Of a stretch of 64,000 nt of DNA, positions 1 through 64,000 are shown one piece after another. This stretch comes from Candidatus Thioglobus sp. NP1. Its GTDB lineage: Bacteria; Pseudomonadota; Gammaproteobacteria; PS1; Pseudothioglobaceae. The stretch's first letter is position 1; each line of letters opens with the position of its first letter. The position numbers and the translations under genes were made by a program. Below the pieces are notes generated by a model. The model did not search any database and had not been told where the DNA came from. It was given only the letters and a program-made list of their open reading frames with translations. The stretch is from the NCBI RefSeq assembly GCF_003326015.1, contig NZ_CP023860.1, forward strand, positions 868,001 to 932,000. The letters are read 5' to 3'.

Positions 1-186
1 CCTTTTAACTATCGTGAAGATTATCATGCTGAATCTGCTTACCTTGTCTTGAATGACGAAGGATATTTTGTGTTAATTGGTAACCCTACGAAACCTATAT
101 GGATGGAACTTGACCAGGTTATTGAGGAAAACTTTGAAGATGAAGTGGGTGATGATAATGATGATCTTGATTTTGAAATGTTTTAG
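1..186 (+). CDS. C-terminal end of an unrecognised protein (partial)
   Basis: An open frame enters from the left edge in frame 1 and stops at a TAG ending at 186, giving 61 residues. The visible part has an alternating hydrophobic stretch (AYLVLNDEGYFVLIGN) that could form beta strands. It ends in a strongly acidic tail rich in Asp and Glu. The next gene begins nine bases later on the same strand, so it is probably the first visible member of the ligase operon. I do not recognise the family and the N-terminus is outside the window. Confidence 0.6.
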   Translation, partial: PFNYREDYHAESAYLVLNDEGYFVLIGNPTKPIWMELDQVIEENFEDEVGDDNDDLDFEMF

Positions 187-195
187 AGGTAATTC

Positions 196-903
196 ATGAG
201 AAAACTTCACTTAATGAACAAAGAAAATAGGGATGCTACAGTAGCTATCTCCTCTCTAAAGTATGAAAAACCATTTGAAATGGGTATACCTAACAAGGAA
301 CTCAACTTTAAGCGCTATTTGTCTGCAACCCAAGAGAATCTTCATAAAAACCTTGCTAGTTTGTATGGTGATAATTATTCTTCTAAGCTAATTGAGGAAG
401 ATCCAGAAATAGATATTGAGGCAATTGGTAAATTTATTTCAGGCTCAGATGTCGTCTATCTCAGTAGTAAAGGGGAACTCCTTTATTCACCCCCAAAAAC
501 TGTTGAAGTAATAATTGCCCCTGATGGAACTGAAAAGGAACGAAGAAGCCCTGAAGATATTCCAGGCAATGTAGATGATGAACTTCCTGTTCGATGGACA
601 GGTAAAAAAATGCCTAAATCTAAAGTAGCAGTTAAATTTGCATTTAAAAGAACAATTCAAATCAAACATGTTGATGGCTTAACTTTTGACTATCTATTTG
701 ACATGGCAAAAGAGCTGCAAGATGAAGATGTGATGGTTCTAGTTGGGGCTGGTCAAAAAGGCAATGAACCGCTAATATTTCAAGCAAATGGAATGCCATA
801 TAGGGGCTTTCTAGAGGGTAGAGTTGATGGTAAGAAATACCAACTGCTTCTGCACTTAAGCAATATGGAACTTAAAAGAATTAGCTCGGAGCCAAAAAAA
901 TGA
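196..903 (+). CDS. Unknown protein coupled to a DNA ligase gene
   Basis: This gene encodes 235 residues with no family I can name. There is no signal peptide or membrane segment; the protein looks soluble and mixed alpha/beta. A central Pro/Lys-rich stretch (residues about 95-150) may be a linker, and the C-terminal part (about 155-230) looks like a compact domain. An AGAGGT ribosome site lies just before the ATG. Its stop overlaps the ligase start as ATGA, so the two proteins are translationally coupled and probably act together. A DNA-binding or end-processing partner is possible, but nothing in the sequence proves it. Confidence 0.75.
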   Translation: MRKLHLMNKENRDATVAISSLKYEKPFEMGIPNKELNFKRYLSATQENLHKNLASLYGDNYSSKLIEEDPEIDIEAIGKFISGSDVVYLSSKGELLYSPPKTVEVIIAPDGTEKERRSPEDIPGNVDDELPVRWTGKKMPKSKVAVKFAFKRTIQIKHVDGLTFDYLFDMAKELQDEDVMVLVGAGQKGNEPLIFQANGMPYRGFLEGRVDGKKYQLLLHLSNMELKRISSEPKK

Positions 904-2354
904 GTATTTTTAATTTAAAAAATGCCAAACCTCTTGGGTCTGGAGTAACTGTTGGAGATAACGGTATTTTGGAGCTAGAAGTACTCTCTAAACTTAAAGG
1001 CTACCGAAAGACTGTAGTGGCTGGCTATAGATCGCTCTTATTAGATGATATAAATTCAAATCTAACGCCTGGAGAAATGCATATTTCACCTAAGATAGAT
1101 GGTGAACTTTGGTTCATGATTATTGAGGGTAATGAAGTAGTTTTATCTAATACAAATGGCAAACTTATTGCTGGAGATATACCGTTAGTAACTGAGGTCA
1201 CTAATATATCCAGTCGTTTTATTGGTAGATCAATTCTTGTGGGTGAGCTTTTTGTTGCAACTAAAGACAGCAGACCAAGAGTCAGTGATCTTTCCAGTGC
1301 CCTAGGGGGCGGTGCAAAGGCAGAAGTAGAAAAGCTAGGCTTTGCTGCCTTTGACATTATCTCAGGCGGAGATAAGCTCTCTAACATACCTCTTGCAGAC
1401 TATAAAGATCGACTTGAATTAATGCAGAGGCTTCTAGACGGAGGTAAAAGAGTTAAATGCGTCAAAACAGAAGTAATCAATAGTCCTAAAGAGGCAGTCA
1501 GCTACTTTGAAGATTGGGTTGGTGCTGGAAAAGCAGAAGGTTTAGTAATTAGAGCAGGGGAAGGAAGAATTTATAAAGTCAAGCCTTCATTATCAGTTGA
1601 TGCTGTAATCATTGGTTACACAGAAAATAATGATGATAACTCTCAAGTTCGCTCAATTATGCTTGCCTTAATGCGTCCCGATAAATCATTTCAATTGCTT
1701 GGATCATGTGGCTCTTTGGGGGATGCTAGATCCAGAAAAGAAATGATGAAAAAAATACAAAAATCTCAAATTGAATCAAATTGGCGATACACCAGTGGGG
1801 ATGGAGCTGTTTATCACTTTGTAAAGCCTGAAGTAATTGTTGAAATTAAGGCGGTTGACATACAAAGTGAAGATTCCTCGGGCAACTTAATTCGCAAGAT
1901 GGTGCTCTCTAATAATGACGATAAATGGCAAGCACTCCAGAAGCTTCCTTTTGCAAGCATTCATCACCCTGTTTTTGTTAGGTATCGTTCAGACAAAAAC
2001 ATAAATATAACAGATCTTCGTATCGAACAAATTATAGATAGATGCTTAATTAGCGATACTCAAACGAAAGCAGAAGCTCCAAAATTACCCACAAGTAAAA
2101 TTATTCGAAGAGAGGTTTATACCAAGACAGTTAAAGAATCTATCTCAGTGAAAAAGCTCGTTATATGGAAAACCAATAAAGAGAAACTTGACTCAAATTA
2201 TCCAGCTTACGTTATCCATTGGACTGATTATAGTCCAGATAGAAAAGACCCATTAAAAAGAGAGGTTAGGCTCGCTTCAGTTAAAGAAGCAGCTGCAACT
2301 ATTTCAGAGAAAATGATTGAAAAGAATATTAAAAAGGGTTGGCAAAAAATATGA
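900..2354 (+). CDS. ATP-dependent DNA ligase-like nucleotidyltransferase
   Basis: The 484-residue protein carries the signature of ATP-dependent polynucleotide ligases. Motif I is PKIDGELW, with the likely AMP-accepting lysine at residue 65. A motif III-like FAAFDII follows near residue 160, and then motifs IV and V (EGLVIRAG followed by YKVKP). The adenylation domain spans roughly 60-235 and an OB-fold probably follows. The last 110 or so residues are a lysine-rich extension I cannot assign. Bacteria normally replicate with NAD-dependent LigA, so this enzyme is more likely for repair or an accessory system. It sits in an operon with two unknown genes and overlaps the upstream one by four bases. 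The ligase call is firm; its biological role is not. Confidence 0.88.
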   Translation: MSIFNLKNAKPLGSGVTVGDNGILELEVLSKLKGYRKTVVAGYRSLLLDDINSNLTPGEMHISPKIDGELWFMIIEGNEVVLSNTNGKLIAGDIPLVTEVTNISSRFIGRSILVGELFVATKDSRPRVSDLSSALGGGAKAEVEKLGFAAFDIISGGDKLSNIPLADYKDRLELMQRLLDGGKRVKCVKTEVINSPKEAVSYFEDWVGAGKAEGLVIRAGEGRIYKVKPSLSVDAVIIGYTENNDDNSQVRSIMLALMRPDKSFQLLGSCGSLGDARSRKEMMKKIQKSQIESNWRYTSGDGAVYHFVKPEVIVEIKAVDIQSEDSSGNLIRKMVLSNNDDKWQALQKLPFASIHHPVFVRYRSDKNINITDLRIEQIIDRCLISDTQTKAEAPKLPTSKIIRREVYTKTVKESISVKKLVIWKTNKEKLDSNYPAYVIHWTDYSPDRKDPLKREVRLASVKEAAATISEKMIEKNIKKGWQKI

Positions 2355-2360
2355 TTAGGA

Positions 2361-2386
2361 AATTTAAAATCAATTTGTTTTAAATT
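2361..2386. terminator. AT-only hairpin between converging genes
   Basis: Two nine-base arms (2361-2369 and 2378-2386) are perfectly complementary around an eight-base loop, between the converging ligase gene and the next minus-strand gene. The stem has only A-T pairs, so it is weak. It might work as a bidirectional terminator. The sequence gives symmetry only, not function. Confidence 0.3.
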
Positions 2387-2841
2387 ACAACCTCTTTATC
2401 GACTCTTTTTGTGTTTTGGTTATATGAGGTAGAAAAATCAATAATATCATTTACCATTTCTATTTTCAGAGACAACCATGTCGTCTCATCACCATCATAT
2501 AAAGGATGATAAATGAATACTTTAATTGCCTCACCATCATTAATATTTTTATATTCAATTTTATCCGTTTGAGAAGACTCAATAAGCTCATCAGCATCAT
2601 AATACCAACCACCGCTATCAACAGTTACAGACTTTAAGCTCATACCTGAAGAATTAACCAAAAAAATATCATAAGCTTCTAAAGTTTCATCATTATTTTT
2701 AATTGCATTAGTTAGCCATAATTTTGGTTTTCTTTTATCTGCAGGCCGAGGTGGGACAGGTTGACCAATATTATCAAGCCTTTTATCAGCAGGGGTCCAT
2801 GTAAAATTATTTTGGAGTCTTTTTTTATGAATTTCTTTCAT
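2380..2841 (-). CDS. Unknown protein, 153 residues
   Basis: The product starts with a Lys/Arg/Pro-rich segment (to about residue 45). It continues with a predominantly beta-like region containing several Trp and Tyr residues (GGWYYDADE, TTWLSLKIEM). No signal peptide or membrane segment is seen. The gene lies on the minus strand behind another unknown gene and converges with the ligase operon. I recognise no family. The beta-rich body suggests a small binding domain, but this is only a structural impression. Confidence 0.65.
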   Translation of the reverse strand: MKEIHKKRLQNNFTWTPADKRLDNIGQPVPPRPADKRKPKLWLTNAIKNNDETLEAYDIFLVNSSGMSLKSVTVDSGGWYYDADELIESSQTDKIEYKNINDGEAIKVFIYHPLYDGDETTWLSLKIEMVNDIIDFSTSYNQNTKRVDKEVVI

Positions 2842-2881
2842 ATTTTTAAATTAATAAAATTAAGAAGCTCTATGTTCATCT

Positions 2882-3316
2882 TTACTCCAAGGAAAAATTT
2901 AAATTCCATTCATATTGAATATCATAGATAAAATCTTCAGATGCTCCATCACTATAACATTCAGCATATCCATTTTCATCTGATTGATAATTATTTAAAA
3001 ATTCAAGACCTTCCTCGGAGATTCCAATAATATTTCCATCTTCATCAGAATCTTCAAAATCACTCCTTAACTTTTCAAGTTTTAAGTAAATTTTTGCTAA
3101 ATCTTCATAATCACCAAGTAATGGGGCATCAAACTCACCAAAATCATCAGAGACTGAAGCTTCATGGTCTTCATTAAAATAAAAGAGTCCACCACCACCA
3201 TCTCCTGAAAAAGCTCCACAAACTTCTTCATTTATTTCTGCATAAACCATATTAACTAGAATCTCATCATTTTGAGCTATTAGAATGCGATATGAATTTT
3301 CAGTTGTTATTTCCAT
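2882..3316 (-). CDS. Unknown acidic protein, 144 residues
   Basis: This is a very acidic soluble protein with a run of glycines (GDGGGG near residue 38) and many Asp/Glu pairs. It has no signal peptide, membrane segment or cysteine motif that would give a function. It precedes the 153-residue unknown gene on the same strand with a 40-base gap, so the two may form one transcript. The acidic composition resembles nucleic-acid-mimic or immunity proteins, but that is speculation. Confidence 0.65.
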   Translation of the reverse strand: MEITTENSYRILIAQNDEILVNMVYAEINEEVCGAFSGDGGGGLFYFNEDHEASVSDDFGEFDAPLLGDYEDLAKIYLKLEKLRSDFEDSDEDGNIIGISEEGLEFLNNYQSDENGYAECYSDGASEDFIYDIQYEWNLNFSLE

Positions 3317-3619
3317 TATTTTTTACCTGGTTCTGTTTTCAAATATATATTCTTCATATTTACTTCTTTCTTTCATAGATGAAATCTAAATATACTCTTG
3401 AATAAGGAACAATCATAGTCATTAGCCAAATAAACCTTTAAAGAGCAGTTTGTAGTGATATTAGATTAAAAACACTCTTAAGTTAGTTAGAAGTGCATAA
3501 TCGTACCTATTTGGTACCTATTGATTTTTAATATGTGTTGATTTGCTTTTGTATAGGGGTTTGAATGATGTTGTCTCTCGGACGTCCGCTCCGCCATCTT
3601 AGTTGGTTCGATTCAATAA
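3317..3619. other. Intergenic region with short repeats
   Basis: About 300 bases without a convincing gene. It holds a short imperfect tandem repeat (GTACCTATT at 3503-3511 and again at 3514-3522). It also holds the left copy of the GC-rich repeat described separately. A TTCGATTC near 3608 recalls a tRNA T-loop, but no cloverleaf can be folded around it. Confidence 0.5.
3577..3592 (+). repeat. Left copy of 16-bp GC-rich direct repeat
   Basis: CTCGGACGTCCGCTCC occurs here and again, identical and in the same orientation, at 5908-5923. The core CGGACGTCCG is a perfect 10-bp palindrome. Its GC content stands out sharply from the surrounding AT-rich DNA. Together the copies bracket the oxygenase and TPR genes. 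Confidence 0.8.
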
Positions 3620-4240
3620 TTATATTTCTTTTAAATCCGAAGGGAAATGCATCCACCCGGTAATTATGTATTTAGAATTAGCATGTAACAAATTACCTTT
3701 ATGAGCATGCGTCCACTCTGCAGGCCAGATTAATGTCAGCCCTTTTTTTGGTTGGATGTCTAAATCATAGTGACTAAAAAAAGTTGATCCACCATCTTCT
3801 ATATCAACATCATTTAAGTATGTCATCCACGCAAAAATACGATGAAGCGAATCCAAACTACTTCGTTCAGTATGTAATGCACCGAAATGTTGACCACTTT
3901 GATATCTTTGAAGATTAAATTCACCAATTTGCAAACTATCAGCGAATGTTGTTAAAAAAGGCCACTGTTTAGTATAGTCTTCGTAGCAAGAAAATAGGTT
4001 GTTAAAATATTCTTCAAAAACTTCATTACCAGAAAGTTTCATATCTTTTGGTAATATTGAAATATCAATGCTATTTTTAATATGTAGTTGTTCCCCGCCT
4101 GAAGTTTCACCTTGCTTTTGCTTATATTTATTTGCTTCAAAATAGTTAATCAATTCATCGCATACTGATAGAGGATTTAGCATCCATGAACCAATGAAAT
4201 TAGGATTCGCATTTTGTTTTGATAAAACTACTTTTTTCAC
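3620..4240 (-). CDS. 2-oxoglutarate/Fe(II)-dependent oxygenase, prolyl 4-hydroxylase-like
   Basis: The 206-residue protein has the C-terminal double-stranded beta-helix pattern of prolyl-4-hydroxylase-type oxygenases. A first metal ligand lies in ALHTERSS, as HxE rather than the usual HxD. The conserved DGGSTFF strand follows. The distal histidine is in EWTHAHKG, followed by a basic residue in KYIITGW that could bind 2-oxoglutarate. The gene starts at GTG, and the ribosome site AGAGGT overlaps the end of the upstream TPR gene, so the two are coupled. Substrate unknown; peptidyl proline or asparagine hydroxylation is typical of the family. TPR proteins often accompany such oxygenases. Confidence 0.8.
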   Translation of the reverse strand: MKKVVLSKQNANPNFIGSWMLNPLSVCDELINYFEANKYKQKQGETSGGEQLHIKNSIDISILPKDMKLSGNEVFEEYFNNLFSCYEDYTKQWPFLTTFADSLQIGEFNLQRYQSGQHFGALHTERSSLDSLHRIFAWMTYLNDVDIEDGGSTFFSHYDLDIQPKKGLTLIWPAEWTHAHKGNLLHANSKYIITGWMHFPSDLKEI

Positions 4241-4249
4241 TTAAACCTC

Positions 4250-5683
4250 TTATGTAAAGGAGACACCTTTATTTAAATTAAAAGAAATAAAACCAGCACC
4301 TATCATTTCCTCGTAAAGGCCTTCTCGATGTTGTCCAACTTTCATTAATAGTTTACCTAAATTATTATGGGCTTCTGCAAAATCAGATTTCAAAGTTATC
4401 GCTTGCCTTAAGCTTGCTTCAGCCTCTTCTAATCTTTTAAGTTCTCTTAACATAATGCCCAAGTTGCAGTAGGCTTCTGCAAAATCAGATTTCAAATTTA
4501 TAGCTTGCCTCAAAATAGTTTCAGCCTCTTCTAATTTGCCCAGTTCTTTGAGGGTGATACCTAGGTTGTTGTAGGCATCAGCATAGTCAGGTTTTAATGT
4601 TATTGCCTGCCTGTAACTATCCTCTGCATCTTCAAATTTCCTAAGCTCTTTAAGAATGATGCCCAAGTTGCAGTAGGCTTCTGCAAAATCAGATTTCAAA
4701 TTTATAGCTTGCCTCAAAATAGTTTCAGCCTCTTCTAATTTGCCCAGTTCTTTGAGGGTGATACCTAGGTTGTTGTAGGCATCAGCATAGTCAGGTTTTA
4801 ATGCAATTGCCTGCCTGTAACTATCCTCTGCATCCACAAATCTACCCATATCTTTAAGAATGATGCCCAAATTACTATAGGCATCAGCAAAGTCTGGTTT
4901 TAAAGCTATCGCCTCTCTATAACTGACTTCAGCATCATCAAATCTACCAATCTCTTGCAGTAAGGCGCCTAAATTGCTATGGGCTTCCGCATAGCCAGGT
5001 TTTAATGCTATTGCCTTCCTATAACTAACTTCAGCATCATCAAATCTAGCGAGTTCTTTAAGCGAGACACCCATGTTATTGTGCACCTCTTCATCTTGAG
5101 GATTTAATTTTATGGATTTTTGATTGGCAATTAATGACTCAGATAACTTACCAGTTTGTTTTAGGATCGCTCCAAGAATCTTCCAACTAAAATGGTGTTC
5201 TGGAAATTGTTCAGTCATAGATATTGCTAAAGTCTCTGCGTCTTCATATTGCCCGTTTTCATAGTGATTTATAAGCTTTTGTATTTCTGACTCAGCCGGA
5301 GAATTTATTGGAATATTTCCTTCCTTAACTAACATCAATTTTTGTTCAAGTGCATGGAGTATTTTTTTAGCAACTCCTTTTTTCTCTCCATTAATAATTG
5401 CTTGTTTTGCATTCTCAAATTGCTGGTCTGAGATAAGAGTGTCAATATAACTAATCCAAAATTGTTCAATACTCGAATTCTCCACAATAGCCTCTTCAAA
5501 TAATTGCAATGCTGACGTCACCTTGCCTTTAGATAAATCGATTAGCCCTAAATTATGAATAACGCGAGGATGTGTTGGTTCAACTTTTAAGATAGAACTA
5601 TAAAGTCGTTTAGCTTCTTCGAGATCACCAGAATTATGAGCAGCTATAGCTTCTTGAAATATTTGATCTATCGTGACTTCCAT
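4250..5683 (-). CDS. Tetratricopeptide repeat protein
   Basis: This 477-residue soluble protein is built almost wholly of 34-residue TPR units, with two or three degenerate units in the first 150 residues and about eight regular ones from 170 to 455. Two neighbouring units (68 residues) are duplicated almost identically in the DNA with a 204-base period, a sign of recent expansion. TPR arrays bind protein partners; here the partner or client may relate to the oxygenase just downstream, whose ribosome site lies at this gene's stop codon. An AAGGATAT ribosome site precedes the ATG. No catalytic domain is visible. Confidence 0.88.
   Translation of the reverse strand: MEVTIDQIFQEAIAAHNSGDLEEAKRLYSSILKVEPTHPRVIHNLGLIDLSKGKVTSALQLFEEAIVENSSIEQFWISYIDTLISDQQFENAKQAIINGEKKGVAKKILHALEQKLMLVKEGNIPINSPAESEIQKLINHYENGQYEDAETLAISMTEQFPEHHFSWKILGAILKQTGKLSESLIANQKSIKLNPQDEEVHNNMGVSLKELARFDDAEVSYRKAIALKPGYAEAHSNLGALLQEIGRFDDAEVSYREAIALKPDFADAYSNLGIILKDMGRFVDAEDSYRQAIALKPDYADAYNNLGITLKELGKLEEAETILRQAINLKSDFAEAYCNLGIILKELRKFEDAEDSYRQAITLKPDYADAYNNLGITLKELGKLEEAETILRQAINLKSDFAEAYCNLGIMLRELKRLEEAEASLRQAITLKSDFAEAHNNLGKLLMKVGQHREGLYEEMIGAGFISFNLNKGVSFT
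4457..4830 (-). repeat. Tandem 204-bp in-gene duplication
   Basis: A stretch starting at 4457 recurs starting at 4661 with only scattered differences, giving a period of 204 bases, which equals 68 codons or two TPR units. The match extends through the strand-encoded motifs LGKLEEAETILRQAI and KSDFAEAYCNLGI. The DNA identity is much higher than between the other TPR units, so this copy event is recent. Confidence 0.85.
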
Positions 5684-5989
5684 TGCATATCCTTCCTAGA
5701 CTAGCTCATATAAGTTCTAGATAACTATTCTAACTTATATCCTTGTAAATTTCTTAAAAATAAGGCTACAGATATTGTTTTATTAGAAATACTAAGAATT
5801 AAATAACTAGAAGTCTTGGGATTGATTTTTGTCTAGTCTAATATTTTGGACCTATTATTTTATGTAATATAAAGATTTTTTTACTGAGGTTAAGATCATA
5901 TTTTTTGCTCGGACGTCCGCTCCACTATATATTGAGTTTAACCATACTTAAACCCGTAAAATGCACCCATAATTTTCAAATGGTAATTT
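5684..5989. other. Intergenic region before rhlE
   Basis: About 300 AT-rich bases between the divergent TPR gene and rhlE. It contains the right copy of the 16-bp repeat at 5908-5923. Promoters for both genes must lie here, but no element is close enough to consensus to assign. No open frame is convincing. Confidence 0.5.
5908..5923 (+). repeat. Right copy of 16-bp GC-rich direct repeat
   Basis: Identical to 3577-3592 and in the same orientation. The bases that follow (ACTATATATTGAG) are only loosely similar to those after the left copy (GCCATCTTAGTTGG), so the exact repeat ends at 16 bp. Confidence 0.8.
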
Positions 5990-7321
5990 ATGAGCTTCAC
6001 AACGCTAGGCCTATCTCCACAGATTCTTGATGCAATTAAGACTGAGGGGTATTCTGAACCTTCTCCTATCCAGGAAAAATCTATCCCTATTGTTTTAGAG
6101 GGAAAAGACCTTATGGCAGCAGCTCAAACTGGAACAGGAAAAACAGCAGGCTTCACTTTGCCAATTTTAGAAAGACTTTCAAATGGAAAGAGTCCTTCAT
6201 CTAATCATATACGTACTTTAATACTAACGCCAACTCGAGAGCTTGCAGCTCAAGTTCATGAGAGTGTCAAAACCTATGGACAGAATTTACCAATAAGCTC
6301 TTCTGTTGTTTTTGGAGGAGTTGGTATAGGGCCTCAAATGAAAAAGCTTCGAAAAGGTATTGATATTTTAGTTGCAACACCTGGAAGATTGCTTGATCTT
6401 CATTCTCAAAATGCTGTGCATTTTGATGAGTTAGAGGTTTTAGTATTAGATGAAGCAGACCGAATGCTAGATATGGGATTTATTCATGATATTAAAAGAA
6501 TTATCAAACTACTCCCAAAAAAACGTCAGACATTAATGTTTTCAGCAACCTTTTCTGAAGATATACGTCGACTTGCTAAAGGTCTTGTTTATCAGCCTAT
6601 TGAAATCTCAGTAACTCCCAGAAATACGACAGTTGAAGCTATTAAACACTGGATCTGTCCAGTTGATAAATCTAGTAAAACTGCACTTCTAATACATTTA
6701 ATTAATAAAGGAGAGTGGCAGCAAGTACTTGTATTTAGTAGAACCAAACATGGTGCAAATAGAATAGCTAAAAATCTAGATAAAAAAGGTATAAATTCAA
6801 CTGCTATCCATGGCAACAAAAGTCAAGGCGCTAGAACACGTGCGTTATCAGAATTTAAGTCTGGCAAGGTTAGGGTTCTTGTTGCTACTGATATTGCTGC
6901 TAGAGGCATTGATATTGACCAACTTCCTCACGTTATAAATTTTGACTTGCCGAGTGTTCCTGAGGACTATGTCCATAGAATTGGTCGAACTGGGAGAGCT
7001 GGAAGGGAAGGTGAGGCAATTTCTTTGGTAAGTGCTGATGAGTCTAAACAATTGTTTGATATTGAACGCCTTATCCAAAAACAACTTGAACGTCAGCTAG
7101 AAGAGGGTTTTTGGCCAAAACATGATGTGCCAAAATCTCCTGAATTGCAACCAGTTAAATCTAAGCGCCCAAAAAAAACAGATAATACTAAAACTCATAA
7201 AAAAAATTCTATCAAGAAAAATTCTTCTGATCCTAGACCTAAAAATAATCAGCGTCGAAGAGATGATCAGAAAAAACTAAATAAACCTAAAAAGAAATTT
7301 TATTGGGGAAAAAATAAATAA
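5990..7321 (+). CDS. rhlE: DEAD-box RNA helicase RhlE
   Basis: This is an ATP-dependent RNA helicase of 443 residues that remodels structured RNA, probably in ribosome assembly or mRNA turnover. All family motifs are visible. The Q motif lies at the N-terminus, AQTGTGKT at 45-52, PTREL at 81-85, TPGR, DEAD at 154-157, SAT, and [11 protein letters not shown] near residue 330. After the two RecA-like domains comes a lysine/arginine-rich tail from about 380, typical of RhlE and likely used for RNA contact. The short N-terminus without extension and the order of motifs fit RhlE better than SrmB or DbpA. It stands alone. Confidence 0.92.
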
Positions 7322-7404
7322 AGGTCTCAAGCAACAGCGAATATTGAAAATATTAAAGCGTTGAAGTACAATGATGCATTGTTAATTTTACTTAATCATC
7401 TAAT

Positions 7405-8394
7405 ATGAAAGACAGTCCAGTAAGCTCAACAGTTGATTTTGAGAAAGAAGGTATTCAGCATGGTTTTCTTAAGCTTCCTCATTCTCATGATGATTCAGCA
7501 TGGGGTTCAATAATTATTCCAATAACGGTTGCTAAGAATGGTGTTGGACCAACAATATTATTTACTGGAGCAAATCATGGCGATGAATATGAAGGCCCAG
7601 TAGCATTATTTGATTTAGCAAATGAGATAAATCCTAAAGAACTTTCAGGTCGAGTTATTATTATTCCTGGAATGAATTATCCTGCATTTCAAGCTGGAAA
7701 GAGAAACTCGCCAATCGATGGGGGAAATATGAATCGCGTTTTTCCAGGAGATCCTGAAGGCAACTTTACCCAAAAAATCGCAGACTACTTTACTAGAACT
7801 CTTTTGCCGCTCGCTGATTATGTTGTAGATTTTCATTCTGGTGGAAAGACCATGGAGTTTCTTCCATTTTGTGCTGCTCATATTCTTGAAGATAAGAAGC
7901 AACAGTCACTTTGCATTGCAGCAATGAAAGCCTTTAATGCCCCTCACTCGGTAATGCTTTTAGAGATAGATGCTGCTAATATGTACGATACGGCTGCAGA
8001 AAATATGGGGAAAGTTTTTATAAGTACTGAGCTTGGTGGAGGGGGGTCAACAACTGCCTATACTGTTGGTATTGCCAAAAAAGGAATTCGAAATATTCTT
8101 CGTCACTCAGGAATTATCAAGGGTGATATGGAGGTAGATGAGACCTTAAACTTAGATATGCCAGATGATAGCTGCTATGTTTTTAGTGAGACTTCAGGCT
8201 TGGTTGAGCATTGTGTTGATTTGGGAGAAGAGGTTAAGGCTGGTCAGATTGTTGCAAAGATTCATAATCTTGAAAGAACGGGCTCTCCGTCAAAGGAATA
8301 CTTCGCGGGTATAGATGGTATTTATACTGGGCGACACTTTCCAGGATTAATAGCTGCTGGGGATTTCCTTGGTGTTATTTCAGTTCCAATTTAG
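7405..8394 (+). CDS. Zinc deacylase of the succinylglutamate desuccinylase/aspartoacylase family
   Basis: The 329-residue protein has the zinc carboxypeptidase-like site of this family. NHGDEYEG supplies His and Glu ligands (about residues 58-64), and DFHSGG near 147 supplies the third ligand. A C-terminal beta-barrel domain follows (VEHCVDLGEEVKAGQIVAKI). The overall pattern, including GMNYPAFQAGKR and GGNMNRVFPG, most resembles DoeB, which removes the acetyl group from N-alpha-acetyl-diaminobutyrate during ectoine breakdown. No other ectoine genes are in the window, so the substrate is uncertain and I give no symbol. It would fit an organism that lives on compatible solutes. Confidence 0.8.
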   Translation: MKDSPVSSTVDFEKEGIQHGFLKLPHSHDDSAWGSIIIPITVAKNGVGPTILFTGANHGDEYEGPVALFDLANEINPKELSGRVIIIPGMNYPAFQAGKRNSPIDGGNMNRVFPGDPEGNFTQKIADYFTRTLLPLADYVVDFHSGGKTMEFLPFCAAHILEDKKQQSLCIAAMKAFNAPHSVMLLEIDAANMYDTAAENMGKVFISTELGGGGSTTAYTVGIAKKGIRNILRHSGIIKGDMEVDETLNLDMPDDSCYVFSETSGLVEHCVDLGEEVKAGQIVAKIHNLERTGSPSKEYFAGIDGIYTGRHFPGLIAAGDFLGVISVPI

Positions 8395-8443
8395 GGCTTA
8401 AAGTTGATAACTAAAAATTTTTAAGTTAAAGGACTTAGCCTTG

Positions 8444-8449
8444 TATAAT
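8444..8449 (+). promoter_or_regulatory. Possible -10 element upstream of ppiD
   Basis: A perfect TATAAT lies about 170 bases before the ppiD start. A weak -35 (TTAAGT at 8421-8426) is 17 bases upstream. This would give a long untranslated leader. The -10 is good but the -35 is poor. Confidence 0.35.
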
Positions 8450-8618
8450 GCATCTGAACGAGTTTGATGTGTTTGGTAGAAATACCTAATCCTATAGCTA
8501 GTAAAATTATTTGAGAGTTAAAAATTAACTCCATTTGGGGCCCTTATTTTATTTTGGGTAAAAGTATTAATAGTTGGTGGTTATTACTACCAACATTTTT
8601 TGGTTAAAAAATATAATT

Positions 8619-10463
8619 ATGTTAGGTGCAATAAGAAATAAATCTAAAGGCTGGGTCGCTTACCTTATCGTCGGCCTTATAACTGTTCCATTTGCATTAT
8701 TTGGAATTCAGGACTATGTTAGTCGAGCTGGTAATGCCTCAATTGCGACAGTAGATGGCGAGGATATTGATATTAACCTCTATTATCAAGAATTAAATAC
8801 CCAACAAAGAAACCTGCAACAACAATTAGGTTCGGCATACTCACAAGAGATTGATAATGTTCTAAAACAATCTCTATTAGATTCTATGATTAACGAAAAA
8901 TTAATTGAAAACTATGCTAACTCACTTGATATAGTGACATTAAATCAAGAAGTTCGTTCTGTTATTCAATCAAATCAAGCATTTCAGGTTGATGGGCAGT
9001 TCTCTGAGGATCGCTACAGTCAAATCTTGAGGCTTAATAGCTATAACCCAATAAGCTATGAAATAGCCCAATCAAAAGCACTTTCTCAAGAGCAAATCAA
9101 ACGTAATCTTGTTGAATCTAGTTTTTTATCTAATGTTCAAATTCAGCAACTTAATGATTTAGTTTCTCAGCAGCGAGAGGTTTCTTATATTGCTATTTCA
9201 ACGGATAAATATATAGATATGGTTGATGTTGATCAGAAAGAAATTTCAGATTATTTTAATGAAAATAATTTTAATTTCGTTGAGGGTCGTAAAGTAAAAG
9301 TTGACTTTGTTGAGATGTCTTTAGACAGTATTGATGAGCCTGCTAATCCAGATGAAGATACTCTTAAAAGTCTATATGAAGATAATACTGAGCTATATAC
9401 CAATCCAGAGCAAAGACGAGCTCAACATATATTGATTGAAGATGAGGGCCTTGCAAACGTATTACTTGTTCAAATAAAAGAGGGTGCAGATTTTGCTGAG
9501 CTGGCCAAAGTAAACTCAGAAGATAGCTCCTCAAATGACAACGGTGGTGATTTAGGTTTCTTTGAGAAAGATTTAATGGGCGCTGAATTTGATAAAGCAG
9601 TTTTTGCTATGAATATTGGTGACATAAGCGACGTAGTTGCTACTGATTCAGGATATTTTCATATTATTAAACTTACAGATATTGAAGATGAGACTACTCA
9701 GTCATACGATGAAGTCAAGGACCAATTAGTAGCACTTCATAAGAAAAATGTTAAGCAAAAAACTCTTTTTGATTTACAAGAGGAGTTTGCAAGTTTGGCC
9801 TATGAAGAGTCACTTGATATGGTTGCTGATCAGCTTGATCTCGAGATGCAAACATCTAATTTCTTTGCTCAAGGTTCAGGTGATTATGATCAAGCTTTCG
9901 TTGCAGCTGCATTCAGTGAGGAAGTTATTGAGAATAGTGAGAATTCTGAAGTATTAGAGCTTGATGGAGGAAGATTTGTGGTTCTAGCACTTTCCTCTTT
10001 ACAACCTGAGCGCCAAAAAGAATTGAGTGAGGTTGAGGATCAAATTAGATCAATACTTAGAAATATTGCTGCAAAAAAATTGATTGATGATTTATCACTT
10101 AGTATTGCTAGTTCACTTGCGAGTGGCGATGAGGCAATGAGCAAAAAATTATTAGCGGATGTAGATTTAGAGTGGAATTCTGAGGGTTGGATTGAAAGGT
10201 CTTCAGATCTACCTTTTAATCTTGCAAGTATTGCCTTTACGATTCCTAGGCCCGTTGATGGAGAGCACACATACAGCTCTAGAAGCGTCAATAATTCAAC
10301 TTCATTAGTAATTGACTTGAGTGGTGTAAGAACTCCAGAAGAAGTAACAGACACGGGAGTTGGTGAGCTCTACTTAAGCCAAGAAAATAATGAAATGTTT
10401 GTCGCCCTTATAAAGCAGTTGCGTGAGAATGCGGAAATAAAAGTGTTTACAGATCTACTTTAA
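8619..10463 (+). CDS. ppiD: Periplasmic peptidyl-prolyl isomerase/chaperone PpiD
   Basis: PpiD is an inner-membrane-anchored folding factor near the Sec translocon. This 614-residue protein begins MLGAIRNKSKGWVAYLIVG, with a single signal-anchor helix at about 12-30 that leaves the rest in the periplasm. A SurA-like N-terminal domain follows. A parvulin domain lies at about 250-350 (QRRAQHILI, DLGFF, FHIIKL). I chose the ATG at 8619 rather than an upstream in-frame start at 8574 because family members start just before the basic-hydrophobic anchor. Length and domain order are typical. Confidence 0.92.
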   Translation: MLGAIRNKSKGWVAYLIVGLITVPFALFGIQDYVSRAGNASIATVDGEDIDINLYYQELNTQQRNLQQQLGSAYSQEIDNVLKQSLLDSMINEKLIENYANSLDIVTLNQEVRSVIQSNQAFQVDGQFSEDRYSQILRLNSYNPISYEIAQSKALSQEQIKRNLVESSFLSNVQIQQLNDLVSQQREVSYIAISTDKYIDMVDVDQKEISDYFNENNFNFVEGRKVKVDFVEMSLDSIDEPANPDEDTLKSLYEDNTELYTNPEQRRAQHILIEDEGLANVLLVQIKEGADFAELAKVNSEDSSSNDNGGDLGFFEKDLMGAEFDKAVFAMNIGDISDVVATDSGYFHIIKLTDIEDETTQSYDEVKDQLVALHKKNVKQKTLFDLQEEFASLAYEESLDMVADQLDLEMQTSNFFAQGSGDYDQAFVAAAFSEEVIENSENSEVLELDGGRFVVLALSSLQPERQKELSEVEDQIRSILRNIAAKKLIDDLSLSIASSLASGDEAMSKKLLADVDLEWNSEGWIERSSDLPFNLASIAFTIPRPVDGEHTYSSRSVNNSTSLVIDLSGVRTPEEVTDTGVGELYLSQENNEMFVALIKQLRENAEIKVFTDLL

Positions 10464-10490
10464 GTTATTTCGTTAAAACAACTTAATAAT

Positions 10491-11276
10491 TTATAAGTCA
10501 GGACCTTTTTCGTAAAAGTTGTAGCCTGCATCTACATAAGTAACTTCACCCGTTATTCCAGATGCTAGGTCGGAACATAAAAAGGCTGCAACATTTCCAA
10601 CCTCCTCAATACTAACATTTCTTTTTAATGCTGAGCTTTCAGCAGCATGGTCTAGAAGTTTTCCAAAGCCTTTAATACCACTGGCAGCCAATGTTTTAAT
10701 TGCACCAGCGGATACAGCATTTACTCGAATACCTTTTTCAGCACCTAAGGCAGCAGCCATATATCTCACATTAGCCTCTAAAGAAGCTTTTGCTACGCCC
10801 ATTACGTTATAGTTGGGAATTGCTCTGAGAGCTCCTAAATAACTAAGAGTTAAAAGGGAGCCATTTTCATTAAGCATTGGTAACGCTGCTTTTGCAAGTG
10901 CTGTAAAGCTGTAAGAAGAGATCTCATGAGCTTTAAGAAAGCCTTCTCTGGTTGTAACCTCAACATAATTACCATCGAGCTCTGCTCTATCAGCAAAGGC
11001 TACTGAGTGTACCAAAATATCAAAACTTTCCCAGGATTTTCTAAGCTCAATAAAGGATTGATTGATTTGCTCATCACTGGATACATCACATGGGATAACA
11101 ATAGAAGAGTTACAAATTTCAGCACATTTTTCCACTCGGCTTTTGAGTTTATCTGTTTGGTAGGTAAAAGCAACTTCACAGCCATTTGCTACCATTGCTT
11201 CAGCAATTCCCCAGGCGATTGAACGATTTGAGGCAACACCAATAATAAGTGCTTTTTTACCCGTTAAAAAACCCAT
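10491..11276 (-). CDS. fabI: Enoyl-ACP reductase (NADH) FabI
   Basis: FabI catalyses the last reduction in each round of type II fatty acid synthesis in the cytosol. The 261-residue SDR protein begins [20 protein letters not shown], the FabI-type nucleotide-binding start. It carries the catalytic YNVMGVAK (Tyr-x6-Lys) pair near residues 155-162 and ends with the usual [13 protein letters not shown] strand. The start at 11276 is preceded by GGAGG, so a longer in-frame extension upstream is rejected. It is transcribed divergently from lspA across 61 bases that hold TATAAT-like elements on both strands. Confidence 0.95.
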
Positions 11277-11337
11277 GAAACCTCCACAATATTTATAATA
11301 CAATTACTGAATTATTATAAACACATTGACTAAATAG

Positions 11338-11814
11338 ATGCTAATTCTTATTAATCATAAACGCTACTACCTTTTGTTTCTTGCATTGGTAATAATGGAT
11401 CAATTGACAAAACAAATTTTTGTTTCGTCCTTTGATTTAGGTCAATCAATGGTGGTAAATTCCTATCTTAGCTGGACTTATTTACACAATACTGGAGCAG
11501 CCTTTAGTATCTTAGCTGATGGCGGCCCAATACAAAAAGCCTTTCTACTTAGCGTTTCAGTCTTTGTTTCTGTTGGGGTTATTATATGGATTCAAAAAAC
11601 ACCAATAAATTATGGTCAAAAGCTTTTAGGTCAATTCTCCCTTCTCTCAGGTGCAGTTGGAAACCTAATAGATAGAGCTCAATATGGTTACGTTGTTGAC
11701 TTTATTGATATCCATATAAACGGTTTTTATTGGCCAGTATTTAATTTAGCAGATAGTTTTATTTTTGTTGGTGTCATACTGCTTCTATTAGAGCGAAAAA
11801 AACTTCCTGATTAA
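11338..11814 (+). CDS. lspA: Lipoprotein signal peptidase LspA
   Basis: LspA is an inner-membrane aspartic protease that removes signal peptides from prolipoproteins. The 158-residue protein shows four membrane helices. The conserved blocks are MDQLTK, HNTGAAFS, GNLIDR with VVDFID (first catalytic Asp), and FNLADS (second catalytic Asp, near 138). The length is normal for the family. The usual neighbours ileS and ispH are absent; here the gene faces fabI divergently and a secreted DUF1566 gene follows. Confidence 0.95.
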   Translation: MLILINHKRYYLLFLALVIMDQLTKQIFVSSFDLGQSMVVNSYLSWTYLHNTGAAFSILADGGPIQKAFLLSVSVFVSVGVIIWIQKTPINYGQKLLGQFSLLSGAVGNLIDRAQYGYVVDFIDIHINGFYWPVFNLADSFIFVGVILLLLERKKLPD

Positions 11815-11901
11815 TAATAGCCTTGAATTAATCTAGCAGTTGTCATCAGAAACATCTTAAATGGTAGAATATAAAATGAACTTTGAAAAAACCCTTTTAT
11901 T

Positions 11902-12462
11902 ATGAAAAAAGTGTTCCTACTCTCACTATTAATTTCACTGAGCTTTAGCGTTACTGCTGAGTTTAAAAAAATGGCTAATGATGGACAATTACTTGATCTT
12001 GATAGTAAAGAGTGGTCGTGTGTATTAGATCAAAATAATGCTCTTTTATGGGAAATTAAAGCATCTGAAGAGGGTCTTCAATATAGTCAAAATACCTACA
12101 CCTGGTTTGATGGAGAGAGTGGCAGAGAAAATGGCGCTTTTAGTAAAAATTGTTACTGGGGAAAGGGCTGTAATACCCAATCTTATATTGAAGATATTAA
12201 TGAGGTGAAACTTTGCTCCTATTCAGACTGGCGACTTCCAACGCGCGATGAGCTTAAATCAATAGTTAATTATTATGTTGATGGTGACATATTAATTGAT
12301 TCTATATTTTTTCCAAATACTCAAATGGATACTTACTGGACTTCTGCTACTGCAAAAGATAACCCATCCCTAGCCTATGAAATTCCTTTCTTTTTTGGTG
12401 GCTCTATAGTTCGTGATAAGACTATAGGTACTCATATCAGACTTGTAAGAAGTGCTAAGTAG
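11902..12462 (+). CDS. Secreted DUF1566-domain protein
   Basis: The 186-residue product has a clear signal peptide (MKKVFLLSLLISLSFSVTA). Its body ends in the DUF1566/Lcl pattern: CSYSDWRLPTRDELKSIV, then YWTSAT, then IRLVRS. These domains resemble C-type-lectin-like or sulfatase-modifying folds and are often found in exported proteins of unknown role. Cysteines at about 51, 91, 97 and 113 may form disulfides. The gene overlaps the recJ start by 11 bases, although the roles look unrelated. Confidence 0.8.
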   Translation: MKKVFLLSLLISLSFSVTAEFKKMANDGQLLDLDSKEWSCVLDQNNALLWEIKASEEGLQYSQNTYTWFDGESGRENGAFSKNCYWGKGCNTQSYIEDINEVKLCSYSDWRLPTRDELKSIVNYYVDGDILIDSIFFPNTQMDTYWTSATAKDNPSLAYEIPFFFGGSIVRDKTIGTHIRLVRSAK

Positions 12463-14146
12463 AGAGAAAGATAATGCATTATATGAGTCATACTCTGACG
12501 ATATACCTACGCTTCTAAAGAAAATATACGCCTCAAGATGTGTCACTGAGTCTCAACTTGATATGTCTCTACCAGGACTACTAAAGCCAAATTTTGATCA
12601 ACTTAATATTGCCCTTGAGTTGCTTGAAAGGGCTATTTATGAGGACAAAAAAATCCTAATTATTGGTGACTTTGATGCTGACGGGGCTACAGCTAGTGCG
12701 GTAGCAATAAAGGCTCTTCGATTAATGGGTGCTAAGTATGTTGATTTTCTAGTGCCAAATCGCTTTAAACATGGCTATGGACTGAGCCCTGAGATTGTTA
12801 ATGAAGCAAAAATTGAAAAGGAGCCAGATTTAATTATTACGGTTGATAATGGTATTTCAAGTAATGATGGAACTGCGCTTGCAAGATCGTTCGGAATTGA
12901 CGTCATAATTACTGATCATCACTTACCACCTAAAGATCTTCCAGAGGCCAATTCAATCATTAATCCAAATCTAAGAGGTTGTGATTTTCCTTCTAAAAGT
13001 TTAGCTGGTGTTGGGGTATCTTTTTATTTGTTTTCATCATTGAAAACCCATCTTGTTGCTAAAGGTTATTTTGAGAAACAAAATATTGAACTACCTGACC
13101 TTCGTGAGCTTCTTGATCTTGTTGCTCTTGGGACTGTTGCAGATGTTGTCAAACTTGATCAAAACAATAGAATTCTCATCAATGAGGGAATTAAACGTAT
13201 TCGTCAAAAAAGGTGCTCAAAAGGCATCCTAGCTATACTTGAGCTAACAAAACGGCCTGTAGAGTCTCTCCAAGCCTCTGATCTTGGTTTTACTGTTGCT
13301 CCAAGGATAAATGCAGCAGGGCGACTCAGTGATATTTCACAAGGAATACGATGCTTATTATCAGAGGATATTAATGATGCAAGGAGATACGCCTTAAACC
13401 TCGAAGAGTTTAATATTAAAAGACGTAAAGAACAGACGCGAATGCAGGATGAGGCACTAGCTATTGTAGAGGAGCAGTTGATAGATGAGAGTCAATTTGC
13501 AATAGTACTTTATGATGAGACTTGGCATGAAGGTGTGGTTGGAATTGTTGCCGGCAAGCTAAAAGAAACCTATCAATGTCCATGTGCCGTTTTTGCAAAA
13601 GCTGATAAAGTATTAAAAGGCTCTATAAGGTCAATACCAGATGTACACATCAAAGATTTACTTGAAACAGTTGCTATTAATAATCCAGGATTAATTGAAA
13701 AGTATGGTGGTCATGCAATGGCTGCAGGATTATCAATTATTCCTGAGAATTTTAAGATTTTTAAAGAGGCATTTTCAGAGGCTATTACCAAGCATCTTGA
13801 AGGTAAAAAACCAATTATTGAGCTTCTAACTGATGGCAAATTAGAGGCTTCTGAAATAACCCTTAAGAATGCTGAGCTTCTTCGTCAGGCTTCGCCTTGG
13901 GGTCAGGGTTTTGAAGAGCCTATTTTTTATGGAGACTTTGAGTTAATAGAGCAGAAAATTGTAGGTGAAAAACATCTTAAGTGCACTCTTAAGTTAATTG
14001 ATAATAGTTCTATTTTTGAAGGAATCGCTTTTTTTCAAGAAAAACTCAAATCTAAGAAGGTCAGAGTTGCTTATAAACTTAATGTGAACTCATTTAGAGG
14101 AAATGAATCTTTACAGTTAATGATTGAGCTAATGGAGATCATATAA
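12452..14146 (+). CDS. recJ: Single-stranded-DNA exonuclease RecJ
   Basis: RecJ is a 5'-3' single-strand DNA exonuclease in recombination and mismatch repair. This 564-residue copy has DFDADG at 73-78, the ITDHH motif of DHH phosphoesterases, the second core block with NAAGR, and the DHHA1 motif GGHAMAAGL. An OB-like C-terminal domain completes the family length. The start is GTG at 12452, inside the end of the previous gene. The next upstream in-frame codon is followed at once by a stop, and the N-terminal PTLLKKIYASRCV aligns with known RecJ starts. Confidence 0.94.
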   Translation: MLSREKDNALYESYSDDIPTLLKKIYASRCVTESQLDMSLPGLLKPNFDQLNIALELLERAIYEDKKILIIGDFDADGATASAVAIKALRLMGAKYVDFLVPNRFKHGYGLSPEIVNEAKIEKEPDLIITVDNGISSNDGTALARSFGIDVIITDHHLPPKDLPEANSIINPNLRGCDFPSKSLAGVGVSFYLFSSLKTHLVAKGYFEKQNIELPDLRELLDLVALGTVADVVKLDQNNRILINEGIKRIRQKRCSKGILAILELTKRPVESLQASDLGFTVAPRINAAGRLSDISQGIRCLLSEDINDARRYALNLEEFNIKRRKEQTRMQDEALAIVEEQLIDESQFAIVLYDETWHEGVVGIVAGKLKETYQCPCAVFAKADKVLKGSIRSIPDVHIKDLLETVAINNPGLIEKYGGHAMAAGLSIIPENFKIFKEAFSEAITKHLEGKKPIIELLTDGKLEASEITLKNAELLRQASPWGQGFEEPIFYGDFELIEQKIVGEKHLKCTLKLIDNSSIFEGIAFFQEKLKSKKVRVAYKLNVNSFRGNESLQLMIELMEII

Positions 14147-14166
14147 AAAAGGCCCAATATGATGAA

Positions 14167-15339
14167 TTAAGTAAATTTACCTAATAAGACTTCATTTCCT
14201 GCAGCGGGTTTTGCTGGCATATTAAGGGCTAGGAAAAGAGATAATACTGCCATTCCTGCGCCTGCAAGAAATACTAAAGAGGGCGAGTATAGCCAAATAA
14301 GACCAAAAACAACAGGTATAAAGACCGCTGCAATATGATTTATTGAAAAGGAAACACCGGCACTCGATGCAATATCAGCAGGATCTGCTATTTTTTGAAA
14401 GTAAGTTTTAAGGGCAATAGCGATAGAAAAGAATATATGATCGGCAATATAAAGAAAAACCGCAAAAGTACTACTCTCAACTACCGCATATCCAACAAAT
14501 ATAAAAGCTAATCCAACATATTCAAAAATGAGTGAACGGCGCTCACCAAATTTATGAATAAGTCTTCCAATTTTTGGCGCTAAAGTAACATTTATAGCAG
14601 CATTTGCCAGTAATAATAGTGATATTGCACCAACACTAAATTCAAACTTTTCAACCATTAGAAAAGCAGCAAAAACGACAAAGATTTGCCTTCTTGCACC
14701 ACCCATAAACTGTAAAGCGTAATAAAGCCAGTATCTTTTTCGTAAGACTACCTTTTTGGTCTGAGTGACTTTTTGAGGAAAGTAAGCAAAATGTTGCCAA
14801 CAGAAAAAAGCTGCAATAATTGAAAAACCTCCACCAATTACATAAATCCAAAAATAGTCTATATTAAATATTTCAAATAAGACCCAGACTAAGCTAAATG
14901 CTGCAATTGACGCGGCTGATCGAGTAGCAATTACTCGGCCTAAAAATTCAGCAGTTTTATCTTTATCAACCCACTGTAGGGTAAGTGAGCTTGATAGTGT
15001 CTCAAAATAATGAAAACCGATTGACATAATTATTGTTGCTAAATAAAAAGTCATATTAGTTTCAACCATGCCTGTTATTAGAACACCAAAACCCATTAAT
15101 GCAATAGAGATATAAGCTAGTTTTTGCTCTCTGACAAAAGCCAAAACAAAAATGACTGTAAAAGCAAGAAGTCCAGGGACTTCTCTTAGACTCTGCAGGA
15201 TTCCAATCTCAGCACCAGAGAAGTCAATCTTTTCAATGGCAAAGTTGTTAAGCAGGTTGAGCCAGACAGCCCAACTTATTCCTGCACCAACAGTCATAAT
15301 TAGAATTAGTAGTTCGGGAGATTTACGAGCAATTTTCAT
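14167..15339 (-). CDS. Major facilitator superfamily transporter
   Basis: This is a 390-residue integral membrane protein with about 12 hydrophobic helices and a short cytoplasmic middle loop, as in MFS carriers. Charged loop residues after the second helix and a basic loop (LRKRYWLYY) between the halves are visible. The substrate cannot be read from sequence. The halves look like those of drug or sugar-type permeases rather than nitrate or oxalate carriers. It converges with recJ across 20 bases with no clear terminator. Confidence 0.8.
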   Translation of the reverse strand: MKIARKSPELLILIMTVGAGISWAVWLNLLNNFAIEKIDFSGAEIGILQSLREVPGLLAFTVIFVLAFVREQKLAYISIALMGFGVLITGMVETNMTFYLATIIMSIGFHYFETLSSSLTLQWVDKDKTAEFLGRVIATRSAASIAAFSLVWVLFEIFNIDYFWIYVIGGGFSIIAAFFCWQHFAYFPQKVTQTKKVVLRKRYWLYYALQFMGGARRQIFVVFAAFLMVEKFEFSVGAISLLLLANAAINVTLAPKIGRLIHKFGERRSLIFEYVGLAFIFVGYAVVESSTFAVFLYIADHIFFSIAIALKTYFQKIADPADIASSAGVSFSINHIAAVFIPVVFGLIWLYSPSLVFLAGAGMAVLSLFLALNMPAKPAAGNEVLLGKFT

Positions 15340-15454
15340 AGCGTGTTAATATACCTTTAAACTGAGCTTATAAAAGATATTTAAAGTCTTAATTTTGACT
15401 AAGTCAGGGGTGCTATCAAGGTAAAATAAATTTTTTTGTTTTTAATCATTAGTT

Positions 15455-17347
15455 ATGCCAAATGTAACATTACCTGACGGCACTATTAAATCTTATGATC
15501 AATCACTTTCTGTGGCTGATGTGGCTTCATCTATTGGCTCTGGGCTAGCTAAAGCAGCTATAGCTGGGGAGATTGATGGTCAGCTAGTTGATACCTCCTA
15601 TCTGATTGAAAATGACTCTAATGTAGCGATTATTACTAATAAGGATGATAAGGCGCTTGAAGTTATTCGCCATTCAACTGCGCATCTTCTAGCACAGGCA
15701 ACCCAACAACTTTTTCCTAAGGCACAAGTAACAATTGGCCCTGTAATTGATAATGGTTTTTACTATGACTTTGCCTATAAAGATGGTTTTTCAGAGCAAG
15801 ATTTAGCAAAAATAGAAAAAAAGATGAACGCCATTGTTAAACAAAATCTTCCTATTGAAAGAATGGAAATGACACGTGAAGAGGCTGTTGATTTTTTTAA
15901 ATCAATTGGTGAACATTACAAGGCTGAAATTATTGAGTCTATTCCTACTAACGAAGTTCTATCACTTTATAAACAAGGCGACTTTGTTGATCTTTGTCGG
16001 GGTCCTCATGTACCGTCAACAAGTAAATTAAAAGCCTTTAAATTAATGAAGCTTGCTGGCGCTTATTGGCGTGGTGATTCGAATAATGAAATGCTCCAAA
16101 GAGTCTATGGCACTGCTTGGGAGAATAAAGATGACCTAGCAGCTCACTTGCATCGCTTAGAAGAGGCTGAGAAAAGAGATCATAGAAAAATTGGTAAGGT
16201 TCAAAACCTTTTTCATACCCAGGAAGAGTCTCCAGGAATGGTTTTTTGGCATCCCAAAGGTTGGACGTTGTATCAAATAATTGTGCAGTATATGAGCCAA
16301 GTTTTTAAAGATAATGGCTATCAAGAGGTTCATACGCCTGAGGTTATGGATAAAAGTATGTGGGAAAAGTCTGGTCACTGGGATAAGTTTGGCGATGCAA
16401 TGTTTACAACCCATTCAGAGAATCGTGACTATGCCATCAAACCCATGAACTGCCCAGGTCATGTTCAAATTTATAATCAAGGACTAAAGTCTTATCGTGA
16501 TTTGCCAATTCGATTAGCAGAGTTTGGATCCTGTCACAGAAATGAGCCATCAGGAACTCTGCATGGCATTATGCGGGTTCGAAACTTTATTCAAGATGAT
16601 GCCCATATTTTTTGTATGATTGAGCAAATTCAAAGCGAAGTTTCAGATTTTATTGATCTTACTTTTGAAGTTTATAAGCATTTTGGATTTGAAAATATCG
16701 ATATTAAGCTCTCTACTCGTCCAGAAAAACGAGTTGGTTCTGATGAGGTGTGGGATCAGGCTGAGGCTTCCTTGGCAGAAACGCTTGATGCTAAAGGAAT
16801 TAAATGGGAGTTGCAAGAGGGTGAAGGTGCCTTCTACGGGCCTAAAGTTGAATTTGTTTTAAAAGATTGTCTTGAACGTGAATGGCAGTGTGGCACAATT
16901 CAAGCAGATTTCTCAATGCCAGGTCGATTAGATGCGCAGTATATTGCAGAAGACGGCTCTAAACAAACGCCTATAATGCTGCATAGAGTTATTGTTGGAT
17001 CAATTGAAAGATTTGCCGGAATATTAATTGAACACTATGAAGGTGCTTTTCCTTCTTGGCTTGCTCCAATTCAGGCGGTAATTCTCAATATTTCTCAAAA
17101 ACAAGAGGAATTTAGTAAAAAAATTGAGGGTAATCTAAAAAAACAAGGGCTTAGAGTCATTTCAGACTTGCGAAATGAGAAGATAGGCTTTAAAATACGC
17201 GAGCACTCAATGCAACGCTATCCATATATTTTGGTAGTCGGTGATCGAGAAGTAGAGAATAACCAAGTTTCAGTTCGTCGAAGAGGCGGAGAAGATTTAG
17301 GCTCAATGTCTATAGAGGCGTTGATAGATTTAATTAAACAGGAGTAA
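15455..17347 (+). CDS. thrS: Threonyl-tRNA synthetase
   Basis: This enzyme charges tRNA-Thr. The 630-residue protein has the N-terminal TGS domain (1-60), the editing domain with [10 protein letters not shown] near 73 and the YYDF block, and the class II catalytic core. Zinc-ligand regions are [16 protein letters not shown] and MLHRVIVGS. The C-terminal anticodon-binding domain is present. It is the first gene of the conserved thrS-infC-rpmI-rplT-pheST-ihfA block. No clear ribosome site precedes the ATG; infC starts two bases after its stop. Confidence 0.97.
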
Positions 17348-17349
17348 TT

Positions 17350-17949
17350 ATTAAAAGACCAAATAAGGTAACAACAAGGATTAATCAATATATTAGTGCA
17401 CCAGAAGTTAGAGTATTAGATGATAAGGGTGAACAGTTGGGAATCCTAAGCAATGATGAGGCTCTTCAAGTAGCAATTAATGCAGGTTTAGACTTAGTCG
17501 AAGTTTCACCAAATGCAGAACCACCAGTTTGTCGTGTTATGGATTTTGGTAAGTTTCAATACGAACTTAAGAAGCAAAAGAGTGACGCTAAGAAGAAACA
17601 GAAAAAAACTCAGGTCAAAATGATTAAGTATCGTCCAGGCACTGAAGAAGCAGATTACCAAATTAAATTTAAGAATTTGGTTAAATTTTTAGATAATGGT
17701 GACAAAGTCAAAGTTGTTATTTGGTTTCGTGGCCGTGAAGTTCAGCACCGTGAATTGGGTGCTCAAATGTTAGATAGAATTGAAAAGGATACAGAAGAAT
17801 TTGCCGTTTTAGAACAACGTGCAAAAATGGAGGGTCGCCAGCTTGGCATGATGCTAGCACCCAAATCTAAGAAAAGTAAGGCGCCAGCCCGAAAAATTGA
17901 ACCCGAAAAGGGTGAAGGAGTAAATGATGCCGAAGTTGAAGACAAATAG
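17350..17949 (+). CDS. infC: Translation initiation factor IF-3, AUU start
   Basis: IF-3 keeps 30S subunits free and checks start codon choice. The frame continues upstream of the first usual start codon (TTG at 17437) to an ATT at 17350. This gives [21 protein letters not shown], which matches the N-terminal domain of IF-3. A GGAG at 17341-17344 sits at proper spacing from this ATT. E. coli infC also starts at AUU, where IF-3 represses its own translation, so the same feedback is likely. Further family blocks are [21 protein letters not shown] and the C-terminal domain up to LAPK. A charged tail of about 20 residues follows, longer than in E. coli. Confidence 0.93.
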
Positions 17950-18124
17950 AGGTGCTGCAAAGCGCTTCAAAAAGACTGCTAGTGGCGGTTACAAAAGTAA
18001 ACACTCTCACTTGAGGCATATTCTGACCAAGAAGAGTACTTCTAGAAAACGCTCGTTGCGTTCCCCTGATTCCATTGAAAAGGTCGATGTTCCAATGGTT
18101 AAAAGAATGTTACCTTACAGTTAA
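17927..18124 (+). CDS. rpmI: 50S ribosomal protein L35
   Basis: This is a small basic large-subunit protein of 65 residues with the family start [14 protein letters not shown] and internal [10 protein letters not shown]. There are two adjacent ATG codons. I chose 17927, not 17924, because L35 proteins begin MPK and the GGAG at 17917-17920 is better spaced. The gene overlaps the 3' end of infC by 23 bases, so translation is probably coupled. Confidence 0.96.
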
Positions 18125-18139
18125 ACTAGGAGTATTACT

Positions 18140-18499
18140 ATGGCAAGAGTTTCAAGAGGTGTGCAGGCGCACGCCAAACATAAAAAAATATTAAAGAAGG
18201 CCAAAGGTTACTATGGTGCTCGTTCAAAAGTTTTTCGTGTTGCTAAGCAAGCGGTAATTAAAGCTGGACAATATGCCTACCGTGACCGCCGTCAACGTCG
18301 TCGTCAATTCCGTAGACTGTGGATTGTGCGTATTAACGCTGAAGCACGGAATAATGGCTTAAGTTACTCACAATTTATCAATGGTTTAAACAAAGCTGGT
18401 ATTGAGATTGATCGTAAAGTTCTTTCTGATATTGCTATCTTTGATAAAGATGCCTTTGCAAAAATTGCAGAACAGGCAAAAGCTGGGTTAACACAGTAG
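18140..18499 (+). CDS. rplT: 50S ribosomal protein L20
   Basis: This 119-residue basic protein is needed early in 50S assembly. The family pattern is clear: [34 protein letters not shown], and [20 protein letters not shown]. An AGGAG site lies before the ATG. In E. coli L20 represses this operon by binding mRNA; I looked for no such structure in detail and cannot claim it here. Confidence 0.97.
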
Positions 18500-18512
18500 T
18501 AAAATCTTACTA

Positions 18513-19576
<1,064 letters not shown>

Positions 19577-19592
19577 TGCATAGGAAGCAAGT

Positions 19593-21956
19593 ATGAATAT
19601 TTCAACTAGATGGATAAGAGAGTGGGCTAACCCCGATGTTAGTGATAATGAGCTTTCTGAAAAGCTCACAATGGCTGGTTTAGAAGTAGATAGGATTGCA
19701 CCTGTTGCACCGCCATTCAATGGACTAGTTGTTGGTCACGTTGTTAATTGTGATAAACATCCAAACGCAGATAAGCTCAGCCTTTGTGAGGTCGATATTG
19801 GTGCAGAAAGTAACTTACAAATAATTTGTGGTGCCCCTAATGTCAGAAAAGACCTAAAGGTAGCCGTTGCAACAGTAGGCTCAGTACTTCCTAATGGACT
19901 AAAAATTAAGCGTGCAAAGCTGCGAGGAGTTGAGTCTAATGGAATGCTTTGCTCCGAATCTGAAATGGCTATATCAGATAGCCATGAAGGCATAATTGAG
20001 TTAGATCTATCGGTAACCTTAGGCGATGATATAAGAGCTGTCCTCGATCTTGATGATCAAGTCATTGAGCTAGATATTACCCCAAATAGGGGCGATTGTT
20101 TTAGTGTTCTTGGGGTTGCTAGAGAAGTTTGTGTTAATTACAACCTTGCAATGCCATCGACTAGCTTCAAGGCAGAACAAAAGGGAAGTAAATCATTTGA
20201 CTCAAAAGTTTCTAATCCAAACGAATGTGCAAAATATTTAACAAGGGTTATTGAGGGCGTTGATAATAATGCTGAAACGCCAAAATGGATGGCACAAAAA
20301 CTTTTACGAGCCTCTCAACAACTGCATTCCCCTATTGTTGATATTACTAACTATGTTTTATTAGAGCTTGGTCAACCAATGCATGCCTTTGACTTAGCGT
20401 CAATTAAAGGTGATATTGATGTCAGGTCTGCTAAAAAAGATGAAACACTTGAGCTACTTAATGGTCAAACGGTAACGCTTTCTAAGGGAACACTTGTAAT
20501 AGCTGATAATAACTCTGCTATTGCAATAGCGGGAGTTATTGGTGGTATGTCAACAGCTACCCTAGCCAATTCATCAGAAATATTACTTGAGAGTGCTTTT
20601 TTTGATCCAATAGCAATCTCAGGTGTTGCCAGGTCATATGGCCTTCATACAGAAGCCTCACTTCGCTTTGAGAGAGGGGTAGACTTTAATATCACTCATC
20701 AAGCAATGGAAAGAGCAACCGAGTTAGTGCTTGAGATTTGTGGCGGTAAGGCATCCCCAATTAATGAATGTGTTGATTCGAAATCATTACCTAAGCTTGA
20801 ACCAATTGAGATTTCAAATGATAAAATTTCAAAAGTTCTTGGTTTTGATCTTGAGCCAACCTGGATAGAATCAAAGTTTAAATTTCTTGAATTTGATTTC
20901 ACTACTAATAAGAATAACTCTTGGACAATTAAACCACCAAGCTTTCGCTTTGATATTCGTATTGCAGCTGATATTATTGAAGAGCTTGCAAGGCTTTTTG
21001 GTTATGATAAGATTCCTGTTCAAAGGCTTTCAACTGTAGCCAATATAAGTAACTCATCGCAAGCAAAAATAAGTTCGAATGAGCTCTCAAATGTACTCGT
21101 TAATAAAGGCTATAAAGAGGTCATTACTTATAGCTTTATATCAAATGAAATGCATGATTTTATTGATCCTAAAGCAACCAAAATTTTATTAAAAAATCCA
21201 ATATCTGATGATATGGCGGTGATGCGCTCAAGTCTGTGGTCAGGTTTAATTCAGTCTGCTAAAGCGAACATAAGAAGAGGCCACCATAACGCTAGATTCT
21301 TCGAATTAGGTCAATGCTTTTCTGGGACCTTAGTTGAGGATCAAGTTCAAAAAATTGCTGGCATTATCTGTGGTAATCGATATGATTCACAGTGGGGTAA
21401 TAGTGATAGTACTGTTGATTTTTTTGATGCAAAAGCTGATGTTGAGGCGTTGTTGTCACTGAGTAAAAATGTGTATGCCTTTGAGGAGGCAGAACATCCA
21501 GCTCTGCAGTTAGGACAGACCGCTAAGATAACAAAAAATAATAAAGTTATTGGTTGGATTGGAGCTTTATCTCCAAACCTTCAAAAAGCATTATCAATGC
21601 CAAATGCCTTCCTCTTTGAGATCAATCAGGATGACATTGAAGATGGTGAAATTGCATGCTATGAGCCATTTTCATCTTTTCAGGCATCACAAAGAGATAT
21701 AGCTATAGTAGTATCAAAAGAGGTCAGTGCTGATCAACTAATTAACTCAATCAAGTCTTTAAAGCAGGATGATCTGGTCGATATTAATTTGTTTGATGTT
21801 TATGAGGGAGAGCACATTGATGAGGGTAGTAAAAGTATTGCACTTAATCTAACTTATCAGTCAATAGAAATTACCTTAACAGATGAGCAACTTGCTAAAA
21901 AAGTTAGTAAAATAGTTTCACATTTAGAATCAAAATTCTCTGCTAAACTTAGATAA
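19593..21956 (+). CDS. pheT: Phenylalanyl-tRNA synthetase beta subunit
   Basis: The 787-residue partner of PheS carries a tRNA-binding OB domain at about 40-150, the B3/B4 editing region, the B5 domain and a C-terminal RNP-like anticodon-binding domain at about 690-787 (PFSSFQASQRDIAIVV). The length is normal. It follows pheS after 16 bases and precedes ihfA after seven, forming one transcript. Confidence 0.96.
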   Translation: MNISTRWIREWANPDVSDNELSEKLTMAGLEVDRIAPVAPPFNGLVVGHVVNCDKHPNADKLSLCEVDIGAESNLQIICGAPNVRKDLKVAVATVGSVLPNGLKIKRAKLRGVESNGMLCSESEMAISDSHEGIIELDLSVTLGDDIRAVLDLDDQVIELDITPNRGDCFSVLGVAREVCVNYNLAMPSTSFKAEQKGSKSFDSKVSNPNECAKYLTRVIEGVDNNAETPKWMAQKLLRASQQLHSPIVDITNYVLLELGQPMHAFDLASIKGDIDVRSAKKDETLELLNGQTVTLSKGTLVIADNNSAIAIAGVIGGMSTATLANSSEILLESAFFDPIAISGVARSYGLHTEASLRFERGVDFNITHQAMERATELVLEICGGKASPINECVDSKSLPKLEPIEISNDKISKVLGFDLEPTWIESKFKFLEFDFTTNKNNSWTIKPPSFRFDIRIAADIIEELARLFGYDKIPVQRLSTVANISNSSQAKISSNELSNVLVNKGYKEVITYSFISNEMHDFIDPKATKILLKNPISDDMAVMRSSLWSGLIQSAKANIRRGHHNARFFELGQCFSGTLVEDQVQKIAGIICGNRYDSQWGNSDSTVDFFDAKADVEALLSLSKNVYAFEEAEHPALQLGQTAKITKNNKVIGWIGALSPNLQKALSMPNAFLFEINQDDIEDGEIACYEPFSSFQASQRDIAIVVSKEVSADQLINSIKSLKQDDLVDINLFDVYEGEHIDEGSKSIALNLTYQSIEITLTDEQLAKKVSKIVSHLESKFSAKLR

Positions 21957-21963
21957 ATAAATT

Positions 21964-22251
21964 ATGTCTCTTACAAAACAAGATATTGCAAATACGCTCG
22001 TTAAAAAAATGAAACTTAGTCAAACTCAGGCACTTAGTTTAACAAACCAATTTTTTGACCAAATAATTGAAACACTCAAAACTGGTGAGGAAATCAAGTT
22101 ATCAAGTTTTGGAAATTTTATCGTTCGAGAGAAGTCACCTCGTCCTGGTAGGAACCCAAAGACTGGGGAAGAAGTAATTATTAGCGCCAGAAAAGTTGTT
22201 ACCTTCAAGGCTGGACCTAAACTAAAACTAGCAACTCAAAAGGGTAACTAA
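21964..22251 (+). CDS. ihfA: Integration host factor subunit alpha
   Basis: IHF is a DNA-bending heterodimer that organises promoters and replication origins. The 95-residue protein starts MSLTKQDIANTLVKKM and has the arm motif PGRNPKTGEEV that enters the minor groove. Its position right after pheT is the classic gammaproteobacterial arrangement and separates IhfA from HU and IhfB. The downstream gene converges only six bases away. Confidence 0.95.
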   Translation: MSLTKQDIANTLVKKMKLSQTQALSLTNQFFDQIIETLKTGEEIKLSSFGNFIVREKSPRPGRNPKTGEEVIISARKVVTFKAGPKLKLATQKGN

Positions 22252-22257
22252 TTCAAG

Positions 22258-22695
22258 TTATTCGCTTATCGCGATCATAAAACCTATAAGAATTGGCATA
22301 ACACCAAGCATTGTTGATTGCTGTAAATTTTCATCAGCCGTCTTTCCAGATACCTGTCGATTTTTATAGTGAGGAACATAGTCATCATCTAAAGCAAATG
22401 AAACAAATATAAGATCTTCTGAATCTTCTTCTTTTTGAATCATCTCCACATCATAAATTGCACTGGGCTCTTCAGTTAATTTATTAATGAATAGGATTGT
22501 TTCATTGAAGTGCAGAAAAAATCTTTCTGCAGGACAACTTGAAGCTTTTCTAGGCACCAACTCCCCCTCTGACATGGCACCCGCTATTTGATCATGATGT
22601 TGTTCAGTTAATCTTATATAGCGGGTATCAAGGTAGTCACCAAGATCATTATCACCTTCATATTCTTTAATATAATCAATTAACTCTTTAAGCAT
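22258..22695 (-). CDS. Unknown protein with possible C-terminal membrane helix
   Basis: The 145-residue product is acidic and soluble for its first 125 residues. It ends in a hydrophobic stretch (MLGVMPILIGFMIAI) that could be a tail anchor. A single HFNETILFINKLTEE segment looks helical. I recognise no family. It is transcribed away from ihfA's direction and lies 61 bases after the AI-2E-type gene on the same strand, so the two might share a transcript. Confidence 0.6.
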   Translation of the reverse strand: MLKELIDYIKEYEGDNDLGDYLDTRYIRLTEQHHDQIAGAMSEGELVPRKASSCPAERFFLHFNETILFINKLTEEPSAIYDVEMIQKEEDSEDLIFVSFALDDDYVPHYKNRQVSGKTADENLQQSTMLGVMPILIGFMIAISE

Positions 22696-22756
22696 AAGTA
22701 ATGAAATTTGAAAATCAAAATGTGAATTTTAACGAAAAATGGCTTGTTGAAAAAAC

Positions 22757-23830
22757 TTACTTAGATTTACTAAATTGAATTTGATAAATATCAAAAATAG
22801 TAATGGACATTGCAGCAATGATTGGCCCGATAAAAAGACCCAATATTCCAAACTTTATAATTCCTGCTAGAGTAGAAAGAACAGTAATGAGAGTGTTATT
22901 AAGTGGGCTCTGATGATTCATGGAGCTTGAGAGTCTCATAATGATGATTGGCCTTAGGAAATTATCAATCAATGTGCCAGCTATAACTGCACCAAAAATA
23001 ATAATAATAATTGCACTTGTAGGCTCACCGATTGCAAATAAATAGATTGATATTGGTAACCAGACTAACACCCCACCTAGGACTGGGATGAAGCTTGCAA
23101 GTGCCATTGCGACGCCAAAAAATAATGCTGGTAACCCAACAATCATGACCCCAATTGCAAAAGCAATACCTTGTGTTAATGCTACTAAGAAGACACTCCC
23201 AACTAGTGTAAGAGAAAGTCCTGAGAATTGATTTAGAATTAGATCATTAATTTTGTTATCAAGTGGCGAGACTCTCCTTACCTTATCGATGAATGAGTGG
23301 CCATCAACATAAAAGTAATAAAGGGAAAAGATTGTAATAATAACAAAAAAGATGAATTGACTTGATAGCGTTGTAATGCTTTTAAGGATAACTATAGAGA
23401 AGTCTTTAATAGCGAATGCAATTCCCTCTAGGTTATTACGAAGAGAATTATCCAAAAACTCACGTATCGAATCAGATATGGGTAAGCCCATAATTATTTG
23501 ATCTGTAATCCTGCTTATTTCACTAACCTGATAGTCACTTTGAAGTTTATTGATAAGAGCTGTGATCTCAATACCACTGACTAACAATATGTAACCAAGT
23601 GGCAGTATTAGGAGGACTGTCACAAGAAGTGTCATGATAACTGCGGCGAGATTTTTGGAGTATTTATTGGAGAGTTTATTAAAGCTACTGTAGGTTGATA
23701 TACAAATCAAAAGGGATAAAAAAAGGTATGCTATAAAAGGCGTAAATAGCCAGATAATGGCAGCAATAGAAAGCGCTAAAAGAATTAAAACCAGGCCATT
23801 ACCATGACGGTTGTTGACGTTTTCTGTCAT
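22757..23830 (-). CDS. AI-2E family membrane permease (PerM/YdiK-like)
   Basis: The 357-residue membrane protein has paired helices at the N-terminus, a periplasmic-like helical stretch (about 90-150), and a block of helices to the end. The late segment PALFFGVAMALASFIPVLGGVLVWLP is the hallmark of the AI-2E exporter family. Members include autoinducer-2 exporters and sodium/proton antiporters; which applies cannot be decided. It is divergent from msrA with a 69-base gap holding a TATAAT-like element on the plus strand. Confidence 0.85.
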   Translation of the reverse strand: MTENVNNRHGNGLVLILLALSIAAIIWLFTPFIAYLFLSLLICISTYSSFNKLSNKYSKNLAAVIMTLLVTVLLILPLGYILLVSGIEITALINKLQSDYQVSEISRITDQIIMGLPISDSIREFLDNSLRNNLEGIAFAIKDFSIVILKSITTLSSQFIFFVIITIFSLYYFYVDGHSFIDKVRRVSPLDNKINDLILNQFSGLSLTLVGSVFLVALTQGIAFAIGVMIVGLPALFFGVAMALASFIPVLGGVLVWLPISIYLFAIGEPTSAIIIIIFGAVIAGTLIDNFLRPIIIMRLSSSMNHQSPLNNTLITVLSTLAGIIKFGILGLFIGPIIAAMSITIFDIYQIQFSKSK

Positions 23831-23899
23831 ATCTACTCCTTAATGTTTACTCACCTTTGAGATATAATACTATATTGTCTTAAATATTAAATAATAATA

Positions 23900-24385
23900 A
23901 TGGAAACAGCTTATTTTGCAGGTGGATGTTTTTGGTGTGTCGAAGCTATTTTTCAACGTGTTGATGGCGTTAAAAGCCTTACTAATGGCTATTGTAATGG
24001 TCTTAGTCAGAACCCTTCTTATGAGGAGGTATGTAGCGGTCAAAGCGAACATGCGGAGGTTTTAAAAATTGATTATGATGAACAGCAAATCTCATATGCT
24101 GAACTCTTAGAAGTTTTTGTTGCAACCCATGACCCTACAAGCCTTAATCAGCAGGGCGGTGATAGGGGTACTCAATATCGCTCTGCTGTTTTTTATATCG
24201 ATGAGTCGCAAAAGCAATTAGCAATAGCTCTTTTAGGTACTATTAAAAATGCAGTCACTGAGGTAACTGAGCTTGATGTTTTTTATGCTGCCGAGGGTTA
24301 TCATCAAAACTACTATAACAACAATACCAATCAACCTTATTGTCAGCTTGTTATCCTTCCAAAAATTAATAAATACTTTAAATAA
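23900..24385 (+). CDS. msrA: Peptide methionine sulfoxide reductase MsrA
   Basis: MsrA repairs the S form of oxidised methionine. The 161-residue protein starts METAYFAGGCFWC, with the catalytic cysteine at residue 10 of the GCFW motif. Further family blocks are GYCNG, GQSEHAEVLKIDYD, HDPTSLNQQGGDRGTQYRS and YHQNYY. There is no signal peptide, so it acts in the cytosol. A second cysteine (C13) next to the active site may help recycle it. It precedes moeB by six bases, so the two are probably cotranscribed. Confidence 0.94.
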   Translation: METAYFAGGCFWCVEAIFQRVDGVKSLTNGYCNGLSQNPSYEEVCSGQSEHAEVLKIDYDEQQISYAELLEVFVATHDPTSLNQQGGDRGTQYRSAVFYIDESQKQLAIALLGTIKNAVTEVTELDVFYAAEGYHQNYYNNNTNQPYCQLVILPKINKYFK

Positions 24386-24391
24386 ATATCG

Positions 24392-25138
24392 ATGAACGAT
24401 CAAGAACTCCTCAGATACTCTAAGCAGGTTATGTTGCCTCAAGTTGATATTGAGGGTCAGCAGAAAATTATTGATTCAACAATGCTCATTATTGGAATGG
24501 GTGGGCTAGGTTCTCCAGCTGCTTTTTATTTAGCAGGTGCAGGCGTTGGCCATCTAATTATTGCTGATTTTGATCAGGTTGAGTTATCAAACCTACAGCG
24601 CCAAATTATTTACCGAACTACTGATATTGGATCTGACAAAGTTGATGCTGCTAAGGCTAGGTTGCTTGAGTTAAACCCAAATATTAAGGTGACAATTGCC
24701 AATGAGCTTTTGCACACTGGTAATCTCGCTTCATTAGTAAAAGACGTTGATATTGTCCTAGATGGAACTGATAACTTTGAAAGTCGCTTTGAAATCAACA
24801 AGGCTTGCGTAGAGTATAAGAAGCCCCTAGTTACAGCAGCAGTTATTCGACTGGAGGGCCAAGTTTCAGTATTTAAGGGTTATGAGCCAGATCAACCTTG
24901 TTATCAGTGCCTGTATCCCCAAGAGGGTGATGAAAATGAGAATTGTGTGGAAAATGGTATTTTAGCTCCAGTGGCTGGATTAATTGGCTCAATGCAAGCT
25001 CTTCAGGCGATCAAAGTTCTATTAGATTTAGGTGACCAACTTACTGGATCATTGCTTGTAGTCGACGCATTAGAACTTAGCTTTAGGAAAATTAAAATTG
25101 GTAAAGACAAGATATGTCCAACATGTGGTAGCAATTAG
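24392..25138 (+). CDS. moeB: MoeB/ThiF-type sulfur carrier adenylyltransferase
   Basis: This E1-like enzyme activates the C-terminal glycine of a small sulfur carrier (MoaD or ThiS) with ATP. The 248-residue protein has the nucleotide loop GMGGLGSPA, the conserved DFDQVELSNLQRQ segment, and DGTDNFESRF. Two Zn-binding CxxC pairs are present (CYQC near 170, CPTC at the C-terminus). The block CVENGILAPVAGLIGSMQA is nearly as in MoeB, including its cysteine. No rhodanese domain is attached. MoeB and ThiF cannot be fully separated without neighbours, so molybdopterin synthesis is the more likely role. Confidence 0.85.
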   Translation: MNDQELLRYSKQVMLPQVDIEGQQKIIDSTMLIIGMGGLGSPAAFYLAGAGVGHLIIADFDQVELSNLQRQIIYRTTDIGSDKVDAAKARLLELNPNIKVTIANELLHTGNLASLVKDVDIVLDGTDNFESRFEINKACVEYKKPLVTAAVIRLEGQVSVFKGYEPDQPCYQCLYPQEGDENENCVENGILAPVAGLIGSMQALQAIKVLLDLGDQLTGSLLVVDALELSFRKIKIGKDKICPTCGSN

Positions 25139-25149
25139 TTTAAGAAGTT

Positions 25150-25653
25150 TTATTCCTTAAAAAACGGTACCATTGAAGACCAAACCCCATCTTTTTTTAA
25201 ACGATGATAAGTTGCAGCTACAATATGGAATCCAATAAGCCAATAGATAATTGATACTGTAAATTCATGAATTGCAATTACTGAATTAATTAAAAACCCA
25301 TCCTTTAAATCTAACCAAAATAACCAGCCAATTATTAATCCAGTAAATGGAATTAATGCAAGGCATATATACATTCCATAATGAACAATTTTAGCTGCTA
25401 ATTTTTGAGATTTAGATGTGTGTTCTGGTATTGATGACTGTTGGGTGGTTTTCATATAAACAAAGCGAATAATGAGTAATAATAAAAATGCTAAAGCAAA
25501 TATTATTTCGAACATTAATAGATTTTCATCTTCTAATTGATTAATACTGTCTATTTGCTTTAGTAAACCATAAAGAAATAATAATACAAAACCCCAATGT
25601 AGTAGTTTTGCAAAAGGACTAAAATTATTGGAACTCTTTTTAATAACGTTCAT
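25150..25653 (-). CDS. Cytochrome b561-type membrane protein
   Basis: The 167-residue protein has four membrane helices with histidines at the places that hold two b-type haems: LLHWGF in helix 1, HYGMYICLA in helix 2, and HEFTVS and HIVAATYH later. The tail WSSMVPF is typical. Family members pass electrons from quinol to oxidants or superoxide. It converges with moeB across 11 bases. Confidence 0.85.
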   Translation of the reverse strand: MNVIKKSSNNFSPFAKLLHWGFVLLFLYGLLKQIDSINQLEDENLLMFEIIFALAFLLLLIIRFVYMKTTQQSSIPEHTSKSQKLAAKIVHYGMYICLALIPFTGLIIGWLFWLDLKDGFLINSVIAIHEFTVSIIYWLIGFHIVAATYHRLKKDGVWSSMVPFFKE

Positions 25654-25684
25654 TTTTTTAATTTGAAATCTAAATATTAGTAGG

Positions 25685-26329
25685 TTACATTATCTCAATA
25701 GCATCAACACGAAATTCAAATATAATTTGTTTACCAGAAGCAGCTTCAGTTGGTGCTAAAGGAAATGGTGAGGCCTTATAAACAGCTCTTTCAATTGAGT
25801 TTTTAAATGAGCTTAGTTTTGGATTGTCATCTATATTCATTATTGAATCGCCACAATTATCAACTTTGACAGTATTAACATTACCATCTAGTCCTTGAGT
25901 TATATAAACAAAACAAGACCAATCACTTCTGGCACCAGAGAAACGCCAGTATGTTCTTACTTTTGCTGCAATACTATCAACCCAAAATTTTTCTGATATA
26001 TTTAACTTTTCATCAAGCATCAAAGAATTATTATCTTCCTCATATTTTGTTTCAGATTCGTAACACCTAACTGATGTAATCATTGCCATATTAGACGACA
26101 CCTCTATTTCACCAAGTGGAGCTGTTACTATGTCTTCAGAAGCTTTAATAGGCCTGTCATTTTTATCAAAGATTGTGCACCTTACATTAGAAGTCTTATC
26201 AGTACTTACGACGATATTGGTCTGATCGCCTTCGTTAGTTCGTTCAAAAGTAAAGCTTTCAACATTAACCTCAGAGATTACACTTAATGAGGAGAGAGAT
26301 AAAACTAGGACTAAATAAAACTTCTTCAA
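25685..26329 (-). CDS. Secreted protein with TolA-like C-terminal domain
   Basis: The 214-residue product has a signal peptide (MKKFYLVLVLSLSSLSVISEV) and an N-terminal half I do not recognise. The C-terminal domain (about 105-212) follows the TolA/TonB-C pattern: DSIAAKVRTYWRF, then CFVYITQGLDGNVNTVKVDNCG, then SIERAVYKASPFPL. True TolA has a membrane anchor and long helix, both absent here. The start is TTG at 26329 and overlaps the previous stop by four bases, so it is translationally coupled. A periplasmic partner of the Tol or TonB systems is plausible but unproven. Confidence 0.75.
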   Translation of the reverse strand: MKKFYLVLVLSLSSLSVISEVNVESFTFERTNEGDQTNIVVSTDKTSNVRCTIFDKNDRPIKASEDIVTAPLGEIEVSSNMAMITSVRCYESETKYEEDNNSLMLDEKLNISEKFWVDSIAAKVRTYWRFSGARSDWSCFVYITQGLDGNVNTVKVDNCGDSIMNIDDNPKLSSFKNSIERAVYKASPFPLAPTEAASGKQIIFEFRVDAIEIM

Positions 26330-26643
26330 AGAGTAAATTTAAAATTGAAGCGGAATCTAATAGGGATAGTTGTGTGGGGCTTAATGGTTCGAATAACACG
26401 AGTTTTTGGCAAAGGTAAAGCGGTTATTTCTTTATCTTCATAGGGGATTTGAGCTGATAATCCATTAGTCTCATAACTTACATAACATATAGCATTCCTA
26501 GCATCAATTTCATTAAGAATTTGCTGAGGAATTGAAGTTGAATCTAGCCATCTGCAAAGGTCTTCATTGGTCCAATCTTTCAAACTATTAGCATGTGAAA
26601 CACTTATTAAGCTACTTATAAAAATTATCATTAATTTTTTCAT
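26326..26643 (-). CDS. Unknown secreted protein, 105 residues
   Basis: A signal peptide (MKKLMIIFISSLISVSHA) is followed by NSLKDWTNEDLCRWLDSTSIPQ, a short amphipathic region with cysteines. The product ends in a proline- and arginine-containing tail. I chose the ATG at 26643 because a GGAG lies just upstream and the product then begins with a proper signal sequence. It overlaps its neighbours on both sides by four bases and is the middle gene of a three-gene operon. No family recognised. Confidence 0.7.
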   Translation of the reverse strand: MKKLMIIFISSLISVSHANSLKDWTNEDLCRWLDSTSIPQQILNEIDARNAICYVSYETNGLSAQIPYEDKEITALPLPKTRVIRTIKPHTTIPIRFRFNFKFTL

Positions 26644-26801
26644 ATGGTTCTCCATTTTTCTAGTCCAATATAATTTTGAAAGTACCATTCTTTAAACTCA
26701 GGATTAGCTTTAAATTCCTTAGACATATCCTTAGATGAATATTTAGCTGACCTAAAATTTTTTGCCATCAATCTAAAACTTTTTAATTTTTCATCCTTCA
26801 T
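26640..26801 (-). CDS. Small unknown protein, 53 residues
   Basis: A short open frame runs from an ATG at 26799-26801 to a TGA that overlaps the next start as ATGA. The product is basic and soluble (MKDEKLKSFRLMAKNFRSAK and so on, ending EKWRTI). The ATG lies six bases after a perfect TATAAT on the minus strand, with no ribosome site, so the mRNA may be leaderless. The four-base overlap with the next gene is the main reason to believe it. No family recognised. Confidence 0.5.
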   Translation of the reverse strand: MKDEKLKSFRLMAKNFRSAKYSSKDMSKEFKANPEFKEWYFQNYIGLEKWRTI

Positions 26802-26807
26802 AGTAAG

Positions 26808-26813
26808 ATTATA
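26808..26813 (-). promoter_or_regulatory. -10 element for a possible leaderless transcript
   Basis: On the minus strand this reads TATAAT, followed by six bases and then the ATG of the 53-residue gene. That spacing puts the likely transcription start at or next to the ATG. The -35 region is only AT-rich. Confidence 0.4.
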
Positions 26814-26849
26814 TTTTAATTTAAATCTTTTAAAGAGGAATTCATATTA

Positions 26850-28259
26850 TTAATTTTTACCAAATTGAAATAATTTGAGTCGGGCTTTTGCTCGGTCATG
26901 AATCATCTGGTAATTGACAGTTTTTTGATTTAATAAATTAGCACTTGAATCTCCAATACCCTTTGCATAATCTATCCATTTTCGAATTATTAGAATATCA
27001 CTTAGATTTATCCCAGAGAGACTAGTTCTGATAATTTGTTCAGTATGCACAGGATTTTTTTTGTCATAAGATACTTCAATTTCTTTCCAATCTTTATCAT
27101 AGTCCATTACTTGAGGTCCTGATTGATTAATTTCCTTATAATCAGGGTAAGAGATTGCATATTCAGAACAGCCTCTTTTTACTGTGGAACTCAAATCTGA
27201 CCTTATACTTTCCTTAATTATTATGTCAAGGTGGTCAGCAATTTGATTGGCTTGTCTTAGACCAGAGCAATATATAAGTCCCTTATAAAATCCAGAAATT
27301 TCTGGTCTCAACTCCACCATACATTTTCGAGTGTTATTTTCTTTAAGTTCTAGTTGGTCAAAAATAATAAATAATTTTATTAGTTCAATCACTGATCTAG
27401 GCTCAACTTGAACCTTATAGCAGCCAAAACAAAACTCTGGAATGACGTTATGCTTATCAAAAATTGACAAGTGCCTTGAGCAGTTCAAGTTGACTGAATT
27501 ACGTCTAAAAAGTTGAGATTGTTTAGTTTTAAGTTCAGAACCGTAAGTACTTATATAATCTTCAGACTCAGAAAATAAGCTAACAATTTTGTCATCAGAA
27601 ATGATTTTTGAAATATTTTCTTTTTTACTATTGTTTCTAATCTTGCCATTAATTTTTACTATTAAATTTGGATTATCTTTTTGGGGAATGTAACTAGTTA
27701 GTAAAGAAATTAGATTTTCTTTTGCTTCTATATAGTCAGGCTTAATTTTTAAAGCCATATTGTAGCTATCGATAGCAGCTTCTATATCTCCATTGTCCTC
27801 TAAGGCAATACCCAAATTATTATAAGCCTCAGCATAGTTAGGTTTAATTCTTAGAGTCATTTTATAGTTATCGATAGCAGCCTCTAAATCACCCATATCT
27901 TTATGTATATTCCCCAAATTAAAGCAGGCATTAACATAATCAGGTTTAATTTGAATGGTTTTTTTATAACTGTCAATAGCTTCTTCAAAATTACTAATAC
28001 TTTTTTGAGCAATTGCCATATTGAAATAGGCTTCAGCAAAATCAGGCTTAAACTTTATAGCTTTCTTATAGCTTTTAATTGCATCTTTAAATTGATTAAG
28101 ACCTGCATAAGAGGCCCCAGAAATATTATGAAGGAAGACTGAATTTGGAAATTTCTCTAAGAGGGTTTTGGATTCTGTAAGAGCTTGCTCGAACTTCCCA
28201 CTATTAAAGAGATTTACGATTAACTGTAAATGCTCGGGAGGAGGGTCAAAACTGTTCAT
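26850..28259 (-). CDS. TPR protein with an unassigned Cys-containing C-terminal domain
   Basis: The 469-residue protein has about five TPR units at 20-190 (for example LEAAIDNYKMTLRIKPNYAEAYNNLGIALE). The long C-terminal part (about 200-465) contains CSRHLSIF, FCFGCYKVQVE, a GLIYCSGLRQANQIADHL block and NYQMIHDRAKARL. It is not another TPR array and I cannot name it. The cysteine pair CFGC could bind metal or be redox-active. It lies on the same strand as the secreted-protein operon but without a signal peptide. It differs from the TPR gene at 4.2-5.7 kb in having a second domain. Confidence 0.8.
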   Translation of the reverse strand: MNSFDPPPEHLQLIVNLFNSGKFEQALTESKTLLEKFPNSVFLHNISGASYAGLNQFKDAIKSYKKAIKFKPDFAEAYFNMAIAQKSISNFEEAIDSYKKTIQIKPDYVNACFNLGNIHKDMGDLEAAIDNYKMTLRIKPNYAEAYNNLGIALEDNGDIEAAIDSYNMALKIKPDYIEAKENLISLLTSYIPQKDNPNLIVKINGKIRNNSKKENISKIISDDKIVSLFSESEDYISTYGSELKTKQSQLFRRNSVNLNCSRHLSIFDKHNVIPEFCFGCYKVQVEPRSVIELIKLFIIFDQLELKENNTRKCMVELRPEISGFYKGLIYCSGLRQANQIADHLDIIIKESIRSDLSSTVKRGCSEYAISYPDYKEINQSGPQVMDYDKDWKEIEVSYDKKNPVHTEQIIRTSLSGINLSDILIIRKWIDYAKGIGDSSANLLNQKTVNYQMIHDRAKARLKLFQFGKN

Positions 28260-28296
28260 TACCTAATTATATTTTAATTTGTTATAGATACTCAAA

Positions 28297-28890
28297 CTAA
28301 TAATAAAACTCTACTGATGAAACTGATAAATCTGATTTGAAATCACGACCATAAGCAACAATTCCAAAGGTCTTTATGTCTTTAGCATTAATGTTTGAGT
28401 CTTTATTATCTTTGAGATTCTTAAATCTATTAAAGGGTATTTCAATGGTTTCCCATTCGGAGCTTGTATCGAAGGTAGCAATTTGATAGCCAGTAGGAAG
28501 CCTATAAAAGATAGTAGTCTGAATAAAAATATGATATTTTTCTCCATTGCCTTTAACCTTTAGACGAACACCCTGTAGCTTTTTGCCATCTTTTTTTGAA
28601 TTATGAAGTCTTTTGAAAATCAATGGTTTATTAGATAATGATGTCGTAGTTCTTAGTTGAATAAATCCACCGTTATTAGCCGTTCGAACATCTCCATATA
28701 GTCTTATAAAAACCTGGCCCCCATCTTGCTCAAGTGAAACCTGACCTTCAGAGACTCCTCCCATCACTTGATCGCTAAAAAATCTCCAGTCTTTAACATT
28801 ATCTTGAGTAAATGGAAAACTAAGACTGTCTGCATTTACAGAGGTAATTGCTGTAAAAATTAATATAATAAAAGAGAGTATTTTTTGCAT
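28297..28890 (-). CDS. Secreted CIA30-family protein
   Basis: After a signal peptide (MQKILSFIILIFTAITSVNA) comes a CIA30 (NDUFAF1-like) domain: DWRFFSDQVMGGVSEGQV, GFIQLRT, GVRLKVKGNGEKYHIFIQT, and IPFNRF. In mitochondria the family helps assemble complex I. Bacterial secreted versions have a jelly-roll fold of unknown ligand, possibly sugar-binding. I use the ATG at 28890 because it gives a clean signal peptide; an upstream in-frame start adds seven residues. It lies just downstream of the lyase-family gene on the same strand. Confidence 0.8.
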   Translation of the reverse strand: MQKILSFIILIFTAITSVNADSLSFPFTQDNVKDWRFFSDQVMGGVSEGQVSLEQDGGQVFIRLYGDVRTANNGGFIQLRTTTSLSNKPLIFKRLHNSKKDGKKLQGVRLKVKGNGEKYHIFIQTTIFYRLPTGYQIATFDTSSEWETIEIPFNRFKNLKDNKDSNINAKDIKTFGIVAYGRDFKSDLSVSSVEFYY

Positions 28891-28939
28891 ACTAGAATTA
28901 TATCTAGACAAGTTAAAATTATGAAGGTTCTTTGTCTAA

Positions 28940-29818
28940 TTAGTCAACAGGTGTTGCTTTATTTATAGCTACCAATTCTTGATTTTTACCCATTTTGACT
29001 TCATCAATCCAAACAACTTGAGTAGGCATTGGCCCTGAATGTTGGCTAACGAATGAGCGATAAATACCATATTTAATATAATAACTCTTGGGCCAAAAAT
29101 TCACAAACTCTCTCAATAAAGCTTTACGCTCATTATTTAAATAAACCTCGATTAGGCTTTTGTTATTAGTTGTATCAAAATGAATTTGTATGTCTGTCCA
29201 TTGTCCCTGCATATCGCTAATAGCTGATAAATTATAATATTTACACTCATCAACGACATTATTATCAGAACCAGAAAGAATATGTATACAAGCACGATAA
29301 TTGTTACCTTTTGCTTCCAATTGTATTAGTGGTGGAAAAGATGGCAGAGATCCAGCAATACCACTAGGACCTCCTATTTGATGAATTTGCCCAATTGTTG
29401 TACTTACAGAATTACTAGTTTTGAAATTATCAGGAATAAATACACTAAATGCTATCCACTGGTTATCACCAGGGAAAAAGTGGTTTTCAAGTGATATTTC
29501 AGATCGCTCTCTATTATTATTACAGTCACTCCATGCTTGATCTTCGCCACAATCTCCAGGCCTTACTTCAAAGCGTTGAGCCTCTTTACCGGCACGAACT
29601 ATATCATTGACAATCTTATAACCATAAGATGTAGTGCTAAGACTGCGAAAGCCAGAAAGTCGACCTGTATTTGGTCTGCTATTTTCTTGACACTTATATT
29701 CATAGTAACTTCCATCTGCAGAAACAGCCTTTATAGGCTCATTTCCATCAGCACATGATGCTGCAAAGCCTTGAATTGAAATTACAGAAAGTATAAAGAA
29801 TAGTAGTATTTTTTTCAT
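28940..29818 (-). CDS. Secreted polysaccharide lyase-family (heparin lyase I-like) protein
   Basis: The 292-residue protein has a signal peptide (MKKILLFFILSVISIQGFAAS) and a jelly-roll domain with the family pattern RFEVRPGDCG, NRERSEIS, WIAFSVFIPD, QIHQIGG, WTDIQIHF and KYGIYRS. Members cleave acidic polysaccharides such as glucuronan or heparin-like polymers by beta-elimination. The conserved basic and Tyr residues (KYGIYR near the end) support activity, but the substrate is unknown. Exported to the periplasm or beyond. It may act with the CIA30-type protein next to it. Confidence 0.75.
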   Translation of the reverse strand: MKKILLFFILSVISIQGFAASCADGNEPIKAVSADGSYYEYKCQENSRPNTGRLSGFRSLSTTSYGYKIVNDIVRAGKEAQRFEVRPGDCGEDQAWSDCNNNRERSEISLENHFFPGDNQWIAFSVFIPDNFKTSNSVSTTIGQIHQIGGPSGIAGSLPSFPPLIQLEAKGNNYRACIHILSGSDNNVVDECKYYNLSAISDMQGQWTDIQIHFDTTNNKSLIEVYLNNERKALLREFVNFWPKSYYIKYGIYRSFVSQHSGPMPTQVVWIDEVKMGKNQELVAINKATPVD

Positions 29819-29881
29819 AAATCGATTTCATTTAAGATAATCATTGTAATAGGTAAAATAATTATTTTTTGGAGTTTATGT

Positions 29882-30145
29882 ATGATCTTTATAAGTATTC
29901 TTGTTTCAGTCGGTTTTGGTTATTTGTTTTTTAGAATTGCTAGACCAAAAGAAGAGTCTGGATCCAAGCCTATATTCTATGCAAGAACCTTTCTTGCTTG
30001 GAGTCTTTTTGCATCAACTTCGTTTTATATCCAGCCTTTTGCCTCAGGACCAAGTCTAGATACTTTAGGTTTTTGGGCGGTAAGGTCAATTCCTTTTGCT
30101 CTGGTCGCTCTTTTAGTTGGCTTTCTTTACGGTAAATTTCGATAA
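29882..30145 (+). CDS. Small membrane protein, 87 residues
   Basis: The product has two to three hydrophobic helices (MIFISILVSVGFGYLFF, a middle helix about 33-50, and VRSIPFALVALLVGFLYG) with short charged loops. No family recognised. An eight-base gap separates it from the following DCC-type gene, suggesting one transcript. A TTGGAGTTT ribosome site precedes the ATG. Confidence 0.65.
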   Translation: MIFISILVSVGFGYLFFRIARPKEESGSKPIFYARTFLAWSLFASTSFYIQPFASGPSLDTLGFWAVRSIPFALVALLVGFLYGKFR

Positions 30146-30153
30146 ATTTAATT

Positions 30154-30489
30154 ATGAAAACTAGATTAGATGGAAAGGTTTTGTTTAATGAGGAATGCAG
30201 TATCTGCAACTTTGAAATTAAGCACTATAAAAAACGCTCTAAACTTGAATATGAAAATTGCAGCCAGAAGGGTGATAAATATTTAAAGGCACTTTATGTA
30301 GAGTTTCCAGATGGCTCAGAAATAAAAGGTGTTGAAGCTTTTATCTATGTCTGGGGCAATACTAAGGGCTATAAATGGTTAGCAAAATTTGTAAGTCTGC
30401 CAATAGTTTTCTCAATTGCAAAAATAGTATATGCTTTCCTTGCATTTATTCTCTATTGGCGCTTTAAAATCTTTCGAAAAGCTATTTAA
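30154..30489 (+). CDS. DCC-family (DUF393) thiol-disulfide oxidoreductase-like protein
   Basis: The 111-residue protein starts with KVLFNEECSICNFEIKHYKKR, a CxxC motif placed as in DCC (YuxK) proteins, but the usual Asp-x-Asp before the cysteine is replaced by Asn-Glu-Glu. The middle VEAFIYVWGNTKGYKWLAKFVSLP matches the family, which ends in a hydrophobic segment as here. It is slightly short. Function in the family is not well known; a redox role is inferred from the CxxC. Confidence 0.75.
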   Translation: MKTRLDGKVLFNEECSICNFEIKHYKKRSKLEYENCSQKGDKYLKALYVEFPDGSEIKGVEAFIYVWGNTKGYKWLAKFVSLPIVFSIAKIVYAFLAFILYWRFKIFRKAI

Positions 30490-30539
30490 AAAAGATATAG
30501 CATCAAACTATTAGCAAAGTCTAAACTATTTTCAGTTAC

Positions 30540-31904
30540 TTAACTTCTGGCAGCTGATATAGCTTTTTGAGGACTGTATCGAAGAAATAATGCTATAGCA
30601 AGGATAAAGGCAATACCTTCTGCGATTGAAAGGGCGGCAATAAATCGGAAATCGGATAGTAAGCTATAAAAAAATATTAAAAGGCTTGTTGGAAGAATCA
30701 ATCCCCGACTCATCGCTAAAAGCGCAGACTGAAAAGGAAGATGAATAGCAGTTAAGTAGCCAGTTATCATCATATTGAAGCCAGCAAAAATAAAAATTGG
30801 CCAAATATATGTCACAAATTCCAAAGCTAACATGACAGTCTGGTCACTATCCTTGTCATTAACAAATAGATAAATTAGAGGTTCACTTGCTGTAAGCAAT
30901 ATTGTTATAAAAAATAAACTTAATGAAGCAACTATAACACCAGCAGTTTTAAGGAAAGCCTTAGTTCGCTGTGCATTTTTAGCTCCATAATTTTGAGAAA
31001 TCATTACCTGACTTGTATCTTCGATTGCAAAGAACATCATAAATCCTGTCATCAACATATAATTTACAACAGTAATCGCAGCAACGCCGTCAACTCCAGC
31101 TCGCTGAATAAGCATCCAATTAAAAATAAATGCAATAATAGCCCCAGAAACTTCATTAATAAATTCAGAAATTCCATTGTATGCTGCCTGGAATACTTCC
31201 ATCCAGTTATTTTGACGAAAACTAAAACTTAACGTCCTCTCTGGCATAAAAAAATAAAACAAAATAACTAATAAAGATAGAACTTCTGATATGCCTGTTG
31301 CCCATGCTGCACCGCTTAATCCCCAGCCGTAAACTGCAATAAATAAATAGTCCAGTGAGATATTAACTACCGCGCCAACGCCAAGCGAAATGGCGGCAAG
31401 ATTAGGTAAGCCATCTAAACGGATAAAGAAATATAGAGGGATAATAATCAACTGGAAAACGACAAATGGCATTATGATGCGGTAGTACTCACTCATTACA
31501 GGGAACAGTTCTTTGGTTGCGCCAAGAGCTGCAAATATCTGTTCTTCAAATACAAGGGTCAGAGTAATAGATGAAATACCATAGAGAGCCATAAAAATTA
31601 GCGACTTGCTAAAAATTGAAGATGCAGCTGACTTATCTCCCTCACCAAGGTACTTTCCACCTCGAACTGAGCCACCAATCGACATCATCATGCTAACGCC
31701 GAAGAGGAGAGTGATTATTGGAATAATAAGATTAACTGCAGCTAGAGCAGTAATACCCACATAGTTTCCAATAAAAATGCCATCCACCAATGAAGAGGAT
31801 GTCATAGCAATTAAGCCCAGAATAGAGGGAATCAAATACCTAATGAACGTAGGAAAAATATCACCGTTAAGAGCATCATTATCTTTCGTTAGATTAACAT
31901 TCAT
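30540..31904 (-). CDS. MATE-family multidrug efflux transporter
   Basis: The 454-residue protein has about 12 membrane helices in two similar halves. MATE hallmarks are visible: LVDGIFIGNYVGITALAAVN in helix 1-2, and SGAAWATGISEVLSLLV. Such carriers export cationic drugs or metabolites in exchange for sodium or protons. The closest look is the DinF/NorM-like branch. It is transcribed alone, toward the small membrane gene pair. Confidence 0.88.
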   Translation of the reverse strand: MNVNLTKDNDALNGDIFPTFIRYLIPSILGLIAMTSSSLVDGIFIGNYVGITALAAVNLIIPIITLLFGVSMMMSIGGSVRGGKYLGEGDKSAASSIFSKSLIFMALYGISSITLTLVFEEQIFAALGATKELFPVMSEYYRIIMPFVVFQLIIIPLYFFIRLDGLPNLAAISLGVGAVVNISLDYLFIAVYGWGLSGAAWATGISEVLSLLVILFYFFMPERTLSFSFRQNNWMEVFQAAYNGISEFINEVSGAIIAFIFNWMLIQRAGVDGVAAITVVNYMLMTGFMMFFAIEDTSQVMISQNYGAKNAQRTKAFLKTAGVIVASLSLFFITILLTASEPLIYLFVNDKDSDQTVMLALEFVTYIWPIFIFAGFNMMITGYLTAIHLPFQSALLAMSRGLILPTSLLIFFYSLLSDFRFIAALSIAEGIAFILAIALFLRYSPQKAISAARS

Positions 31905-31948
31905 AAGACTTTGAGTCTATATTTTAAATGGATACCATTTTCACATAA

Positions 31949-32827
31949 TTAATCTAAATATCCGAACTTACCACTATTAAAGTCATCGATTGTTTGTTTG
32001 ATTTCTTCATTAGTATTCATTACAAATGGACCATAAGATGCAATTGGCTCATCAATAGGTTCACCACTAAGTACTAAAATAGTTGAGTCTTCACCAGCTC
32101 TTAAAGTAAATTCAGTACCATCATTATTGAATAGTACGAAATGGTTAGTAGGTACTTTTTCAATGTTATTAATAGTTACGTTACCTTTAATAACTAATAG
32201 GCCAGTATTATGACTTTTATCAAAACTCAAATTTGTACCTTTGCCTTTATTTAAATCGATACTGAAGAGGTTTATAGGACTAAATGATGAAGCAGGTCCT
32301 TTTTTATTATCGTACTCTCCAGCAATAATATCGATTGATCCAGCCTTATTTTCTAATTCAATTTTGGCAAAGTTCTTTTTATTTAGGTTTTGATATTTTG
32401 GGGTAGTCATTTTATCTTTAGCTGGAAGATTGACCCACAGCTGGACCATTTGCATTTCACCACCTTTCTTACCAAAGTTTTTTTCGTGATACTCTTTGTG
32501 TAAGATTCCAGAGCCTGATGTCATCCACTGAACATCACCTTCAGCAATGATTCCACCACCACCACTACTATCATGATGTTCAACCTTGCCTTTGTATGCA
32601 ATTGTGACTGTTTCAATACCTCTATGGGGATGAGAGCTAACTCCCCTTGGAGCACCTTTATTTGGTGGAAAGTAATGAGGGGGTGCATAATCCATTAAAA
32701 GAAATGGACTCATACGCTTCATTGTAAGAGGCTCTTTTCTTCCAAGAATTCCATAAACTCTAAAACCATCTCCAACATAGTGAAGATTATTAGGTTCAAC
32801 TACTGCTTCAATACTTCTAAATGACAT
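31949..32827 (-). CDS. Pirin-family bicupin protein
   Basis: The 292-residue cytosolic protein has the pirin N-terminal cupin with metal-binding HPHRGIETVTIAYKG and HHDS, then a GDVQWMTSGSGILHKE block, and a C-terminal cupin that ends with NTNEEIKQTIDDFNSGKFG. Pirins bind iron; some are quercetinases, others regulate metabolism. The metal ligands (His, His, His, Glu) are present, so an enzyme or metal-binding role is possible. It is divergent from the amidotransferase gene. Confidence 0.9.
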   Translation of the reverse strand: MSFRSIEAVVEPNNLHYVGDGFRVYGILGRKEPLTMKRMSPFLLMDYAPPHYFPPNKGAPRGVSSHPHRGIETVTIAYKGKVEHHDSSGGGGIIAEGDVQWMTSGSGILHKEYHEKNFGKKGGEMQMVQLWVNLPAKDKMTTPKYQNLNKKNFAKIELENKAGSIDIIAGEYDNKKGPASSFSPINLFSIDLNKGKGTNLSFDKSHNTGLLVIKGNVTINNIEKVPTNHFVLFNNDGTEFTLRAGEDSTILVLSGEPIDEPIASYGPFVMNTNEEIKQTIDDFNSGKFGYLD

Positions 32828-32988
32828 AACAATATGTTTAATTATTTTAAATTAATTATAGATTTATTTTTTAATCACTTACTTTATTTATTGAAACTAT
32901 GCGTTTCACTTTGTACAATAATATTGTGATTATTTAGTATTACGATTATTTTTAAATTAGAATGTAGTTTTATGGAAAAAATAAAGAT

Positions 32989-33708
32989 TTGAAAAAAAAT
33001 ATCCTCGTTTTTAAGCATATGCCATCTCAAAATCCTGGAATTTTTCGAGATTTTGCAGAAAAACAGAATGTGAATTTTGTGGAGATTGATTTGCATGCTG
33101 GTGAAAAAATTCCTGATTTAAAAAACTATGATGGACTCTGGGTTATGGGCGGCTCTATGAATGTTTGGGAAGAAGAAGAATTCCCCTGGTTGGTTGCAGA
33201 AAAAGAAGCAATTCGATATGCAGTAGATGACCTTAAGATGCCTTTTCTAGGTATTTGTCTGGGTCATCAATTACTTGCAGTTGCAATGGGTGGTAAGGCT
33301 CTTAATACTGGAAAATATGAGGTTGGTCTATTTGAAATAGAACCCACTAAAGAGGGTATAAATCATCCACTACTTAATAACCTTAAAGATTCTGAAAAAT
33401 GGGTTAATGCTCACTTGGTGGAAGTCGTTGAGGCTCCAAAAGATTCTATAATCTTAGCATCATCAGATGTCTGTAAAAATCATGTCATGCAGGTTGGAGA
33501 TAACGCTTTTTCATGCCAGTTTCATCCTGAGGTATGCAGTCATACCTTAGATGGTTGGATGCAAATCCCTGGAGTGCCGGATTTTTTTGAGGAGTTAAGT
33601 GTTAATGGGTTGGATGAATTAACTAACAGCATTACTGATAATTTAGTAATCAACAATAAGGCTTCATCAGTTTTATTTGATAATTGGTGTAATCTTGTTT
33701 TTAAATAG
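32989..33708 (+). CDS. Class I glutamine amidotransferase-like protein
   Basis: The 239-residue protein contains a class I GATase domain with the nucleophile elbow LGICLGHQLLA (Cys near 84) and the catalytic His-x-Glu in FSCQFHPEVC. The N-terminal ILVFKHMPSQNPGIF is typical of stand-alone GMP-synthase-like amidotransferases. Its acceptor partner is unknown. The start is TTG at 32989; starting at the internal ATG (33019) would remove the first beta strand. A two-base gap joins it to the Cys-rich gene. Confidence 0.85.
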   Translation: MKKNILVFKHMPSQNPGIFRDFAEKQNVNFVEIDLHAGEKIPDLKNYDGLWVMGGSMNVWEEEEFPWLVAEKEAIRYAVDDLKMPFLGICLGHQLLAVAMGGKALNTGKYEVGLFEIEPTKEGINHPLLNNLKDSEKWVNAHLVEVVEAPKDSIILASSDVCKNHVMQVGDNAFSCQFHPEVCSHTLDGWMQIPGVPDFFEELSVNGLDELTNSITDNLVINNKASSVLFDNWCNLVFK

Positions 33709-33710
33709 TA

Positions 33711-34055
33711 ATGAGTCTTAAAGATTGTTCTAAATGTCAAAAACCGCTTAATTGTGGAGCTGGGACTGGAAGTTGTTGGTGTATGAGCTTTCCCCCAATT
33801 ATGATTCCAACTCTCGAAGAAGACTGTTTCTGTGCTAAATGTCTTGGTGAGGCAATGAATGATAGAATTGATACTCTTCTTGATGAAAAGGGCATGGAGC
33901 AATTTCAAAAGCTAGCTGAACCCTATAGAGATAAGTCAAAACTTATTGAGAATGTTGATTATATTATTGATGAAGGGCTTTATGTTTTCTCTAAATGGTA
34001 TCTTATTAAGCAGGGAGAATGCTGCAGCAATGGTTGTAAAAATTGTCCTTATTAA
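33711..34055 (+). CDS. Cysteine-rich CWC protein with DUF5522-like tail
   Basis: The 114-residue protein has an N-terminal cysteine-rich CWC domain (CSKCQKPLNCGAGTGSCWC, then CFCAKCL) with six or more metal-ligand cysteines. The C-terminal motif CCSNGCKNCPY is as in DUF5522. The two modules are usually found in separate short proteins, so the fusion is useful context. Zinc or iron-sulfur binding is likely; the function is unknown. It is coupled to the amidotransferase and is followed by a cytochrome c gene. Confidence 0.75.
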   Translation: MSLKDCSKCQKPLNCGAGTGSCWCMSFPPIMIPTLEEDCFCAKCLGEAMNDRIDTLLDEKGMEQFQKLAEPYRDKSKLIENVDYIIDEGLYVFSKWYLIKQGECCSNGCKNCPY

Positions 34056-34073
34056 TCAAATATAAAAACGCTT

Positions 34074-34478
34074 GTGATTAAAAATATTTTTATTATTGTA
34101 ATGTTCTTGTTACTCACTGGTTGTAATCCTGGAGAAAATAACAGCAGCTCAGGTGAAGATATAGCACTTGGAGAAAGTGTTTTTAATAAAAATTGTATTG
34201 GTTGTCATGGTTCTGAAGGAGTTGGCATTAAGAATTGGAAAGTTAAAGATGAAAATGGTAATTATCCAGCACCACCACTTAATGGAACAGCCCATACTTG
34301 GCATCATTCTCCTGCTCAGCTTCTCTATACAATTAATAATGGAGGCGTTGAAATGGGTGGACAGATGCCTGCATTTAGTGAGCGACTCAATGAACAAGAA
34401 AAACTAGCTTTAATAGAATATATGTATAGTTTGTGGCCCAGTGAAATTCAAAAAAAATATGATGAGATGTTTAAATAA
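34074..34478 (+). CDS. Class I c-type cytochrome lipoprotein
   Basis: The product starts at GTG and has a lipoprotein signal (MIKNIFIIVMFLLLTGC) with a lipobox cysteine. One haem motif, NCIGCHGSEG, follows near residue 40, with a distal methionine in GGQMPAFSERL. The domain resembles the soluble cytochrome c used by oxidases, or PQQ-enzyme partners. It is tethered to the membrane on the periplasmic side. Its electron partner is not in the window. Confidence 0.88.
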   Translation: MIKNIFIIVMFLLLTGCNPGENNSSSGEDIALGESVFNKNCIGCHGSEGVGIKNWKVKDENGNYPAPPLNGTAHTWHHSPAQLLYTINNGGVEMGGQMPAFSERLNEQEKLALIEYMYSLWPSEIQKKYDEMFK

Positions 34479-34525
34479 TTTCTAAAATAATAAAAAGCTT
34501 TATTAATCTTTATCTATTATAAAAA

Positions 34526-35098
34526 ATGATTAGAAAAATAGTACAAATTGGAAGTCCTGCACTTCGTCAAATTGCCAATGCAGTTGCTCAAAGTGATATT
34601 CCTTCAAATAATATTCAGAGTCTTATTGATGACCTTATTGAAACCATGAGGGATTCAAATGGTGCTGGTCTTGCTGCAACTCAAATTGCTGTTCCTTTAA
34701 GAGTATGTGTCATTGAAGTAAATAAAAACCCGCGCTACCCTTACAAGCCTGATATTCCATTAACTGTAATAATAAATCCAAAGATTACCTTTCTGACTGA
34801 GGAGAGAATTAACGTATATGAAGGCTGCTTATCAGTTCCTAATCTTCGAGGTAAGGTCGACCGATGCCCTGAAATTTTAGTTGAGGGTTTTGATCGAGAG
34901 GGTAGAGATCTTAAATTTACATCTAAAGGAATTAGTGCTGGCACATTTCAGCATGAATTTGATCACTTAGACGGCTTAGTGTTTACTGATCGAATGCATG
35001 ATAACAGTTCACTTTCTACTATAGATGAGTTTGCACTGAATCATGAAGACGAATTTAAGAGGCAAGTAATAAATATTGTTAAGACCTATGGCAGTTAA
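34526..35098 (+). CDS. def: Peptide deformylase
   Basis: Def removes the formyl group from new proteins. The 190-residue metalloenzyme has all three motifs: GAGLAATQIAV, the metal-ligand EGCLSVP, and QHEFDHLDG (two His and the catalytic Glu). The insertion with YPYKPDIPL is seen in class I or III variants. Usually def precedes fmt; here it overlaps a SET-domain gene by 11 bases instead. Confidence 0.94.
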   Translation: MIRKIVQIGSPALRQIANAVAQSDIPSNNIQSLIDDLIETMRDSNGAGLAATQIAVPLRVCVIEVNKNPRYPYKPDIPLTVIINPKITFLTEERINVYEGCLSVPNLRGKVDRCPEILVEGFDREGRDLKFTSKGISAGTFQHEFDHLDGLVFTDRMHDNSSLSTIDEFALNHEDEFKRQVINIVKTYGS

Positions 35099-35567
35099 TA
35101 ATCAAGATATACATTTTAAGTTAAAGAGCTCAGAAGATAGAGGCTCTGGAGTTTTTACAAAGAACTCTTTTAAAAGAGAAGATGTTGTTATGAGAGGTGT
35201 CATTGAAAAAATAGAATATGTTAACCATGTTGGGGTTTCACAAATGGGCAAGAATGAGTATTTTGCACCCATCGGCTTAATGGCTTTAGTTAATCATTCA
35301 TGCAGTCCTAATTGTGGAATTAGGATTAATGAAACCGGTGCTCAAGATTATGTGGCTATGAGAGATATTGCCTCAGGAGAAGAGATCACTTTTGACTATG
35401 CAATGCAGAATTACATTATAGATCATTTCCCAATTAGTTGTCTTTGTGGCTCTCTAGAATGCAGAGGATCAATTGGTGGCTGGGTTGATCTTCCAGAAAC
35501 TAAGAGACGTAAATATAAGTCTTTTGTTGCCCCCTATCTACTTGAGCTTGATAAAAGAAACAATTAA
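35088..35567 (+). CDS. SET-domain methyltransferase-like protein
   Basis: The 159-residue protein is a short SET domain: RGSGVFTKNSF, NHSCSPNCGIRI, GEEITFDYA, and a post-SET-like CLCGSLECRGSIGGW with three cysteines that may bind zinc together with an earlier one. SET enzymes transfer methyl groups from SAM to protein lysines. Some bacterial versions modify ribosomal or chromosomal proteins. The ATG at 35088 lies inside the def end and is preferred over an earlier in-frame start. The substrate is unknown; overlap with def suggests linked expression, not necessarily linked function. Confidence 0.82.
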   Translation: MAVNNQDIHFKLKSSEDRGSGVFTKNSFKREDVVMRGVIEKIEYVNHVGVSQMGKNEYFAPIGLMALVNHSCSPNCGIRINETGAQDYVAMRDIASGEEITFDYAMQNYIIDHFPISCLCGSLECRGSIGGWVDLPETKRRKYKSFVAPYLLELDKRNN

Positions 35568-35804
35568 AAGATACCTGTAGTTCATTTTGAAATACTAACT
35601 ATTGACCCTGATATTTGCAGCATATCTGTAAGTGATTGTTATTACAAAAATAACTTTTTAAATTACTCTTATTTGTCTCAATTAATGCAAAATTTTCTCG
35701 ATATGTTTGACTACTTTGTATATACTCATTACTCGTAGGGATTTAATTTCTACAAAGAAAAAACGGAGAGAGTTTTTTTTTAAACTAAAAAAAGGAGAGA
35801 TGTT

Positions 35805-37211
35805 TTGGAAGATCAAATCGCACAAATGCAGGCTCAGCTAGATGCTGTAACTGCGGCGGCTCAGATCACAAACACCATGTTTGCTGAGGCGTATTATTAC
35901 TTGACAATCCCTCTGATGGTTATTATTCATGCTGGCTTCCTTCTCTATGAGATGGGTGCGACACGTGTGAAGAATGTTCTATCATCGGGTACAAAAAATT
36001 TATTAGCGTTTGCGTTTACAATCATAACGTTTTATCTGTTTGGTTGGTGGTTCTACTGGGCCTTACCAACGTTTCCATATGACCTCGCCTCTGGCGCAGG
36101 TGCGATGGGAATTTCAGGTATAGAGTATGCTAATGCTATAGCTTTACCATGGGGCGAATCAGCTCAATACATGGGTCCAAATATGGGTGACCGCGCGTCA
36201 GGTGTATTCTGGGGAGCTTTTGCCTTATTTGCTGCTACAACTGCATCTATCGCTTCTGGCGCATTGATCGAGAGAATACAGACCGTTGGTTTTGTAATCT
36301 GTGCGATTGTACTAGGCTCGTTTGCCTGGGTTGTTGCTGCTGCGTGGGCATGGCATTCTGATGGTTGGTTAGTAACAGAGTTTGGTTTTCATGACTTTGG
36401 TGCTGCTGGTCTTGTTCATGCTGTTGCTGGATTCTTTGCACTTGGTATCTTATTAAACCTAGGACCTCGTGTAGGTAAATTCAATGCGGATGGTTCTGCT
36501 AATCACATACCTGGACACAGTATGGTTCTGACAGTAGTTGGTTTAATGCTTATTATTGTTGGTTTCTTTGGATTCCTCATGGCTTGTATCATCCTGCCTG
36601 GTGAAGGTTGGAGTTGGTATGCTAATGCTGGAACAACCATTTATGGTACTCCAATTACACTTTCAGCTTTAGCTTTCAACGTGACGTTGGCTGCTTCAGG
36701 TGGAATTATTGGTGCTTGGATTATTACTAAGGATCCGTTCTGGATGATGTCTGGTTGTCTTGCAGGTATTATTTCAGTTGCATCTGGTATTGATGTGTAT
36801 TTCGGTTCTCATGTAATCATAATTTCTGTGGTTGCTGGTATGATTCTGAAACCATGTGCTGACTGGTTAGAAGGCTTTGGGATAGATGATGCTGTTGGTT
36901 GTGTAACAGTCCACGGAACAATCGGTCTGTTTGGTGTTGTCGTTCTTGGTATCTTTGGTTCAGGTCTTCCTGGACTAGGTGCAGGCGCAGAAGAAATGGA
37001 CGTTGTTAAATTAAGTCTATTTGGACAAGTTGTTGGTGCTGTAGTAATGTTCTTACTTGGATTCGTGCCTGGATACGTTGTATCTTGGTTGGTACATAAA
37101 GCTGGAATGCTACGTATACCAGAAGCGGTTCAAATCAAAGGACTTGACCCAGTCAAGGTTCCTGCTCAAGCTTACCCTGAAGGTATGCAGAGTCCTGAAT
37201 CTGAAGCTTAA
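35805..37211 (+). CDS. amt: Ammonium/methylammonium transporter, Amt family
   Basis: The 468-residue protein has about 11 membrane helices and the Amt pore signatures. GAAGLVHAVAGFFALG holds the first pore histidine and VGCVTVHGTIGLFG the second, with the GASGG-like AASGGIIGAW and the PISCL-like region. Amt proteins move ammonium and methylammonium across the inner membrane. The start is TTG at 35805 with AAAGGAGAG upstream; the nearby ATG at 35800 is out of frame. No glnK follows. Instead a tiny membrane protein gene lies 17 bases later. Methylamine uptake for the downstream pathway is plausible. Confidence 0.9.
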   Translation: MEDQIAQMQAQLDAVTAAAQITNTMFAEAYYYLTIPLMVIIHAGFLLYEMGATRVKNVLSSGTKNLLAFAFTIITFYLFGWWFYWALPTFPYDLASGAGAMGISGIEYANAIALPWGESAQYMGPNMGDRASGVFWGAFALFAATTASIASGALIERIQTVGFVICAIVLGSFAWVVAAAWAWHSDGWLVTEFGFHDFGAAGLVHAVAGFFALGILLNLGPRVGKFNADGSANHIPGHSMVLTVVGLMLIIVGFFGFLMACIILPGEGWSWYANAGTTIYGTPITLSALAFNVTLAASGGIIGAWIITKDPFWMMSGCLAGIISVASGIDVYFGSHVIIISVVAGMILKPCADWLEGFGIDDAVGCVTVHGTIGLFGVVVLGIFGSGLPGLGAGAEEMDVVKLSLFGQVVGAVVMFLLGFVPGYVVSWLVHKAGMLRIPEAVQIKGLDPVKVPAQAYPEGMQSPESEA

Positions 37212-37228
37212 CTATAAGGAGAAAAATT

Positions 37229-37414
37229 ATGGGATATTTTGCTGATTCTTTTACTGCTTTATACAATGCCGATGGATGGATGGATATGGGTATGTACATA
37301 GGTGCTGGTACTTCTGCACCTGGATGGTACACGCTGATTGCCTCGGTTATGTTGGTAGTGATTCTAGCTGTTGGAAATAAACAAGAGCAAGATCATTATG
37401 ATAAGCATAAGTAA
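37229..37414 (+). CDS. Tiny single-pass membrane protein linked to Amt
   Basis: The 61-residue protein has a Gly/Tyr/Trp-rich N-terminus (ADGWMDMGMYIGAGTSAPGWYT), one membrane helix (LIASVMLVVILAVG) and a charged tail. A strong AAGGAG ribosome site and the position between amt and its terminator show that the two are cotranscribed. No family is known to me. It may be a small Amt-associated subunit; alternatives are a stress peptide or an assembly factor. Confidence 0.75.
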   Translation: MGYFADSFTALYNADGWMDMGMYIGAGTSAPGWYTLIASVMLVVILAVGNKQEQDHYDKHK

Positions 37415-37433
37415 TTAAAAAGGAAGTAAAACT

Positions 37434-37467
37434 AAAAAGGGCGGTATGAAAATACCGCCCTTTTTTT
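37434..37467. terminator. Strong bidirectional intrinsic terminator
   Basis: A perfect 14-bp stem (arms 37434-37447 and 37452-37465, GC-rich core GGGCGGTAT) with a GAAA loop is followed by a run of T on the plus strand and, read on the minus strand, another U run. It ends the amt transcript and serves the converging sucAB transcript. Confidence 0.92.
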
Positions 37468-37478
37468 ATATACAAAAT

Positions 37479-38606
37479 TTAAACTTTAAGTAAAAGTCTT
37501 GCTGGATCCTCTAGAGCTTCTTTGATTGAGATAAGGAATTGCACCGCTTCCTTGCCATCAATAATTCTATGGTCATAGGATAGTGCTAGATACATCATTG
37601 GCCTGATAACGATCTCGCCATCAACGACAACTGCTCGATCTTGAGTTTTATGCATTCCTAGAATAGCGCTTTGAGGAGAGTTCAAGATTGGAGTTGATAG
37701 TAGTGAGCCAAAAACACCACCGTTTGAAATAGTAAAGGTACCTCCACTCATCTCATCAATTCCTAGGGTCCCATCCTGGGCTCTAATTGCATAGTCAACA
37801 ATTGATTTCTCAATATCATGCATTGCCATTTTATGAGCATCTCTTAGAACAGGAACAACAAGCCCACGATCTGAAGATACTGCTACAGAGACATCACAAT
37901 AAGCATGATAAACAATATCATCACCATCAAGATAAGCATTAACCGTTGGAAATTTTTTAAGAGACTCAACAGCAGCCTTAACAAAGAAGGACATAAATCC
38001 TAATTTGACATCATATTTCTTTTCAAAAGCTTCTTTAAAGCTCGATCTCATAGCTAGTATCTCACTCATATCAACTTCGTTGAATGTTGTAAGCATAGCT
38101 GTATTTTGGGTAGCAGAATGAAGTCTAGTGGCAATAGTTTTACGGATTCGAGTCATTGGAACTCTCTCTTCCATACGATCACCAGATAAAGGTACATTAT
38201 TATTAACTGCAGGAATTTTTAACTCTTCTTTAATGGGTTCAGGTGCAGCAACTTCTTCTATAGTTTCTTTAATAATTTCTTGAACAGATTCTTGTTTATG
38301 TGGAATAGGTTCTTCAGCTTTAACTTCCTTGACTTCATCTTTAGGTTCTTTCGTTACAGCAGTAGATTTGGCCTCATCATCTAAAAGTGCAAGAACCTGC
38401 TGCTCACCAACAGTCTCACCTTCTTTTGCTAAGATTTCAGTTAGGATGCCTGCTTCTTCAGCTGGAACTTCAAGAACCACTTTGTCTGTTTCAATCTCAA
38501 CAATGACATCATCAATTTCAACAAATTCACCCGGCTTTTTATGCCAAACAGCAACCGTAGCTTCACTTATAGATTCAGGAAGAATAGGTACTTTTACTTC
38601 TTTCAT
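37479..38606 (-). CDS. sucB: Dihydrolipoyl succinyltransferase (E2 of 2-oxoglutarate dehydrogenase) without PSBD
   Basis: This E2 subunit passes the succinyl group to CoA in the TCA cycle. The 375-residue protein has a lipoyl domain at 1-75 (lipoylated lysine in [11 protein letters not shown]), an acidic Glu/Lys/Pro linker (about 78-145), and the catalytic domain from about 150 to 375 with [13 protein letters not shown]. The peripheral subunit-binding domain that normally sits between lipoyl and catalytic domains (P..R..A.E.G.D...V.GTG..GR) is not visible, and the protein is correspondingly short. That domain docks E1/E3 in bacteria. It overlaps sucA by four bases. No lpdA follows. Confidence 0.93.
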
Positions 38607-41299
38607 TTCTTAATACTCCTAACCGTATTTATCGCCTGTAAACCTAGTGCTTTTTCAATAATTTCACTTTGGTTAATGTTGTGTTGTCTAATACTTCCTT
38701 CAGCTGGAGCAGCATAAAGGTCTCTAGCAACAACATGAAGAGTTTGTCCTTTAATTATACTCTGCGTAAAATGATGTCTTGAGGCATACCATGCGCCCTG
38801 ATTAATAGGCTCTTCCTGAGTCCAAATAATATCTTTAGCCTTTGGATATTTTGCTAATTCAGTTTTTAAAGCATCATGTGGAAAAGGATAAAGCTGCTCT
38901 AATCTTAGAATAGCAACATTATTAATTTGATCATCTTGTCGTCGCGTTAATAGTTCGTAAAAGACTTTACCACTGCACATAATCACTCGGTCAACTTTTT
39001 CAGGTTTTATATTGTCATACTGCTCTTCATAAACATTTCTAAATTTACCTTCAGTAAATTTAAAAAGAGGCGATGCTGCAAGAGGGTTTCTTAATAAACT
39101 CTTTGGCGACATAATAATAAGAGGTGACCTAAATTTTCTTAAAACTTGACGTCTCAGTAAGTGAAATATTTGTGACGCAGTTGAGGGTACACAAACTTGC
39201 ATATTGTGACTAGCACAAAGCTGAAGAAATCTTTCAAGTCTTGCAGATGAGTGTTCAGGGCCTTGTCCCTCCAGTCCATGAGGAAGAAGCATTACTAGAT
39301 TTGATAAGCGACCCCATTTAGCTTCAGCTGAGGCAATAAATTGATCAATAATTGCTTGCGCACCATTAACAAAATCACCAAACTGAGCTTCCCATACAAC
39401 GAGTGATTCAGGGTTTGCAGTAGCGTAACCGTATTCAAAACCAAGGGCAGCTTCCTCAGATAAAATAGAGTCAAATATCTGCACTCTTCCTTGCTTTTCA
39501 CTAATATTTTGAAGTGGTGTGTAGTCTTCATTAATCAGCTGATTATGCAGAACTGCATTGCGGTGAAAAAAAGTACCTCTTCCAGTATCCTGACCGGTAA
39601 GTCTTATAGAAGTACCGAACTCTGTAAGACTTGCAAAAGCTAAAGTTTCAGCAAATCCCCAATCAGCATTTATTTTGCCATCAGCCATTTTTTGTCGCTC
39701 TGTTAACATTTTTTTAACACGAGAATGAATTTCAAATCCTTCAGGAATTTTTTGCAATTTTTTGTTTAAATCTTTTATGTGTTTTTTACTAATTGCTGAC
39801 TCATATGGTTCATGCCAACTAGTATCAAAGTAATCCTCCCATAACATTTCCCAAGCTCTTTTATTTTTTGGTTTGATAATGTTATAGGCTACCCTTTGAC
39901 CATCTTTTAGTTCTTGGCGATAATCACTTATCATGCCGTCAACCTCACTTTGTTTTATGACTCCTTGCTTCATAAGCGTAGAAGCATAATTAGCTCTTGT
40001 AGTAGGTTTTTTTCGAATTGCTTCATACATTAAAGGTTGGGTAACTGCAGGCTCATCAGCTTCATTATGTCCATGTCTTCGATAGCACATCAAGTCTATC
40101 ACCACATCTTTTTTGTATCGCATACGGTAATCAAGTGCTAATCGAGTAATAAAACTAACCATTTCTGGATCTTCAGCGTTGACATGAAATACTGGAGCAT
40201 TAATCATCTTGACGACATCAGTACAGTAGTCTGTAGATCTTGCATCATTTTGTTTTGAGGTTGTAAATCCAATCTGGTTATTAATAATAATGTGAACAGT
40301 ACCCATTGTTCTATAGCCTCTAGACTGAGACATATTTAATGTTTCCATGACAATTCCTTGTCCCGAAAAAGCAGCGTCACCATGAATAAGTACAGGTAAT
40401 ATTTGTTGACGATTAGCATCTTCAATTTTGTCCTGGTGATAACGTGCATAACCCTCAATGACAGGATTAACTAGCTCAAGATGAGAGGGGTTAAACATAA
40501 GGGCAAGATGCACATAATTTTTATCAGTTTTAATATCTGATGAAAATCCTTGATGGTACTTAACATCGCCAGTTTGTTTTTTAGTAAGTCCTAAGTCACC
40601 AGCAAATTCTTGAAAGAGTTTTTCAGCTCGCTTGCCCATGATGTTAATTAAAACATTAAGGCGTCCTCGATGAGCCATTCCAAGACATATCCTCTTCATT
40701 TGGTGCTCACCAGAATGCTCAATCAATATATTAAGAAGTGGAATTAATGTGTCACTTCCTTCTAAGGAAAAACGTTTTTGACCAACATATTTATTATGCA
40801 GAAATTTTTCGAAAACCTCAGCAGCAGTTAATCTTTGTAGTAACCATTTCTTATATTCAGCTGAATTTTCTTTTTCAAGAGACATGGTTTCAACTTTAGT
40901 CTGAATCCACTTCCTCTCTTCAAGATTAGGAATGTGCATGTATTCAACACCAAGGCTACTGCAATAAGTTTTATTTAGAGAAGTAAAGAGATCTCGTAAA
41001 GTATTACAATTTGGCCCTTGATAAGAACCCATATCAAAATTTTTATCAAGATCAGCTTCACTCAAACCAAATTCTTCAAGAGTAAACGGCGGCGTTGAAT
41101 GGTGTCTTGGCCTTTCTAAGGGGTCTAGTTTTGCTCTCAGATGGCCTGAGAATCGAAAAGCATAAATTAAACGAAGGACCCCGAGTTGGGCAGCGCTTTG
41201 ACTAGATTTATTTGAGCTCGTTGAAGACTCAAAATTATTTTCACCATAACTAATAAAGCGACTTACAACATCATCGTGTGAACTAGAATTGTTATTCAT
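38603..41299 (-). CDS. sucA: 2-oxoglutarate dehydrogenase E1
   Basis: E1 decarboxylates 2-oxoglutarate with thiamine diphosphate. The 898-residue protein has [21 protein letters not shown], the thiamine-binding GDAAFSGQG and downstream [17 protein letters not shown] and [14 protein letters not shown]-terminal transketolase-like half follows with [14 protein letters not shown]. The N-terminal 37 residues are Ser/Asn-rich and do not contain the E2-docking motif of bacterial E1 proteins (LSGAN..YIE..Y..WL.DP.SVD..WR..F). An in-frame stop lies just upstream of the ATG, so the start is not mis-set. It is coupled to sucB as ATGA. Confidence 0.95.
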
Positions 41300-41527
41300 T
41301 ATTAAAAGAGATTAATGATAAAAAGAATTGCTGATTTGAAGGTTTAATAAAGTGACAAAAGTCGACTATATTGCTAGGAGCTTGAAGGCAATTTTGTACT
41401 TTCTTTGTTATCAAAATGTTCACAATTTGTGAGTTATGATTTTCAACTTGAGATTATATAGGGATTGGTATCTAGAAGTAATTAATTATTGAAATTAATC
41501 GCTATAAAAATTTAAATAAGGTTTAGA
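41300..41527. other. Divergent promoter region between sucA and bmt
   Basis: AT-rich sequence without a convincing gene. It must hold the sucA promoter on the minus strand, but no element close to consensus could be assigned. The bmt promoter and leader follow and are listed separately. Confidence 0.5.
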
Positions 41528-41556
41528 TTGAACCTTGTTTGCAACCAATGTATACT
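41528..41556 (+). promoter_or_regulatory. Sigma-70 promoter of bmt
   Basis: TTGAAC at 41528-41533 and TATACT at 41551-41556, spaced by 17 bases, with TG just before the -10. Transcription would start near 41563, giving a leader of about 95 bases before the bmt ATG. Confidence 0.75.
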
Positions 41557-41576
41557 TACATTAATAATTAAAGGAA

Positions 41577-41657
41577 TAGTTCACCTTACGAACTGGGCGG
41601 TTGACCTATATTGTATGCCCTGGGATTTCCCTAAATTACTCAAAAAAGGAGCAAGTA
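41577..41657 (+). promoter_or_regulatory. Candidate SAM-II/SAM-V-type riboswitch in the bmt leader
   Basis: The leader holds a GGGC/GCCC stem (41595-41598 with 41617-41620) whose 18-base loop contains ACCTATATTG. Three bases of that loop (CCT, 41605-41607) can pair with AGG at 41647-41649, which is part of the ribosome site AGGAG. An A-rich strand lies just before it. The same plan, with a hairpin loop carrying UAUUG and a pseudoknot to a 3' purine-rich strand after A-rich linkers, is that of SAM-II and its marine relative SAM-V. These turn off methionine genes when SAM is high. The downstream gene makes methionine from homocysteine. A GTTC/GAAC hairpin precedes it. I fitted this by eye only. 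Confidence 0.5.
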
Positions 41658-42722
41658 ATGCCCCCTAAATATAAAAAATTTAAAACCTTATCTAGAGGTA
41701 GTTCTTCGAATAATTTTCATAAACTTTTACAGCTGAAGAATCATATTCTTGCTGATGGTGCGACTGGGACTAATCTATTTGATATGGGGCTTGAGACTGG
41801 AAATCCACCAGAACCCTGGAATTTATTTCATAAAGAGAAGATACGTTCTTTACATCAGGGTTTTGTTAATGCTGGCTCAGATTTGTTCCTAACAAATAGT
41901 TTTGGTGGAACATCATTTAGGCTGAAATTACATAATCATGAAAATAAAGTTTTTGAATTCAATAAGGCTGCTGGCATTATTGCTCGAGAAGTTGCAGATA
42001 AAGCAGAACGATTAGTAGTTGTTGCAGGCTCAATGGGTCCAACAGGAGAAATGATTGAACCCCATGGTTTGATGACCTCCAAAGATGCAACAACAGCATT
42101 TAAGGCTCAAGCTGAGGGTTTAGTTGAGGGAGGTGTTGATGTGTTGTGGTTAGAAACTATGTACTCGATGGAGGAGTTAGAAGCTGCATTTGATGCAATT
42201 AAAGACTTTGGACTGCCAATTTGTGCAACGATGAGTTTTGATACTGCCGGTAAAACAATGATGGGAATTACTCCAAAAAATCTTGCTAGAAAATCTCAAG
42301 ATTTAGAATTAGCAGGATTTGGTGCTAATTGTGGAATTGGTGCTGCTGATCTTATTGCAACAATTAATGGTATAACTCAAAATGTAGACTCAAAGACAGT
42401 AGTTATTGCAAAAGCTAATTGTGGTATACCTGAATTTCATGATGGCAATATCCGCTACTCTGGGACTGAAAATCTGATGTCAAAATATGTAAAAATTGCA
42501 ATGGATTCTGGGGCAAAAATTATTGGTGGTTGTTGTGGAACAACTTTCAATCATATCAAAGCAATGCGAGAAGCCATGGACAATCATAAGGTCGCCTCTT
42601 TACCTACTCTAACTCAAATTGAAAGTAGGGTAGGACCATTATCAAAAGGATCTAAGGCTATTTTAAAGGATGATGATTCAATTCCAACTAGGCAAAGAAG
42701 AAGTCGAAGGAATAGGATATAA
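41658..42722 (+). CDS. bmt: Betaine-homocysteine S-methyltransferase
   Basis: This zinc enzyme moves a methyl group from glycine betaine to homocysteine, making methionine and dimethylglycine. The 354-residue protein has LADGATGTNLFDMGL, TNSFGGTSFRLKLH, GSMGPTGEM, TMSFDTAGKTMMG, and the zinc ligands in GANCG and GGCCGTT. These match alphaproteobacterial-type Bmt, not the B12-dependent enzyme. The start is the ATG at 41658 after AGGAG; earlier in-frame starts fall in the riboswitch candidate. A short basic tail ends the protein. It heads the methylated-amine island. Confidence 0.87.
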   Translation: MPPKYKKFKTLSRGSSSNNFHKLLQLKNHILADGATGTNLFDMGLETGNPPEPWNLFHKEKIRSLHQGFVNAGSDLFLTNSFGGTSFRLKLHNHENKVFEFNKAAGIIAREVADKAERLVVVAGSMGPTGEMIEPHGLMTSKDATTAFKAQAEGLVEGGVDVLWLETMYSMEELEAAFDAIKDFGLPICATMSFDTAGKTMMGITPKNLARKSQDLELAGFGANCGIGAADLIATINGITQNVDSKTVVIAKANCGIPEFHDGNIRYSGTENLMSKYVKIAMDSGAKIIGGCCGTTFNHIKAMREAMDNHKVASLPTLTQIESRVGPLSKGSKAILKDDDSIPTRQRRSRRNRI

Positions 42723-42810
42723 AATTAATTTAATTTAATTTTTTAAGTTTTATGTTAGTATAAATTTCTTGATAATATATATTTTTTTATTCTTAGTAAA
42801 TAATTGATTG

Positions 42811-43461
42811 ATGGTTTCAAATTCGGATATTACGCATAAAAAGAAAGGCGTATCAATAATAAATAAGGAGCTTCCAAGATTTGGAAGTGATAAGCAATTA
42901 GAGGCCTCAATTGGTAAGCAAGTTCGTCTTGCACGAAAAAGTGCGGGGGTTACTCTTCAGCAACTCTCAAATCAATCATTATTATCGGTAAGTATGATTT
43001 CAAAGATTGAGAATGGTCAAATTAGTGCTTCGCTAAAAACCATTCAACAGATTTGTCATGCTCTAAATATTTCAATTACTTCATTATTTAAACAACACGA
43101 CAAAGATGTTGAGCCAACATTTGTTAAATCAGGAGATGGCTTAACAATTGAGAGAGCTGGCTCAGATGAAAGCCGCCATTATCAACTTTTGGGACATACA
43201 GTTGGTGGATCTCTTAATGTTGAGCCATGTCTTATTACGGTTTCCTCAAGGGATTATGATTTTCCTGAATTCCAACACAAGGGCGTTGAGTTTATTTATA
43301 TGCTTAAAGGTAAGATGGATTACTATTATGGAACTAAGGTTTACCATTTTAAGAAAGGTGACTCAATATACTTCGATGCTGATAAACCCCATGGCCCAAA
43401 AAAAATAATTACTGATGAATGTCAATTTTTAACGGTAATTTGTTCTAATAATTCTGACTAA
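42811..43461 (+). CDS. XRE-family regulator with C-terminal cupin
   Basis: The 216-residue protein has an N-terminal helix-turn-helix (about 34-92, VRLARKSAGVTLQQLSNQSLLSVSMISKIENGQ) and a C-terminal cupin (about 120-210) with PEFQHKGVEFIYMLKGKMDYYYG. This HTH-cupin layout is typical of regulators that sense small amines or carboxylates. Position between bmt and gmaS suggests it controls the methylamine genes. An ATG at 42811 is preferred to an in-frame TTG one codon earlier. The ligand is unknown. Confidence 0.85.
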   Translation: MVSNSDITHKKKGVSIINKELPRFGSDKQLEASIGKQVRLARKSAGVTLQQLSNQSLLSVSMISKIENGQISASLKTIQQICHALNISITSLFKQHDKDVEPTFVKSGDGLTIERAGSDESRHYQLLGHTVGGSLNVEPCLITVSSRDYDFPEFQHKGVEFIYMLKGKMDYYYGTKVYHFKKGDSIYFDADKPHGPKKIITDECQFLTVICSNNSD

Positions 43462-43780
43462 TTTTCTCTTATTTTAGACCTCAATATTTTCATTAAATGT
43501 GCTGAAAATTCGCCTTTTATTTAATTTCTTAGAGGTAAAAAAAATTTATTGACAATGGAATATCATTAGGCGTATACTCGCGTAGAGTTTGTTGCAACAT
43601 TGGTTTTTTCGGAGTCAAAAAGGACCATAAAGGATTATCTTTGTTTAGCCTATCCATTTTGTATAGCAATAAATTTACTAATGTGCTTTTTTTGTTTTTG
43701 ATTTCATAATAAAGCAGAACAAAGTCATATAGGGGGCAAATCTTTAAAAAAGATTTTTTTATTTTTTTCGGAGAGATTAA
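43462..43780 (+). promoter_or_regulatory. gmaS promoter and long leader
   Basis: A good sigma-70 promoter is present: TTGACA at 43549-43554, 18 bases, TATACT at 43573-43578. A leader of about 195 bases follows before the gmaS ATG. The sequence TTTTTTCGGAG occurs twice, at 43604-43614 and at 43763-43773. The second copy contains the ribosome site GGAG just before the start. Near its end lies an intrinsic-terminator-like hairpin, listed separately. No leader peptide with a convincing start could be found. Nothing gene-like is seen in 43462-43548. Confidence 0.7.
43738..43768 (+). terminator. Attenuator-like hairpin in the gmaS leader
   Basis: AAATCTTT at 43738-43745 pairs with AAAGATTT at 43749-43756, with a three-base loop and a T-rich run after it. 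It lies 12 bases before the gmaS start codon, where it could stop transcription or hide the ribosome site. The stem is AT-rich, so on its own it is weak. Confidence 0.5.
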
Positions 43781-45259
43781 ATGACAGATTTAGAACTTCA
43801 CGTTAATGAACCTGGACGCGATAAGCTTGTAAAACAAGTTAAAGATAAGATCGAAGCGTTGGGTGTTACATATGTATATTATCAATTTGTATCAGTCACT
43901 GGTCGTATTGTTGGTAAGGGTATTCCTGCAAGACATTGGGAAAGATTAGCTGAAAAAGGCTTTCAATTAGTTTACGGATCAACTGCAAATCTATTTGTTG
44001 ATCGTCATGGCGATTATATTGGTTACGGACCAGAATCTTCAGAGCTTGTTGGTATTCCAGATCCTGATACTTTTTGTCAGCTTCCATGGGATAAGAGAGT
44101 AGCCCGTGTTTTTTGTCGACTATATAGAAATCGCGAAGAGCGCGAAAACCCAGGACAAGCTTTGACATCAGATTGTCGAGGTAACCTTTATAGACAACAT
44201 AAAGAATTCCAAGATCAGTATGGACTTGATATGCGTTGTGGAACAGAGCCTGAAATGATGTGGCTAAAGCGTGGCGAAAATGGTGGAACAGATGGTGGTG
44301 TTACAAAACCAAACTGTTACCATATTGATCAGTTTGAAGAGTTACGACCTGTCTTTATGAAAGTTATTGAATATTCTGAGCAAATGGGACTTGATATTAT
44401 TCAAGGCGATCATGAAGATGCTCCAGGACAATTAGAGCTTAATACGCAGTTTGATGATGTACTCAGAAATGCAGACCGTCTAACAACTTACCGTCAAATT
44501 TGTGCTCAAGTTGCTCGTGAGTTTGGGTTACTTGCTTGTTTTATGAGTAAACCTTTTATGGGTGTATCAGCTTCAGGCTGTCACCACAATATGTCTTTAT
44601 GGAAAGGTGGTAAGGATGTCTTTCATCCAGAAATTGCCACTGGTGATGGTGAACTTCCAGGAATGCCTGGGTGCTTTACCTATAAAGAAGGTGGTGAAAA
44701 TACATTTATGCCTGATCCATCAATAGATGAAAAAATGCCAGGTCCAATTGGGCTTCAATCAATTGGTGGTGTAATTAAACATTTACCAGCTTTGACTTCA
44801 ATTGGCTCTTCAACGGTTAATTCATATCGTCGTTTATGGGATACCGGTTTTTGGGCGCCAATTTTTGCAGATTGGGGTTATCAAAATAGAACTTGTGCAC
44901 TTCGTGTGTCTGCTCCTGGTCGCTTTGAGTACCGCTCGGTAGACTCAATGGTTAATCCATATTTAATGGGTTCTGCACTTCTAAAGGCAATGGGTGATGG
45001 TATTGATAATAATCTTGAAGCTGGAGAGCCTGAAGAGCGCAATATCTACGAAGCAATGGAAGCGGGTAAACAAGTTACTAAACTTCCTATGTCTCTTGGT
45101 GAGGCTCTTAATGAGCTTGATAATGACGATGTTATTAAATCATCTATGCCAAATGAGATGTATAAGGTTTTTCATCATTATAAGACTGATGAATGGGAAA
45201 AATTTAATGCCACAGTTACAGACTGGGATACAAGTACGTATTTGGATTGCTTGCCATAG
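43781..45259 (+). CDS. gmaS: Gamma-glutamylmethylamide synthetase (glutamine-synthetase family)
   Basis: GmaS joins methylamine to the gamma-carboxyl of glutamate using ATP, the first step of the N-methylglutamate pathway. The 492-residue protein has glutamine-synthetase active-site blocks: CGTEPEMMW, HEDAPGQLELN, SGCHHNMSLW, NSYRRLW, NRTCALRV and RFEYRSVDSMVNPYL. It belongs to the GlnT-like branch. Plain glutamine synthetase is an alternative, but the following mgsABC-type genes make GmaS more likely. It is longer than many GmaS proteins (about 440). It has its own promoter and is followed by a terminator hairpin. Confidence 0.82.
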   Translation: MTDLELHVNEPGRDKLVKQVKDKIEALGVTYVYYQFVSVTGRIVGKGIPARHWERLAEKGFQLVYGSTANLFVDRHGDYIGYGPESSELVGIPDPDTFCQLPWDKRVARVFCRLYRNREERENPGQALTSDCRGNLYRQHKEFQDQYGLDMRCGTEPEMMWLKRGENGGTDGGVTKPNCYHIDQFEELRPVFMKVIEYSEQMGLDIIQGDHEDAPGQLELNTQFDDVLRNADRLTTYRQICAQVAREFGLLACFMSKPFMGVSASGCHHNMSLWKGGKDVFHPEIATGDGELPGMPGCFTYKEGGENTFMPDPSIDEKMPGPIGLQSIGGVIKHLPALTSIGSSTVNSYRRLWDTGFWAPIFADWGYQNRTCALRVSAPGRFEYRSVDSMVNPYLMGSALLKAMGDGIDNNLEAGEPEERNIYEAMEAGKQVTKLPMSLGEALNELDNDDVIKSSMPNEMYKVFHHYKTDEWEKFNATVTDWDTSTYLDCLP

Positions 45260-45286
45260 GCTAGCTTCATTTAGGTTTTTTTGGAA

Positions 45287-45313
45287 TGCCCACCTTTAGG
45301 TGGGCAATTTTTA
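45287..45313 (+). terminator. Intrinsic terminator after gmaS
   Basis: TGCCCACC pairs with GGTGGGCA around a TTTA loop (45287-45306), followed by ATTTTTAG. It lies between gmaS and mgsA, so gmaS transcripts may end here or partly read through, giving more gmaS than mgs RNA. Confidence 0.75.
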
Positions 45314-45331
45314 GTAAAGGGAGATTAGTTT

Positions 45332-46270
45332 ATGTGCGGAATAGCAGGTATTATTCATAGAAATGCTAGCAAAGATGAAAACATTGGTGGACAAATGACA
45401 TCGATGCTTCAAGCCTTAAAACATAGAGGGCCAGACTCAACGGGCTACGCTGTTTATGGTGAAGATAATGGTAATCAGGTTGTAAGATTTAAGGTTGCAG
45501 AGGGAGCAGAACTAGAAGGTAGTTTTGATATCCATGCTCAGATTGAAGAGAGGATTAAGTTAGTCAATTCTCGTCTTACAGATCTTGGTGCTAAGGTTGT
45601 AAAAAAAGATAGTGCAAACGAGTACTCTCATCGCTATGAGATTCAATTTTCAGGTGACATGAAAAAGTTAGCTGACTTTGTTGAGGATATTGAAGGTGTT
45701 GAAATCTTATCAATAGGAAACTCACTTGAATTGATTAAGGATCTTGGTGATGCTTCGGTTGTATCAAAACAGTATGGTCTTGATAATTTTAATGGTACTC
45801 ATGCGATTGGACACACAAGGATGGCAACTGAGTCAGACGTAGATATTCGTTCTGCTCACCCTTACTGGGCATATCCTTTTAGTGATGTTGCTGTTGTTCA
45901 TAATGGGCAGTTGACAAACTATTGGACAAATAGACGTGCTTTAGAGCTTAAAGGTCATCGTTTTTCTTCAAACTGTGACTCCGAATTAATTGCAGTTTAT
46001 ATTGCAGATAGAATGAGTCAAGGCTCAGATCTTGAAACTGCTATGAAGGATTCTGTTGAATATTTAGATGGTGTTTTCACCTATTTAGTAGCTACAAAAG
46101 ATCAACTTGGAATGGCCAAAGACGTTATGGCTGCTAAACCAATGGTTGTTTATGAGAGTGACGATATGATTGCGCTTGCTTCAGAGGAAGTAGCAATTAG
46201 AACTTTGTTTGATCATCGAATTGAAACATTTGACCCATATCACGGAGAGGTAAAAGTATGGCAGAACTAA
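45332..46270 (+). CDS. mgsA: N-methylglutamate synthase subunit A (class II amidotransferase)
   Basis: The protein starts MCGIAGIIHR, with the N-terminal nucleophile cysteine of class II glutamine amidotransferases. It keeps KHRGPDSTGYAV, GHTRMATES and AVVHNGQLTNY. In N-methylglutamate synthase this subunit frees methylamine from gamma-glutamylmethylamide and passes it to the FMN subunit. The 312-residue length suits MgsA. A good AAAGGGAG ribosome site precedes it, and its end overlaps mgsB by 13 bases. Confidence 0.85.
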   Translation: MCGIAGIIHRNASKDENIGGQMTSMLQALKHRGPDSTGYAVYGEDNGNQVVRFKVAEGAELEGSFDIHAQIEERIKLVNSRLTDLGAKVVKKDSANEYSHRYEIQFSGDMKKLADFVEDIEGVEILSIGNSLELIKDLGDASVVSKQYGLDNFNGTHAIGHTRMATESDVDIRSAHPYWAYPFSDVAVVHNGQLTNYWTNRRALELKGHRFSSNCDSELIAVYIADRMSQGSDLETAMKDSVEYLDGVFTYLVATKDQLGMAKDVMAAKPMVVYESDDMIALASEEVAIRTLFDHRIETFDPYHGEVKVWQN

Positions 46271-47100
46271 AAAAAGAAACGGCTCAGGAGATGGGTCTTC
46301 ATGATGAGCAGTTAAAAGGAAGAACTCAACAGCGATTTTTTGCTATTGATGAAAGTGAAAATTTAACTTATTTTCATTCTCACGAAGTTGATACCAGTAA
46401 AACTGCAACGATTGATGCGCTTGACATGACGCCAAGAGAAATTAATCGTGAAATCAGAGAGTTAATGGAAAAAGGCATTGGCGACATTACAGTTGATAAT
46501 CCTATGTCAAGACATGGTGTTGGAGTTGGGATATTAAATCGTCTTAATCTTACCTTTACAGATAGTCTAGGCTATTTTGGTTGTGGTTTGATTGATGGAC
46601 CTAACGTTCATATTAAAGGGCGAGTTGGTTGGTCATGTGCAGAAAATATGATGTCTGGAACGGTTGTGATTGATAAAAATGCTGGCTCTACATTTGGTGC
46701 TGCTATTCGAGGTGGTGACTTAGTCTGTAAAGGTGATGTTGGCGCTCGAACTGGAATTGACCAAAAAGGTGGAACAATAATCATTGGTGGTAAGACTGGT
46801 GCATTTTCAGGCTTTATGATGCAGCGTGGCAGAATGATTATTTGTGGTGATGCTGGAATGAACTTAGGTGATTCAATGTATGACGGCACTATTTATGTTG
46901 GTGGTGAAGTTGAAGAGCTAGGGGTGGATTGTGTTCCTGGTGAAATGACAGAGCTTGATATTCGTTATTTATCAGAGAAGTTAGCTATTTATGGTATTAA
47001 AACTCCTAAAGGTGTAGAAAAGATGAAAAAGTATGTTTCAGGCAAGATGTTATGGAACTATGCAAGTCTTGAGCCTAACGAGAAAAAACTAATTCTTTAA
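46258..47100 (+). CDS. mgsB: N-methylglutamate synthase subunit B (GXGXG domain)
   Basis: The 280-residue protein consists mainly of a glutamate-synthase GXGXG beta-helix (about 75-240: GVGVGILNRLNLTF, GRVGWSCAENMMSGTVVIDKNAGSTFGAAIRGGDL, GKTGAFSGFMMQRG). This module helps channel ammonia or methylamine between active sites. It overlaps mgsA by 13 bases and is followed by mgsC, the typical subunit order. Confidence 0.87.
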   Translation: MAELKKETAQEMGLHDEQLKGRTQQRFFAIDESENLTYFHSHEVDTSKTATIDALDMTPREINREIRELMEKGIGDITVDNPMSRHGVGVGILNRLNLTFTDSLGYFGCGLIDGPNVHIKGRVGWSCAENMMSGTVVIDKNAGSTFGAAIRGGDLVCKGDVGARTGIDQKGGTIIIGGKTGAFSGFMMQRGRMIICGDAGMNLGDSMYDGTIYVGGEVEELGVDCVPGEMTELDIRYLSEKLAIYGIKTPKGVEKMKKYVSGKMLWNYASLEPNEKKLIL

Positions 47101-47136
47101 TCGTACTTTTTAACAAATTAAACTAAAGGAAATATT

Positions 47137-48474
47137 ATGAGTGATTCAGATCAAAAACATAGACTAGGTAAAAGTTTCATCTTCCCTAAATCAGTGATGG
47201 ACGATATTCATATCAAATCTGATTTGGGTAGATATAGAATGAGAGGTTTCTCTTTATTTAAGAAAATTCCAACTTGGGATGACCTTACTTTTATGCCAGG
47301 AACGCTAACGCGTTTTGTTATTGAAGGTTATAGAGAGAAATGTTTGACCAAAACTATTATTGGGCCAGAAGCTCCAAGACCATTAGAGCTAGATATTCCA
47401 ATTTATATTACTGGTATGAGCTTTGGAGCGTTAAGTTATGAAGCTAAAACTGCTTTAGCTCGTGGCGCTACTATGGCTGGAACAGCTACTTGCTCAGGTG
47501 AAGGTGGAATGATTCCAGATGAGAGACGCTATTCTAGTAAGTGGTTCTACCAATGTATCCAGTCTCGTTATGGATTTAATCCTCAGCATTTACGTCTTGC
47601 TGATAGTGTTGAATTTTTTATTGGACAAGGTTGTAAGGTTGGCCTAGGTGGGCACTTAATGGGTCAAAAAGTGACCGATCAAGTTGCAGAAATGCGTTCT
47701 TTGCCTGCTGGTATCGACCAGCGTTCCCCTGCAAGACACCCAGACTGGCTTGGACCAGATGATTTAGCTCTTAAAATTGAAGAAATTCGTGAAGCAACTG
47801 ATGGCCAAATTCCGATTCAATTGAAACTAGGTGCTGCACGTGTATACGATGATGTTCGAATGGCTGCTAAAACAGGCTGTGATAGCATATATATTGATGG
47901 CATGGAAGGTGGAACTGCTGCTGGACCTCACATTGCAACAGAAGAAACTGGCGTCCCTGGTATTGCTGCAATTCGTCAAGCACGAAATGCAATTGATGAT
48001 GTAGGAATGACTGGAAGAATTTCTCTAGTTTATGCTGGTGGAATTCGAAATGGTGGTGACGTTGCAAAAGCTGTTGCACTTGGCGCTGATGCCGTTGCTA
48101 TTGGTCACTCATCGCTTATGGCGCTTAACTGTAATAGAGACATTCCTGAAGCTGATTATCCAGCAGAAATGGGTGTTAATGCTGGTGAATGTTATCACTG
48201 TCATACTGGTCGTTGTCCAGTAGGTGTTGCGACGCAAGATCCAGAGCTTAGAAAGCGTCTTGATCCAGATGAAGCATCAGAAAGAGTATATAACTTCTTA
48301 CATACATTAGCTATTGAAACTCAAATGATGGCTCGTGCATGTGGTAAGACTAATATTCACTCTCTAGAGCCAGAAGATTTGGCTGCTTTAACTATGGAAG
48401 CCTCTGCTTGTGCTCAAGTTCCTATTGCAGGTTCTCAGCATACGGTTGGTCGTCCAGATATGACACGCTTTTAA
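47137..48474 (+). CDS. mgsC: N-methylglutamate synthase subunit C (FMN, Fe-S)
   Basis: This is the catalytic subunit, like the FMN domain of glutamate synthase: it combines 2-oxoglutarate with methylamine to give N-methylglutamate. The 445-residue protein has the TIM-barrel blocks ITGMSFGALSYEAKTALARGA, IQLKLGAARVYDDV and DGMEGGTAAGP, and an FMN phosphate site near YAGGIRNGGDVAKAVALGADAVAIG. The Fe-S cysteines lie in CYHCHTGRCPVGVATQDP. It lacks the N-terminal glutaminase, which is the separate MgsA here. Confidence 0.88.
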   Translation: MSDSDQKHRLGKSFIFPKSVMDDIHIKSDLGRYRMRGFSLFKKIPTWDDLTFMPGTLTRFVIEGYREKCLTKTIIGPEAPRPLELDIPIYITGMSFGALSYEAKTALARGATMAGTATCSGEGGMIPDERRYSSKWFYQCIQSRYGFNPQHLRLADSVEFFIGQGCKVGLGGHLMGQKVTDQVAEMRSLPAGIDQRSPARHPDWLGPDDLALKIEEIREATDGQIPIQLKLGAARVYDDVRMAAKTGCDSIYIDGMEGGTAAGPHIATEETGVPGIAAIRQARNAIDDVGMTGRISLVYAGGIRNGGDVAKAVALGADAVAIGHSSLMALNCNRDIPEADYPAEMGVNAGECYHCHTGRCPVGVATQDPELRKRLDPDEASERVYNFLHTLAIETQMMARACGKTNIHSLEPEDLAALTMEASACAQVPIAGSQHTVGRPDMTRF

Positions 48475-48488
48475 GAATAGGAGAAATT

Positions 48489-48875
48489 ATGAGTACTAAT
48501 GAAGAAGAGTTTGTAGTTGGCGCTGATGGTTTAGATACTGATCGTGAACAAATGATTGGTCAGCATATCGGTTATCGATATGATGTAAACCTAGTTCCTG
48601 ACCTTAAATTTATAACTCCCTTTTTGCAAAAATATATTGACAAAATGGGCTGGAAAGATCTTAACTGGTTAGAAGATATTCATATGGGTTATGAGGGGGA
48701 TCAAGCTGCTGTTTTTGATAGAAATATTAATGGTTGGGTCACTATTCCAGATAATATTAAACTTCCTGATAATCAACAGGAGCGAGATATGATTGCTCGT
48801 GAATTACTAGTAAAGTTTCAAATGTCTGAAAATCACCCTATGGTTGATTTAAATAACGCTTACCGAAAGTTTTAA
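48489..48875 (+). CDS. Unknown protein co-located with the mgs operon
   Basis: The 128-residue product is acidic and soluble, with several aromatic residues (DKMGWKDLNWLEDIHMGY) and no cysteine motif or membrane segment. The ATG at 48489 follows an AGGAG site, 14 bases after mgsC, so the gene belongs to the same operon. A longer upstream in-frame start lies inside mgsC and is rejected. No family recognised. An accessory or assembly role for N-methylglutamate synthase is possible. Confidence 0.75.
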   Translation: MSTNEEEFVVGADGLDTDREQMIGQHIGYRYDVNLVPDLKFITPFLQKYIDKMGWKDLNWLEDIHMGYEGDQAAVFDRNINGWVTIPDNIKLPDNQQERDMIARELLVKFQMSENHPMVDLNNAYRKF

Positions 48876-48938
48876 TGGCGGTAAGTGATTTTAGGGCTTA
48901 TAAGAACGTTTAAAACTTTCTTATTATTTCCTTAGTTT

Positions 48939-48967
48939 AGCGGCATCCTACCCCCTAGGGTGCTGTT
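48939..48967 (+). terminator. Hairpin terminating the mgs operon
   Basis: A 12-bp stem with wobble pairs (AGCGGCATCCTA at 48939-48950 with TAGGGTGCTGTT at 48956-48967) encloses a CCCCC loop. It follows the 128-residue gene and precedes the promoter of the next gene. The T-run after it is short, so strength is uncertain. Confidence 0.6.
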
Positions 48968-49021
48968 TAAACTATCAATAGATTTAGTTAAAAAGATAAC
49001 TTTTCGGTTAAATTAATCAAA

Positions 49022-49049
49022 TTGAACTATATTTTAACTGCAGTATAAT
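49022..49049 (+). promoter_or_regulatory. Promoter of the DUF1989-GcvT fusion gene
   Basis: TTGAAC at 49022-49027 and TATAAT at 49044-49049 are spaced by 16 bases, about 30 bases before the ATG at 49078. The likely 5' leader is short (about 20 bases) and has no strong ribosome site. Confidence 0.65.
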
Positions 49050-49077
49050 CAAGCTTATGATAGATAAGAATTATTGA

Positions 49078-51378
49078 ATGAAAGTATCCAATATTAAATA
49101 TAATGGTAATTGTGAGACCTACCAGATTCATGGTGGAGAGGCTGTTTCTATTGATTTAAAAAGTGGAGATTCTGTAGAAGTTGTTGATGTAGAGGGTGAT
49201 CAACAATGTAGTGTTCTCGCCTTTGATGCTATGAAGTCTTCCGTATTAGAGTCTTTAAGCTGGAACTCAAGTCCAAGCAGTAACCTATCCAATATAATTT
49301 CAGACGATTGTTCAGAAATGCTTAAAGCAATTCTTAATCATAATAAGATTAAAGCTAAAAATCTTAGTAGTACTGAGCTTTTTTCTATATCTAATCCTGC
49401 AGAATCTAGTCAATCGTTTGCAATAGATAAGGACATATTATGCATTTTTGATGCAAAGGGAGGGCCTATGCTTGTTGATAAACAAAACTCTCCAACTGAA
49501 ATATTAATTAATGTTTCTCGCGCGAATCCCTCAAAGCCTTCTGAAAGACTTCCAGAGCCTCTTGCTAAATCTAAAAGTGAAATTAGAGTTAATGATAGTT
49601 CAGCAGTTGCTTATAAAGTTGAAGCTGGCGAGTTCATTCAAATTATTGACGTTGAAGGGCGTCAATGCTCCGATTTTCAAGCATTTATCGCAGAGGATTT
49701 AAAAAATAATTTAGAGTTAAGTCTCGATCCAACAGTTACAAGATCACAAATGCTTGCAAGCTATCCTGCACCTGGCACTCATGACAAATTTTATAATCAG
49801 AACTCAGTTCCTTTGGTGGAGATTATTCAAGATACTGTTTGTCGGCATGATACTTTTGGGTTGGCTTGTAACTCAAAGTATTATGATGATCGTGGATTTC
49901 CTGGCCATATAAGTTGTACTGATAATTTCAATAAATCTCTGGCTGAATATGGCGTTAAACCAAGAAAAAATTGGGCTGCTGTTAATCTTTTCTTTAACAC
50001 TGCAATAGAAGAGTGCCATTCACTTACTTCAGATCTTTCTTGGTCAAGGCCAGGAGATTATGTTTTATTTAGGGCAATGGATGATCTAGTATGCGTTTCA
50101 TCAGCATGTCCTGATGACACCACTTCAGCTAATGGTTGGAATCCAACTGATATTCATGTTAGGATTTACGACAAAACAAATAATTTTTCATCGGCAACGG
50201 CATTTAGACCGGACCCACAATCAATACCTACTATGACTAAAGAAACTGGCTTTCATAAAAATACATCGAAGTTGACTAAAAACTTTGACAACTATAATGG
50301 TTATTGGCTCCCACTTGATTATACCAATCTAGGTGCCATAAAAGAGTACTGGCAATGCCGAGAAGGGGTTGCAATGATCGATCTTGCTCCTCTTAGGAAA
50401 TTTGAAGTATATGGTGAGGATGCTGAGGCTTTGATGCAATATGCGATAACAAAAGATGTTCGAAAACTTGCAGTTGGCCAAGTAGTTTATTCCGCAATGT
50501 GTTATGACAATGGCTGCATGGTTGATGATGGCACTCTATTCCGACTTGATGAGAATAATTTTCGTTGGATTGGTGGTTCAGAGGATAGTGGTAAGCTATT
50601 AAGAAAAATTGCAGATGATCGTAATCTAGATGTGCGTGTCAAATCATCTACAGACCAACTTCATAATGTTGCTGTCCAAGGACCGAAAAGTCGTGAAACA
50701 TTAGCCAAAATAATTTGGACACCAAAGCTGCAAACAAATCTTGAAGATCTAAAATGGTTTCGTTTTACAATTGGACGTATTGGAGGAGAGTTCGGCATTC
50801 CTGTAATGGTATCAAGAACTGGTTACTCTGGTGAGCTTGGCTTTGAGGTTTTTGCACATCCAAGGGACTGTGAATCTGTATGGGACGCTGTTGCAGAAGC
50901 TGGAGAAGAATTTGGCATTTGTCCACTTGGTCTTAATGCGTTGGATATGCTAAGAATTGAAGCAGGTTTGATTTTCGCAGGCTATGAATTTTGCGATCAA
51001 ACCGATCCATTTGAAGCAGGAATAGCATTTACAGTTCCCCTTAAAACAAAGGAAGAGGATTTTTCTGGCAAGGAGTCTTTGATTTTAAGGAAGAATTCAC
51101 CACAAAGGGTTCTTGTTGGACTAGAATTAAGTGGTAATGAAGTTGCACTCCATGGCGATGGCGTGTATATTGGCAAGCAACAAATAGGAATTATTACAAG
51201 TGCAACACGTTCGCCAATTTTGAAAAAAAACATTGCACTTTGTAGAATTTCAATCTCAGAATCAGAAATAGGTACTGAAGTTGAAATAGGTAAATTAGAT
51301 GGACATCATAAGAGACTAGCTGCTTCAGTGGTCCGGTTTCCATTTTATGACCCTGAAAAGACAAGGGTAAGAATGTAA
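49078..51378 (+). CDS. DUF1989-like/GcvT-type aminomethyltransferase fusion
   Basis: The 766-residue protein has three parts. Residues 1-150 and 170-375 look like two diverged copies of a DUF1989 (urea-carboxylase-associated) domain, each with a VDVEG.Q.CS segment. The second is fuller (CNSKYYDDRGFPGHISCTDNF, CHSLTSDLSWSRPGDYVLFRA). Residues about 385-766 form a GcvT/T-protein tetrahydrofolate-dependent methyltransferase domain (EGVAMIDLAPLRKFEVYG, SRTGYSGELGFEVF, GLNALDMLRIEAG). It probably moves a methyl or methylene group from an amine to THF. Aminomethyltransferase, dimethylglycine or DMSP-like demethylase are all candidates; the substrate is unknown. Confidence 0.82.
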   Translation: MKVSNIKYNGNCETYQIHGGEAVSIDLKSGDSVEVVDVEGDQQCSVLAFDAMKSSVLESLSWNSSPSSNLSNIISDDCSEMLKAILNHNKIKAKNLSSTELFSISNPAESSQSFAIDKDILCIFDAKGGPMLVDKQNSPTEILINVSRANPSKPSERLPEPLAKSKSEIRVNDSSAVAYKVEAGEFIQIIDVEGRQCSDFQAFIAEDLKNNLELSLDPTVTRSQMLASYPAPGTHDKFYNQNSVPLVEIIQDTVCRHDTFGLACNSKYYDDRGFPGHISCTDNFNKSLAEYGVKPRKNWAAVNLFFNTAIEECHSLTSDLSWSRPGDYVLFRAMDDLVCVSSACPDDTTSANGWNPTDIHVRIYDKTNNFSSATAFRPDPQSIPTMTKETGFHKNTSKLTKNFDNYNGYWLPLDYTNLGAIKEYWQCREGVAMIDLAPLRKFEVYGEDAEALMQYAITKDVRKLAVGQVVYSAMCYDNGCMVDDGTLFRLDENNFRWIGGSEDSGKLLRKIADDRNLDVRVKSSTDQLHNVAVQGPKSRETLAKIIWTPKLQTNLEDLKWFRFTIGRIGGEFGIPVMVSRTGYSGELGFEVFAHPRDCESVWDAVAEAGEEFGICPLGLNALDMLRIEAGLIFAGYEFCDQTDPFEAGIAFTVPLKTKEEDFSGKESLILRKNSPQRVLVGLELSGNEVALHGDGVYIGKQQIGIITSATRSPILKKNIALCRISISESEIGTEVEIGKLDGHHKRLAASVVRFPFYDPEKTRVRM

Positions 51379-51547
51379 GTTTGTCTGTGGGTTCGGAACA
51401 ATCTTAAAAAGTATGATGAATTTTTAAGAATGTAAGCATGGTTTTTTTTTAACGATATTTGTTTAAAGGAAACTATTTTCAAAGTTAAATATTTTTTATA
51501 GTTATTTACTTTAATAAATATTTAATTTAACTTTAAAGGAGAAATAA

Positions 51548-52489
51548 ATGAATAAGTTTACAAGTAAGGTAGCTGCAGCTGCTTTAACGATGACTTTAGC
51601 TTCTGTATCTGGTCAAGCACTTGCTGCTGACTCTTCGAAGCCAATTGTCATTCCTACACATAACTGGTCAAGCCAAGTTGTTATGGCATATGTTATTGGT
51701 GGTATTTTTGAGAGCATGGGTAACAATGTAGAATATGTTCCTGCTGACTCACAAGCAGTATATGAAGCTATCCGTAATGGAGACGTAACTATTTCACATG
51801 AAGTATGGCAGTCAGCATTTGGTGCGTCTTTCTATAATGCAATGGAAAAAGGTGGAATTGTCGATGCAGGTAACCATGCAGCAATGACCCTTGAAGAGAT
51901 GGGTGTTCCACAATGGGTTGTGGACGAAAACCTATGTCCAGGACTTCCAAACTGGGAAGCACTAAAAGACTGTAAAGATGTCTTTGTTACTGCAGACTCA
52001 GGTGGTAAAGGTCGTTGGTTAGAAGGACCACAAAGTTGGCATGGTAACCTTATGCCAGAGCGTATTGCTGCGTTAGGTCTTGGTGATGACTATATGGTTA
52101 AGTTTGCTGGTGGTGCAGATGCATTATGGGCTGATTTAGCTGCTGCTAAGAAAGAAGGACGAGGAACAATTGTCTTTAACTGGACTCCAAACTTTACAGA
52201 TGCTGATGGATTTGCATTCATTGAATTCCCTGAGTACTACGATGGTTGTAGAGTTGTTGATGGTGGTGATGGTGCTTGTGGATCTCCAAAAGGTTGGTTG
52301 AAAAAAGCGGCTAACTATAAGTTCCCTAAGACACATCCAGCTGCTTATACAGCTTTCTCAAAGATGTCTTTCACAACAACTCATATTGGTCAAATGGCCG
52401 CACTTGTTGACGTTGATGGCATGAGCCACCAAGATGCTGCAGCTGCATGGCTTGCTGCTAATCAGGATGTTGTTTCAGCATTTAAATAA
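51548..52489 (+). CDS. proX: Betaine/proline-type ABC transporter substrate-binding protein
   Basis: The 313-residue protein has a signal peptide (MNKFTSKVAAAALTMTLASVSGQALAA) and an OpuAC fold: KPIVIPTHNWSSQVVMAYVIGG, DSQAVYEAIRNGDVTISHEVWQ, and a Trp-rich region (VQ..WVVDENLC, GRWLEGPQSWHG) that usually clamps quaternary amines. It is free in the periplasm. An AAAGGAG ribosome site precedes it. A strong hairpin after it separates it from the ATPase and permease genes. Glycine betaine is the likeliest ligand; proline betaine or others are possible. Confidence 0.85.
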   Translation: MNKFTSKVAAAALTMTLASVSGQALAADSSKPIVIPTHNWSSQVVMAYVIGGIFESMGNNVEYVPADSQAVYEAIRNGDVTISHEVWQSAFGASFYNAMEKGGIVDAGNHAAMTLEEMGVPQWVVDENLCPGLPNWEALKDCKDVFVTADSGGKGRWLEGPQSWHGNLMPERIAALGLGDDYMVKFAGGADALWADLAAAKKEGRGTIVFNWTPNFTDADGFAFIEFPEYYDGCRVVDGGDGACGSPKGWLKKAANYKFPKTHPAAYTAFSKMSFTTTHIGQMAALVDVDGMSHQDAAAAWLAANQDVVSAFK

Positions 52490-52540
52490 GGCTTATATAG
52501 CTTAGACTTCTTTATTTTTTAAGAAGTTTATTAGTAATTT

Positions 52541-52578
52541 AAATCTCTCCCCTAGGCTTTTTCAGCTAGGGGAGATTT
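52541..52578 (+). terminator. Hairpin between the binding protein and the ATPase genes
   Basis: AAATCTC and CCCTAG on the left arm (52541-52555, with a two-base bulge) pair with CTAGGGGAGATTT on the right (52566-52578). A T-run is not present, but the stem is strong. It could keep proX mRNA stable and more abundant than the downstream genes. A second, weaker hairpin (AGACTTCTT with AAGAAGTTT) lies just before it. Confidence 0.65.
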
Positions 52579-52691
52579 ATTATGTCCTTTAAAAAAACTT
52601 TAGTTAGAATTACCTACTAATAACTTTCAGAAAGAAGGTATTTTTTTGTATACTACAGTTATAAGATTTAAATCAATTTTGGAACTTTTAT

Positions 52692-53753
52692 ATGACAATT
52701 AAAGAAAATTCTATCCACAGTAAACAACCAGTCATCAAGTGTGACTCAGTCTATAAAATTTTCGGTGATAATGCAAAAAAATTATTGCAAGAAGCTAACG
52801 GTAGGGTTGATGCTCAAGAATTTCAAGATGCTGGCTGCGTAGTTGGTGTAAACAGTGCCTCATTTGAGGTATATGAAGGAGAGATGCTGGTTGTCATGGG
52901 TCTTTCAGGCTCAGGTAAATCTACGCTACTTAGATGTATCTCAAGGCTAACAGATACAACTGCTGGAAATATATACATTGATGGTGAAGACTTGCTTGCA
53001 TTAAACTCGAAAGAGCTTATTGAGCTAAGAAGAAATAAAATGGGAATGGTGTTCCAAAGCTTTGCATTGTTGCCCCATAAAACTGTTTTAGAAAATATTG
53101 CCTTCCCTCTTCAAGTTAAGGGAAGTAGTACTGATGACAGTATGAAAAGAGCGATGGAGATGGTGGAGCTTGTTGGTCTTACAGGTCGTGAAAACTACTT
53201 CCCTAGAGAGCTTTCTGGTGGTCAGCAGCAGCGAGTTGGGATTGCTCGATCATTAGCCGTAGAGCCAGATATTTGGTTCTTAGATGAGCCATTTTCGGCT
53301 TTAGATCCTCTGATTCGTAAAGAAATGCAAGATGAATTTTTGAGGCTACAGGGTGTTCTTAATAAAACAATTTTATTTGTTACCCATGATTTTGATGAAG
53401 CCCTAAGACTTGCTGATAGGATTGCAATTATGAAGGATGGTATTATTGAGCAATTAGATACTCCAGCTAATATTGTTTTAAATCCCGCAACTGAATATGT
53501 TCGTAAGTTTACTGAAGAAGTTCCTAGAGAAAAGGTTCTAAAGATTGAGTCAGTAATGGATCCTGTGGGTAGCACTGATGAAGAGTTAAGTAAACTTCAG
53601 GTTTCTAAAGACGCAATTATTGAAACTGTTGCGGAAGAAGTGCTAAGTGAACAAAAGCCAGTAGCTGTATTAGATGAAAATAATAATATAGTTGGTGTTT
53701 TAAATTGCTCAACTATTATTCATGTCCTTTTTGGTGATCGCTCTAAATCATAA
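52692..53753 (+). CDS. proV: Betaine/proline-type ABC transporter ATPase
   Basis: The 353-residue protein has an N-terminal extension, then Walker A GLSGSGKST, Q-loop FQSFALLPH, signature LSGGQQQRVGIARSL, Walker B IWFLDEPF and the H-loop THD. It resembles ProV/OpuAA. The C-terminal part (about 285-353) looks like a shortened or single CBS-type domain (VAVLDENNNIVGVLNCSTIIHVLF). Two CBS domains are usual in OpuA-type sensors. A TATACT lies upstream at 52639-52644. The gene is followed by the permease after 18 bases. Confidence 0.85.
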   Translation: MTIKENSIHSKQPVIKCDSVYKIFGDNAKKLLQEANGRVDAQEFQDAGCVVGVNSASFEVYEGEMLVVMGLSGSGKSTLLRCISRLTDTTAGNIYIDGEDLLALNSKELIELRRNKMGMVFQSFALLPHKTVLENIAFPLQVKGSSTDDSMKRAMEMVELVGLTGRENYFPRELSGGQQQRVGIARSLAVEPDIWFLDEPFSALDPLIRKEMQDEFLRLQGVLNKTILFVTHDFDEALRLADRIAIMKDGIIEQLDTPANIVLNPATEYVRKFTEEVPREKVLKIESVMDPVGSTDEELSKLQVSKDAIIETVAEEVLSEQKPVAVLDENNNIVGVLNCSTIIHVLFGDRSKS

Positions 53754-53771
53754 TATCTAGATAAACTGACT

Positions 53772-56183
53772 ATGGAATTTTTAAAAAATAACCCTAAGCT
53801 ACTGCAATTTGTTATTGTTTTAATTGTATTTTTTATTCTTATGTCAATGACAGGAGAATATCACGATATTATTTTGTTACGTGATGGTTTTGCTAATAAA
53901 GTTAATTCGGGAGAAATCGATGCCATAGTTGGTTTTTCGGAGTCATTTAGAATGCTTCTTAGTGGTCAACTCCCACCTCAATTAGTAAGACTTCCAGAAT
54001 TAAACTTTTTTAATCCAGTTACTGATACTTCATTAGTATTTAAAATCATAGCTCTCTTGACTATTCTTGGCTTACTATTTAAAAACTTTCTTTTGACTAC
54101 TAAGGTGACTAGAGATGTTCCAATTGTCTGGTTTAAACAAAACTGGACAAAGTTGTTTGTCTATATCCCTGCCGGAATTATTGTTGGCTTTTTAATCCTA
54201 CCAACACTAATGAATTGGTTTTTTGATGACATCACTACAAGTAGTTTTTGGTCAATGAACCAAATCATTAATGATTCCGCAGAATTTGTAATGTACGAAT
54301 GGTGGCCGGTTGAAATTTACGATCCAGAGATTGAAGATTATGACGATTCTGCAATGATTAAGGAGATAACTAGAGGTTTTTCTCGGTCTATTCTCTTTGC
54401 TATTGAGTTTATTCGTGAGATCTTATTGGGTGGAATTAAAACAATTGTTGCCTTTACAAGCTGGGAGTGGTCTGATGCTAATGAATGGGCAGTTTGGCCT
54501 GGACTTCCTTGGACTGTTGTTTCGGCTTCAGCAATTATGATTGGCTATTATTTAAGTGGAAGAGGTTTGGCAATATTGGCTGCCTTTTCTACCATATATA
54601 TCAGTGTTTTTGGACAGTGGGAGCCTTCCATGGAAACACTCTCATTTGTTCTAGTTGCTGCTCCAATATCTTTTATTTTGGGTCTAAGTCTTGGCGTTTG
54701 GGCCTATAAGAGTAAAACAACTGAAACAGTCTTAATGCCTCTGCTAAACGTAGCACAGACAATGCCCCATTTCTCTTATCTTGTTCCAGTAATGGTTTTC
54801 TTTGGTGTAGGTGATCATGCAGGCGCTATAGCAACTATTATATTTGCTACACCCCCAATGATCAGGCTGACACTTCTTGGCTTAAAAAAGGTTTCTCCTG
54901 AAGTTCTTGATGCGGGGATGATGAGCGGCTGTAATAACTATCAACTGATGTCTAAAGTTTTAATTCCCTCAGCTAGAAGAGATATTCTGATTGGCGTAAA
55001 CCAGGTAATTATGCAGTGCCTTGCGATGGCAGTAATTGCCTCCTTTATTGGCGCAAAAGGTTTAGGCTTTAACCTTCTTCTTGCCCTAAATCAGCTAAAA
55101 ATAGGCCAAGCTTTAGAGCTTGGTATTTGCATTGTACTTATCGCGGTATTTTTAGATAAACTTTCTCTAGCATGGGCTGATAAGCAAACTGATTATTTTG
55201 CTGACCTTCCTTTTCTTCAACGCCATAAATATTCATTCTCTTTTCTTGTGATTTTGTTTGTTGGAATTTTATTGGCATATCTTGGTACGTTTTTGTTTAA
55301 GGATGGAATCAATTATCTATATATGATTCCTCACAACAAGGGTTACACATCTCAACTCTTCTGGCAGTCGGGTGTTGACTGGATTTGGGATACTTTTTTC
55401 TTTTCGTTGCAGGGGTTTAATACTTGGTTAATTCAGGGTGTCCTTATTCCAATGAAGACGGCTTACCTCTCGATGCCAGTTATAGCAACCTTTACCCTTG
55501 TAATGGGCATTGGCTATATTATTGGTGGAATCAGATCTGCGTTGGTAGTTGGCGGCTTTTTATTAGTAATTGCTCTTCTTCAATGGTGGGAGAGAGCTCT
55601 TATTACTGCCTATATGGCAAGCTTTGGCGTTCTTGTGTCTGGTTTAATTGGAATAACTGTTGGCTCGCTTTGTGCTCGAAGTAAGATAGCTAGTAAAGTT
55701 ATTTTATTAGTTTGTGATACTTTCCAAACATTTCCTTCTTTTATTTACTTAATACCTGTAATTATGCTTTTTGGAGTGACTGATACCTCTGTATTAATTG
55801 CTGTTATTGTATATGCAACTATTCCAGCAACACGCTACACAGTTGAGGGCCTCACAAGCGTTCCACAAGCACTTCAAGATGCTGGTTCAATGTCAGGTGT
55901 TAACCGAATGCAGAGGTGGCTTAAAATAGAGATGCCTCTAGCATTACCTCATATTATGTTAGGTCTTAATCAAACGGTTGTTTTTGCCCTATTTATGGTC
56001 ATCATTGGAGCAATGATTGGAACAGATGATTTAGGTCAGTTTATCTTGAAGGCTTTATCTGATAAACAAGGAATTGGTAATGGATTGTTGTTGGGACTCT
56101 GTGTTGCATTTATTGGACTGGCAGTAGATCATCTTATTCAAACTTGGGCTAAACAAAGAAGAAAATTATTAGGCATAGATTAA
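53772..56183 (+). CDS. proW: Fused double permease of the betaine/proline-type ABC transporter
   Basis: The 803-residue membrane protein contains two binding-protein-dependent permease domains in one chain: the first around 260-480 (EAA-like DAGMMSGCNNYQLMSKVLIPSARRDI) and the second around 580-790 (DAGSMSGVNRMQRWLKIEMPLALPHI). Both halves carry the loop that contacts ProV. The first 200 residues add extra helices and a soluble segment. Most ProW proteins have one domain and dimerise; here the dimer is covalent. Converges with the Rieske gene across six bases. Confidence 0.88.
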   Translation: MEFLKNNPKLLQFVIVLIVFFILMSMTGEYHDIILLRDGFANKVNSGEIDAIVGFSESFRMLLSGQLPPQLVRLPELNFFNPVTDTSLVFKIIALLTILGLLFKNFLLTTKVTRDVPIVWFKQNWTKLFVYIPAGIIVGFLILPTLMNWFFDDITTSSFWSMNQIINDSAEFVMYEWWPVEIYDPEIEDYDDSAMIKEITRGFSRSILFAIEFIREILLGGIKTIVAFTSWEWSDANEWAVWPGLPWTVVSASAIMIGYYLSGRGLAILAAFSTIYISVFGQWEPSMETLSFVLVAAPISFILGLSLGVWAYKSKTTETVLMPLLNVAQTMPHFSYLVPVMVFFGVGDHAGAIATIIFATPPMIRLTLLGLKKVSPEVLDAGMMSGCNNYQLMSKVLIPSARRDILIGVNQVIMQCLAMAVIASFIGAKGLGFNLLLALNQLKIGQALELGICIVLIAVFLDKLSLAWADKQTDYFADLPFLQRHKYSFSFLVILFVGILLAYLGTFLFKDGINYLYMIPHNKGYTSQLFWQSGVDWIWDTFFFSLQGFNTWLIQGVLIPMKTAYLSMPVIATFTLVMGIGYIIGGIRSALVVGGFLLVIALLQWWERALITAYMASFGVLVSGLIGITVGSLCARSKIASKVILLVCDTFQTFPSFIYLIPVIMLFGVTDTSVLIAVIVYATIPATRYTVEGLTSVPQALQDAGSMSGVNRMQRWLKIEMPLALPHIMLGLNQTVVFALFMVIIGAMIGTDDLGQFILKALSDKQGIGNGLLLGLCVAFIGLAVDHLIQTWAKQRRKLLGID

Positions 56184-56189
56184 AAAAAA

Positions 56190-57356
56190 CTAATTTTCTA
56201 AGGATCTAAAGTTTTTAATATGATTTGCAATCCAACGATGAAAACAATGCGTTGCGCTATCCATAGTTGGTGAGAATTTACCACCATCAAACATGATTCC
56301 TTTTCTGCCTCTTTGCATACCCTCTACAACACCAATATCTTCACTAAAAACGGTTTTCCAAAAGAGAGCATTGGAATCAATAAGTGGTTTTAATTCTGGC
56401 ATTTCTTCTGGTTTCTTGGCGTAATAAAGTGAAACATGTTCAACTGTTTTATTAGTTGCAATAGGTTCAATAATTATTGAGAAAAAATGATCTCTATGAG
56501 TTCCTAAAAGCACATTGGGATAGAGAGCTATATACTCACTGGCTTGATCCCATTTATTAGATAGACCTTCAAAATCAGGGAATACTGATCCATCTTCACT
56601 TTTGATTTGGTTGTAAACATATGAGCCTTGTCCTGAAAAGAAACCTGGCTCTTCAATATGGTAGTGATCCTCAACACTTGAAGTAATATTTAGCTCAGGA
56701 TGAACCCAGGGTAAGTGATAGCTCTCACAATAGTTCTCAACAGCTAGCTTCCAGTTAGTATTAAGATTTAGAGTGAACGAAGATGTTTCACCACCATGAT
56801 AAATTGGTTTATCAAATTCAGACCATCTCTCAATTGTTTTGGCTGCATAATCAGTAAATTCTTGAGCATTATTAGAGATGTTGACAAAGATAATATCTTG
56901 CCAGACAGCGGATTTTATTTTAAAGAGTCCTAGCTCATCATTTTTTATTGCTTTATGGGTATTAATATCAGTTCCACCTACCATTGGTGTGGCGCATAAT
57001 TCACCTTTAAGGTTATAGCACCAGCTATGATATGGACAAGTAATTAGTCCTGATAGATTTTTCGGTTCTTCTATTAAAATCATTCCTCGATGCCGACAGG
57101 TATTTTGGAAAACATTAATATTATTATTCTCATCACGAGCCATTAATAATGGCATATCTACAAAACTCATAGGTTTTATATCGCCTGTATTAGGAATATC
57201 TTTTCCAAATCCAATGGCTGACCAGTTGTTAAATAGGATTGCTTTTTTTTCCTCATCAAAAACGGCATCACTTATATAGTGCTCATTAGGAAGACCTTTA
57301 GCCATAGCTGTTGATGTTAAAACTGAATCAAGATTGCTGTGTGGAGTCGTTGCCAT
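56190..57356 (-). CDS. Rieske non-heme iron oxygenase, alpha subunit
   Basis: The 388-residue protein has a Rieske centre (CRHRG with CPYHSW, C-x-H and C-x2-H) and a mononuclear iron site in ENYCESYHLPWVHPEL plus a later acidic residue. These are hallmarks of the ring-hydroxylating family branch that demethylates quaternary amines (GbcA-type betaine, carnitine, stachydrine, choline). Placed between a betaine transporter and amine oxidoreductases, betaine or a similar compound is the likely substrate. The reductase subunit is not visible nearby. It is transcribed convergently to the transporter. Confidence 0.85.
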   Translation of the reverse strand: MATTPHSNLDSVLTSTAMAKGLPNEHYISDAVFDEEKKAILFNNWSAIGFGKDIPNTGDIKPMSFVDMPLLMARDENNNINVFQNTCRHRGMILIEEPKNLSGLITCPYHSWCYNLKGELCATPMVGGTDINTHKAIKNDELGLFKIKSAVWQDIIFVNISNNAQEFTDYAAKTIERWSEFDKPIYHGGETSSFTLNLNTNWKLAVENYCESYHLPWVHPELNITSSVEDHYHIEEPGFFSGQGSYVYNQIKSEDGSVFPDFEGLSNKWDQASEYIALYPNVLLGTHRDHFFSIIIEPIATNKTVEHVSLYYAKKPEEMPELKPLIDSNALFWKTVFSEDIGVVEGMQRGRKGIMFDGGKFSPTMDSATHCFHRWIANHIKNFRSLEN

Positions 57357-57462
57357 AAAAAAATTAACAGAAAAAACATATAATACTATGAAGTATTATT
57401 TATCAGTAGTAATTAAATCCCATTAAAAAATTGAATTAATTTCAATTAATCGATGCCCTTAT

Positions 57463-58353
57463 TTATGATTTAGATATAAGAAAATCTCTTAGGATTTTTA
57501 CATTTTCTGGAAGTAACTCTTCTTTCTCACTCATTATGTAAATTGCAGACGGTGCTGGTATTGAGGTGTCTCCTAGTATTACAAGTTCACCACTATCAAG
57601 CTTTGGTTTGCATAAATGCTTCCATCCAAGAACAATTCCCATACCATCAGAGGCTGCTTGAAGGGCAATCATATAATTATTTACGTGAGTACCTGGAGAA
57701 ATCTTACCTTTATAACCAAGTGCACTAAACCAAGAAAACCAGTTAGACCAGTTTTTATCTTTAGCTCTAAGATGAATGAGAGGCGCTTGAGCCAAATCTT
57801 CAATACTTGGATTTGGGAATTCTTTAGCAAATTTAGGACTACATACAGGCACTAATTCATCTTGAAATAGGGTGTGTTTTTGATTTGATTCATTTTCCAC
57901 AAAGCCATAACATATTTTTAAATCAACAGCGATACCCTGTGAATCTGGATTATCAGTCACATGCTGATTGACAGGGATTTCTGGATGAAGCTTCCAGAAC
58001 TCAGATAAGCGTGGGGGGAGCCAAAGGAAAGAAACAGCTGTGGTAGCACTAAGTATAACTTCTTTATCACTTGCAGATCTTCGAAGATTAGCGAGTGTTG
58101 ATGAAATTGCAGTAAAACTACTTTGCAGAACGGCAAATAATGATTCACCATGATCTGTTAAGTTATTACCATGATGTTTTCTGTCAAATAAAGATAAGCC
58201 AAGCTCAGTCTCTAAGAACTTAATTTGATGACTTACTGCTCCAGGTGTAACTCCTAGTTCTTCAGCAGCACCTTTGAAGCTTCGATGACGAGCAGCAGTC
58301 TCAAACGTTGCTAAAGAGGTTAGTGGCGGTAATTTATAGTATCTTCTAGACAT
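57463..58353 (-). CDS. LysR-family transcriptional regulator (GcvA-like)
   Basis: The 296-residue protein has an N-terminal winged helix (LPPLTSLATFETAARHRSFKGAAEELGVTPGAVSHQIKFLE, about 8-50) and a periplasmic-binding-like C-terminal effector domain. The start LPPLTSLATFETAARH is most like GcvA, the glycine cleavage regulator. It lies upstream of the Rieske gene on the same strand and divergent from the FAD operon, so it probably controls both. The ligand may be glycine or a methylated amine. Confidence 0.88.
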   Translation of the reverse strand: MSRRYYKLPPLTSLATFETAARHRSFKGAAEELGVTPGAVSHQIKFLETELGLSLFDRKHHGNNLTDHGESLFAVLQSSFTAISSTLANLRRSASDKEVILSATTAVSFLWLPPRLSEFWKLHPEIPVNQHVTDNPDSQGIAVDLKICYGFVENESNQKHTLFQDELVPVCSPKFAKEFPNPSIEDLAQAPLIHLRAKDKNWSNWFSWFSALGYKGKISPGTHVNNYMIALQAASDGMGIVLGWKHLCKPKLDSGELVILGDTSIPAPSAIYIMSEKEELLPENVKILRDFLISKS

Positions 58354-58734
58354 AATAGAATCCTAATGTTGAATATAAGTATACTTACAATTCGTTTTGT
58401 TATGGTCAGAATGACACCTTTTTAGAAAAAAAATCATCTTACTTATAATAAATATATTGATAAGTCATTAAAAATTAACATTTTTTTTATAAACCATGTA
58501 AATAGGCCTCTCTAGGCTTTTTTCTATAATATAATTCTAAAAATTTTAATCTAATAATTAATTTAAATAGGATGAATAAAAGTTATTTTTTTTTTAAAAA
58601 GAATTTATAATTAATTTCACTTTAGTTTGAATTTTTTAACTATTTATTACAACTTATTTAAAGATAATATAATTTGTCAAAAATGAATATATTTATAACT
58701 AATAACCTACCTAAAAAATTAAAGGAGATTGAAT
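58354..58734. other. AT-rich regulatory region between the LysR gene and the FAD operon
   Basis: About 380 AT-rich bases without a gene. It contains a small terminator-like hairpin at 58504-58523 and a GGAG site at 58724-58727 for the next gene. LysR regulators bind T-N11-A sites; several T-rich/A-rich pairs occur but none is distinct enough to assign. A long 5' leader for the FAD operon is possible. Confidence 0.5.
58504..58523 (+). terminator. Small hairpin with T-run upstream of the FAD operon
   Basis: A 6-bp stem (AGGCCT with AGGCTT, one G-T wobble) with a CTCT loop is followed by TTTT. No gene precedes it on the plus strand, so if real it would end a short RNA or attenuate the downstream operon. 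Confidence 0.35.
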
Positions 58735-60081
58735 ATGTCTTTACCAACTAAAGCTCAATATGTCGTTGCTGGTGCCGGAATCCATGGGATGTCTACAGCT
58801 TGGCGATTAGCTGAAAAATTAACAGCAAATGGTGAGAGTGTTGATGGACGAATTGTGATAATTGATAAGGCTGATAGAATTGCTGCTGGGGCAACAGGTA
58901 TTGCCTGTGGTGTAGTTCGTAATAATTATTTTCAACCTGCTATGCGCAAGTTAATGGCTCATTCTGTAAGTATATGGGAGAGTGATCCTGAGGCATTTAG
59001 CTATCATCCAAATGGTTACATGCAAATTTCATGTGAAAAAATGCGTCAAGACGTAAAACAAATACATACTGAGCAAGCAGCAATTGGTTATGACAGTGTT
59101 TTTATTGAGGGTGAGGAAGAATCTCGTAATTATATGCTTGAAATGTTTGATGATTGGCAAGCTGAGGGAATCACTTCAGTTCTGCATGAAAAGCCTGGAG
59201 GTTATGCAAATAATGTTAAGGCAATGGAAGGCTTATCAAAGAAGGTTTTAGACTTAGGAGTTAATGTAATTCTTAATACTGAGATCACTGGTTTTGTATC
59301 TGAAGGAAATGGAAAAAGAGTTACTGCTGTTGAGACAGACAAAGGTACTATTGAATGTGATAACCTAATTATTGGAGCTGGTCCGTGGGTACGTGATTTT
59401 TGGCATATGCTTGGACTTCCTTCTCAAATTGAATTAAAAGATCTTGAAGGTGAGGTTCATCAAGATATTGATATGTGGCGTTTTTGGCAGCTAGAGGAGG
59501 GTGTTTTAGAAGTTCCACCAGAAACTTTAGTAACTAATGACGGTAATATCCCACCTGTGCTTCATATTGATACTGATGCACCTCTATACTCAACAGTTGA
59601 TGGCTCTTTAATTACAGATCAATTATGGGGAATTTATTATAAACCAGATTGGAGTTTTGGTGGAATCCAAGGCGGTGCATCTCCTTATACTGTCGATACA
59701 CCAGTAGATGAAGTTGCTATTGATCCGTATGGTCCTGAAAGTAAAGAGTTTACAGCAAGTAAAGATTTTCCAGAAATGTGGGTATCTGCTCTTGCTCATT
59801 GCCACAAAAGATTTGAAGGTAAGATGCCGCACTATCATAAAGAGCCATCTGGCGGTATTGGTTGTTTCACTCCAGATAGCTTTCCAGTTATTGATACTTA
59901 TAATGAAAATGTCACAATAATTGCAGATAGCAATCATGGATATAAAATGTTAGGTGTTGGCTGTTTAGTAGCAGAGGAATTAATGGGTGAAAAACAGGAG
60001 CTTCTAGAGCCTTTCAGATTTAGTCGTTTTAAAGAAGGAAAGTTACACCCAGTATCAAATAGTCCTTATCCTTGGAGCTAA
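58735..60081 (+). CDS. FAD-dependent amine oxidoreductase (DAO family)
   Basis: The 448-residue flavoprotein starts with a Rossmann motif (QYVVAGAGIHGMSTAWRLAEK) and has a DAO-type fold with DNLIIGAGPWVRDF and a C-terminal FTPDSFPVIDTYNENVTIIADSNHGYKMLGVG. It is of the sarcosine/dimethylglycine dehydrogenase kind, but lacks the C-terminal THF domain. The GGAG at 58724-58727 supports the ATG at 58735 over an in-frame TTG two codons earlier. It precedes mgdA by four bases, so it belongs to that operon. Its substrate could be N-methylglutamate, dimethylglycine or sarcosine. Confidence 0.85.
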   Translation: MSLPTKAQYVVAGAGIHGMSTAWRLAEKLTANGESVDGRIVIIDKADRIAAGATGIACGVVRNNYFQPAMRKLMAHSVSIWESDPEAFSYHPNGYMQISCEKMRQDVKQIHTEQAAIGYDSVFIEGEEESRNYMLEMFDDWQAEGITSVLHEKPGGYANNVKAMEGLSKKVLDLGVNVILNTEITGFVSEGNGKRVTAVETDKGTIECDNLIIGAGPWVRDFWHMLGLPSQIELKDLEGEVHQDIDMWRFWQLEEGVLEVPPETLVTNDGNIPPVLHIDTDAPLYSTVDGSLITDQLWGIYYKPDWSFGGIQGGASPYTVDTPVDEVAIDPYGPESKEFTASKDFPEMWVSALAHCHKRFEGKMPHYHKEPSGGIGCFTPDSFPVIDTYNENVTIIADSNHGYKMLGVGCLVAEELMGEKQELLEPFRFSRFKEGKLHPVSNSPYPWS

Positions 60082-60085
60082 TATA

Positions 60086-61348
60086 GTGAGTAAAACTCGT
60101 TATTCTGCTTTTAAAGTATTAAAAGAGGCGCTTACTGGCCATAAAGGTTGGGAGCCGACCTGGCGTGATTCTGAGCCTAAAGCAGATGGCTATGATGTTA
60201 TTATTGTTGGTGGAGGTGGGCATGGTCTAGCTACGGCTTATTATTTAGCTAAGAATCATGGAATTACAAATGTGGCTGTTATTGAAAAAGGCTGGATTGG
60301 TGGTGGTAATGTGGGAAGAAATACTACCATTATTAGATCTAACTATTTACTACCTGGTAATGAGCCTTTTTACGAATTCTCATTACAACTCTGGGAGAAT
60401 TTAGAGCAAGATTTAAACTACAATGCTATGGTTTCACAGCGTGGAATCATGAATTTAATTCACTCTGATGCTCAGCGAGATGCCTTTATTAGAAGAGGTA
60501 ATGGAATGTTGTTTGCCGATGCAGGTTGTGAATACCTTGAGGCAAAAGAGGTCAAAGAGAGATACCCTTTTTTAGATATGAATAATGCTCGTTTTCCAAT
60601 TAAAGCTGCACTAGCTCAGCCTCGTGGAGGAACTGTTCGACATGATGCTGTTGCATGGGGATATGCCAGGGGTGCAAGTGATCTTGGGGTTGATATTATT
60701 CAAAACTGTGAGGTGACTGGATTTCATATTGAGAATGGAAAATGCCTTGGAGTTAAAACAACTAAGGGTGATATTAAGTCAGGTCGAGTAGGTGTCTGTG
60801 TTGCAGGTTCTTCTGGAAGAGTTATGGCAAAAGCTGGAATTAAGCTTCCTATTGAAAGCCATGTGCTCCAAGCATTTGTAACTGAAGGACTAAAACCAGT
60901 AATGGATAATGTTATTACTTTTGGAGCTGGACACTTTTATTGCTCACAATCAGATAAAGGTGGGCTAGTTTTTGGTGGTGATATTGATGCCTATAATACT
61001 TATGCTCAACGTGGCAATTTACCAGTTGTCGAAGATGTTTGTTCTGGTGGCATGGCTATTATGCCAATGATAGGCCGTGCTCGCTTATTAAGAATGTGGG
61101 GTGGTGTCATGGATATGTCCATGGATGGCTCTCCATTTATCGATAGTACTGAAATTGAAGAGTTATTCTTTAATGGTGGCTGGTGCTATGGTGGATTTAA
61201 GGCAACTCCAGCTAGTGGTTATTGCTATGCTCATTTACTAGCAACAGACTCTCCACATGAGGTTGCAACTGCTTTTAAGCTTGATCGTTTTAGGCGAGGT
61301 GCAATGATTGATGAGAAGGGTGTTGGTGCTCAACCAAACTTACATTGA
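60086..61348 (+). CDS. mgdA: N-methylglutamate dehydrogenase/sarcosine oxidase beta-like subunit
   Basis: The 420-residue protein is like SoxB: a FAD motif (YDVIIVGGGGHGLATAYYLAKNHGITNVAVIEK), WIGGGNVGRNTTIIRSNYL, and the end GVGAQPNLH seen in this family. In the N-methylglutamate pathway this subunit is called MgdA. It begins with GTG at 60086, four bases after the previous stop. Because gmaS and mgsABC are in the same window, N-methylglutamate is a likely substrate, but sarcosine is a real alternative. Confidence 0.85.
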   Translation: MSKTRYSAFKVLKEALTGHKGWEPTWRDSEPKADGYDVIIVGGGGHGLATAYYLAKNHGITNVAVIEKGWIGGGNVGRNTTIIRSNYLLPGNEPFYEFSLQLWENLEQDLNYNAMVSQRGIMNLIHSDAQRDAFIRRGNGMLFADAGCEYLEAKEVKERYPFLDMNNARFPIKAALAQPRGGTVRHDAVAWGYARGASDLGVDIIQNCEVTGFHIENGKCLGVKTTKGDIKSGRVGVCVAGSSGRVMAKAGIKLPIESHVLQAFVTEGLKPVMDNVITFGAGHFYCSQSDKGGLVFGGDIDAYNTYAQRGNLPVVEDVCSGGMAIMPMIGRARLLRMWGGVMDMSMDGSPFIDSTEIEELFFNGGWCYGGFKATPASGYCYAHLLATDSPHEVATAFKLDRFRRGAMIDEKGVGAQPNLH

Positions 61349-61359
61349 TAAATTAGATA

Positions 61360-61650
61360 ATGATAATTAATCATCCATTATTAGGTCCCCGAGATTCTGA
61401 AGAGTTTGTATATTTGGGCTCTACTGATTTAATTAGTAGACCTACTAATTGGGAAGATGAAGCTTCCGCTGAAGATTTTTATCAATACCAGTATATTAGA
61501 GAGAATATTGCAGGAGAGCATCGAGAGCTTTGGTATCACGAGCAAGGTGATCAGTCCTGGTTAGTTGTAACTAGAAATACAATTACACATGAAATTACTG
61601 AAGTAGAGTTGGCTCAAGACGTTTCAAGATCAATGGGTCGAGGCAAATGA
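61360..61650 (+). CDS. mgdB: N-methylglutamate dehydrogenase/sarcosine oxidase delta-like subunit
   Basis: The 96-residue protein matches SoxD: NHPLLGPRDSEEFVYLG, ENIAGEHRELWYHEQGDQSWLVVTRNT. The zinc-binding CPxCG at the N-terminus of sarcosine oxidase delta is replaced by HPLLG, so no zinc site is expected. Loss of these cysteines hints at the N-methylglutamate type rather than true sarcosine oxidase. It overlaps the next gene as ATGA. Confidence 0.82.
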   Translation: MIINHPLLGPRDSEEFVYLGSTDLISRPTNWEDEASAEDFYQYQYIRENIAGEHRELWYHEQGDQSWLVVTRNTITHEITEVELAQDVSRSMGRGK

Positions 61651-64000
61651 GTCAAACTAATAGAATAGATGGTGGCTTAATTGACCATAAAAAAACACTA
61701 AGTTTTACTTTTAATGGTCAAATTTTAAGAGGCTATGAGGGCGACACTCTGGCTTCAGCTCTTCTTGCTAATAATAAACAGTTAGTTGGTCGTTCATTTA
61801 AATATCATCGTCCTAGAGGGATTGTAACAGCTGGATCTGAGGAGCCAAATGCCATTATGGAGATTGGTAATGGTTCCTATAAAGAACCAAATACACGAGC
61901 GACAGTTACTCAGTTATATAATGGATTAGAAGCAAAAAGTCAAAATCATAAAGGACCTCTTGGTTTTGATTTAATGGCGATTAATGATTTTTTATCACCA
62001 CTTCTTAGCGCAGGCTTTTATTACAAAACCTTTATGTGGCCAAAGGCATTCTGGGAGAGGCTATATGAGCCAGTTATTCGAAATGCAGCGGGACTTGGAT
62101 CGCTCTCTGGTGAATCTGATCCAGATACCTATGATAAGGGTTTTCGCTATTGTGACATCCTAATCATTGGGGCAGGTGCTTCAGGATTATCCGCAGCATT
62201 AACTGCAGCTAAATCTGGAGCAAAGATAATCCTTGCTGATGAAGATTTTTTGATGGGTGGACGTCTGAACAATGAAACTAATAAGATTGATGGTGTTTTA
62301 GGAAGTAAATGGGCAGCTGATATTGTTGCTAAGTTGAGTGAAATGCAAAACGTCACTTTAATGGCTGATACAACTATTTTTGGTGTTTATGATCATGGTA
62401 TATATGGTGCGCTAGAAAATAAATCATCTGAAGCAAGAGAAAATCACGATAAACCGCGTCAAGTGAATTGGCGAATCTATGCGAAACGAGCCATTTTAGC
62501 TTCTGGCGCAATAGAGAGAGCTATTGCTTTTGGTAATAATGATCGTCCAGGAATCATGATGGCCAGTGCTGTTCGAACTTATGTAAACCGGTTTGCAGTT
62601 ACTCCAGGTCAAAACATTACAGTTTTTACAAACAATGATGATGGATGGCAGACTGCAAGAGATTTGTTATTAAAAAATATTAAGGTTGCAGCTGTTATTG
62701 ATTCTCGACCGATTAAGCCTGTGCTAAGAATAGCAGGAGCTGAGATTTTTATGGGCGTAGATGTTATTGATACCAAAGGAAGAAAGGGCCTTAAATCAAT
62801 TAAACTGTCAAATGGTAAGACAATTGAAACAGATACTCTTGCAGTTTCGGGTGGTTGGAATCCTAATCTTCATTTAACTTGCCATCATCGAGGTATTCCT
62901 AAATGGAATGAGGAGATTGCCTCATTTATTCCTGATGAGTCTGTTCCTCCAGGAATGATAGTTGCTGGACGTGCAAAGGGCACAATGGTTCTTGCTGATG
63001 CTATTATTGAGGCTCATAATATGGGGTCTTTAGTAGCTAAAGAGCTTGGTTTTAAAGCTGCTAAATTAGCACATGCCTCAACTCCAGAAGTAGCGTACAA
63101 GGTTTCAGCTCACTGGGGAGTTGAAAGTGGCTCAAAGCGTGCCTGGGTTGATTTTCAAAATGATGTAACGGCTAAAGATATAAAGCTTGCAAATCAAGAG
63201 GGGTTTAAGTCTGTAGAGCATGTAAAACGATATACCACTTTGGGTATGGCAACGGATCAAGGAAAAACAGCTAACGTTCTTGGTATAGGAATCATGGCTC
63301 AGAATATGGACCAAACTATTGAAGAAACTGGAACAACTATATTTAGACCTCCTTATTCTCCAATCTCTATTGGTGCATTTGCTGGAAGAAGACGTGGAAT
63401 GGAGTTTTATCCAACACGATATACACCTAGTCATAAATGGTCAGAAGAGCAAAATGCTGTTTTTGTAGAGGTTGGAATGTGGTATCGCTCCCAATGGTTT
63501 CCGCAACCAGGTGAAACTCATTGGCGTCAATCTGTAGATCGTGAAGTGATGCAAACTAGAGCATCAGTAGGTATTTGTGATGTTACAACTTTAGGAAAGA
63601 TAGATATCAAGGGTGCAGATGTATCTGAATTTTTAAATAAAATTTATGTTAACGCATTTGCAAAATTGCCTGTTGGAAAAACTCGATATGGTCTAATGCT
63701 TAGAGAAGATGGTATGGTTATGGATGATGGAACAACAGCAAGATTGGCGGAGGATCATTTTGTGATGACCACCACCACTGCAAATGCTGTTAGTGTCTAT
63801 CGCCACTTACAGTTTTGTCATCAAGTTTTGTGGCCTAATCTGGATGTCCACATGATTTCGGTGACTGAGCAGTTTGCTCAATATGCCGTTGCAGGACCAA
63901 ATTCACGTAAGTTACTTGAAAAAATCATTGATTCTGAGCATGACATTTCAAATGAAGCATTCCCATTTATGGCTGCAGGTCAAATAACAGTTTGTGGTGG
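61647..64000 (+). CDS. mgdC: N-methylglutamate dehydrogenase/sarcosine oxidase alpha-like subunit (partial)
   Basis: The frame runs 784 codons without a stop and leaves the window at 64000. It begins MSQTNRIDGG, then a ferredoxin-like N-terminal segment (SFKYHRPRGIVTAGSEEPN), an FAD/NAD domain (DILIIGAGASGLSAALTAAKSGAKIILADE), and the start of a GcvT-like THF domain near the window end (RASVGICDVTTLGKIDIKG, RYGLMLREDGMVMDDGT). SoxA/MgdC is about 1000 residues, so roughly the last fifth is missing. The four-base overlap with mgdB fixes the start. It likely hands formaldehyde to THF. Confidence 0.88.
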   Translation, partial: MSQTNRIDGGLIDHKKTLSFTFNGQILRGYEGDTLASALLANNKQLVGRSFKYHRPRGIVTAGSEEPNAIMEIGNGSYKEPNTRATVTQLYNGLEAKSQNHKGPLGFDLMAINDFLSPLLSAGFYYKTFMWPKAFWERLYEPVIRNAAGLGSLSGESDPDTYDKGFRYCDILIIGAGASGLSAALTAAKSGAKIILADEDFLMGGRLNNETNKIDGVLGSKWAADIVAKLSEMQNVTLMADTTIFGVYDHGIYGALENKSSEARENHDKPRQVNWRIYAKRAILASGAIERAIAFGNNDRPGIMMASAVRTYVNRFAVTPGQNITVFTNNDDGWQTARDLLLKNIKVAAVIDSRPIKPVLRIAGAEIFMGVDVIDTKGRKGLKSIKLSNGKTIETDTLAVSGGWNPNLHLTCHHRGIPKWNEEIASFIPDESVPPGMIVAGRAKGTMVLADAIIEAHNMGSLVAKELGFKAAKLAHASTPEVAYKVSAHWGVESGSKRAWVDFQNDVTAKDIKLANQEGFKSVEHVKRYTTLGMATDQGKTANVLGIGIMAQNMDQTIEETGTTIFRPPYSPISIGAFAGRRRGMEFYPTRYTPSHKWSEEQNAVFVEVGMWYRSQWFPQPGETHWRQSVDREVMQTRASVGICDVTTLGKIDIKGADVSEFLNKIYVNAFAKLPVGKTRYGLMLREDGMVMDDGTTARLAEDHFVMTTTTANAVSVYRHLQFCHQVLWPNLDVHMISVTEQFAQYAVAGPNSRKLLEKIIDSEHDISNEAFPFMAAGQITVCG

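Follow-up and report, generated by a model that had tools for sequence, protein, structure and literature searches.

A SAM-V-type pseudoknot leader before a homocysteine S-methyltransferase gene of a SUP05-type gammaproteobacterium, most probably captured from mobile DNA

Riboswitches are usually regarded as old, vertically inherited partners of metabolic genes. The leader of a homocysteine S-methyltransferase gene (here bhmT) in Candidatus Thioglobus sp. NP1, a SUP05-type gammaproteobacterium and not a member of SAR11, raises the question of whether it contains a SAM-sensing riboswitch, of which class, and from where. The leader is located between the divergent sucA gene and bhmT, in a window (the whole stretch of DNA analysed) of 64,000 nucleotides. 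Judged from its sequence, the region 41577-41657, which lies downstream of a promoter-like site and directly upstream of the ATG at 41658, is a pseudoknot leader of the SAM-V type (Table 1). An earlier note, made by eye from the same DNA, was right on the kind of element; its confined distribution and what is most probably an island or phage source are added here. The founding paper on SAM-V is reportedly Poiata 2009.

Table 1. Positions of the leader elements and of the downstream gene in the window.
Feature	Position (strand)	Details	Basis
Promoter-like site TTGAAC-17-TATACT	41528..41556 (+)	TTGAAC 41528-41533, TATACT 41551-41556	read in sequence
P0 hairpin GTTC-ACCTTAC-GAAC	41579..41593 (+)	beyond the Rfam model	read in sequence
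P1 5' strand GGGC	41595..41598 (+)	partner 41617-41620	covariation
Third strand GGUUG	41599..41603 (+)	Rfam consensus AuUUG; subtype G7G8	
Loop CCU (P2a)	41605..41607 (+)	complementary to AGG 41647-41649	mechanism from PMC6061858
P2 5' strand AUUGUAU	41610..41616 (+)	A18-U24 in metY numbering	our mapping
P1 3' strand GCCC	41617..41620 (+)	partner 41595-41598	covariation
P3 hairpin GGG-AUUU-CCC	41622..41631 (+)		minimum-energy fold
P2 3' strand UUAC and U47	41636..41640 (+)	P2 as 41611-41616 with 41636-41643	our placement
Extra C after U47	41641 (+)	typical of G7G8 subtype; models fit a CA insertion here	
Ribosome site AGGAG	41647..41651 (+)		read in sequence
Homocysteine S-methyltransferase gene (annotated betaine-homocysteine methyltransferase)	41658..42722 (+)		PF02574 2e-59, NF005718
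16 extra codons MPPKYKKFKTLSRGSS	41658..41705 (+)	missing from orthologs	alignment of 24 leaders

In the 601 bases 41300-41900, the Rfam SAM_V model (RF01826) matched 41586..41654 (+) end to end (model 1-66 of 66), with 36.8 bits and an E value of 2.8e-4, the top of eight Rfam matches up to E 10; when the whole genome was scanned, the E value was 1.9e-4. The gathering cut-off of this model, the inclusion rule of its curators, is 41 bits, and a scan of the 64-kb window at Rfam gathering thresholds returned zero matches. As the score lies below this cut-off, we name the leader a SAM-V variant and not an Rfam member. Related elements exceed it, with 50.9, 48.5, 44.7 and 43.0 bits, and 48.2 bits for an element on phage DNA. 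The layout had been likened to both SAM-II and SAM-V, with a covariance-model scan as the check: the scan bears out the SAM-V half of the likeness, short of the cut-off, and not the SAM-II half, as SAM-II (RF00521) was absent among the eight matches.

We additionally built a covariance model (R2) from 15 related elements, of 14 other genomes and one phage contig, without this genome, omitting one weak element (G020) and two of another family (L033 and L098). The gathering of these training elements was partly seeded, through a model and a pattern, by this genome's copies, meaning that the rows are independent and the gathering is not. R2 gave the bhmT leader 80.2 bits (E 5e-15, 41577..41660 (+)), and the second-best place in the window 11.6 bits. 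Two other leaders of the same genome scored 90.4 bits (before metZ) and 102.4 bits (before an island gene), while the highest score on 63 control loci (within the genus, 23 bhmT and 26 metZ loci; in other genera, 14 metZ loci) was 12.4 bits, with an E value of 5.9. With Rfam SAM_V, the metZ element obtained just 26.1 bits (E 3.1). A further model, R1, was built from 11 elements, this genome's copies among them. Together with the full-length SAM_V match, albeit under the Rfam cut-off, the R2 score upholds the SAM-V-like pseudoknot leader put forward in the earlier note and demonstrates its homology to SAM-V.

The hairpin that the earlier note had described, with a loop carrying ACCTATATTG, is present as P1, and the three loop bases said to face the ribosome site are indeed complementary to the AGG of AGGAG. 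In the SAM-V structure, as described in the available part of PMC6061858, helix P2a occupies this position. Complementarity of CCU/AGG, UCC/GGA or longer was found in 14/15 relatives, a count of very short matches uncorrected for chance. The predicted H-type pseudoknot of P1 and P2 is backed by covariation. In the 11-element alignment, which includes this leader, P1 and P2 contained 17 cells changed on both sides, a number reached by 0/500 shuffles, and slid structures contained at most 1; the variation comprised GC/AU/UA at one pair of P1 and CG/UA/UG at another, and GC/AU and CG/UA in P2. A 15-element alignment without this genome and with P0 included likewise gave 17 cells, 0/500 shuffles and no more than 2 in slid structures. 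The shuffles ignore relatedness, whereas the slid controls retain it. Counted as pairs, the 11-element alignment had 4 changed on both sides, which 47/500 shuffles also reached, and further pair types were fewer than in shuffles. The additional hairpin P0 retains all four pairs in 14/15 relatives, with two pairs broken in one (G009), one G-U in another (G003), and two pairs changed on both sides in the phage element (GCCC/GGGC).

We mapped the binding pocket in metY numbering, and found U9, U10, A18, U19, U20, G21, C46, U47 and the A run to be kept. Checked against the SAM-V pocket (U9, U20, A48, U47, A50 and U8), all bases were kept but U8, which is G, and an extra C follows U47; P2 pair 24-43 is U-U. 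In the known SAM-V structure, as far as the available text of PMC6061858 describes it, U47 pairs with the adenine of SAM, and U8 bonds to U47 as a pocket contact. Counted over the phage contig and the 18 elements of the order, third strands with GG (6 elements) always go with an extra pyrimidine and those with AU (13 elements) never do, and the linked GG and extra pyrimidine may represent a structural subtype. L098, a weak element from beyond the order, carries AG and lacks the insertion.

Other properties of the leader did not depart from chance. The minimum-energy fold shows P0, P1 and P3, but with a z value of 0.55, and with 138/200 shuffles folding at least as well, the folding energy is no better than that of shuffles; it therefore proves nothing, and was discarded as evidence. 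The site described in the earlier note as a strong promoter is present, although such patterns occur at chance level (3 in 461 bases, where shuffles average 2.6), and promoter strength was likewise set aside. The evidence that sets the element apart from chance is comparative. The sole terminator-like site in 41300-41760 lies on the opposite strand (41666-41646), and transcription attenuation was accordingly dropped. This minus-strand site, a stem with a T tail at 41646-41666 (1 found, 0.1 expected), overlaps the ribosome site and the start codon, and could either end antisense transcripts or be due to chance.

These observations bear on two readings in which the leader would not be a working SAM switch. 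It might be a decayed relic or a chance likeness devoid of function, as its score beneath the Rfam cut-off, the U-U mismatch in P2 and the chance-level folding energy would allow; against this, a model trained on other sequences recognises it strongly, and P1 pairs 27-54 and 30-51 and P2 pair 49-73 (alignment A3) differ from those of many relatives with pairing preserved, so that we give this reading next to no weight. Alternatively, the G7G8 third strand and the inserted pyrimidine could mark a switch with a changed ligand, given that GG and the insertion are strictly linked and that U8-U47 is a pocket contact. We consider this improbable, as the gene makes methionine, the rest of the pocket is kept, and the weak element with AG outside the order lacks the insertion.

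The start codon of bhmT is most likely the ATG at 41658, rather than the TTG at 41601 where the mechanical open reading frame starts. Concerning its product, the NCBIfam equivalog model for betaine-homocysteine methyltransferase (NF005718) was passed with 458.7 bits against a cut-off of 338, whereas the nearest solved chain is a methionine synthase module (1q7m, E 3.8e-39) rather than a true BHMT (1umy, E 1.3e-18); the enzyme name given in the earlier note is thus backed by the family model and not by the closest structures. From its sequence, this "Bmt" may instead be the homocysteine module of a split methionine synthase, similar to mtgE. The available part of PMC12478193 argues that the Sinorhizobium-type "Bhmt" is such a module (MtgE), with betaine-binding residues missing, and reports mtgC reads from Candidatus Thioglobus. 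The product expected with either identity is methionine. We additionally noted a glycine-betaine-type ABC transporter at 51548-56183 and a Rieske oxygenase at 56190-57356 in the window. In the alignment of 24 leaders, many orthologs have their native start at ATGAATAATTTT or ATGAACAATTTT, aligned with TCGAATAATTTT here; this bhmT starts 16 codons earlier than its orthologs, behind the putative riboswitch.

We compared the leader with known systems. With SAM-V of 'Candidatus Pelagibacter ubique' (RF01826; bhmT, metY and mmuM), it shares the H-type pseudoknot with P1, P2 and P3, a third strand ending UUG, the UAUUGU motif, a bulged U before the A run, a loop able to pair with the ribosome site, its location right before the start codon, and a methionine gene downstream. 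It differs in the extra 5' hairpin P0, in G7G8 with the inserted C, in its score under the Rfam cut-off, in having its relatives mainly before unrelated island genes, and in its gammaproteobacterial host, where alphaproteobacteria and Bacteroidetes are named in the available part of PMC6061858. According to the same part of that source, SAM-II has its pseudoknot plan and pocket in common with SAM-V; the leader here, in contrast, gave no SAM-II match to E 10 in 41300-41900 and has no same-strand terminator-like site in 41300-41760. The tandem SAM-II/SAM-V leader of SAR11 bhmT, as the available parts of PMC5069961 and PMC2704228 present it, shares the SAM-V part before a same-named gene, whereas no SAM-II part was found here and the protein here is nearer to methionine synthase modules.

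The element was found to be narrowly distributed at methionine genes. Matches to bhmT were identified in 24/29 genomes of the genus, this genome counted, and R2 found the element at 0/23 of the orthologous leaders read; the paired positions, whose conservation in related genomes had been named as a check, are kept and covary in related elements, while the element itself is absent from the orthologous bhmT leaders read in the genus. A DNA search of the same genome with 41560-41712 identified a 79% match before metZ (O-succinylhomoserine sulfhydrylase), and the genome contains three SAM-V-type leaders, at bhmT, at metZ and at a gene of a tRNA-Lys island. All 29 genomes of the genus have metZ matches, and, since one is a paralog (G009) and another is truncated (G013), 26 other metZ leaders could be read, none of which contained the element. 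The purF-metZ gap is 137 nt here, with the SAM-V-type element inside, and 8-22 nt in the 26 orthologs. Across the remaining 82 genomes of the order, R1 detected the element at neither metZ nor bhmT; the filters used here were stricter and miss some weak matches. Under strict filters that likewise miss weak matches, Rfam SAM_V was found in this genome alone among 398 of the phylum; in the class, Rfam SAM_V gave matches in 2/369 genomes and R1 in 3/369. Among the genomes read, a SAM-V variant at two methionine genes occurs only in this species. Among the open-licence papers listed, no title or abstract opening dealt with SAM-V in SUP05 or Thioglobus, or with the transfer of riboswitch leaders from islands to genes of the host.

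Elsewhere in the order, the relatives of this leader are found in a different setting. R1 identified 18 elements in 12/83 genomes, one of them weak (G020, 38.7 bits). Of the 18, 15 are followed by unrelated genes, and several of these lie on islands with integrase or restriction genes. The genes downstream encode a family that we call OrfA (7), the OrfB family (2), Sel1-repeat-like proteins (2, of which the one checked has PF08238), a protein of about 50 residues (2), an HD-like protein (1, by eye), a 69-residue protein (1), metZ (1) and bhmT (1); the remaining one is the G020 element, downstream of which no open frame of at least 30 residues was found. Elements are clustered, two or three at a time, in genomes G019, G022 and G400. 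On a 7,816-base contig of G019, a stretch of some 1.4 kb contains three SAM-V-type leaders (L083, L090 and L093), all pointing the same way and each followed by a different small gene, an arrangement resembling a string of riboswitch-led cassettes. One locus (L077) contains an integrase (PF00589), OrfA, a C5 DNA methylase and an NgoFVII-type restriction enzyme between two copies of tRNA-Pro; a methylase was also found in L072 and, by eye, in L075. The island in this species' own genome comprises tRNA-Lys, an integrase-like gene, OrfA with its element and a methylase-like gene downstream, the integrase-like and methylase-like genes being named by eye.

We additionally identified an element on phage DNA, at positions 54-120 (-) of locus L078, on the IMG/VR contig IMGVR_UViG_3300006080_000025, with a SAM-V score of 48.2 bits, over the Rfam cut-off. 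The contig has terminase, helicase and HNH genes, and the element precedes a truncated gene at its end. A glutamine riboswitch of the methylophage Melnitz (PMC9004378) similarly places a riboswitch class of streamlined marine bacteria on phage DNA, although it belongs to another ligand class and the available part of that source describes no transfer to host metabolic genes. A search of viral contigs with a cassette-type pattern gave no match, and a Synechococcus phage sequence resembling a portion of the leader (E 0.3) was attributed to chance.

With respect to ancestry, a MetZ tree of 41 rows, 14 of them outgroup, and with G009 and G013 omitted, nests this genome within the genus, with forks supported at 97/91 and 100/96. 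Four branches, one of them (G017) with a weak placement, diverge before it, and it stands next to a clade of 15; this is a single-gene tree and not a species tree. Due to this nesting, an ancestral element would require several parallel losses at metZ. A BhmT tree of the genus only, from which the split hits of G007 and G009 were omitted, gave no supported position for this genome; this, and the reading of bhmT in the genus only, lowers our confidence in the best explanation. The branches of this genome are long in both trees (MetZ 0.23, BhmT 0.48), as if the two genes had undergone faster evolution or partial exchange in this lineage.

Each of the two leaders is closer to island elements than to the other. 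The core of the bhmT leader is 87.2% identical to an OrfA leader (G446) and 85.9% to an HD-like leader (G400), and that of the metZ leader 96.0% to the leader of a 50-residue gene (G019); the bhmT and metZ leaders, which belong to different subtypes, are 77.9% identical in their cores. Two captures are thus likelier than one copy spreading within the genome. The element tree is short, with the bhmT leaf weakly placed (0.575), and the multiple alignment behind it misaligns the bhmT tail and ranks an OrfA leader of G019 first for bhmT (69.9%). Upstream, likeness to island elements was small, with lowest shuffle fractions of 0.03 (metZ) and 0.075 (bhmT) and with differing promoters, so that the transfer vehicle is not seen. 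Co-transfer of promoter or coding sequence with the leader was rejected, as there was no clear likeness upstream or downstream, and a downstream likeness between metZ and bhmT (fractions 0.01 and 0.015) was set aside as A-rich. Capture of two leaders from mobile DNA is our best reading of these comparisons.

Two other histories were weighed against such a capture. SAM-V leaders at bhmT and metZ could be ancestral in the family and lost everywhere else: SAM-V precedes bhmT and metY in SAR11, a methionine gene being its usual place (PMC2704228, in its available part), and the outgroup leaders read were those of metZ in other genera and not of bhmT. However, the metZ leader would have to be lost in the outgroups, in the four earlier branches, one of them weakly placed, and in the sister clade, and the purF-metZ gap would have to revert to its short length within the genus; R1 finds none at either gene in the rest of the order, and the two leaders are of different subtypes. 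We therefore hold an ancestral origin to be very improbable. Homologous recombination with an unsampled organism whose metZ and bhmT were already preceded by SAM-V, without involvement of islands, would agree with the long branches of this genome in both trees and with the lack of clear likeness to island promoters. It is rather unlikely, as no other SAM-V at metZ or bhmT was found in the 83 genomes of the order (at filters that lose weak matches), and the nearest elements by identity are island leaders.

We consider it likely that the leader is a translational OFF-switch for SAM, of the SAM-V type, acquired in the lineage of this genome from SAM-V leaders that the family carries on mobile islands; three parts of this explanation are inferred, namely that SAM binds, that it switches the gene off, and which way the transfer ran. 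When SAM is bound, the third strand GGUUG would sit in the groove of P2 and the loop CCU would pair with the AGG of the ribosome site, so that the homocysteine methyltransferase would not be made; when SAM falls, the ribosome site would be free and homocysteine would be methylated to methionine. The complementarity of loop and ribosome site, and the lack of a same-strand terminator-like site in 41300-41760, are consistent with translational control. In the published model for SAM-V (PMC6061858, in its available part), SAM stabilises the P2 triplex, P2a forms and the ribosome site is hidden, and the available part of PMC5069961 reports that the products of SAM-V genes in SAR11, bhmT included, rise when sulfur is short. 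A second, independent capture would have brought an element of the other subtype before metZ, which makes homocysteine; with elements at both genes, two steps of the methionine route would answer to SAM.

A recognisable riboswitch class thus occurs mostly before unrelated genes of mobile islands, and at two methionine genes in one species only, as sampled. If the capture holds, this is a species-level case of metabolic genes acquiring riboswitch control from mobile DNA, showing how ready-made gene control can spread. More tentatively, SAM-V leaders could possibly serve the integrative islands and phages of marine gammaproteobacteria as portable control modules, turning on small, unrelated cargo genes, frequently adjacent to restriction-modification genes, in response to a drop in SAM, such as one caused by an incoming phage or by methylation; two methionine genes of one species would then each have taken up a leader of a different subtype from this pool, giving rise to a SAM regulon of mobile origin.

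The elements additionally provide the uncharacterised island genes with a testable signal, low SAM. The most frequent of these genes, OrfA, is a family of roughly 170-residue proteins that follow SAM-V leaders on islands, at seven loci including L001:1572-2081 and L072:6001-6510. The members tried had no match in Pfam, PHROGs, NCBIfam or PADLOC, and no relatives were found in viral contigs. An AlphaFold model (pLDDT 88) has a ferredoxin-like layout, and a Foldseek search had no hit with an E value of 0.001 or lower. With VIA-align, lyases of SAM and of SAM-AMP rank near the top (Z 5.0-6.3), including a SAM lyase (9lqd, Z 6.3, rmsd 4.5, 114 aligned) and a SAM-AMP lyase (9gad, Z 6.0, rmsd 5.6, 121 aligned), but unrelated folds equal them, and a protocadherin domain scores higher (Z 6.8, rmsd 3.3, 108 aligned).

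SAM-V-type elements in gammaproteobacteria are mostly beneath the Rfam cut-off. In another gammaproteobacterial family (that of G283, with genomes near 1 Mb), SAM-V matches below the cut-off, with E values up to 0.01, were found in 8/25 genomes (L033, L098-L105). At the two loci read (L033, and L098, which only R1 found), the element precedes a small uncharacterised gene that adjoins a gene identified by eye as fatty-acid-hydroxylase-like.
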